From positions 1 to 25,869 of the IMG/VR virus record IMGVR_UViG_3300008110_000752: a stretch of 25,869 nt of DNA; one strand, given 5' to 3'. This stretch comes from a virus. The notes below the pieces were generated by a model that was not told the origin of the DNA, did no database searches, and saw nothing but the letters and a program-made list of their open reading frames with translations. Both the position numbers and the translations under genes were made by a program. Of the stretch, positions 1-25,869 are shown one piece after another (the first letter of the stretch is position 1; the number at the start of each line of letters is the position of its first letter).

Positions 1-159
1 TATATAGACGGTGTGAGCCTCGGACGTAACACGACCGATATGCCCGCCAATGCCAGAGATTTCAGCTTCGGAATTGGAATCAGGAAAACCGCAGGAACAA
101 CCTCTCGGAATATGCTCATTGACGGCGTAGGATATACGGTCGTTAAATATCGCAAATAA
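1..159 (+). CDS. 3' end of a probable virion/tail protein (partial)
   Basis: The frame is open from the first base of the window and stops at TAA 157-159, so only the last 52 residues are present. They are rich in Gly, Asn and Thr, with short beta-like stretches (FGIGIRK, MLIDGVGYTVVKY). This resembles the end of a beta-sandwich (LamG/concanavalin-like) domain, as found in phage tail fibre or receptor-binding proteins. That resemblance is an impression from composition, not a motif match. It lies 4 bp upstream of the next gene and just before the lysis genes, a usual place for tail fibre genes. The start lies outside the window. Confidence 0.6.
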   Translation, partial: YIDGVSLGRNTTDMPANARDFSFGIGIRKTAGTTSRNMLIDGVGYTVVKYRK

Positions 160-163
160 AAAC

Positions 164-421
164 ATGAAAATAGCAATACAACCAACAGAGCTACCGCTCG
201 GCCTCGGCACGGCAAACTACATGGAAATCGTAGTCAATTATTCCATCGGTGATGACACTACCGATTTGCAGATTTTTTATTACGACAACCTTGTCAAATT
301 GAATGTCAGTCCGCAAGTTGTACCTGTGCCTGTTGATCAGATGCAAGCATGGGACTACGATTTCGGGCAGATCGTGGATTGGGTATTAGGACAGACGGGC
401 GCAGAGTTTCCTGAAACATGA
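164..421 (+). CDS. Small hypothetical phage protein (85 aa)
   Basis: The ORF starts at ATG 164, 4 bp after the stop of the preceding gene, with an A-rich leader and no Shine-Dalgarno. It overlaps the endolysin start by an ATGA junction (stop 419-421, next ATG 418), which suggests translational coupling. The product is acidic, with no Cys, signal peptide or membrane segment, and has a Trp/Asp-rich C-terminus (AWDYDFGQIVDWVLGQ). I do not recognise the family. Its position between a virion gene and the endolysin suggests a minor structural, chaperone or lysis accessory role, which is inference only. Confidence 0.7.
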   Translation: MKIAIQPTELPLGLGTANYMEIVVNYSIGDDTTDLQIFYYDNLVKLNVSPQVVPVPVDQMQAWDYDFGQIVDWVLGQTGAEFPET

Positions 422-846
422 TCGACGCAATATCCCTACAACGCATGGACAGCCTGAACCCGCGCCTGATCGCAGAGGCGAAGGCGATTTTAGGCGAAGC
501 TCAGGCGGCTATGCCGACGGGCGTAACCGTGCGAATCACGCACGCCCTGCGCACGATTGAGGAACAAAACGCCCTGTTTGCCATCGGGCGCACCAAGCCG
601 GGCCGCAAGGTAACGAACGCACGCGGCGGCGATTCATTCCATAACTACGGGCTGGCACTTGACTTTTGCCTGATAGTAAACGGCAAAGCCTCATTCACCG
701 TGGATGCTAACTGGCTGAAGGTTATCGAAACCTTCGAACGCTACGGCTGGGAAAGCGGCCACCATTGGAAGTTCACAGATTCGCCGCACGTGCAAAAAAC
801 CTTTGGCCTAAGCATCGCAGACCTGAAAGGGGGACGGCGGCCGTGA
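418..846 (+). CDS. Endolysin, M15-family L,D-peptidase (CwlK/VanY-like)
   Basis: This 142-residue product has the full zinc-peptidase signature of MEROPS family M15. The first zinc ligands are in DSFHNYGLALDF (H75, D82), and the third is the His of DSPHVQK (H124), just after GWESGHHWK. Family members cleave peptide stems of peptidoglycan, either L-alanyl-D-glutamate or D-Ala-D-Ala bonds. In phages they act as endolysins once a holin has opened the inner membrane. There is no signal peptide and no separate cell-wall-binding domain, so it is a single-domain enzyme suited to a Gram-negative host. It starts at ATG 418, overlapping the previous stop. The following gene starts at GTG 843 inside its stop codon. 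The exact bond cleaved cannot be told from the sequence. Confidence 0.93.
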   Translation: MIDAISLQRMDSLNPRLIAEAKAILGEAQAAMPTGVTVRITHALRTIEEQNALFAIGRTKPGRKVTNARGGDSFHNYGLALDFCLIVNGKASFTVDANWLKVIETFERYGWESGHHWKFTDSPHVQKTFGLSIADLKGGRRP

Positions 847-1400
847 CGTTAGAGATTACCCTATCATCTGCCATAATCGTATCGGTGGTGGGCGGCGTTG
901 TTTCGATTACCGTGTCAATTATAGGCGGTAAATACCTGCTGGCATCCAAGCGCGAAGAGCGCATCGCAAAGCAGGAACTGAACACCATCCGGCACAGGTT
1001 GGAGGATGTTTACGACATTGTGCAGCAGCCGCCTTCCGGTTATGAGTGGATGGTGGTGAACAAGTACACGCACCTCGACCTGTTGGCGGTGGGCTATACG
1101 GTTATCGACCCCGTGCGGCAGGAAGAATTTATATCCGACGGGCTTTGCCAGCACCTCGGACGCACCCGGCCGCAATTCGGGAAGAAGGTTGCAGAGGTTG
1201 CCCGGTACGTTCATGCCGACGATGTGCGAAGCTATGGCCGGAACATAGAGGCAATGATTGAAAGCCAGACCACCGAGCAGCCGTTCACGTCGTTCGAGAT
1301 GATTAAGCGCATCCGGGACGCGAAAGAGAACGAGCGGCGTTATCTGGTTAAGACCGTTCAGGATGGGGCTTTTATTCTATCGGTGTATGAACTGGCTTAA
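843..1400 (+). CDS. Membrane-anchored protein with a PAS-like domain, in the lysis cassette
   Basis: I place the start at GTG 843, which overlaps the endolysin stop (GTGA) and follows a GGGGGACGG-like ribosome site. The ATG at 765 would lie deep inside the endolysin gene. The 185-residue product has one N-terminal transmembrane helix (about residues 5-31), a basic juxtamembrane segment and a short coiled coil (about 35-60). From about residue 80 to the end it reads like a PAS_3-type fold: VIDPVRQEEFISDGLCQHLG, then YVHADD (122-127, matching the usual hPDD), then a KRIRDAKENERRYLV strand pair. PAS domains sense ligands, redox state or light, or mediate dimerisation. No kinase or output domain follows. 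Membrane topology suggests a holin or antiholin-like regulator, which is inference. The PAS call is by eye. Confidence 0.7.
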   Translation: MTLEITLSSAIIVSVVGGVVSITVSIIGGKYLLASKREERIAKQELNTIRHRLEDVYDIVQQPPSGYEWMVVNKYTHLDLLAVGYTVIDPVRQEEFISDGLCQHLGRTRPQFGKKVAEVARYVHADDVRSYGRNIEAMIESQTTEQPFTSFEMIKRIRDAKENERRYLVKTVQDGAFILSVYELA

Positions 1401-1617
1401 AAAACTGCTCGCATCCTTCGAGAACGCCCCCGGCGGATTTTCAGCCCGCAAGTTGACGGCCTTCGCGTTCGCGGCCTGTGCGCTGTTCCTGCAATGGAAA
1501 CACGCAACGCCGGAAACAGTGCCGACGCTGGTTCTAATCGACGCCAGCGCGGCCCTGCTGTGCCTTGGTATTGTGACGGCGGCGGAGCTGATCAAGCTGC
1601 GCGGCGGTAAGGAATAG
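1387..1617 (+). CDS. Candidate holin, two transmembrane segments
   Basis: I choose ATG 1387 over the in-frame ATG 1363; it overlaps the preceding gene's last 14 bases and gives MNWLKK, a plausible membrane-protein start. The 76-residue product has a short amphipathic N-terminus, a first hydrophobic helix (about residues 20-40, LTAFAFAACALFLQW), a second (about 46-67, VPTLVLIDASAALLCLGIVTA), and a charged tail (LIKLRGGKE). Size, two helices, charged C-terminus and position next to an endolysin fit a class II-like holin, which forms inner-membrane lesions releasing the endolysin. There is no family-specific motif, so the call rests on topology and context. A promoter for the next small-gene cluster starts just after its stop. 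Confidence 0.7.
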   Translation: MNWLKKLLASFENAPGGFSARKLTAFAFAACALFLQWKHATPETVPTLVLIDASAALLCLGIVTAAELIKLRGGKE

Positions 1618-1648
1618 TTGCGCGGTAATACTGCAAAGGTTATCTTTG
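1617..1648 (+). promoter_or_regulatory. Bacteroidota-type promoter (TTG, N20, TATCTTTG)
   Basis: TTG at 1618-1620 is followed after 20 bp by TATCTTTG (1641-1648), matching the Bacteroidota -33/-7 consensus. The -7 box lies inside a perfect 19-bp palindrome (1632-1650; arms TGCAAAG and CTTTGCA, 5-bp centre), a possible repressor operator. The ATG of the next ORF is only 6 nt after the box. Confidence 0.65.
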
Positions 1649-1654
1649 CACCGT

Positions 1655-1759
1655 ATGACACATTGCCAACACGAATACCAATTGACTGACCAGCTATGGA
1701 AGCGCTGCAAACATTGCGGCGCTGTTAAGCCTTCAGGAAAGGAGGCAGGCCATGATTGA
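1655..1759 (+). CDS. 34-residue zinc-ribbon-like microprotein
   Basis: The ORF starts at ATG 1655, 6 nt downstream of a TAxxTTTG box, and ends at TGA 1757-1759, overlapping the next gene's start at 1752. The product has a CxH motif (C4, H6) and a CKHC motif (C18, C21) separated by 11 residues, a classic four-ligand zinc knuckle. Such minimal zinc ribbons are common in phage early regions, with unknown or nucleic-acid-related roles. Its 3' end doubles as the strong Shine-Dalgarno of the following gene. Coding status is supported by the promoter, the conserved Cys/His spacing and the coupled overlap. No function can be assigned. Confidence 0.6.
   Translation: MTHCQHEYQLTDQLWKRCKHCGAVKPSGKEAGHD
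1738..1745 (+). promoter_or_regulatory. Strong Shine-Dalgarno AAAGGAGG
   Basis: AAAGGAGG lies 6 nt before ATG 1752. Full-strength Shine-Dalgarno sites are unusual in Bacteroidota. The same block (GGAAAGGAGKCAGGC) precedes the starts at 1988 and 2232. Confidence 0.75.
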
Positions 1760-1991
1760 ATTTCAAAAAATAGACTGCAACTGCAACGACTGCGGCCACA
1801 TGGTCAGGGACTTGAATAAATTCAGGCAATACGATTACCTACACACGAACAACGCGGGACAGGTAGTTAAGTCAGGCAGGGTTCACTACGGTGATTGCAA
1901 GCGGTTCAGCAAGCCAGTATCGTTTATTCCGAACACCTGCCAGCTTCACACTCAACAATGCTTTGAACATAGGAAAGGAGTCAGGCCATGA
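1752..1991 (+). CDS. Cys-rich small protein (79 aa), probable zinc binder
   Basis: ATG 1752 follows AAAGGAGG at ideal spacing. The product has six cysteines: C9, C11 and C14 in an N-terminal CNCNDCGHM cluster, then C49 (YGDCKRF), C63 and C70 near the C-terminus. With several His residues this suggests one or two metal sites. The pattern of a CxxCGHM-like knuckle followed by a GDCKRF element recurs in small phage-encoded proteins of unknown function. It overlaps the next ORF by 4 bp (ATGA, 1988-1991), so translation is probably coupled. No membrane segment or signal peptide is present. Confidence 0.75.
   Translation: MIEFQKIDCNCNDCGHMVRDLNKFRQYDYLHTNNAGQVVKSGRVHYGDCKRFSKPVSFIPNTCQLHTQQCFEHRKGVRP
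1974..1980 (+). promoter_or_regulatory. Strong Shine-Dalgarno AAAGGAG
   Basis: AAAGGAG lies 7 nt before ATG 1988, within the block GGAAAGGAGTCAGGCC, which closely matches the junctions upstream of 1752 and 2232. Confidence 0.7.
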
Positions 1992-2245
1992 GTAAGACAG
2001 CAGTAGATATATTTCACGACGGGATAATCGACCTATTGCGCAACGCGTCAGTAAACAGTAACACGGTGGCTAAGCTGTGGATAGAGTGTAAGGCAATGGA
2101 GCGGGAGCAGATTATGAGTGATTATTCTGCTGGGTTGGGCTATGGAACCGCGCACTATATAGGCGATGCTACGGACGAAGAAATTGACCCGGCTAATTAC
2201 TACGAACGCACCTACGGAAAGGAGGCAGGCAATGCCAACGGATAA
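1988..2245 (+). CDS. Small hypothetical phage protein (85 aa)
   Basis: ATG 1988 follows an AAAGGAG site and overlaps the previous stop. The product is acidic and mostly helical at the N-terminus. It carries the segment AMEREQIMSDYSAG and ends in PANYYERTYGKEAGNANG. The layout of a MExEQI helix followed by a YYxxTYG tail is, in my recollection, typical of very small conserved proteins of Bacteroidota phages, for which no function is known. The C-terminal GKEAG is encoded by the Shine-Dalgarno block of the next gene, so its last residues may be by-products of that signal. It overlaps the next ORF by 14 bp. Confidence 0.7.
   Translation: MSKTAVDIFHDGIIDLLRNASVNSNTVAKLWIECKAMEREQIMSDYSAGLGYGTAHYIGDATDEEIDPANYYERTYGKEAGNANG
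2218..2225 (+). promoter_or_regulatory. Strong Shine-Dalgarno AAAGGAGG
   Basis: AAAGGAGG lies 6 nt before ATG 2232, the third copy of the GGAAAGGAGGCAGGC junction block. Confidence 0.75.
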
Positions 2246-2423
2246 ACGCAAGGCCGCGAACATTCGCAAGGCAACGCGCACCAGTTCAGTGACCGAAGTG
2301 CTGGCTATTCGCGTTCCGGTCGGCCTGACCAAAGAGCAGCGGAGCGAGGCGCGGCAGGTTGCGCAGGATGCCGTGGAAAATTGGAACACGTTGCGAAAGA
2401 TGTACGGAGGGCTGAAGTCATGA
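2232..2423 (+). CDS. Small basic protein (63 aa), paralogue of the 2923 gene
   Basis: I choose ATG 2232 because of the AAAGGAGG site 6 nt upstream; a longer in-frame version from 2166 has no such signal. The product begins with a basic stretch (MPTDKRKAANIRKATR), followed by a short beta-like segment (VLAIRVPVGL) and a helix (TKEQRSEARQVAQDAVENWNTLRKMY). The layout of a DKRK start, a V-P-x-G turn and a helix ending in basic residues is shared with the protein at 2923-3096, so the two look like diverged paralogues. Nucleic-acid binding is a reasonable guess from charge only. It overlaps the next ORF by an ATGA junction. Confidence 0.65.
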   Translation: MPTDKRKAANIRKATRTSSVTEVLAIRVPVGLTKEQRSEARQVAQDAVENWNTLRKMYGGLKS

Positions 2424-2575
2424 GGATTAAGAAATTCATACAAGACCTGTTCGGTATAACGCAGCTCATTGAAGAAAAGCGCAAGCAAACGGAGCTGCTG
2501 GAAAAGATTGCAGACCATTGCAGGCAAACAGAGAACCTGATGGATAGGTGGGTCAGAGCGCATCATATACGTTAA
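2420..2575 (+). CDS. Short coiled-coil protein (51 aa)
   Basis: I take ATG 2420, overlapping the previous stop (ATGA), rather than the in-frame ATG 2381. The product, starting MRIKKFIQDLFG, is almost wholly helical with a heptad-like pattern (LIEEKRKQTELLEKIADHC) and ends RWVRAHHIR. It has no membrane segment. The stop TAA (2573-2575) is directly followed by the ATG of the lipoprotein at 2576. Family unknown. Because i-spanins are also short coiled coils, I looked for an N-terminal membrane anchor, but FIQDLFGI is too short and polar to be convincing. Confidence 0.55.
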   Translation: MRIKKFIQDLFGITQLIEEKRKQTELLEKIADHCRQTENLMDRWVRAHHIR

Positions 2576-2623
2576 ATGAGAACCGTCCTAATCCTACTAT
2601 CCGCCCTGCTGCTAATCGGGTGC
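2576..2623 (+). repeat. Spanin 5' direct repeat, copy 1
   Basis: This covers the 16 codons of the lipoprotein signal and is nearly identical to 2782-2826 and 3396-3440. Homology stops right after the lipobox Cys codon. Confidence 0.85.
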
Positions 2624-2785
2624 AAATGTGACGGCGATTATATTGTGCGTAACAAATTTGTAAACCTTTACAATCCATCATTTGCGACATATCATTACCG
2701 CGCAGGTTGCACATGGGAAACCACAATTGATAGCAGTAATAAGTTCAATGTGGGAGATGACATCCGTAAGTATAAAAAGCCATGA
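2576..2785 (+). CDS. Small lipoprotein sharing the spanin signal sequence
   Basis: ATG 2576 follows the previous TAA with no gap. Residues 1-16 form a lipoprotein signal ending in the lipobox LLIGC (C16). The DNA for this segment (2576-2623) is nearly identical to the start of the u-spanin at 3396. The mature part (KCDGDYIVRNKFVNLYNP onwards) is unrelated to that spanin, has no transmembrane segment, and is AT-richer. It therefore looks like a chimera of a spanin leader with foreign cargo. A surface or periplasmic lipoprotein (such as superinfection exclusion) is possible, but nothing specific supports it. Its stop overlaps the next leader copy (ATGA at 2782). Confidence 0.6.
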   Translation: MRTVLILLSALLLIGCKCDGDYIVRNKFVNLYNPSFATYHYRAGCTWETTIDSSNKFNVGDDIRKYKKP

Positions 2786-2868
2786 GAATACTAATCCTAC
2801 TATCCGCCCTGCTGCTGATCGGGTGCAGCACCGAGCGCCGTTGCGCCCGCGCCGTGAACCGCTGCGCG
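2782..2868 (+). pseudogene. Truncated copy of the u-spanin 5' end
   Basis: About 29 codons (MRILILLSALLLIGC followed by STERRCARAVNRCA) match the start of the intact u-spanin at 3396-3482, with a few substitutions and two small indels. Homology ends abruptly at 2868. The frame then stays open, without recognisable protein, through a promoter at 2883-2914 and into the gene at 2923, ending at 3096. A fused 104-residue product is therefore formally possible. The internal promoter and separate start make an independent downstream gene more likely. It is best read as a recombination remnant or the left repeat of an inserted segment. Confidence 0.7.
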
Positions 2869-2882
2869 GCGGGAAAGACTGA

Positions 2883-2914
2883 TTTGCATATTCGCAGCAA
2901 AGGGTGTACTTTTG
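2883..2914 (+). promoter_or_regulatory. Bacteroidota-type promoter (TTTG, N20, TACTTTTG)
   Basis: TTTG (2883-2886) is followed after 20 bp by TACTTTTG (2907-2914). The -7 box lies in GCAAAGGGTGTACTTTTGC (2897-2915), which has the GCAAA-N9-TTTGC dyad seen at 3885 and 14078. ATG 2923 is 8 nt downstream. Confidence 0.65.
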
Positions 2915-2922
2915 CCTGCGTT

Positions 2923-3096
2923 ATGACAGCCATGAGCAAAGATAAACGCAAGGGCGGGCGGCGGCGGCAATTCGAGCCGCTGGCAGCCGTCAAGAAACCC
3001 ATATACGTGCCGGAAGGCATGGAGGATGAGGCAATCGAAGCGGCCCGCGCCGCGATTCATGAGCTATGGAAAGCTCGTAAGAAAGGGAAAGGATGA
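2923..3096 (+). CDS. Small basic protein (57 aa), paralogue of the 2232 gene
   Basis: ATG 2923 lies 8 nt after a TACTTTTG box; a second in-frame ATG at 2932 gives MSKDKRK. The product has a basic, Gly/Arg-rich N-terminus (KDKRKGGRRRQF), a short strand (PIYVPEGM) and a helix (EDEAIEAARAAIHELWKARKKGKG). The order of elements matches the 63-residue protein at 2232-2423, suggesting duplication and divergence. Charge suggests nucleic-acid binding, with no recognisable HTH or zinc site. It lies between two copies of the spanin leader, so it is part of a segment that appears to have been inserted at the spanin start. Confidence 0.6.
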   Translation: MTAMSKDKRKGGRRRQFEPLAAVKKPIYVPEGMEDEAIEAARAAIHELWKARKKGKG

Positions 3097-3131
3097 GGGC
3101 TAACGTTTCGGGTATTGCCGAAGGCGTGGAT

Positions 3132-3139
3132 TATATTTG
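3132..3139 (+). promoter_or_regulatory. Possible -7 element TATATTTG
   Basis: TATATTTG lies in the 65-bp gap before the ORF at 3162 and matches TAxxTTTG. Only a weak -33 candidate (TTTC at 3106-3109, 22 bp away) is present, so this is tentative. Confidence 0.35.
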
Positions 3140-3161
3140 ATAAAGTTAAATTGAAATACAA

Positions 3162-3377
3162 ATGTTGAACAAAGCAAAAATTTTCATAGTAGCAATTCTG
3201 CCACGCTTTTGGCAATACCTTGTTACCTGCCGTTTTTTCTGTGGTCATCTTCAATGGGTGAAAACTGGTAATACATTGGGTAGCAAATTGCACGAACATA
3301 AATGTTTAAAGTGTGGCAAGTCAATTTATAGGGATAGTTTTAATCCACCTGTGTCGTTTGTTGAAAATGGCAGGTAA
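3162..3377 (+). CDS. Small CxxC protein (71 aa), AT-rich
   Basis: ATG 3162 follows an AT-rich leader with no Shine-Dalgarno. The product has a hydrophobic N-terminal stretch (residues 6-22), then C23, C27 and H29, and a zinc-knuckle-like HEHKCLKCGKS (C48, C51). It may bind a metal and may be membrane-associated. Base composition is clearly more AT-rich than the flanking phage genes, which suggests recent acquisition. It occupies the second half of the segment between spanin leader copies 2 and 3. I do not recognise a family. Coding status rests on the Cys/His pattern and the upstream TATATTTG. Confidence 0.5.
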   Translation: MLNKAKIFIVAILPRFWQYLVTCRFFCGHLQWVKTGNTLGSKLHEHKCLKCGKSIYRDSFNPPVSFVENGR

Positions 3378-3395
3378 CTCATCTATAACTACACC

Positions 3396-3482
3396 ATGCG
3401 AACCGTCCTAATCCTATCCGCCCTGCTGCTGATCGGTTGCAGCACGGAGCGCCGCTGCGCCCGCGCCGTGAACCGATGCGCG
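3396..3482 (+). repeat. Spanin 5' direct repeat, copy 3 (intact gene)
   Basis: This is the first 29 codons of the intact u-spanin. Identity with 2782-2868 is roughly 90% by eye, and the first 16 codons also match 2576-2623. Confidence 0.85.
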
Positions 3483-3809
3483 CCCCTGTGGAAACACGAT
3501 ACCACTTTCATTCACGATTCAATTACAATCGAGCGCAACACGATTGACACGGTGTTGCGGTGGAACTTTCTGCCCGTGCATGACACGGTAACCATCCGAG
3601 ATGGGCGGGCCGTTATCCGCATCGTGCGGTTGCCGGGAGATTCGATTTGGGTCCATGGCGAATGCCGCGATACCGTTATCCGGTACGTCCGGCAGGTTGT
3701 GACGAAGAACGTGCAGACCGCCCCGGCATGGTGGGTAAAGCCGCTGGCATGGGCGGCGGGGGTTGCATATTTTGCCCTCGGTGTGCTGCTAATAAGGCCG
3801 CGCCGTTAA
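3396..3809 (+). CDS. u-spanin (unimolecular spanin lipoprotein)
   Basis: The 137-residue product has an N-terminal lipoprotein signal with lipobox LLIGC (C15). A periplasmic middle (about 20-110) is rich in beta-forming HDTV/IRDT repeats. A C-terminal transmembrane helix (about 112-133, WWVKPLAWAAGVAYFALGVLLI) ends in a basic tail (RPRR). An outer-membrane lipid anchor plus an inner-membrane C-terminal helix in one protein is the defining topology of u-spanins such as T1 gp11, which fuse the two membranes in the last step of lysis. Position in the same region as the endolysin and holin candidate agrees. A strong intrinsic terminator follows its stop. The first 29 codons are duplicated upstream at 2782 and partly at 2576. 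Confidence 0.85.
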   Translation: MRTVLILSALLLIGCSTERRCARAVNRCAPLWKHDTTFIHDSITIERNTIDTVLRWNFLPVHDTVTIRDGRAVIRIVRLPGDSIWVHGECRDTVIRYVRQVVTKNVQTAPAWWVKPLAWAAGVAYFALGVLLIRPRR

Positions 3810-3829
3810 AATTTATCCGCCTGATTTTC

Positions 3830-3859
3830 AGCGCATTACAAAAATAATGCGCTTTTTTT
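3830..3859 (+). terminator. Strong rho-independent terminator after the lysis region
   Basis: A perfect 9-bp stem (AGCGCATTA at 3830-3838 with TAATGCGCT at 3845-3853) encloses a CAAAAA loop and is followed by seven T. It separates the lysis region from the early promoter at 3871. Confidence 0.93.
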
Positions 3860-3870
3860 GTGCATAACAC

Positions 3871-3902
3871 TTGACACGATACGGGCAAAGGGTGTATGTT
3901 TG
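3871..3902 (+). promoter_or_regulatory. Early promoter (TTG, N21, TATGTTTG)
   Basis: TTG (3871-3873) is followed after 21 bp by TATGTTTG (3895-3902). The 19-mer GCAAAGGGTGTATGTTTGC (3885-3903) and the next 6 bases are identical to those at 14078-14102. ATG 3907 is 4 nt after the box. It directly follows a terminator and probably drives the replication operon. Confidence 0.8.
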
Positions 3903-3906
3903 CATC

Positions 3907-4053
3907 ATGAAAAACACACAAAACAAAATCCAAATCGTATCAATCACCGAAGAAAAGGTATTTCACAGAGGCGAGTTCGGCGACAGGTATAACCCCACCG
4001 GTACATCATCACGCAATGAAACCGTATTGGGGAGCGATTGGTTCAATTCATAA
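3907..4053 (+). CDS. First gene of the early operon, 48-aa hypothetical, possibly frameshifted
   Basis: ATG 3907 lies 4 nt after the promoter box, so its mRNA would be essentially leaderless. The product (MKNTQNKIQIVSITEEKVFH start) has no recognised domain. The 3' part may be shifted. In the -1 frame, the stretch from about 4017 to a stop at 4095-4097 reads as a plausible helix (GERLVQFINERINEETYKALGI), whereas the annotated frame ends in VLGSDWFNS. A sequencing error, a real mutation, or a recoding event are all possible; no canonical slippery heptamer is visible. Function unknown. Confidence 0.55.
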   Translation: MKNTQNKIQIVSITEEKVFHRGEFGDRYNPTGTSSRNETVLGSDWFNS

Positions 4054-4106
4054 ACGAACGCATTAACGAAGAAACTTACAAAGCTTTAGGAATCTAAACC
4101 AACACC

Positions 4107-4127
4107 GGGGCGGCTAACAACCGCCCC
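4107..4127 (+). terminator. GC-rich hairpin in the early-operon leader
   Basis: GGGGCGG (4107-4113) and CCGCCCC (4121-4127) form a perfect 7-bp stem with a CTAACAA loop. No U-tract follows (ATAAATC), so it may be an attenuator or mRNA-stabilising stem rather than a full terminator. It lies 13 bp before ATG 4141. Confidence 0.5.
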
Positions 4128-4140
4128 ATAAATCGAACCT

Positions 4141-4422
4141 ATGACACACGAAGAAATAGAAATCCAAACCCGCGAAACGCGGCGCGTTCAGCTCCCGTAC
4201 TTCGCAAAGCTCGGCACCATGTACCTATGGGTTGCCGGAAAGAAAACAGACGGCGGCCCGATGGGTCACGCTATTTACACCGACGGCAGCATCACCCTGA
4301 ACAGCACTTGCATATCCGACGCTTTCCACCGCAACGCCGTGCAGGTTACAGCGGACGAGTTCTGGGCGCGGTGGCGCGAAGCGGTGGCAGCACTGCAAGC
4401 GATGGAAGGAGGCGCGGAATGA
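4141..4422 (+). CDS. Small hypothetical early protein (93 aa)
   Basis: ATG 4141 follows the GC-rich hairpin. The product is a mixed alpha/beta protein with a Thr/Arg-rich start (IEIQTRETRRVQLPYFAKLG), a central GKKTDGGPMGHAIYTDGSITL segment and a Trp-containing C-terminal helix (ADEFWARWREAVAALQAM). No catalytic motif, signal or membrane segment is seen and no family is recognised. Its stop overlaps the next start (ATGA at 4419), and an AAGGAGG block near its end serves as the ribosome site for that ORF. Early-region location suggests a host-takeover or replication accessory role, but this is not shown. Confidence 0.7.
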   Translation: MTHEEIEIQTRETRRVQLPYFAKLGTMYLWVAGKKTDGGPMGHAIYTDGSITLNSTCISDAFHRNAVQVTADEFWARWREAVAALQAMEGGAE

Positions 4423-4520
4423 CCTGCGAGGTACTGACCGCGCTGCTGGCAGTGGCAGCAGTAACCGCCCTGTTCGCTTTCGCTGGGTACATACACGGCG
4501 AAGAAAGGAGGCGGTCATGA
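4419..4520 (+). CDS. 33-residue single-pass membrane microprotein
   Basis: ATG 4419 overlaps the previous stop and has AAGGAGG (4406-4412) 6 nt upstream. The product starts MTCEVLTALLAVAAVTALFA and has one clear transmembrane helix (about residues 4-22), followed by GYIHGEERRRS, so the basic tail should face the cytoplasm. Its stop overlaps the next ATG at 4517. Good ribosome site, overlap at both ends and a clean hydrophobic helix support a real gene. No family is known to me. Confidence 0.6.
   Translation: MTCEVLTALLAVAAVTALFAFAGYIHGEERRRS
4504..4511 (+). promoter_or_regulatory. Strong Shine-Dalgarno AAAGGAGG
   Basis: AAAGGAGG lies 5 nt before ATG 4517, another strong site inside a chain of overlapping microgenes. 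Confidence 0.7.
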
Positions 4521-4666
4521 GTAAGCTGACCAACGTAACAACCGCGTTCCTGTATTGGCGAATGGCAGGGCGGATAGTAAACGACAAGCTGACACAGGCT
4601 CAGGCCAAAGAGATCGAACGCAAGGCCGCGCTGGTGAACCAATGGACGGAAGGGGGCAAGAAATGA
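4517..4666 (+). CDS. Small helical hypothetical protein (49 aa)
   Basis: ATG 4517 follows AAAGGAGG and overlaps the preceding stop. The product (MSKLTNVTTAFLYWRMAGRI start) is mostly helical, with a basic segment KEIERKAALVNQW. It ends at TGA 4664-4666, overlapping ATG 4663 of the next ORF. No motif allows a functional call. Its inclusion rests on the ribosome site and on stop/start overlaps on both sides, the pattern of neighbouring early genes. Confidence 0.6.
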   Translation: MSKLTNVTTAFLYWRMAGRIVNDKLTQAQAKEIERKAALVNQWTEGGKK

Positions 4667-4914
4667 TATTCTGCATCATTACCGCCGCCGCCGTGGTTAT
4701 CACCGGAGCCATCGTATTCCGGCCACAGGTTCGCTACCGTGAGGGTGAGGTTGTTTACTTTCGCGGTACGAACATCACCGCCCGCGTCGAGGCTGTGCGC
4801 ATCCGAAACGGCTTCAGCGAATACAAGCTCTCCGGCCATCACCCTTGGTACAAATGGCACGCGCTTTCTCGCCGCCATGAACGATTGAAATTTTCACGTA
4901 AAAACCCATACTAA
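4663..4914 (+). CDS. Membrane-anchored SH3-like small protein (83 aa)
   Basis: I choose ATG 4663 (ATGA overlap) over the in-frame ATG 4555, whose N-terminal extension is unlike protein and covers the previous gene. The N-terminus is a transmembrane helix (about residues 2-18, IFCIITAAAVVITGAIVF). The remainder reads as a small beta barrel: REGEVVYFRGTNITARVEAV followed by FSEYKLSGHHPWYKWHALSRRHERL. This resembles SH3/KOW-like domains in small phage proteins of unknown role. It ends one base into the next gene's ATG (TAATG). Confidence 0.65.
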   Translation: MIFCIITAAAVVITGAIVFRPQVRYREGEVVYFRGTNITARVEAVRIRNGFSEYKLSGHHPWYKWHALSRRHERLKFSRKNPY

Positions 4915-5510
4915 TGACGAATAAATCCACCACACCGACCGCCCGCCTAATGGCCGCGCAAACCGAAATCCAAGCGATTACGAAGGACAAAACAAACCCG
5001 CATTTCCGCAACAAGTACGCGGACATTAACACGATGCTGGCAGAGGTCAAGCCAGCCCTGCACAAGCACGGGCTTTACATCATTCAGCCCATCGAAGACG
5101 GCAAGGTAATAACGCGCATAATCGACGCGGAAAGCGGAACCGTCCTGTGCGAATCCGGTCTGGAGCTATCCGGCCAAGGCAACCCGCAACAGCGAGGTTC
5201 AGAGATTACCTATTACCGCCGCTACACCTTGCAAAGCCTGCTGGCACTTGAGGCCGAAGACGACGACGCGAACGCGGCCAGCGCACCCGCTCCGGCTCCC
5301 GCTGCACAGGCGAACCCAGCCGACGATAACAAGCCTTGGCTCGATGCTGCTGAGGAAGCGTATGTTAAGGCGATGGATTGGGTAAAGGGCAAGGGCGAAG
5401 ACGGGCTGAAGACTGCGCTCGGCAAGCTGACCCAGACCTACAAGGTAAACAAGACCATGCGCGAAGCGTTAAAGGTTGCGGCTCTGGCTGACATGAAATT
5501 GATACCATGA
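4914..5510 (+). CDS. erf: Erf-family single-strand annealing recombinase
   Basis: The 198-residue product matches the Erf family (P22 Erf-like). Seen motifs are an N-terminal helix (AAQTEIQAITKDKTNPHFRNKYADI, about 14-38), the segment EVKPALHKHGLYIIQP, a beta region ending in GSEITYYRRYTLQSLLAL, and the family's acidic EAEDDDAN. An Ala/Pro linker (about 122-140) leads to a small C-terminal helical domain. Erf proteins anneal complementary single strands in phage recombination and genome circularisation. The start ATG 4914 overlaps the previous stop by one base, and the end overlaps the next ORF (ATGA). It opens the replication/recombination block. Confidence 0.9.
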   Translation: MTNKSTTPTARLMAAQTEIQAITKDKTNPHFRNKYADINTMLAEVKPALHKHGLYIIQPIEDGKVITRIIDAESGTVLCESGLELSGQGNPQQRGSEITYYRRYTLQSLLALEAEDDDANAASAPAPAPAAQANPADDNKPWLDAAEEAYVKAMDWVKGKGEDGLKTALGKLTQTYKVNKTMREALKVAALADMKLIP

Positions 5511-5950
5511 CGGCAGCCCTTCAACGTAAGCACAGGCGCGACGGCAAACCGCGCCACAACTTCAGCGATGAAACGTACATCGACGCGTTGGATACAATCT
5601 GGACGTATGTAGCAGGGGTTTACAACGTGCCGCTGGAGGCAGCCCTTAGCAAACGGCGCTACCAAGAGTATGTAATTCCGCGCTTTGTGTTTTATTACAT
5701 GGCGTCTAACCTTACACAAGCTACCTGGCGGCAAATGGGCCTATACACGGGCCGCGATCACAGCACCGCGATACACGGGGTCAAGACGATACAAGACCTA
5801 ATCGACACGGATAAGCGGTTCAGGTCAAAGATGCTTGACATACGCAACGCACTTCTGGACTTTTTCCCGCATGGGTCTGAGTACAATGTCGGCGAAGCGA
5901 AGTACAGACCGCGCGTCGATGATTGGTTTTACGCGCTCTGCATGGCTTAA
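5507..5950 (+). CDS. Stand-alone DnaA domain IV-like DNA-binding protein
   Basis: The 147-residue product carries the DnaA signature helix-turn-helix: KRRYQEYVIPRFVFYYMASN, then GLYTGRDHSTAIHGVKTIQDLI, with GRDHSTAIHG at residues 82-91. In DnaA this domain binds origin DnaA boxes. The AAA+ ATPase and domain I are absent; the protein is too short to hold them. It could recognise the phage origin, recruit host DnaA, or compete for host origin sites. It lies between erf and a ParB-like gene, upstream of the DUF6291-like protein and DnaB, which fits replication initiation. No TTATNCACA cluster was noticed nearby by eye. Confidence 0.85.
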   Translation: MTAALQRKHRRDGKPRHNFSDETYIDALDTIWTYVAGVYNVPLEAALSKRRYQEYVIPRFVFYYMASNLTQATWRQMGLYTGRDHSTAIHGVKTIQDLIDTDKRFRSKMLDIRNALLDFFPHGSEYNVGEAKYRPRVDDWFYALCMA

Positions 5951-5983
5951 AAATTAACAACACCTTTAAAAACCAAATACACA

Positions 5984-6727
5984 ATGTATCAATCACAGAC
6001 CGAACCAATGGCACTGCGCCAAGTTCACACAACCACAGATTACGGAAGATTCACTTCCATTGACGGCAACCGCAACCTTAACCTGTTGCACCTTCAGCGG
6101 CTTAAGAAGTCGATTCAGGAAAACTATTTGTTTACGATTATCATCGTGAATGAGAAGTTTGAAATCATTGACGGGCAGCACCGCTTTGAAGCTCTTAAAG
6201 TATTCGGACTGCCACTCCATTACATCATCTGCGAAGGCTATGGATTGGAACAAGTTCACATTCTGAACGCTACCTCAAAGACGTGGAACGCGGATGATTA
6301 TTTAGAGGGCTACATCAAACTTGGCAAGTCCGACTACATGAGGTACAAGCAATTCAAGAACAAATACGAATTTCCTCACAACGTCTGTATGCCTTTGCTT
6401 ACTGGTTACAATAGCAATGCAAGCGCAAGCAACATCAAAAGTTTTTACAATGGCGAGTTCAGGATTGGTAATTACAAGGAAGCCGTACAAATTGCGGAAG
6501 CAGTAACACTTATTGCGCCTCTTTATGATGGTTACAAAAAGGCAAATTTTATACTTGCCATGATTCAGCTGATGCGAAAACCTCAGTTTGAATTTACTGA
6601 GTTCATTGCAAAACTTCGCCTTCAGCCTTCAGCGTTGTTTGATTGCCAAACCACTGCACAGTACGTTTCCCTTATCGAAGAAATTTACAACTATCGCCGC
6701 CGCGATAAAGTAAATCTGAGATATTGA
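5984..6727 (+). CDS. ParB-like nuclease-fold protein
   Basis: The 247-residue product has the ParB/sulfiredoxin fold motif near the N-terminus: LKKSIQENYLFTIIIVNEKFEIIDGQHRFEALKVFGLPLHYII (about 40-83), with the characteristic DGQHRxEA. ParB-fold proteins bind DNA or hydrolyse CTP in partitioning. Phage versions often serve as regulators or nucleases with unknown targets. The rest is helical, with no second known domain. It follows a 33-bp A-rich gap with no Shine-Dalgarno. Base composition and codon use are clearly more AT-rich than erf and dnaB on either side, suggesting separate acquisition. It is too short and lacks the usual ParB HTH, so plasmid-type partitioning is unlikely. Confidence 0.85.
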   Translation: MYQSQTEPMALRQVHTTTDYGRFTSIDGNRNLNLLHLQRLKKSIQENYLFTIIIVNEKFEIIDGQHRFEALKVFGLPLHYIICEGYGLEQVHILNATSKTWNADDYLEGYIKLGKSDYMRYKQFKNKYEFPHNVCMPLLTGYNSNASASNIKSFYNGEFRIGNYKEAVQIAEAVTLIAPLYDGYKKANFILAMIQLMRKPQFEFTEFIAKLRLQPSALFDCQTTAQYVSLIEEIYNYRRRDKVNLRY

Positions 6728-6730
6728 CCG

Positions 6731-6738
6731 TATATTTG
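6731..6738 (+). promoter_or_regulatory. Possible -7 element TATATTTG
   Basis: TATATTTG lies directly after the ParB-like gene's stop and about 38 bp before ATG 6776. There is no clear -33 TTG at the right distance, so this is tentative. Confidence 0.35.
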
Positions 6739-6775
6739 TAACAAGTTCGGAAACGCTGATTGACACCCAGCCCGA

Positions 6776-6895
6776 ATGAAAGTCATCATGAACAACGCAT
6801 TCAACAAACGCTCCGTCGGAGTATCAGTGCGCCCTTATGACTGGGGCGGTGTCACACTGAGAAACGACGGGGCGTTTTGCTTTTTACGCCAATGA
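6776..6895 (+). CDS. 39-residue hypothetical protein
   Basis: ATG 6776 (or ATG 6788 in frame) begins a short ORF ending at TGA 6893-6895, which overlaps ATG 6892 of the next gene. The product is basic and Asn/Arg/Gly-rich, with PYDWGGVTLRNDGAF near its C-terminus. The pattern of a short basic start followed by YDWGG and a FCFLR end is unfamiliar to me. Support is limited to the ATGA overlap and the upstream TATATTTG. Confidence 0.45.
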   Translation: MKVIMNNAFNKRSVGVSVRPYDWGGVTLRNDGAFCFLRQ

Positions 6896-7227
6896 CAAAA
6901 ATTATTGAAACGCCCGCAAGTATCTACATACAGGGCCAAAACGGAGCGGCTGACATTGAAATTCCAGCCTATTTCTGCGACTACACTATCTGCAAAATAA
7001 TTGTTACGCCCTTTCAGGTAGGTAAGAAGTTTTACTTTTTAGCACAGGCTATTTCTTTAAAAACTGGGTACGTCATGCACACAGCTTTAAGACAAATTGA
7101 TTTTAACCTACCATTTTCGGCAACTGCTTCATGGGTCGCTGCTCAATGTTTTGGAGAAGTCGCAGAATCACATTCTGACGGATTATGGATTGAACACACA
7201 TGGGAAAAGAAAAATGGCAGAAGGTAA
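6892..7227 (+). CDS. Hypothetical protein (111 aa)
   Basis: I take ATG 6892 (overlapping the previous stop) instead of the in-frame start at 6877. The product is a beta-rich soluble protein starting MTKIIETPASIYIQGQNGA and ending in IEHTWEKKNGRR. It contains two Cys (YFCDYTICKI) but no zinc pattern. No signal peptide or membrane helix. The gene is AT-rich like its neighbours on both sides and overlaps the next gene by 14 bp, suggesting this block (about 5950-7837) moved or evolved together. Family unknown. Confidence 0.65.
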   Translation: MTKIIETPASIYIQGQNGAADIEIPAYFCDYTICKIIVTPFQVGKKFYFLAQAISLKTGYVMHTALRQIDFNLPFSATASWVAAQCFGEVAESHSDGLWIEHTWEKKNGRR

Positions 7228-7837
7228 AAAATCATTCCTGTTGTACTGCGACCAGCGCGGTATTTTTGACCAGTTACCTGACGAGTTAGCAGGAAAACTG
7301 ATTAAGCACATATTCGCTTATGTTAATGACGAAGACCCGAAGACTGAAGAGCTATGGATGACTATGGCTTTTGAAAGCATTAAAACAGCTTTAAAGCGTG
7401 ATTTGGAGAAGTACAAACAAAAGCAAGAACAAGGCAGCATAAACGGCAAAAAGGGTGGAAGACCAAAAAAAGGTAACGAAACCCAAAAAACCCAACCCTT
7501 TTTAGAAGAAGGTAAAAAAGGCGTTAATGTAAATGTTAGTGTAAGTGATAGTGTTAGTGTTAATGAGAATGAAAAAAAGAAACGAACAAAGTTCGTTCCC
7601 CCAAAAATTGAAGAGTGTATTGCTTACGCTCAGGAATTAGGTTACAAAAAAACCTTTGCTGAAAACTTCCATAACGACCAAACGTCTAAAGGATGGAAAG
7701 CAGGAAGGGTAAAAATTGAGGATTGGCAAGCTGCTATGAGGTATTGGACTGGCAAGGAGTGGAACGAACAATACCGCATTCAGCAACCAACAAACTCAAG
7801 CCGCTACCAAACCTATAACCCAGACATTCACAAATGA
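7214..7837 (+). CDS. DUF6291-like replication protein
   Basis: I choose ATG 7214 (MAEGKKSFLLYCDQRG); the longer in-frame start at 7097 would overlap the previous gene throughout. The N-terminal domain (about 4-75) has the DUF6291 pattern: KSFLLYCDQRGIFDQLPDELAGKL, then a WMTMAFESIKTALKRDLEKY helix, then NGKKGGRPKKG. A low-complexity linker (VNVNVSVSDSVSVNENE, about 103-119) joins a C-terminal DnaD/loader-like tail with the NDQTSKGWKAGRVKIEDWQAA pattern. Such proteins usually sit directly before a replicative helicase in phages and are thought to load it. Here the stop overlaps the DnaB start. The linker DNA is a degenerate repeat that may vary in length. Confidence 0.8.
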   Translation: MAEGKKSFLLYCDQRGIFDQLPDELAGKLIKHIFAYVNDEDPKTEELWMTMAFESIKTALKRDLEKYKQKQEQGSINGKKGGRPKKGNETQKTQPFLEEGKKGVNVNVSVSDSVSVNENEKKKRTKFVPPKIEECIAYAQELGYKKTFAENFHNDQTSKGWKAGRVKIEDWQAAMRYWTGKEWNEQYRIQQPTNSSRYQTYNPDIHK

Positions 7838-9153
7838 CACTACACACCACCGACCCGAACATCGAAGCAGCCGTTTTAGGCTCGCTGCTGCAATTCCCGA
7901 ACGAGCAGCACCACATAACAGAGTTGCGCCCGCAGTTTTTCTCAGACCCCATGCACCGCGATCTGTTCACGGCCATGCTTGAGATGTACCAGCAGGGGTC
8001 ACAGATTGACCTTGCGACCGTGGCCCGGTACTGCCTTCAGCACAAGTACGTTCCACGCCCGCCGGATATTGTTAGAATCACACAAACCGTTGTAAGCGCG
8101 GCGCACATTGAAACGCACACGAAGATTCTTTACCAGCTCAACGCGCTTCGGGAGCTGCAAACGATGGCGGCAGATGTTCAGGCAATCATGGCAAACGGCG
8201 AATCTGACCCGTTCAAAATAGCGGACAAGGCGCAATCCACACTCGACGCGATACGGAATAACATGGGTTCGGAGCCAGTCGCATACGGCAGCCTTTTACT
8301 TTCAACGGTTCAGGACATAGGCGAACGGTCTGCTAAGGGCGAAGCGCAAGGCATTCCGACCGGGTGGTCTGCGCTCGATTCAGTTACAAGCGGAATGAGT
8401 CCCGGTGAATTGTGGATCGTGGCCGGGCGTCCGGGTATGGGTAAGACCGCGCTGGCCGTTGCGCTGTTACAAGCCCATGCACAGCAGGGCGGGGCGGGTA
8501 TCATGTTCAGTCTGGAGATGGAAAACAAAGCCCTTGCCATGCGTATGCTATCCGGTGACACGGGATTACCTGCGTACCTGTTCCGGCAGGGCCGCATCAA
8601 TGAGCAGACAATGAGGCAGATGCTGGCACACGTTGATAGTATCGACAAGACCCGGCTATGGTTTGAGGATAGCCCCGGAATCACTATTGAAAAAATCAGG
8701 GCGCGGGTCAAAACGATGAAGCAAAAGCACGGTATTACCTGCGTGGTCTGCGATTACATCGGTTTGATTCAGCCAAGCAACCCGAAAGAAATACGGGAAC
8801 AGCAGATCGCACACATGAGCCGAACGGCGAAGCAGATTGCGAAGGAATGCGGCGTGACGTTTATCATGCTGGCGCAGCTTAACAGGCAATCGGAACAGCG
8901 CGGGGACAAGCGGCCCATGCTTTCCGACCTTCGAGAATCCGGGGCCATCGAACAGGATGCCGACCTTGTGATGTTTCCTTTTCGGCCAAGCTATTACGGC
9001 GAACAGGAAGGCGTTGCGCCGTCCGCATCGGAAGAGGCGGCGGAGTTGATTATCGCAAAAAACCGCAACGGTGCGGCAAACATGGCCCTGCCGCTTACCT
9101 TTGTTCCACAGCTTGCGAGTTACAAGTTGCGGATAGCTGAAACGAGATTCTGA
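7834..9153 (+). CDS. dnaB: DnaB-like replicative helicase
   Basis: The 439-residue product has the two-domain layout of DnaB. The N-terminal domain (about 1-110) starts TDPNIEAAVLGSLLQFP. The RecA-like C-terminal domain has GIPTGWSALDSVTSGMSPGEL, a Walker A motif GRPGMGKT (198-205), a Walker B-like VVCDYIGLIQ (about 304-313), LAQLNRQSEQRGDKRPMLSDLRESGAIEQDAD (DnaB motif 4), and an arginine-finger region near IIAKNRNGA. It would unwind DNA at the phage fork as a hexamer. Length is normal for phage DnaB. The start overlaps the DUF6291-like gene (ATGA), and the stop is TGATG with the next ORF. No separate primase is visible in the window. Confidence 0.95.
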   Translation: MTLHTTDPNIEAAVLGSLLQFPNEQHHITELRPQFFSDPMHRDLFTAMLEMYQQGSQIDLATVARYCLQHKYVPRPPDIVRITQTVVSAAHIETHTKILYQLNALRELQTMAADVQAIMANGESDPFKIADKAQSTLDAIRNNMGSEPVAYGSLLLSTVQDIGERSAKGEAQGIPTGWSALDSVTSGMSPGELWIVAGRPGMGKTALAVALLQAHAQQGGAGIMFSLEMENKALAMRMLSGDTGLPAYLFRQGRINEQTMRQMLAHVDSIDKTRLWFEDSPGITIEKIRARVKTMKQKHGITCVVCDYIGLIQPSNPKEIREQQIAHMSRTAKQIAKECGVTFIMLAQLNRQSEQRGDKRPMLSDLRESGAIEQDADLVMFPFRPSYYGEQEGVAPSASEEAAELIIAKNRNGAANMALPLTFVPQLASYKLRIAETRF

Positions 9154-9434
9154 TGCTTACCATTGAACAAATCCGCGCAATGCCGGGAACATACACGCTC
9201 GACGGCATGGCCCTGAATGAATGGGCGATTTTCTACGATGCACCGGGCGGGGCGTTCACCGTGGCCCGGTACTCTCACAGCGAAGTAACAACACCCTTCG
9301 ACCGTCACTGGACAACTGAACGCGATTACTTCGCGCATTGCGAGCGCGTAACCGCTGACAACCTTTTGCGCCTCATGGGAATTACCCCGCGCCCATCTTC
9401 GCCGGAAATTCTCGACCCTTGCGAATCATCCTGA
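9153..9434 (+). CDS. Small hypothetical protein after dnaB (93 aa)
   Basis: ATG 9153 overlaps the helicase stop by one base (TGATG), so translation is probably coupled. The product starts MLTIEQIRAMPGTYTLDG and has mixed alpha/beta character with many aromatic residues (WAIFYDAPGGAFTVARYSH). It lacks Cys clusters, membrane helices or a recognisable catalytic motif. It appears to close the early replication transcript, because a new promoter is embedded across its last codons (9419-9449). Confidence 0.7.
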   Translation: MLTIEQIRAMPGTYTLDGMALNEWAIFYDAPGGAFTVARYSHSEVTTPFDRHWTTERDYFAHCERVTADNLLRLMGITPRPSSPEILDPCESS

Positions 9435-9449
9435 AACGTGCTACATTTG
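9419..9449 (+). promoter_or_regulatory. Bacteroidota-type promoter (TTG, N20, TACATTTG)
   Basis: TTG (9419-9421) is followed after exactly 20 bp by TACATTTG (9442-9449). ATG 9456 is 6 nt downstream. It lacks the GCAAA half-site seen in the other promoters, so it may be controlled differently. Confidence 0.65.
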
Positions 9450-9455
9450 CATTCG

Positions 9456-9614
9456 ATGAACACCTTTACGCTATTCTACTGCCTGAGCTGCGCGGGGGCT
9501 GCTGTGCCTTTTGCGCTTAACAACCAGCTTGACCCCGGCGGGTTATTCGATTACAAGATATTCAAGTGCGCCCCCTGCTGCAGGTCTGGCCCCGCTGGCT
9601 GCGTTGGCAATTAA
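9456..9614 (+). CDS. 52-residue zinc-ribbon-like protein
   Basis: ATG 9456 lies 6 nt after a TACATTTG box. The product has two Cys pairs: CLSC (C9, C12) and CAPCC (C38, C41, C42), with another Cys at 49, typical of a zinc ribbon. The hydrophobic AGAAVPFAL between the first pair and NNQLDPGG is short, so membrane insertion is unlikely. It is followed 12 bp later by a membrane microprotein. Family unknown; a nucleic-acid or protein-interaction role is only a general inference for small zinc ribbons. Confidence 0.6.
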   Translation: MNTFTLFYCLSCAGAAVPFALNNQLDPGGLFDYKIFKCAPCCRSGPAGCVGN

Positions 9615-9626
9615 CCGGATGCTGCT

Positions 9627-9713
9627 ATGAAGAAACTCGAAGACGGCCAAATCGCGCTAATCTATACGATCGTAATGTTTGCGGCAATCATAACAGCAGT
9701 TCTCTTTCTATGA
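9627..9713 (+). CDS. 28-residue single-pass membrane microprotein
   Basis: ATG 9627 encodes a short polar head (MKKLEDGQ) followed by one hydrophobic helix filling the remainder (IALIYTIVMFAAIITAVLFL). The stop TGA 9711-9713 overlaps ATG 9710 of the next gene. The clean helix, basic start and ATGA overlap support coding. Its role is unknown. Its size resembles other phage membrane microproteins such as 4419-4520 in this window, but the sequences are unrelated. Confidence 0.6.
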   Translation: MKKLEDGQIALIYTIVMFAAIITAVLFL

Positions 9714-9922
9714 GCTTTACACAAACCGAAATCAAAGATTGGCAGGGGTTGCTACCTAAGTGGACGGCATACAAACGCACAGCGGCGTGGACATTCACCG
9801 CGCAGGAACAGCAGGTAATAGCGCGGTTGGCGTTGGAAAAGTTAAACAAAAACCCGAAGGGCTGCGGCTCCTGCTGGGTTGATGCGATGCGGGAACTGGA
9901 AAGGATAGCGGGTACGCAATGA
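9710..9922 (+). CDS. Small hypothetical protein (70 aa) with a CGSC motif
   Basis: ATG 9710 overlaps the preceding stop; an in-frame start at 9566 would run over two other ORFs in an unlikely composition. The product has two Trp-rich N-terminal helices (EIKDWQGLLPKWTAYKR) and a conserved-looking NPKGCGSCWVDAMRELERI helix. The CxxC could be a redox or metal site, but only one pair is present. Its stop overlaps the start of the glycosyltransferase at 9919. No family recognised. Confidence 0.65.
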   Translation: MSFTQTEIKDWQGLLPKWTAYKRTAAWTFTAQEQQVIARLALEKLNKNPKGCGSCWVDAMRELERIAGTQ

Positions 9923-10698
9923 CCACTTGGAAACATTCCGGCAACGCGGGCGACATCATCTACATGCTGCCGACGATAGCGAGGTATTCGCAGGGCGGTG
10001 CTACCCTTTACCTGAACATCGAGCGGCCTGCGCAATACGCGGCGGGTATTGAACACCCGCTTAAGAACGTCATGCTTGACAAGGGCACGGCTGAAATGCT
10101 TGTGCCGCTGTGCAAGGAATGGGACATTGAGGCGGTTATCGGGAACCCTGCAAGCGTAGACTATGACCTCGACAAGTTCAGGGAGCACAGCCTGAACCTT
10201 TCAGGTTACGACATACGGCGGTGGATTCTTGCGGAATACCCTGAGCTTATACCGCCAGTTGATTGGGATATAAATGTCGATATACCCGGCGAAATAATCA
10301 AAACACCCGGACAACCAGAATACATTACCGTAAACCTTTCAACGCGCTACCGCAACAGCGTGGCCGGGAATGACGATAAGTGGCGGCTGTTGCAAGACGT
10401 GCCGTATGATGTTTGGTTTATCGGTCTGGAATCGGAGTACCACAAGTTTGCAGCACTCGTTCCAAAGGCGATACACAAACCTGTTTCGGACTTTCTCGAA
10501 ATGGCTGAAATCATGTGGGGCGGTATATTTCACTTTGGCAACCAGAGCAGCCCATTTGCGATTGCGGAAATCTACGATATGCGCCGCGCCTTGGAGCTTT
10601 CGCCCTACTGCCCAAACGTAGTCAGCCAAGGCAGCTACTGGAACGTGATTTACAACACCGAGAATATGGCCTACATAATTGAGCGATTCCTGAAATGA
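9919..10698 (+). CDS. GT-B glycosyltransferase, family 9 (heptosyltransferase)-like
   Basis: The 259-residue product starts with the motif SGNAGDIIYMLPTI (about 7-20), typical of GT9-like transferases. It has a second-half Rossmann-like region: YITVNLSTRYRN, then VWFIGLESEYHKFAAL, then GGIFHFGNQSSPFAIAE (about 215), where family members bind the nucleotide-sugar. It is shorter than bacterial heptosyltransferases (about 320-350), as is common in phage forms. It overlaps both neighbours (ATGA at 9919; 4 bp at 10695). With the zinc-ribbon protein, a methyltransferase and a second glycosyltransferase nearby, it may modify host envelope, virion or DNA. The substrate cannot be told. Confidence 0.75.
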   Translation: MTTWKHSGNAGDIIYMLPTIARYSQGGATLYLNIERPAQYAAGIEHPLKNVMLDKGTAEMLVPLCKEWDIEAVIGNPASVDYDLDKFREHSLNLSGYDIRRWILAEYPELIPPVDWDINVDIPGEIIKTPGQPEYITVNLSTRYRNSVAGNDDKWRLLQDVPYDVWFIGLESEYHKFAALVPKAIHKPVSDFLEMAEIMWGGIFHFGNQSSPFAIAEIYDMRRALELSPYCPNVVSQGSYWNVIYNTENMAYIIERFLK

Positions 10699-11093
10699 TC
10701 TGCCATGCCTGCCTCGCATATTCCACAGACCGCTACACCGTCAATGGGTACGACGTATGGAAGTGCGACAAATGCGGTTCGGAGTTCGCTATCTCGCAGG
10801 CCAAAGCCGCGCCGTGTTTCAGACCTCACCCCAACGCAATCGCAATCGGGGACGCGACCCAGCTCACCAACGAAAACATGAAGCAGTTAATGAAGGATTT
10901 CAAAGCCAACGACATGAGCGGGCTATTTGTGCAGCATCCAGAGGATGCGACCATCGATCCGGCGCAAGGGCGGGTAAACATCATGACAGGCAACGGAGCG
11001 AGGATATTCTTTGCGCGGTTCGGCTGGGTCATGGATAGGATAATCGACAACGAAGTAACCAAATACCGATATGGGACGACCGAAGATATTTGA
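10695..11093 (+). CDS. Zinc-ribbon protein (132 aa) of unknown function
   Basis: The N-terminus carries two perfect CxxC pairs (C3/C6 in ICHACLAY and C24/C27 in WKCDKCGSEF), a classical zinc ribbon. The C-terminal part has no domain I recognise (PHPNAIAIGDATQLTNENM, then GNGARIFFARFGWVMDRI). Similar ribbons head some sugar-related methyltransferases, but no SAM motif is present. It overlaps the glycosyltransferase start-to-stop (4 bp) and the TerS-like gene by 23 bp, so all three are probably co-translated. Confidence 0.7.
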   Translation: MICHACLAYSTDRYTVNGYDVWKCDKCGSEFAISQAKAAPCFRPHPNAIAIGDATQLTNENMKQLMKDFKANDMSGLFVQHPEDATIDPAQGRVNIMTGNGARIFFARFGWVMDRIIDNEVTKYRYGTTEDI

Positions 11094-11466
11094 AACACCC
11101 GAACACCTGCGAAAGGCATTTGAGGAATACATGGGCTGGTGTGCTGCATACACCCGCCCGACACTGAACAACAAGGGCGGCATTACAGAAGTGCCAGCGG
11201 CTCGCATCCCGACGGTTGGGGACTTTTGCGAGTACCACAAGATAGATCGTCACACGCTGTCAGAATACGATGCAAAGCCTGAGTATTCCGCCACAGTAAA
11301 AAGCATCTACACCCGCATCGAGGAACGAAAGCACAACGCCCTTATCAACGGCGAAGGGAATACCACTGGCCTAATCTTCGACCTGAAGTGTAACCACGGC
11401 TGGCGCGATAAGCAGGTTATTGAACATGAGGGCGAAGTTCACGTAACCCTGAACCTGAACAAATGA
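11071..11466 (+). CDS. terS: Terminase small subunit-like DNA-packaging protein
   Basis: The 131-residue product begins MGRPKIFETPEHLRKAFEEYMGW, the characteristic start of a phage terminase small subunit/DNA-packaging family. It continues with AARIPTVGDFCEYHKIDRHTLSEY, an HTH-like DNA-binding region (about 45-72), then helices (VKSIYTRIEERKHNALINGEG) and GLIFDLKCNHGWRDKQ. TerS recognises the packaging site and delivers DNA to TerL. In this phage the TerL gene lies 13.6 kb away on the opposite strand, an unusual separation. Start and stop overlap the neighbouring genes. The acidic C-terminus (EHEGEVHVTLNLNK) could contact TerL. The assignment is by pattern and not confirmed. Confidence 0.78.
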   Translation: MGRPKIFETPEHLRKAFEEYMGWCAAYTRPTLNNKGGITEVPAARIPTVGDFCEYHKIDRHTLSEYDAKPEYSATVKSIYTRIEERKHNALINGEGNTTGLIFDLKCNHGWRDKQVIEHEGEVHVTLNLNK

Positions 11467-11816
11467 TAATCCTACCCGCTCAACTCGAAGGGGTACGCAC
11501 CCGCAAAGACCGAACGCTGCACATCGGGTTCGGCACTCAGGAGCTTGACCCATCCAAGGCGGGCGCGGTTATGGCGCTTTCGCAGCAGCTTTGCTACCTT
11601 GCCATCAAACCCGAACCTTTCAGCGCGGCTGAGTCCGACCTTATCGACAACCTGAAGGCGGACATTGAGCTTAACGCAAAGACACCTGCGCAGCGTTTGC
11701 GTGGTGTGCTGTTTCGCCTGTGGGAGCAGCAAGGGGTAAGCGAAGACTTTCCGATATTCTACGAGCGCGAGATGCACCGCATCACCGAACACTACAAGAA
11801 CAAATTAGATGGCTGA
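11463..11816 (+). CDS. Conserved-looking phage protein (117 aa) after terS
   Basis: ATG 11463 overlaps the terS stop (ATGA). The product starts MIILPAQLEGVRTRKDRTLHI, continues GFGTQELDPSKAGAVMAL, and has a C-terminal helical region (TPAQRLRGVLFRLWEQQ) ending in FYEREMHRITEHYKNKLDG. I believe this pattern, PAQLExxxTxxDRTLxIxFxTQEL, recurs in Bacteroidota phages next to packaging or replication genes, but I cannot name a function. No metal-binding or membrane features. It overlaps the methyltransferase start by 8 bp. Confidence 0.7.
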   Translation: MIILPAQLEGVRTRKDRTLHIGFGTQELDPSKAGAVMALSQQLCYLAIKPEPFSAAESDLIDNLKADIELNAKTPAQRLRGVLFRLWEQQGVSEDFPIFYEREMHRITEHYKNKLDG

Positions 11817-12369
11817 AACACGCAAAGCACACGACCGCCGGGTGAAGTCAGGGTTTTACCGCCGCTTCATTACCGGAAAGCAAGGCATTGACATTGGATG
11901 CGGGCGCATCGACACGCACGACGGCCTCGACACCGTAAGCCTGACGGATTGCATACACCATGATAAGGACATTTGCGACGCGACCACAATGGAAGTGTAT
12001 GCAGATGACACCTTCGACTACGTCTATGCCTCGCACGTTCTGGAACACCTCGACGACCCGGTAACGGCGGTTAAGAACTGGGTGCGCATTTGCAAGCCGG
12101 GCGGCGTGGTGCTTATAAGCCTGCCGCATCGTGATTTGTACGAACGCAAACGGACGCTTCCAAGCAAGTGGAACCTTGACCACCGATACTTTTATCTGCC
12201 AAACGCCTGCGACCCGCCGCACACGTTCAGCGTGGAAGGCGTGCTGAGGTCTGCAGGGGTCGATGGCTACAAGTGGGCCATGAAGGTGATTGACACCAGC
12301 ACGAACCACGACCACCCGGATGAACACGCGAACGGGGAGTTTTCAATCGAAGTAACAATCTGGAAGTAA
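11809..12369 (+). CDS. Class I SAM-dependent methyltransferase
   Basis: The 186-residue product has a Methyltransf_11-type Rossmann fold. Motif I is GIDIGCGR (26-33), an acidic strand follows around residues 40-55, and the post-I signature is FDYVYASHVLEHLDDP (69-84). Then come the motif III-like ICKPGGVVLISLPH (94-107) and HRYFYLPNACDPPHTF. It transfers a methyl group from SAM to an unknown acceptor. No DPPY or (N/D)PPY motif of N6-adenine/N4-cytosine DNA methyltransferases, and no PCQ motif of C5 enzymes, is seen. A sugar or small-molecule acceptor therefore fits better, in line with the two glycosyltransferases nearby. Confidence 0.85.
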   Translation: MAETRKAHDRRVKSGFYRRFITGKQGIDIGCGRIDTHDGLDTVSLTDCIHHDKDICDATTMEVYADDTFDYVYASHVLEHLDDPVTAVKNWVRICKPGGVVLISLPHRDLYERKRTLPSKWNLDHRYFYLPNACDPPHTFSVEGVLRSAGVDGYKWAMKVIDTSTNHDHPDEHANGEFSIEVTIWK

Positions 12370-12379
12370 CCATAACACT

Positions 12380-12667
12380 ATGAAAATATACATTGTAACC
12401 GCGTATGACGAAGATCACATCCGTTTAGGAGGAGAAGAACAGAACGTACAAATCCTAAAAGCGTTTGATTCACAGCAAAAGGCGCATGACTTTATGGCCG
12501 ATTGCGGCTTTAAACTTGAGCAATGGGAAAAGTCAATACCTGCCGAAGTTGAGGATGATGAGGTTAATTCTGCTAATTGGCACAAGCATTGCGAAACCCA
12601 TCCAATCGCGGATAAATATGGGATTTTTGCAACAACATTTTTTTGCAATGAAATAGAGGTAGAATGA
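12380..12667 (+). CDS. Small hypothetical protein (95 aa), parent of a chimeric gene
   Basis: ATG 12380 lies 11 bp after the methyltransferase stop. The product starts MKIYIVTAYDEDHIRLGGEE, a likely beta-strand start, followed by a helix (DSQQKAHDFMADCGFKLEQW) and an aromatic C-terminus. The last 29 codons (from W67, WHKHCETHP) and the first codons of the next gene are part of a 104-bp perfect direct repeat (12577-12680). The pattern MKIYIVTAYD...A(H/Y)xxxxxC resembles small response proteins found widely in phages, with no known function. Its stop overlaps ATG 12664. Confidence 0.7.
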   Translation: MKIYIVTAYDEDHIRLGGEEQNVQILKAFDSQQKAHDFMADCGFKLEQWEKSIPAEVEDDEVNSANWHKHCETHPIADKYGIFATTFFCNEIEVE

Positions 12668-12680
12668 ACATCTACCTTAC
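12577..12680 (+). repeat. 104-bp perfect direct repeat, copy 1
   Basis: This is identical to 12726-12829 over all 104 bases, including a run of seven T. It covers the 3' end of the 12380 gene and the first 17 bases of the next ORF. The flanks diverge sharply on both sides. Confidence 0.97.
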
Positions 12681-12816
12681 CGAACTGCGAGCCATCGACC
12701 GCGCCACGGGTGGCCTTAAGACCTTTTGGCACAAGCATTGCGAAACCCATCCAATCGCGGATAAATATGGGATTTTTGCAACAACATTTTTTTGCAATGA
12801 AATAGAGGTAGAATGA
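12664..12816 (+). CDS. Chimeric 50-aa ORF made by a tandem recombination
   Basis: ATG 12664 overlaps the previous stop (ATGA). Residues 1-21 (MNIYLTELRAIDRATGGLKT) resemble the start of the next protein (MNIYLTKLTAVNQLTGELRT). Residues 22-50 (from FWHKHCE) are identical to the C-terminus of the 12380 protein, in frame, because of the 104-bp repeat. The result is an uninterrupted fusion of two genes' halves. Its own stop again overlaps the next ATG (12813), so the translational coupling is preserved. Whether the product folds or functions is unknown; it may be a decaying by-product of recombination. Confidence 0.6.
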   Translation: MNIYLTELRAIDRATGGLKTFWHKHCETHPIADKYGIFATTFFCNEIEVE

Positions 12817-12829
12817 ACATCTACCTTAC
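12726..12829 (+). repeat. 104-bp perfect direct repeat, copy 2
   Basis: This is the second copy of 12577-12680, offset by 149 bp. It ends 17 bases into the gene starting at 12813. Confidence 0.97.
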
Positions 12830-13022
12830 AAAACTGACGGCGGTAAACCAGCTCACGGGCGAACTTCGCACCTACGCCGGGCCAAACATCGAAGCCCCTA
12901 CATGGAAGCTGGCAGAGCAGGAATGCGCTGTCAATTACCCTTACCTGAAGGTTGTCGGGGTGCTGACTGCTGAGATTGACGCGGAAGACCGCTGCATTAA
13001 CTATAACCACAGCAGCAATTGA
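12813..13022 (+). CDS. Small hypothetical protein (69 aa)
   Basis: ATG 12813 overlaps the preceding stop. The product (MNIYLTKLTAVNQLTGELRT start) has a beta strand, then GPNIEAPTWKLAEQECAVNYPYLKVVGVLTAEID, and ends CINYNHSSN. The pattern of a short strand, a helix containing A-E-x-x-C and a second strand (YLKVVGVL) suggests a compact ferredoxin-like fold. No function recognised. Its start region is duplicated in diverged form at 12664. Its TGA overlaps the TTG start of the next gene. Confidence 0.7.
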   Translation: MNIYLTKLTAVNQLTGELRTYAGPNIEAPTWKLAEQECAVNYPYLKVVGVLTAEIDAEDRCINYNHSSN

Positions 13023-14050
13023 AGGTACTCGGAATAATGAACGGCATGAGCGGGGTTGCATACCACCGCTTATACGCGCCCCTGACTGACTTGCAGGTGC
13101 GCGGCTATGCAGACGTGAACGTATGGGCCACACGCGATGCACAAGGGCAACCGAACCCGCCGCCCGACCTTACGCAATACGACCTTGTTGTATGGTCTGG
13201 AACCCTCGCAGAGGTGCAAGGCGAAGTGATTACCGCGCTGGCTGCCCTTGGTATTCCGTACATCGTCGATATTGATGACTACTGGATGCTTAACCGATAT
13301 AACCCGGCACGGCACGAATGGGAACGGCGCGGGCTGCATACGAAGACACAAGAGGCCATCTACAACGCGGCGGCTGTAACAGTGGAAAACGAGCGGCTGG
13401 GCGCCATGGTGGGCAAGGTAAACCGCAATTGGCACGTCATTCAGAACGCGCTCGACCTGACCGCGATGCAATGGAACACGGAGAAACGCCCTTCGGATAA
13501 GTTTCGGGTCGGCTTCATCGGTTCCCGCTCGCATCGGTACGACCTTTTGATGATTGCCGACGCGCTGCGAGAGTTTGCGGAAAGCGGCGGGGTGGAACTG
13601 AACCTTTGCGGGTACGACCCAGCCGACCGGGAATGGATTGCAGTTGCTGAAGGCATCGCGCCGGGCGGCCATCCCGACTGGCTCAAGCTGCGCCCCGGCG
13701 TTCACCCTTCGCATTACGGGCAATATTACGCGGGTATGGATGTTGTCATCGCGCCCCTGATAAGCAACAACTTCAACGCCATGAAATCGGACATTAAGGT
13801 CAAGGAAGCGGGTGCGTACTGCCTGCCCCTTATCGCGTCCGACTTCGGCCCCTATGCGAACCACGAAAGCGCGGGCGTCTACACTGCCAAGAGAGGCAAG
13901 GAATGGCTTGAGCTGCTGCACAGGGCGAAGGCGGGGGAACTCGACGGGCGGCCTAACGCGGAATACCTGCAAGACACAGGCTGTCTGCACTACGTGAATA
14001 ACGCACGGGCAGAAATTTATTGGGCTGTCTGTCAATCAGTTGCAAAATAA
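13019..14050 (+). CDS. GT-B glycosyltransferase, GT4-like
   Basis: I take TTG 13019 as the start (TTGA overlap with the previous stop), because it supplies the first strand KVLGIMNG; ATG 13037 would cut it. The 343-residue product has a GT-B layout: N-domain GVAYHRLYAPL, YDLVVWSG and YIVDIDDYWML, linker HVIQNALDL, and a C-domain with FRVGFIGSRSHRYDLLMIADAL, then LAPLISNNFNAMKSDIKVKEAGAYCLPLIAS, where the KxxEAxAxGxP-like motif binds the sugar nucleotide. It would transfer sugar to an unknown acceptor. It ends the modification cluster, just before a promoter. Confidence 0.88.
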   Translation: MKVLGIMNGMSGVAYHRLYAPLTDLQVRGYADVNVWATRDAQGQPNPPPDLTQYDLVVWSGTLAEVQGEVITALAALGIPYIVDIDDYWMLNRYNPARHEWERRGLHTKTQEAIYNAAAVTVENERLGAMVGKVNRNWHVIQNALDLTAMQWNTEKRPSDKFRVGFIGSRSHRYDLLMIADALREFAESGGVELNLCGYDPADREWIAVAEGIAPGGHPDWLKLRPGVHPSHYGQYYAGMDVVIAPLISNNFNAMKSDIKVKEAGAYCLPLIASDFGPYANHESAGVYTAKRGKEWLELLHRAKAGELDGRPNAEYLQDTGCLHYVNNARAEIYWAVCQSVAK

Positions 14051-14063
14051 ATAAAAGTTTTTG

Positions 14064-14095
14064 TTGCGCGGTATTGTGCAAAGGGTGTATGTTTG
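14064..14095 (+). promoter_or_regulatory. Early-type promoter (TTG, N21, TATGTTTG)
   Basis: TTG (14064-14066) is followed after 21 bp by TATGTTTG (14088-14095). The 25 bases 14078-14102 are identical to 3885-3909, including the GCAAA-N9-TTTGC dyad and the distance of 4 nt to the ATG (14100). Confidence 0.8.
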
Positions 14096-14099
14096 CATC

Positions 14100-14315
14100 A
14101 TGGAAATCACAAACAACACAATGACAATCGAGCAGGCAAAGGAAACATTCATGTTTGACTTCCTGCTTAGTGAAATGCGCAAGCGCAACACCGAAGAACT
14201 TACGCAGGACATTATCAACGCGGCCTACCGAAACACGATTGCCTTCCTGAACGACGAAGAAAACAAGCGCAAAATGATTCAGCGCGTTAAGGGATATTTA
14301 AAATCTAACGCATGA
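14100..14315 (+). CDS. Small helical hypothetical protein (71 aa)
   Basis: ATG 14100 lies 4 nt after the promoter box, so a leaderless mRNA is likely; the in-frame ATG at 14061 is upstream of the promoter. The product (MEITNNTMTIEQAKETFMFD start) is almost all helical and charged, with EMRKRNTEELTQDIINAAYRNTIAF and a lysine-rich end. No HTH or known domain is clear. It overlaps the next ORF by 4 bp (ATGA at 14312). Its promoter matches that of the replication operon, suggesting early co-regulation. Confidence 0.7.
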   Translation: MEITNNTMTIEQAKETFMFDFLLSEMRKRNTEELTQDIINAAYRNTIAFLNDEENKRKMIQRVKGYLKSNA

Positions 14316-14644
14316 GCAAGACACTTCACTTCATCATCACCGCCACTGCTGAGCAGTTGGCGAAGGTATGGCCCGATGCACCGCGCTACACAAACGTTCA
14401 TACTGACCCGTGGCACTTTGTCCGCATACGGGTCACAAACTCAACTTGGGTTAAGGCGTGGGAGTCAATATGCGACGATCTCGGCGCGGAACTTTCAGAC
14501 GTCGAATGGGGGACTATTCAATACAAGCCTGGTGACGTTGGGGACTATTCAATCGAGCTTATGCCCGAAGACGAGGCCGACGACATGATCCGCGAGGCCG
14601 AAGCGTACCTTTCACCATTGGATTTGACAGACGACGAAAGCTAA
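14312..14644 (+). CDS. Hypothetical acidic protein (110 aa)
   Basis: ATG 14312 overlaps the previous stop. The product starts MSKTLHFIITATAEQLAKVW and has mixed strands and helices, a Trp-rich centre (WVKAWESICDDLGAELSDVEWG) and a strongly acidic C-terminus (LMPEDEADDMIREAEAY). An internal 14-bp direct repeat (GGGGACTATTCAAT, once around 14509-14522 and once around 14538-14553) encodes DYSIE and TIQYK in different frames. Family unknown. Confidence 0.65.
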   Translation: MSKTLHFIITATAEQLAKVWPDAPRYTNVHTDPWHFVRIRVTNSTWVKAWESICDDLGAELSDVEWGTIQYKPGDVGDYSIELMPEDEADDMIREAEAYLSPLDLTDDES

Positions 14645-14649
14645 ACACT

Positions 14650-15060
14650 ATGGAAAACTCAATAACATACAACATTAAGCAGCTTGCCTTTGCCGTAGAG
14701 CGGGGCGAAGCTGACCCGCTGACCGCCTTTGCCGAACTGGCGAAGATTGAAAAGGTGGCGAAGGAAGCGAAGGAGCAAATCAAAGAGCAGGCCATTGCCG
14801 AGGCTGCGAAGTACGCAGAGCGTGCAATCCCCATCGCGGGCGTAATCGTCGAAAAGAAGGCCGCTGCTGGTAAGTGGGACTTCAAAGGCATCCGCGCATG
14901 GAGCGAGGCTAAAGCGAACCTTGCGGCCATCGAAGAAAGGGCTAAGGCCGCCTATCAGGCCGCGCAGAAGTTCGGGGCTATTACGGCCACCGAAGACGGC
15001 GAGGTTTTGGAACTGCCAACGTATCAGAGCGGCGGGGAGACGCTGGCTGTTAAGATATAA
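14650..15060 (+). CDS. Helical phage protein (136 aa), unknown function
   Basis: The product (MENSITYNIKQLAFAVERGE start) has a long Ala/Glu/Lys helix (AELAKIEKVAKEAKEQIKEQA), a KKAAAGKWDFKGIRAWSEAKANL segment and a second helix (AAIEERAKAAYQAAQKF). It ends with a strand-like GEVLELPTYQSGGETLAVKI. I recall similar Gam-like helical proteins with a WDF...I..W motif and a PxxxxGxxTLxVK end in recombination regions of Bacteroidota phages, but I cannot assign an activity. It is the last gene before the intergenic terminator. Confidence 0.7.
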   Translation: MENSITYNIKQLAFAVERGEADPLTAFAELAKIEKVAKEAKEQIKEQAIAEAAKYAERAIPIAGVIVEKKAAAGKWDFKGIRAWSEAKANLAAIEERAKAAYQAAQKFGAITATEDGEVLELPTYQSGGETLAVKI

Positions 15061-15141
15061 CCCGAATGCTGTCACGGGAGAGCCGTGAAGCGGAAGTAGT
15101 TGCCTGTGAGGGTAGAGTGTACGCCGCATGAAACAAAGGGG

Positions 15142-15179
15142 GCAAGGGCTGGAGAAATCCGGCCCTTTGCTTTATATTT
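15142..15179 (+). terminator. Terminator with GAAA tetraloop
   Basis: GCAAGGGCTGGA (15142-15153) pairs with TCCGGCCCTTTGC (15158-15170), with one G-U pair and one bulge, around a GAAA tetraloop. The run TTTATATTT follows. It separates the early genes from the virion operon. Confidence 0.8.
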
Positions 15180-15180
15180 G

Positions 15181-15259
15181 CAGCGGTAGCTTTCTGAACT
15201 ACCTGAGCGCTCTGCGCTATCCGAACGGCGAGGTTCCACCTTGCACCTTATTAGGATAG
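15181..15259 (+). other. Structured non-coding segment with consecutive hairpins
   Basis: The gap 15061-15308 holds no convincing gene. After the terminator, TATATTTG (15173-15180) is followed by hairpins with perfect or G-U-only arms: GGTAG/CTACC (15185-15203), AGCGC/GCGCT (15206-15218) and GCGAGGT/ACCTTGC (15228-15244). CTATCC (15217-15222) and GGATAG (15254-15259) could close around the last one. It may be a 5' leader element or small RNA. I could not fit a tRNA cloverleaf, since T-loop and anticodon-arm signatures are absent on both strands. Confidence 0.35.
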
Positions 15260-15275
15260 TCGGGGCGTTTCGCTT

Positions 15276-15312
15276 TTCCGCAATTCCCATTTTCAGCCAT
15301 TGTAAGTAATGG
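15276..15312 (+). promoter_or_regulatory. Virion-operon start element, copy 1 (TTCCGCA, N13, GCCATTGTAAGTAATGG)
   Basis: TTCCGCA (15276-15282), 13 bp, then GCCATTGTAAGTAATGG (15296-15312), which contains ATG 15309. The same layout with identical spacing occurs at 21665-21701. GCCATT and AATGGC (15308-15313) form a 6-bp stem enclosing the ATG. It is either an unconventional promoter or a start-codon hairpin; no TAxxTTTG box is present near this start. Confidence 0.6.
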
Positions 15313-16505
15313 CTTATTCATTGCAGCAGTCACCGGGCGAATACACGGCGGCCTTTAACCCGCTGACCTTCGTCACGCGCGAAACCGATACGGCGATAAC
15401 CGGAGCGGCAAACTTCCGCTACCTGTGCGAAATACTGATAGGCGGTTCGGTCATTGCCAAGCTCAAGGCACCGATACGGTACGGGAGTGCCAACAACGAG
15501 GCGGTCTTCAATGTGACTGAGATTTTAGCGTCTTACGTTGGAACCGACTTTACGCCGCCATCCTCAACCGCGATAACCCGACAGCCGCGCCTTGTCGAAT
15601 GGTCTGCCCGGTTCGGATACGAAAACGGCACGGTTCCGGTGGAAACTACGGGCGTGGTCAACTTCAACAACAAGTTCTCATGGGCGGCTTGCCTACCCAT
15701 CTACGATTTCCCGACCTTCCTACCTGCTGACTACCTGACCGCATCCGGCGGCACAGCGGGGGCAAAGTTCCTGAACACGCTCAGCACCCGCAAGGTTCAG
15801 CCATCGGAGCCGCACACCCTACACGCGCTGTTCGGTACTGACACGGCAAACAAGGTGTTCGAGTTCAAAGCCTACGGCCCGACTGGAACCCTGCTCGATA
15901 CGGAAACCAAGACGCACAACTACGCGGCCACGGCTGACAGGTTGCTGGCCGTGGATTGCACTTTCGAGGATGTGGGCTTTTCCGTAGGCTGGCCCGATGT
16001 CGCATATTACACCGTGCAGGTCTGGCCGTCCGGTTACACGGGCAAGGCTTCGGAGCTATACCGATTCGATCTGTACGCGGAATGCAGCAAGTACGACCCT
16101 GTGACGCTTCACTTCCTCAACACCTTGGGAGGCTTCGATTCCTACACGTTCACCAAGCGCACGGTTGAGCGGCTCAATGCTGAGAAAAAGACCTATGAGC
16201 GCGACCCGTTCACATACAGCGCGGGCGCGTATTCGTACAACCTAAAGACGGGCGGGGTGCAGAACTTTAACACCTCAATCACCGAAGAATGGGAACTGAA
16301 TACCGATTGGCTGACAGACGACGAAGCGCGGTTAATGGAGCAGTTGCAGTTTTCCCCTGTGGTTTACATGGGCGCGAATTGGTCCACACTTGAGAAAGTA
16401 GTCATGCCGGGGGCTGAGTTTGAACGACGCTACAACCGCGACGGGCTGGTGCAGTACACCGTGCGAATGCGCCGCGCCTTGGTGGATCGGAGGCAAAGGT
16501 TATGA
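15309..16505 (+). CDS. Virion (tail) structural protein
   Basis: The 398-residue soluble, beta-rich product starts MAYSLQQSPGEYTAAFNPL. It contains repeated beta-sandwich-like stretches (FRYLCEILIGGSVIAKLKAPI; NEAVFNVTEILASYVG). The C-terminal half has the pattern LHFLNTLGGFDSYTFTKR, then ERDPFTYSAG, TEEWELNTDWLTDDEA and SPVVYMG. I associate this pattern with a minor tail or distal tail-type protein of Bacteroidota phages. It is the first gene of the tail block and overlaps the next (ATGA). The start is fixed by the bipartite element around ATG 15309. The exact virion location is not established. Confidence 0.75.
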   Translation: MAYSLQQSPGEYTAAFNPLTFVTRETDTAITGAANFRYLCEILIGGSVIAKLKAPIRYGSANNEAVFNVTEILASYVGTDFTPPSSTAITRQPRLVEWSARFGYENGTVPVETTGVVNFNNKFSWAACLPIYDFPTFLPADYLTASGGTAGAKFLNTLSTRKVQPSEPHTLHALFGTDTANKVFEFKAYGPTGTLLDTETKTHNYAATADRLLAVDCTFEDVGFSVGWPDVAYYTVQVWPSGYTGKASELYRFDLYAECSKYDPVTLHFLNTLGGFDSYTFTKRTVERLNAEKKTYERDPFTYSAGAYSYNLKTGGVQNFNTSITEEWELNTDWLTDDEARLMEQLQFSPVVYMGANWSTLEKVVMPGAEFERRYNRDGLVQYTVRMRRALVDRRQRL

Positions 16506-18898
16506 TGCGCTTTTTTATTGAGGGCAGGCAGATTGACCTGACAGCCGACGAACCGCTGTTAATTACGCGGGAAATCGCAGACATACGGGAACCTGAAAAG
16601 CGGTCGAGCGATTGGAGCAAGACGTTTCGCATACCGGGCACGGCGAACAATAACAAGGTCTTCGGCCACATCTTCGACATTGCACAGGAGCAGCTTAACA
16701 CGGGTACGCAGTTCGCGCCCGATTTCAACCCGAACAAGAAAGCGCAGGCGGTTATTACCGTGGATGAGGTCGAGCAGGTGAGGGGCTTTGTCCGCCTGCT
16801 TAACATAGCCATCAACAGGCCGGGGGAAATGGAATATGAGGTGAGCGTTCACGGGGTCGCAGCGGACTTCTTCGCCAAGATTCGCAACAGGAGGATGAGC
16901 GAGATTGACCTTTCCGACCTGAACCATATACCCTCAAAAACGGTTGTTAAGAATAGCTGGAATAACACTTGGCAGGATGGGTATGGTTACGGAATTGCAG
17001 ACCGGGGCCGCGAAGACAAACCGCTGAACCTTTGGGGAGTTGGCGATACAACGCCTTGCGTATTCGCAAAGACTATTGTTGACCGGATTTTTGCAGATGC
17101 GGGGTACTCCTACACCGATGACAGCTTTTTCAATACTGATGAGTTCAAAAGCCGTGTAATACCTTTCAGCAAATCCCCTGAGCTATCTCAGTCCTTCCTC
17201 GATAACCTGAACATGAAGGCCCGCCGTAGCAGCATAACCGCGCTAACGGTTGGGTCTGCAATTGTCTGGAACGATGACAGCAGCAGCGGATTTTACGATA
17301 ACGGAGGCAACTATAACACCGGGACTGGTGAATACACGTTGCCCTATTCAGGTATTGCCTACTCTGCTGAATTGAAATTGCATTTTGAGCTTACGGGCCT
17401 AAGTGCGGTAACATATCCGGAACTGCTCGTTTCGTTTGAAGTGAAAATAGCTGGCAAGAGGCGCGGCAAAGTCAACACTATACTCACTAACCAAGGCACA
17501 GCGGGCACGGAAATAGACTTTACGTCCTATATCATGGTAGGCTCTGGCGGAGCAGGTGAAAAGATTACCGTCGAATTGGAGGGCGTTTACTATAACGAAT
17601 ACACCGTCTTCGGCCAAAGGCTTACACGCATTACCACAGGATGGACGCTATCCCTTCAAACGGGCAGCTATTTAAGGCTTGACGCTTTGCAGATGGGATT
17701 TGGCCCCGGATATACTTTGGACTTCAACAGCCTGTATGGCAGCAGTGAGCAAAAGCAGGATGCGTTTCTTGCTGACCTGATTAAGCTCGACAACCTTTAC
17801 ATAGAGCAGACAGACCGGACAAACGTGCTGTACATTCAGCCCCGTGAATCTTTTTACCGCGATACGGTAGTGCATGACCTGACACCGCTAATTGACCGCT
17901 CCCAGCCTTTTGAAATTATTCCGATGGGCGAGCTTGACGGCAACCCTTATGTATTCACCTACAAGCAGGGCAAAGACATTGACAGCGAAGACTACGCGCA
18001 AAGCACAGGCAAGGTTTACGGAGAGGCTCGCATTATTGTCGATAACGAGTTTTTGAATAACGAAAAGCGCATTGAAACGGGCTTTGCATCTACGCCGTAT
18101 ATCCACGCGGGCGGGCAGGTTGCCATTGCTTCGCTTGAGGCTTACGACAAAGCGAACGGCGAACCGCGCATTTTATACTGGTCTGGAAAGATTGGGCAGT
18201 TTAATTGGGTGCTGGCAGATTGGGTGTCCGATACAGGCGCGGCAATAAATCCAGAAACAATATCAGGCGGCTATCCTCACATTGGACACCTCGACAACCC
18301 ATTTACCCCGACTAAAGACCTGTGCTTTGGAATGCCGCAATACATCAATTTACCCGGCGGCATAGCTTACACCAACAACAACCTGTATAATCGTAATTGG
18401 CGGAAATACATTAACGAAATAACAGACCGCAACAGCAAGCTCGTGCGGCTTCGGGTTTACATAACCCCGGCGGAGTGGTATAGCTGGTCGTTTCGGGACT
18501 TGTATTTCTTCGACGGTCAATACTTTAGGCTCAACAAGATTACTGATTACCCGGTCGGAGGGTCTGACCTTGTGGCCTGCGAGTTCCTCAAGCTGAAAAC
18601 CGGGAGCCAATTCACGCCGCAAACCGGACGCACAGGGGCCGGATATGATGTTAAGGATGACAACAACGACCGCTGGCCGGATTTGCGCAACGGATTTGAT
18701 AAGCCCGCCCGGAATTTCAGCTACTTAGACTTAGGCGGCGGCATGGGCCGCAATTACCGCCCTGTCTTCGATGTGGTGCAAGGGTTGGATGACGTGTACA
18801 AAAATCAGTTTGACCCGCCATCCACAGGTGACAAGTTCAGGCCCACCATTGAATGGAGCGGGTCGCAATGGGAAATCGTGTTAATTCAAGAACCATAA
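16502..18898 (+). CDS. Large tail/baseplate structural protein
   Basis: The 798-residue product (start MMRFFIEGRQIDLTADEPL; ATG 16505 is an alternative) has an N-terminal region with REPEKRSSDWSKTFRIPGTANNN and VFGHIFDIAQEQLN, then FNPNKKAQAVITVDEVEQVRG. This pattern looks like phage tail tip or baseplate hub proteins. The middle is beta-rich. The later part has Trp/Tyr-rich stretches (ITPAEWYSWSFRDLYFFDGQYFRLN) that could bind carbohydrate or form the tip. There is no collagen repeat or lyase motif. It overlaps the tape measure gene by one base (TAATG) and the previous gene by ATGA. A hub or adsorption role is inference from size and place. Confidence 0.75.
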   Translation: MMRFFIEGRQIDLTADEPLLITREIADIREPEKRSSDWSKTFRIPGTANNNKVFGHIFDIAQEQLNTGTQFAPDFNPNKKAQAVITVDEVEQVRGFVRLLNIAINRPGEMEYEVSVHGVAADFFAKIRNRRMSEIDLSDLNHIPSKTVVKNSWNNTWQDGYGYGIADRGREDKPLNLWGVGDTTPCVFAKTIVDRIFADAGYSYTDDSFFNTDEFKSRVIPFSKSPELSQSFLDNLNMKARRSSITALTVGSAIVWNDDSSSGFYDNGGNYNTGTGEYTLPYSGIAYSAELKLHFELTGLSAVTYPELLVSFEVKIAGKRRGKVNTILTNQGTAGTEIDFTSYIMVGSGGAGEKITVELEGVYYNEYTVFGQRLTRITTGWTLSLQTGSYLRLDALQMGFGPGYTLDFNSLYGSSEQKQDAFLADLIKLDNLYIEQTDRTNVLYIQPRESFYRDTVVHDLTPLIDRSQPFEIIPMGELDGNPYVFTYKQGKDIDSEDYAQSTGKVYGEARIIVDNEFLNNEKRIETGFASTPYIHAGGQVAIASLEAYDKANGEPRILYWSGKIGQFNWVLADWVSDTGAAINPETISGGYPHIGHLDNPFTPTKDLCFGMPQYINLPGGIAYTNNNLYNRNWRKYINEITDRNSKLVRLRVYITPAEWYSWSFRDLYFFDGQYFRLNKITDYPVGGSDLVACEFLKLKTGSQFTPQTGRTGAGYDVKDDNNDRWPDLRNGFDKPARNFSYLDLGGGMGRNYRPVFDVVQGLDDVYKNQFDPPSTGDKFRPTIEWSGSQWEIVLIQEP

Positions 18899-21018
18899 TG
18901 GCAAAGAAGATAGTTACCCCTGTTGAGGTGCAAGCCTCTGTAAAGGGAGATGAAAGTGTAAAGTCGCTACGAGATACGCTCAAGGAAGCGCAGCAGGAGG
19001 CGGACAAACTTGCGAAAGAGTTAGGCAAAGATTCAGATGCTTACAAAAAGGCGGCTGAAAACGTAGCCAAACTAAAAACAGAGATTAAGGATGGCAACAT
19101 AAAGACGCAGCTCAAAGAAGCTCAGTTTGAGGCTATCCGCCTTGCTCAGGCTTTGGGCCAGACCAGCCCCGAAGCACTAAAAGCGGCTGGACGCGTTGCG
19201 GAACTACGCGATCAGATGGATGATTTCAACGCCACGGTTAAGGGCTTGCATCCTGACCGCTTCCAAAAGTTCGCGAACATCACGGCCACGCTGGCCAACG
19301 GGTTTGCAGCGGCTCAGGGCGCAGCGGCGTTGTTAGGTTCGGAAAGTGAAGATTTGCAAAAGTCGATGGCGCGCGTGCAAGGAGCAATGGCTTTCGCTCA
19401 GGGAATATCCGCGCTGAAGGACGTACAATTTCAGCTTGGAAATATTCCGAAGATGATTTATTCCAAGGTTGTGCCAGCGTTTACCACGGCGGCGGGCGCG
19501 GCCCGTGCGATTGGTATGGCCTTGGGTATCGGTGTGATTATCGCGGGGGTGACGGCGTTAATCGCGCTATTCCAAAAGCTCGACCTTAGCATCGACGGCG
19601 TTTCAAAGTCGGATAAGGAATTAGCCAAATCGCAGGAAGCGCGGCTGAAGGCATCGAAGGACAACGTGGATGCCCTCGATGCACAGGACAATATCTTGAA
19701 GTTGCAGGGCAAATCTGAGCGGCAAATCCTTGAAATGAAGATTGCGGCGCTGAAGACTGCTATTGACAATCAAAGGGCGGTAATTGAAACGGGCAAGGCT
19801 CAGGCAAAACAGCAGATACAGGCGGCGCAGCGCAACAAAGACATCCTTCGCGGGATTCTGGACTTCATAACCAAGCCATCTGAATGGCTGCTGAAGCTCG
19901 TCGATAAGCTGGCGTCGATGCTTGGTTACGATACAGGGCTGGCTAAGGTGTTCAGCGAAACAAAGGATGCAATGGTTAGCCTTGTTTTCGACCCGGAAAA
20001 GGAACAAAAGGCGGCTGAAGAAACACAGCGGGAGCAGGAAAAAGCCTTGACGGACATGGAGAATAAAGTTGCAGGCCACAAACTTGCAATACAGGCCATT
20101 GATGCTAATGCAGAAAAGGAACGTAAGGCGGCTTCGAAGGCCGAACAAGACAGGCAAAAGGAAGAACAGGATAAGCTAACAAAGCAGGCTGAGGATGCAG
20201 AAAAGGAACGCATACGCATTGCCCAAGAGGCTGAAAAGAAAAGGATAGCAGACGCGCAATGGGCGGAGCAGATGCGCAAACAGGCACTCGATAACGAGCT
20301 GGCCTATGTGAAGGGCTTTTACGATGAGCAGGAATTGGCCGCTATGCGTGCTGCTACTTCAAAAGAAGACCTTGAGAAGCGCATGGCCGAAATTACAAAG
20401 CAGCGGCTTATCAACGAATTACAGGCGCTTAAAGACGCGGGAGCCTCGACCATAGAAGTTGAAAAGGCTATCGAAGCTATACGGCTCGCAGACGCTCAGG
20501 CAGCAAGCGAAGAGCGTAAGACAATAGCTAAAACCGAGGCTGAACTAAAACAGCAGCTTGAAAAGGACGTTCTTGCAAGCCTTGGCGCCATAGCACAAAT
20601 AGCAGGCGAAAATTCCAAGGTAGGCAAAGCGATTGCGCTGGCTCAAATTGCATACGACACAGGCAAGGCAATATCCGGCGCGTTGGCTGTAACCCAATCC
20701 ATGAGCGGCGATAACGTGGCCACGGGCGGTCTGGCAGGTATTGCTAAATTTGCAGCAATATCCGCTGCCATCCTCACCAACTCAGCGCGGGCGATTCGCA
20801 TCGTGAAATCCGGCAACGTGCAGCAGGGCGGCGGCGGAGGCAACCTCGGAAACATGAACGCAGGCCGCAACCTGCAAGCCCCTTCGATGCCATCTTCAAC
20901 CCTTGGCGGCGGCACTCAGTTTGCAGGCTCATTCGATAACAAGGTGTACGTCACCGAAGGGGACATAACCGGAACGCAGCGCAGGGTAAGGCAGAACAGG
21001 GGGGTATCGGTAATATGA
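18898..21018 (+). CDS. Tail tape measure protein
   Basis: I choose ATG 18898 (overlapping the TAA of the previous gene) rather than ATG 18853, which lies inside that gene. The 706-residue product has long coiled-coil stretches (KSLRDTLKEAQQEADKLAKEL at about 22-42, and KAASKAEQDRQKEEQDKLTK at about 411-430), a hydrophobic helix pair (about 205-235, ARAIGMALGIGVIIAGVTAL), an Ala-rich hydrophobic region near 590-640, and a Gly-rich tail (GGGGGNLGNMN). This is the usual make-up of tape measure proteins, which set tail length. At roughly 0.15 nm per residue it suggests a tail near 105 nm, a typical siphovirus length. Confidence 0.9.
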   Translation: MAKKIVTPVEVQASVKGDESVKSLRDTLKEAQQEADKLAKELGKDSDAYKKAAENVAKLKTEIKDGNIKTQLKEAQFEAIRLAQALGQTSPEALKAAGRVAELRDQMDDFNATVKGLHPDRFQKFANITATLANGFAAAQGAAALLGSESEDLQKSMARVQGAMAFAQGISALKDVQFQLGNIPKMIYSKVVPAFTTAAGAARAIGMALGIGVIIAGVTALIALFQKLDLSIDGVSKSDKELAKSQEARLKASKDNVDALDAQDNILKLQGKSERQILEMKIAALKTAIDNQRAVIETGKAQAKQQIQAAQRNKDILRGILDFITKPSEWLLKLVDKLASMLGYDTGLAKVFSETKDAMVSLVFDPEKEQKAAEETQREQEKALTDMENKVAGHKLAIQAIDANAEKERKAASKAEQDRQKEEQDKLTKQAEDAEKERIRIAQEAEKKRIADAQWAEQMRKQALDNELAYVKGFYDEQELAAMRAATSKEDLEKRMAEITKQRLINELQALKDAGASTIEVEKAIEAIRLADAQAASEERKTIAKTEAELKQQLEKDVLASLGAIAQIAGENSKVGKAIALAQIAYDTGKAISGALAVTQSMSGDNVATGGLAGIAKFAAISAAILTNSARAIRIVKSGNVQQGGGGGNLGNMNAGRNLQAPSMPSSTLGGGTQFAGSFDNKVYVTEGDITGTQRRVRQNRGVSVI

Positions 21019-21659
21019 ACGGCAAGTTTCAGGCCATGCAGCGGGCAGCCTTCGCGAAGATGGGCAGGGCTGAAATCGAACAGCCTACCATGACGGGCGA
21101 CACGCTTTCCGACCTCATGTTCGCATGGACACAGCAGACCAGCAAAGACCTGCAACAATCGCTGTTATCCAACAGGCCGAAAGGCAAGAACACCCGCCCC
21201 GGGTTCGCGTCGGGTTCGCTTTGGCAGTCGCTCGGCCCGGAAGGCACTCAGATAATCGAGCGCGGCAATGAAGTCATTGCGCGAATCACAGCACAGGAAG
21301 AATGGCAATGGGTGGACGGTGGCCGCAAGCCCACCCGCAACAGCGGGGACGGCTCGATAATCAGGAGCTTGCAAGAGTGGATAGCATCGAAAGGGATTCA
21401 GGTAAGGCAAAGCGCACAGGAAAGCAGCCAGACGGTGCAGGAGCGCAACCTATCATTAGCCCATGCCATAGCTAAGAAAATTCACGCTAAGGGCTTTTAC
21501 GGCAACAACAGCGAGGGCACTGGATTCTTTAGCCGCGTCATAAACGACCAAGCCTTCGAGGATTTGGCGGAATACCTTGGCGAATCCACGGGCGAAAAAA
21601 TCCGCCTTTCCTTTGAATTGGTAGCGAAGGAAAGTAAAGCGCAGCCGGGGTTCTTCTAA
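21015..21659 (+). CDS. Probable tail completion/neck protein (HK97 gp10-like)
   Basis: ATG 21015 overlaps the tape measure stop (ATGA). The 214-residue product has the layout of tail completion or minor tail proteins: ASGSLWQSLGPEG, then ARITAQEEWQWVDGGRKPTRN, then IIRSLQEWIASKGI, ending with LAHAIAKKIHAKGFYGNNSEGTGFFSRVIND. The WxWVDxGRKP and AxAIxxKIxxxGxxGTxFF pattern resembles HK97 gp10-like proteins, which sit between head and tail. No enzyme motif. It closes the first virion block; the second regulatory element starts 6 bp after its stop. Confidence 0.7.
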   Translation: MNGKFQAMQRAAFAKMGRAEIEQPTMTGDTLSDLMFAWTQQTSKDLQQSLLSNRPKGKNTRPGFASGSLWQSLGPEGTQIIERGNEVIARITAQEEWQWVDGGRKPTRNSGDGSIIRSLQEWIASKGIQVRQSAQESSQTVQERNLSLAHAIAKKIHAKGFYGNNSEGTGFFSRVINDQAFEDLAEYLGESTGEKIRLSFELVAKESKAQPGFF

Positions 21660-21664
21660 AAAAC

Positions 21665-21701
21665 TTCCGCACTTTTTGAAACCCGCCATTGTAGGTAATG
21701 G
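21665..21701 (+). promoter_or_regulatory. Virion-operon start element, copy 2 (TTCCGCA, N13, GCCATTGTAGGTAATGG)
   Basis: TTCCGCA (21665-21671), 13 bp, then GCCATTGTAGGTAATGG (21685-21701), containing ATG 21698. It fills nearly all of the 38-bp gap. Only one base differs from copy 1 in the 17-mer, and it is in the loop of the CCATT/AATGG stem. Confidence 0.6.
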
Positions 21702-22849
21702 AGGGCTTACCAGTTTATTACTTGGAATTGAACGAAGGCGACGGCCTGACACAGGTATCGCTTGTGTCGGCTCCCGCCATTGAAGAGAATTTCCACGCCT
21801 TCAACGCTCAGGAGCAGCCGTTCACATTCTCGATTCAATCCGAAGAAAAGCGCATCATCACAGGCCCGGCCATGCTGGCTGAAAAGCCCATTTACAGGCG
21901 CGGCCCTGATGGGTCGGAGTTCATGGTGAAGTTTAGCGCGGCCACGATTGAAAAGGCTGTCCGGATGTGGGCAACCCAAGGCAAATACAACGCGGTGAAT
22001 GCTGAACACAGCAGCCCCGTTGGCGGCCTGTTCCTGCTCGAATCTTTCATCACTGACCCCGTGCGAGGCATCAATCCGCCGGAAGCATGGAAAGACGCGC
22101 CCGCTGGCTCTTGGTTCCTGTCGTACTATGTGCAGGACGATGCGCTATGGGCTAAGGTTAAATCGGGCGAGTTCAAAGGCTTCAGCATCGAAGGCTATTT
22201 CACCGACCGCCCCGCCGACGAAGACGCCGAAGCGATGGCGGCAATCCACGAAATACTCAGCAACTATTCAAACAACATGGATCATAAATCAACAATCGGC
22301 CAAATCCGCGCTCTGCTTGGATTCAGCGAGCAAGCCCCTGCCGCTCCCGCTGGAGAACCCGCAAAGTTCGGTGAAGGCACACTCGCAGACGGAACCGTTA
22401 TCCGCTGGCAGGGTGAAACGCTCGAATCAGGCGCACTGCTTGAAGTTCAGACCCCCGAAGGTGAGTTCGTACCCGCGCCGGACGGCACGCACGAAACAGC
22501 CGACGGCCAACTTGTTACCACCGAAGGCGGTATCGTGACTGAAATCATGCTGAAGGAAGGCGAAGAAATGCCGGACGGCGAAGACATGAAGGCGGAATTT
22601 TCCGCGCTCAAATCGGAATACGCTGCCAAGTTTGAAGCTCAGGAAGCCGCGCTTGCAAAGCTGGCCGCTGCTATTGACCGCCTGACCACCGCACAGGGCA
22701 AGACGCTTGAGGTAATCGAGCAGTTTTCCGCTATCCCCGCCGCTGAACCTGTGAAGAAGCCGCAGGGCTTCGGACGCACAGCGCAATCCACCGAAGACCG
22801 CCTTGCTAAGGTGGCCGAAAATCTCCGCAATTTCAAAAACAACAAATAA
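21698..22849 (+). CDS. Capsid maturation protease fused to scaffold (XkdF-like)
   Basis: The 383-residue product has an N-terminal protease domain of the XkdF/prohead-protease type: LTQVSLVSAPAIEENF (about 17-32), a candidate catalytic His in NAEHSSPVGG (H104) and the GFSIEGYF motif with a candidate Ser (S163). From about residue 195 the sequence changes to a low-complexity acidic part and then a coiled coil (EFSALKSEYAAKFEAQEAALAK), the scaffold portion, ending VAENLRNFKNNK. It would chaperone capsid assembly and cleave itself. An internal ATG at 22278 (MDHKSTIGQI) may give a separate scaffold product. It precedes the capsid gene by 3 bp. Confidence 0.85.
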   Translation: MEGLPVYYLELNEGDGLTQVSLVSAPAIEENFHAFNAQEQPFTFSIQSEEKRIITGPAMLAEKPIYRRGPDGSEFMVKFSAATIEKAVRMWATQGKYNAVNAEHSSPVGGLFLLESFITDPVRGINPPEAWKDAPAGSWFLSYYVQDDALWAKVKSGEFKGFSIEGYFTDRPADEDAEAMAAIHEILSNYSNNMDHKSTIGQIRALLGFSEQAPAAPAGEPAKFGEGTLADGTVIRWQGETLESGALLEVQTPEGEFVPAPDGTHETADGQLVTTEGGIVTEIMLKEGEEMPDGEDMKAEFSALKSEYAAKFEAQEAALAKLAAAIDRLTTAQGKTLEVIEQFSAIPAAEPVKKPQGFGRTAQSTEDRLAKVAENLRNFKNNK

Positions 22850-22852
22850 GCT

Positions 22853-23818
22853 ATGGCATTTAACCTCAATGACCTCGACGGGTACGGCAAGGAAGACTCC
22901 CTCCCGTTACTCACAAAAGCGCTTTTTGGCGCTCCCACCGCCGCGCTCCTTCAGGGAGCCGGGCAGGTGATTCCCGGTATCAAGACCAGCGATAACCTCA
23001 ACATTCTTGACTCAACAGTTTTCTTCCAAGCCAACGGCTGCGAGCCGACCACCTCTGGAACCACCACGTTTTCAAAGCGCACTCTGACCGTAGGCGATAT
23101 TCTCGTTTACGAAACCCTGTGCCCGAAAACGCTGAAGACCAAGTGGATGCAAACCCAAATGGCAGCAGGTTCATCCGGTGACAACACCTTGCCCTTTGCC
23201 GAGGTTATCGGGCAGGAAAAGGTAGCGAAGATTGCCAACGAACTGGAAACAGACATCTGGCAGGGAACCATCGTAAACAACCAATTCGACGGCTTCAACA
23301 CCATTTTGAGCGCACTCGGATTCGGCGGAGCAGGCGACCCCATCGAAGGCAACCCGACCACAGGCGGCGGATGGACTAAGCTCACCAGCTTGACCTCAAG
23401 CAACATCGACGACGCAATCCTGAAGATGATTACTCAGGCGCAGGAAAGCACCGACGGCAAGGCCATCCTTTCCCGCCCCGACCGTTTCTTTGCGATGGGT
23501 GTGGACACGTTCCTGCTTTACAAGCAGTACCTTGTAGGAGCAAATCTGTTCCACTACAACCCTGAGCAGGCTAACCAGTTCCAACTGATTGACCCCATCA
23601 GCGGTACCACGGTGTACGGTCTGCCCGGCCTGAACGGAACCAACAAAATCCACTTCAGCTACTGGGCGAATTACTACATCGGTACTGATCTGGCAGGCGA
23701 AGAAGAGTCTTTCGAGTTCATCTACGATGCGCCCAAAAAGACCTCTATTTTCAACGCTGAGTTCAAGTACGGTGTGCAGGTGGCTTTCCCGACCCAAATT
23801 GTGTACTTCTCACTGTAA
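22853..23818 (+). CDS. Major capsid protein, HK97-fold candidate
   Basis: The 321-residue product starts MAFNLNDLDGYGKEDSL and lies directly after the protease/scaffold gene, the standard order. Sequence features fit a phage capsid subunit: soluble, acidic, helical segment EVIGQEKVAKIANELETDIWQG followed by FDGFNTILSALGFG, a P-domain-like SNIDDAILKMITQAQ, and the C-terminal EESFEFIYDAPKKTSIFNAEFKYGVQVAFP, which resembles the closing beta strands of HK97-type capsids in Bacteroidota phages. No propeptide is obvious. A strong terminator follows, consistent with the highest-expressed gene of the block. Confidence 0.85.
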   Translation: MAFNLNDLDGYGKEDSLPLLTKALFGAPTAALLQGAGQVIPGIKTSDNLNILDSTVFFQANGCEPTTSGTTTFSKRTLTVGDILVYETLCPKTLKTKWMQTQMAAGSSGDNTLPFAEVIGQEKVAKIANELETDIWQGTIVNNQFDGFNTILSALGFGGAGDPIEGNPTTGGGWTKLTSLTSSNIDDAILKMITQAQESTDGKAILSRPDRFFAMGVDTFLLYKQYLVGANLFHYNPEQANQFQLIDPISGTTVYGLPGLNGTNKIHFSYWANYYIGTDLAGEEESFEFIYDAPKKTSIFNAEFKYGVQVAFPTQIVYFSL

Positions 23819-23847
23819 CCTCTCACTCACTAAAACAATAACCGAAG

Positions 23848-23876
23848 GGGCGGGTAAATAGCCCGCCCTTTCTTTT
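23848..23876 (+). terminator. Rho-independent terminator after the capsid gene
   Basis: GGGCGGG (23848-23854) pairs perfectly with CCCGCCC (23862-23868) around a TAAATAG loop and is followed by TTTCTTTT. It would lower transcription of the tail tube gene relative to the capsid. Confidence 0.88.
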
Positions 23877-23887
23877 AGCAAAAACCT

Positions 23888-24403
23888 ATGAGCTGCATTT
23901 TAACCACCGGATTTTCACACGACTGCAAAGACGCGGTCGGAGGCGTTTCCACCGTTTGGCTTGTCGAATATGAGGCGGTTTCGTCTTACACCCTGTCAAG
24001 CGGTGAAGTATCTGCCCTTACGCTTAACGGCGGCAAGGCTTTTTTCAAATATGAGCTGCCGAAGGACACGGCCAGCTTCACTAACACCATTACCACAAAC
24101 GTAGAAAACGGAACCACCTTCAATTCCTGCGAGTTGAATATCAAGCTCCGTAAATTGTCTACTGCAAAGCGTAACGAGGTGAAGTTGCTTTCAACGGCCC
24201 GCCTTGTTGCCGTTGTAAAAACCAATGAAAATCAGTATTGGTTGATGGGCTTTACACGTGGCATGGATATGTCGAACGGAACCAACGGCAGCGGTACAGC
24301 GTTGGGCGATATGACAGGTTACGACCTGACCTTTACCCATGCGGAAAAGGAACCGCCCGCGATCGTGCAAAGTTCCGTGCTTACTTCGCTGTCTATTTCG
24401 TAA
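23888..24403 (+). CDS. Probable major tail protein (tail tube)
   Basis: ATG 23888 lies just after the capsid terminator. The 171-residue product (MSCILTTGFSHDCKDAVGG start) has the opening pattern LTTGFxxDCKDxxGGVxxVWL, which I associate with the major tail/tube proteins of Bacteroidota siphoviruses. It continues with alternating short strands (KAFFKYELPKDTASFTNTITTNV; RLVAVVKTNENQYWLMG) and a GTALGDMTGYDLTFTHAEKEPP segment. Size fits tail tube subunits. It is the last plus-strand gene before a terminator and a convergent minus-strand cluster. Its separation from the tail block upstream of the capsid is unusual. Confidence 0.75.
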   Translation: MSCILTTGFSHDCKDAVGGVSTVWLVEYEAVSSYTLSSGEVSALTLNGGKAFFKYELPKDTASFTNTITTNVENGTTFNSCELNIKLRKLSTAKRNEVKLLSTARLVAVVKTNENQYWLMGFTRGMDMSNGTNGSGTALGDMTGYDLTFTHAEKEPPAIVQSSVLTSLSIS

Positions 24404-24448
24404 ATTCGCAGCACCTTCGTGTTAGGGTGTTCGTCATTACAGGGTTTG

Positions 24449-24479
24449 GCCTCGCTGCAAAGCGGGGCTTTCCCTTTTT
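24449..24479 (+). terminator. Terminator at the convergent junction
   Basis: GCCTCGCT (24449-24456) pairs with AGCGGGGC (24461-24468), with one G-U, around GCAA, and is followed by TTTCCCTTTTT. It ends the plus-strand virion transcript; no U-tract is present for the minus strand. Confidence 0.8.
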
Positions 24480-24966
24480 ATAGCTCTGCCAATACCCGAA
24501 CGCGAAACAGCCTCACCACGCGCCTGATTTCTTTGTCGGTTATTCCGGTCTGCCTGCTAATCTTTCGCACGCTCCAGCCGCTCAGGAACAGGTCAATCAG
24601 CTTGCGTTCATACCAATCGAGACCTGCATAAACAGCCCCGACCGATTGCAGGGTGGCGTCTTCGCCTTCGTGCAGCTCCGGCGCGTTATCCGGTATTGAT
24701 TCATGACACTCGGCCAGCCCTTCAGTAGGTATGCGGGTGCTGTGCAGGTTCATGCGGCCACGCTGGCGGGTGAGGTTCGCCGCGCATCGAATGTAAAAGT
24801 ATTCGAGATAACCGCTGTCGAGCGCGGCCTGTGCCTGTGTTATTCGCTCATCACAGCAAAGCAGAAACAGCTCTTGCCGTAGGTCTTGCCATGCGGTGGG
24901 GGCAAAGGTCTTGCAGACCGATTCAACCCAAGTTGCTCCTGCGAGTTCCTGCGATAGTGTCTTCAC
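24478..24966 (-). CDS. Sigma-70-like HTH transcription factor
   Basis: The start is GTG at 24966, overlapping the preceding ORF by 44 bp. The 162-residue product has a sigma region 2-like part (AWQDLRQELFLLCCDE, about 25-40, then YLEYFYIRCAANLTRQRGR, about 53-71) and a region 4-like HTH (YERKLIDLFLSGWSVRKIS, about 119-137, then TGITDKEIRRVVRLFRVRVL). In family proteins these bind the -10 and -35 promoter elements. It lies directly downstream of terL, converging on the virion operon. A phage sigma factor or late activator would suit the non-host-like element at 15276 and 21665, but that link is inference. A terminase-associated HTH protein is an alternative. Confidence 0.7.
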   Translation of the reverse strand: MKTLSQELAGATWVESVCKTFAPTAWQDLRQELFLLCCDERITQAQAALDSGYLEYFYIRCAANLTRQRGRMNLHSTRIPTEGLAECHESIPDNAPELHEGEDATLQSVGAVYAGLDWYERKLIDLFLSGWSVRKISRQTGITDKEIRRVVRLFRVRVLAEL

Positions 24967-25102
24967 GTATCAGGTTCACGGTGTAGCCTTCGGCCTCCAG
25001 TTTCTTTTTCAGGCGCGTGGCCTCTGCAATGGTGAGGTAGTGCCAGCTGTCTTCTACGCGCTCGCGGCGGGCTATAATAGTATAGGTTAATTGTTCGCTC
25101 AT
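24923..25102 (-). CDS. Small hypothetical protein (59 aa) downstream of terL
   Basis: ATG at 25102 on the minus strand overlaps the terL stop (ATGA), and the ORF ends at TGA 24925-24923. The product (MSEQLTYTIIARRERVEDSW start) has a beta strand, then a helix (LTIAEATRLKKKLEAEGY) and a second strand (TVNLIRED). This is a compact alpha/beta layout with no catalytic motif. The 4-bp overlap and sensible secondary structure support it over competing frames on the same strand. It overlaps the sigma-like gene's GTG start. Function unknown. Confidence 0.7.
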   Translation of the reverse strand: MSEQLTYTIIARRERVEDSWHYLTIAEATRLKKKLEAEGYTVNLIREDTIAGTRRSNLG

Positions 25103-25869
25103 TGTACATTCCAGACAGCGGCCTTATTAACGCGGCTGCAATGCAAAGATAGGGCAAGGGCATTGACCGCATCATCGTGCAAACCTTCCGGAGCAGAATA
25201 GCTTACGCCCGTGCGGCGGTATTGAAATTCAAAGTTCATCAGTTCATCGACGATTGGCCCGTCTGGAAAACCTATCTCGCGGCTGTGGATGGATGCGGCC
25301 AGCCCTTCCATAAGTTCCTGCTTAGATCGCGCCGTGTAAACGAACCCCTGAACACGGGGGCAGCGGCGTTGCAGGTCTTCGACAATCGGGTTGCCTACCC
25401 CTGTGCTATCAATCAAAGCGGGCAGCCTGCCAACGACACGCGCAACCTCGTCCGTCGTTGCCTTCCAATCCTTTTGAAAGCGGGCAAAATAGCAGACTTT
25501 CTTTGCGGCATTGAGGCCGACTATTACCGTCCAGTCCTTACTCTTTGCCAAGTCGATACCGAAGGATGCAACAGGGCCAGCGGCAAGGGGCAAAATGCAC
25601 TGCCGTATGTGTTCCAGACCGAAGGGGTTGCTGTCATCGTCGGCAGGTTCAGCCAAATACAGCTCCCTAAACACATGAGCGGGCAAATCGCGCTCTGCCT
25701 GTTCCACTTCTTCGCGTTCCAGAATACCAGCCTCGACAGCATCCCATGCGGTTATGCGAAAGAACTTGTAATTTTCTTCGCCCTGCCGCGCCCGTTCAGC
25801 CAGCCGATAACCCCAATTCTTTTTCCCTTTCACGTTGCCAATCAACTTGCACTTCCCGCGTGTCTTGGT
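25099..25869 (-). CDS. terL: Terminase large subunit, C-terminal nuclease part (partial)
   Basis: The frame is open to the right window edge, so the N-terminal ATPase domain is outside; a TTG at 25845 is not needed as a start because the frame continues upstream (TKTRGKCKLIGNVKGKKNWG). The visible 256 codons hold the end of the motor region (KLIGNVKGKKNWGYRLAE) and the RNase H-like nuclease: SFGIDLAKSKDWTVIVGL (first catalytic Asp), PALIDSTGVGNPIVEDL (second) and GLHDDAVNALALSL (HDDAxxALA, third). TerL pumps DNA into the prohead and cuts it. It stops at TGA 25101-25099, overlapping the 59-aa ORF. It is transcribed against the virion genes. Confidence 0.95.
   Translation of the reverse strand, partial: TKTRGKCKLIGNVKGKKNWGYRLAERARQGEENYKFFRITAWDAVEAGILEREEVEQAERDLPAHVFRELYLAEPADDDSNPFGLEHIRQCILPLAAGPVASFGIDLAKSKDWTVIVGLNAAKKVCYFARFQKDWKATTDEVARVVGRLPALIDSTGVGNPIVEDLQRRCPRVQGFVYTARSKQELMEGLAASIHSREIGFPDGPIVDELMNFEFQYRRTGVSYSAPEGLHDDAVNALALSLHCSRVNKAAVWNVQ

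Follow-up and report, generated by a model that had tools for sequence, protein, structure and literature searches.

A duplicated spanin leader as a probable recombination joint for small accessory genes in a group of phages

Genes and leader copies at the spanin locus

The window analyzed here is a virus record of 25,869 bp (IMGVR_UViG_3300008110_000752) taken as a whole, and no host contig goes with it. It encodes an endolysin-type peptidase, a small membrane protein, a u-spanin-like lipoprotein, and an Erf-type single-strand annealing protein, the gene for the last lying 1.4 kb downstream of the locus at which the start of the spanin gene is repeated (Table 1). The original prediction had placed an intact spanin behind the third copy of this leader. 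The 137-aa ORF is indeed intact, and its product is best described as u-spanin-like, a label that reflects its lipobox, its C-terminal transmembrane stretch, and its position. The lipobox reads LLLIGC-S in eight of nine relatives and IIVAGC-S in L058, and inspection finds a hydrophobic C-terminus in all nine, predicted as a helix at residues 114-133 in a low-confidence structural model (mean pLDDT 52.8) that also places strands at 64-100. For T1 gp11, a beta-rich periplasmic domain is predicted (PMC6139136). Three periplasmic cysteines (C21, C28, and C90) are invariant across the nine relatives, which breaks the cysteine-free regularity of known u-spanins, as none of 58 surveyed carries a periplasmic cysteine (PMC6139136).

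Table 1. Features of the spanin locus and its surroundings, in window coordinates
Feature	Position	Strand	Remarks
Endolysin-type peptidase M15	418..846	+	PF13539, E 1e-9; phrog_2649 endolysin, E 4e-25
Small membrane protein, holin-like by inspection only	1363-1617		
Leader copy 1	2576-2624 aligned; signal part 2576..2620	+	Lipoprotein signal MRTVLILLSALLLIGC
Cargo 1, mature part of 69-aa small lipoprotein	2621..2785	+	39% GC
Leader copy 2	2782-2868	+	Truncated start of a window-type spanin: signal and the 14 mature codons after it
Promoter of Bacteroidota type, TTG-N20-TACTTTTG	2884..2915	+	Core common to promoters at 3871 and 14064
Cargo 2, basic protein of 57 aa	2926..3096	+	Reads in frame with leader 2 too, giving an ORF of 104 aa
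attC-like hairpin, 130 bp	3098..3235	+	Bacteroidota-wide family (model R1); folds better than 198 of 200 shuffles
Cargo 3, 71-aa ORF	3162..3377	+	Begins inside the attC-like hairpin loop; CxxC motif; GC 0.37
Cassette ends	GTTACCTGCC 3223, GGCAGGTAAC 3369 (3223..3378)		Inverted repeat as in integron cassettes
Leader copy 3	3396-3482	+	Start of the intact spanin gene
u-Spanin-like lipoprotein, 137 aa	3396..3809	+	LIGC lipobox and a transmembrane helix at the C-terminus
Erf-type single-strand annealing protein, proposed recombinase	4914..5510	+	PF04404, E 4e-21; phrog_2324, E 3e-37

The claim that the leader occurs three times, at 2576, 2782, and 3396, holds, and chance is excluded since the alignments have E values of ~1e-25 and ~1e-11. 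Copies 2 and 3 are 85% identical over 89 nt ungapped (87% over 92 columns when gapped), and copies 1 and 3 are 89.8% identical over 49 columns. Homology also ends where it was said to end, at the lipobox Cys codon in copy 1 and at position 2868, 14 codons past the Cys, in copy 2. Copy 1 appears to be a mosaic in which a copy 3-like GAACCGTCCTAATCCTA is followed by a copy 2-like CTACTATCC...GGGTGC. Because copies 1 and 2 share CTACTATCC and GGGTGC, both absent from copy 3, exchange between leader copies inside one genome is likely.

Each of the first two copies is followed by DNA of a different kind. The 69-aa lipoprotein ORF that begins with copy 1 (2576-2785) has, as predicted, a body unrelated to the spanin. 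This ORF is also found in L001, L002, and L007, where its two lineages differ at one nonsynonymous and three synonymous positions, too few for a selection test, and it matched no Pfam or PHROG family in searches of the family libraries. Cargo 1 would have become a lipoprotein, presumably exported, through the use of leader 1. Behind copy 2, the expected promoter and two small genes are in place, with one ORF running to 3096 and the other from 3162 to 3377. The promoter core GCAAAGGGTGTANNTTTGC (2897-2915) has exact copies at 3885 and 14078, with none expected in shuffles, and it matches the TTTG/TANNTTTG promoter type of Bacteroidota. The core spans 19 bp with two free positions, and two of its three sites directly precede short ORFs. 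A promoter of this type, with its core present at three places, points to a host among the Bacteroidota and to cargo 2 being of phage origin. Among viral contigs, cargo 2 is found in L001 and L002 only. Its resemblance to a small resident gene that precedes the spanin in L051/L054 is weak (17 bits in a comparison of four sequences) and counts as a lead. Neither cargo 2 nor the spanin had a protein match in known phage records, the DNA of the locus had no match there either, and the family libraries yielded nothing for the spanin and cargo proteins beyond a weak match of cargo 3 to PHROG 7696 (E 0.007). The GC content of cargo 1 and cargo 3 is 0.37-0.39, compared with 0.52.

A transferred block and leader states among relatives

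Over the 838 bp of window positions 2614-3451, identity to L002 is 98.4%. L001 matches the window at 98.7% over 2617-3211 and at 97.1% over 3316-3451. Identity in the other alignable regions is ~70-84%, and the DNA immediately before leader 1 gave no match. In a 20-bp profile, identity switches at 2600-2620, the lipobox of leader 1, and at 3420-3480, in leader 3. The left breakpoint is marked by a rise from background to 20/20 identity with L002 at ~2614-2620, and the right one lies inside leader 3 at ~3427-3451. A block of 98.4% identity thus stands within surroundings of ~70-84% and ends inside leaders, the mark of a recent passage between distant phages. The same observations bear on a local origin of the repeats, in which the leader was duplicated in tandem and diverged without any transfer. 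The bases that copies 1 and 2 share to the exclusion of copy 3 (CTACTATCC and GGGTGC) would fit such an origin, which may apply to single copies. It is refuted for the whole block, as the cargo is unrelated to the spanin, cargo 1 and cargo 3 differ in GC, and the cargo is 98-100% identical in phages that otherwise share ~70-84%; as a general explanation we give it almost no weight.

Relatives do not all carry the three-copy arrangement with the same cargo. Both one-leader genomes and different cargo between leaders were found among them, and this range of one-, two-, and three-leader genomes supports the earlier proposal of repeated insertion at, or recombination through, the leader as an accretion site. 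A spanin-profile scan identified a single leader in L058/L057, where it reads MRSSIILLAIIVAGC-STERQC..., and in L051-L055, where it is of a sister type. L007 has two leaders and cargo 1 only, in the order native leader, cargo 1, leader 2, and spanin body. The three-leader block is found in the window, L001, and L002, although the first leader of L002 is not intact, as a 189-bp deletion that ends at CGGGTGC has taken leader 1 and left the block. When L007 is compared with the one-leader L058, homology breaks at L058 position 6046 and resumes at 6039, inside GGCCGGATGCA (lipobox CCGGRTGCA), and because it breaks and resumes there, the alignment places the insertion of cargo 1 with a new leader exactly at the lipobox. 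Between L001 and L007, identity is complete for the 2,467 bp before the leader and falls to 84% from there on, with the leader 2-3 block missing from L007. The state of L007 may be either a loss through leader-to-leader recombination or a stage that preceded gain.

Blocks of 98-100% identity have their junctions inside leaders in several of these comparisons. Within the cluster obtained by protein search, five of seven breakpoints fall in leaders, for which random placement gives P of ~7e-7 to 4e-5, values to be read as a rough guide because the events are not fully independent. Breakpoints away from leaders include a 105-bp deletion at GGCAA in L001 and a step from 84 to 92% identity near L001 position 4110. 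The 24-nt leader core has one or two mismatches in L051/L054 (92-96% conserved between lineages), and the spanin bodies of L051-L055 are 71-75% identical. Reading these genomes together, we consider it probable that phages of this group acquire small accessory genes by recombination, with the spanin leader as the joint.

Illegitimate, microhomology-based recombination combined with selection could produce a similar picture if breaks occurred everywhere and only those in the leader survived, with spanin and lysis intact. The 5-bp GGCAA joint of the L001 deletion and the near absence of homology at the left end of the L002 deletion speak for this reading, and an insert carrying its own leader would be neutral for the spanin. 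However, the leader joints involve more identity than this process needs, with ~32 bp identical between leaders 2 and 3 of L001 and matched stretches of 58 bp at the L001/L007 and window/L001 switches, and the contigs L060 and L070 retain a leader joint with no spanin behind it. We therefore regard microhomology and selection as an improbable sole cause and favor the leader as the joint.

L060, L065, and their kin were found by scanning for leader DNA, so that they are biased toward leader junctions and illustrate the variety of cargo rather than an unbiased rate. In L060/L070, an unrelated cassette ORF of 117 aa separates a leader remnant from a second leader, behind which lie AT-rich phage genes that are unrelated as well. 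The GC-rich island of L070/L060 (L097), set in an otherwise AT-rich phage, is homologous to genes upstream of the L054 spanin, and it ends at the leader, with a GC content of 0.475 before and 0.349 after. In L065/L073, the leader lies behind integron-like cassettes, of which the last is common to both and the preceding one differs, and the two contigs are ~99% identical downstream of the last cassette. In L073, this segment is found at a different locus, flanked by homologues of window positions 12231 and 13016.

It is also necessary to consider whether the junctions are artefacts, with metagenomic contigs made chimeric at a short repeat. Assemblers do break here, as L056 and L067 start inside the leader, which is what would be expected of a repeat with several contexts in a sample, and L003 ends 198 bp after it. 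L003 carries a window-type spanin and was rejected as independent proof; its first 4,786 bp are those of L070 (99.98%), and its right-hand junction may be a chimera of assembly. The junctions of the window, however, recur in L001 and L002, and that of L060/L070 lies mid-contig (at 14.8 kb of a 38-kb contig and at 24.3 kb of a 42-kb contig) within 7 kb of 100% identity between two metagenomes that were assembled separately. An artefact is thereby largely refuted and has very little probability as a general explanation, and recombination at the leader is retained as the preferred reading.

An attC-like element and its chromosomal arrays

The hairpin that overlaps the start of cargo 3 was absent from the original prediction. 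In exact-pattern scans, the element was found in three viral contigs beyond L001 and L002. Genome contigs contributed 37 stretches with it, almost exclusively from Bacteroidota, the exceptions by record title being one Ignavibacteria and one Limnohabitans MAG; it had no match in the collection of phage records. From 26 copies, a 19-pair stem is obtained with compensatory changes at seven pairs. At the ends of the element, GTTA is invariant and AAC largely conserved, and the arms form an imperfect inverted repeat with an unpaired spacer, as in integron cassettes. Set against the core sites RYYYAAC and GTTRRRY, Y/TAAC and GTTA are conserved and the three outer bases are free. Ahead of the following site, the complement of the end GTTAyyyyy was present in 20 of 41 cases downstream and 17 of 41 upstream, whereas permuted ends gave means of 3.0 and 0.8, so that the ends are complementary as those of cassettes are. 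In L001 (position 2841; window 3211-3316), the 105-bp deletion with GGCAA microhomology has cut away some of cargo 3 along with the element's right arm.

Sites of this 130-bp kind make up large same-strand chromosomal arrays in Bacteroidota (L093-L096 and L100-L102), often with a divergent recombinase, integron-integrase-like but not classical, near the array end. A covariance model scored 150 sites over ~0.5 Mb of CP058707.1, the listed ones all on the same strand, and detected the element in 76 of the 119 Bacteroidia genomes sampled. The recombinase is of the tyrosine type, carries additional N-terminal sequence, and lies close to the end of the array in CP058707.1, Niabella, Flavipsychrobacter, and Flavobacterium covae. 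With a recombinase cut-off of E 1e-60, 54 of the 119 genomes have both site and recombinase, 22 the site only, 10 the recombinase only, and 33 neither (Fisher P 4.5e-7, with kinship ignored). With scores of no more than 225 bits where 265 are required, the recombinases associated with arrays fall below the cut-off of the integron-integrase (IntI) family, and TIGR02249 positions ~180-240, the IntI-specific insert, are unmatched in the alignment. In the chromosomal arrays L100, L101, and L102, ORFs lie mostly opposite to the site model and point away from the recombinase, whereas those of the phage cassettes (L009, L010, L065, and window 3162-3377) run along the model strand. In L009 (reverse complement, from 5244) and L010 (from 11885), the attC-like site is directly followed by ORFs in which DNA-methyltransferase motifs were recognized by eye. 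Within Bacteroidetes proper, Salinibacter ruber is the only case for which IntegronFinder 2.0 reported a complete integron (PMC9024848). No description of the attC-like family was found in the literature searched, which comprised open-licence papers, and its novelty is a lead.

Given these features, one could suppose that the leader or lipobox DNA is itself the attachment site of an integron-like or other recombinase. In three phage lineages (window/L001/L002, L060/L070, and L065/L073), leaders are indeed immediately preceded by cassettes with attC-like sites, and the family has its associated chromosomal recombinase. Yet the cassette ends (GTTA.../...TAAC) fall before the leader ATG and thus outside the leader, cargo 1 has no attC-like site, the position of the joint varies within leaders from the lipobox to codon 29, and no integrase gene was identified in the examined part of the window. 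We consider site-specific insertion at the leader highly unlikely as the general mechanism. A separate proposal, which we put forward tentatively as possible but somewhat doubtful, is that the leader locus captures cassettes of a widespread, unrecognized integron-like system of Bacteroidota, with an attC-like site family of its own, a tyrosine recombinase other than a classical IntI, and arrays of more than 100 cassettes, and that phages shuttle these cassettes from host to host by recombination through the leader, which every insertion regenerates.

Recombination through the leader and related systems

For gene gain through the leader, co-infecting or resident phages would have the GC-rich leader DNA in common, and the phage's own Erf-type annealing protein may join molecules through this short sequence during replication as a form of homeologous recombination, although host RecA or chance end-joining could also be responsible. 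A block that ends in a leader would be harmless on insertion and so tolerated, because a complete spanin would be rebuilt downstream, and the old leader left upstream would be either a remnant or a ready-made signal sequence for the new cargo, as it may have been for cargo 1. Repeated rounds could then stack leaders with different cargo between them, whatever function that cargo may serve, and leader-to-leader recombination could delete cargo again. Host cassettes with an attC-like site would reach the same locus too, cargo 3 being the candidate here. If this is the case, the locus offers a concrete and testable instance of small accessory-gene gain in which a short coding sequence is the joint and is rebuilt at each gain, in which a left-over leader can make a captured gene a lipoprotein, and in which the series of one-, two-, and three-leader genomes shows the steps. 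The attC-like family, for its part, suggests that Bacteroidota hold a large pool of cassettes of a kind that would escape classical searches for integrons.

The proposed role of Erf is consistent with the relaxed recombination of diverged homologues described for Red beta, Erf, and Sak (PMC3945230, PMC2327257), and an Erf gene is present here. One of these studies describes efficient joining of 78%-identical sequences by Rad52-like phage recombinases, D3 Erf included, and in that description the shortest region named for Erf-type recombination is 700 bp, compared with leader joints of 30-50 bp here (PMC3945230). Lambda Red also recombines homeologous DNA (PMC2327257). Unlike in those cases, one short leader would be reused here to give a leader stack, a process proposed from sequence comparisons. 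The spanin-like gene resembles those of unimolecular spanins such as T1 gp11 (PMC6139136) in its N-terminal lipobox, its C-terminal transmembrane segment, and the endolysin gene nearby, and differs from them in its three conserved periplasmic cysteines and in having no sequence family match.

The cassettes with attC-type sites recall the integron cassettes known from phage genomes (CALINs; PMC9892861), and the DNA-methyltransferase-like cassettes of L010 and L009 recall the methyltransferase cassettes of Polaribacter phage P12002L (PMC9892861). They differ from CALINs in that the sites are Bacteroidota-wide, the recombinase lacks the classical IntI insert, and the phage locus is tied to the spanin leader. 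The cargo also resembles morons and the accessory-gene hot spots of mosaic phages in comprising small genes inserted between conserved ones, with their own promoter, odd GC content, and joints at gene boundaries. Unlike in morons, the joint here lies inside a coding sequence, that of a signal peptide. It is duplicated whenever a gene is gained, and the cargo makes use of the leader left behind. Phage mosaicism, morons, and phage-borne cassettes are all known, and the leader-regenerating stack is a variation on them that is new.
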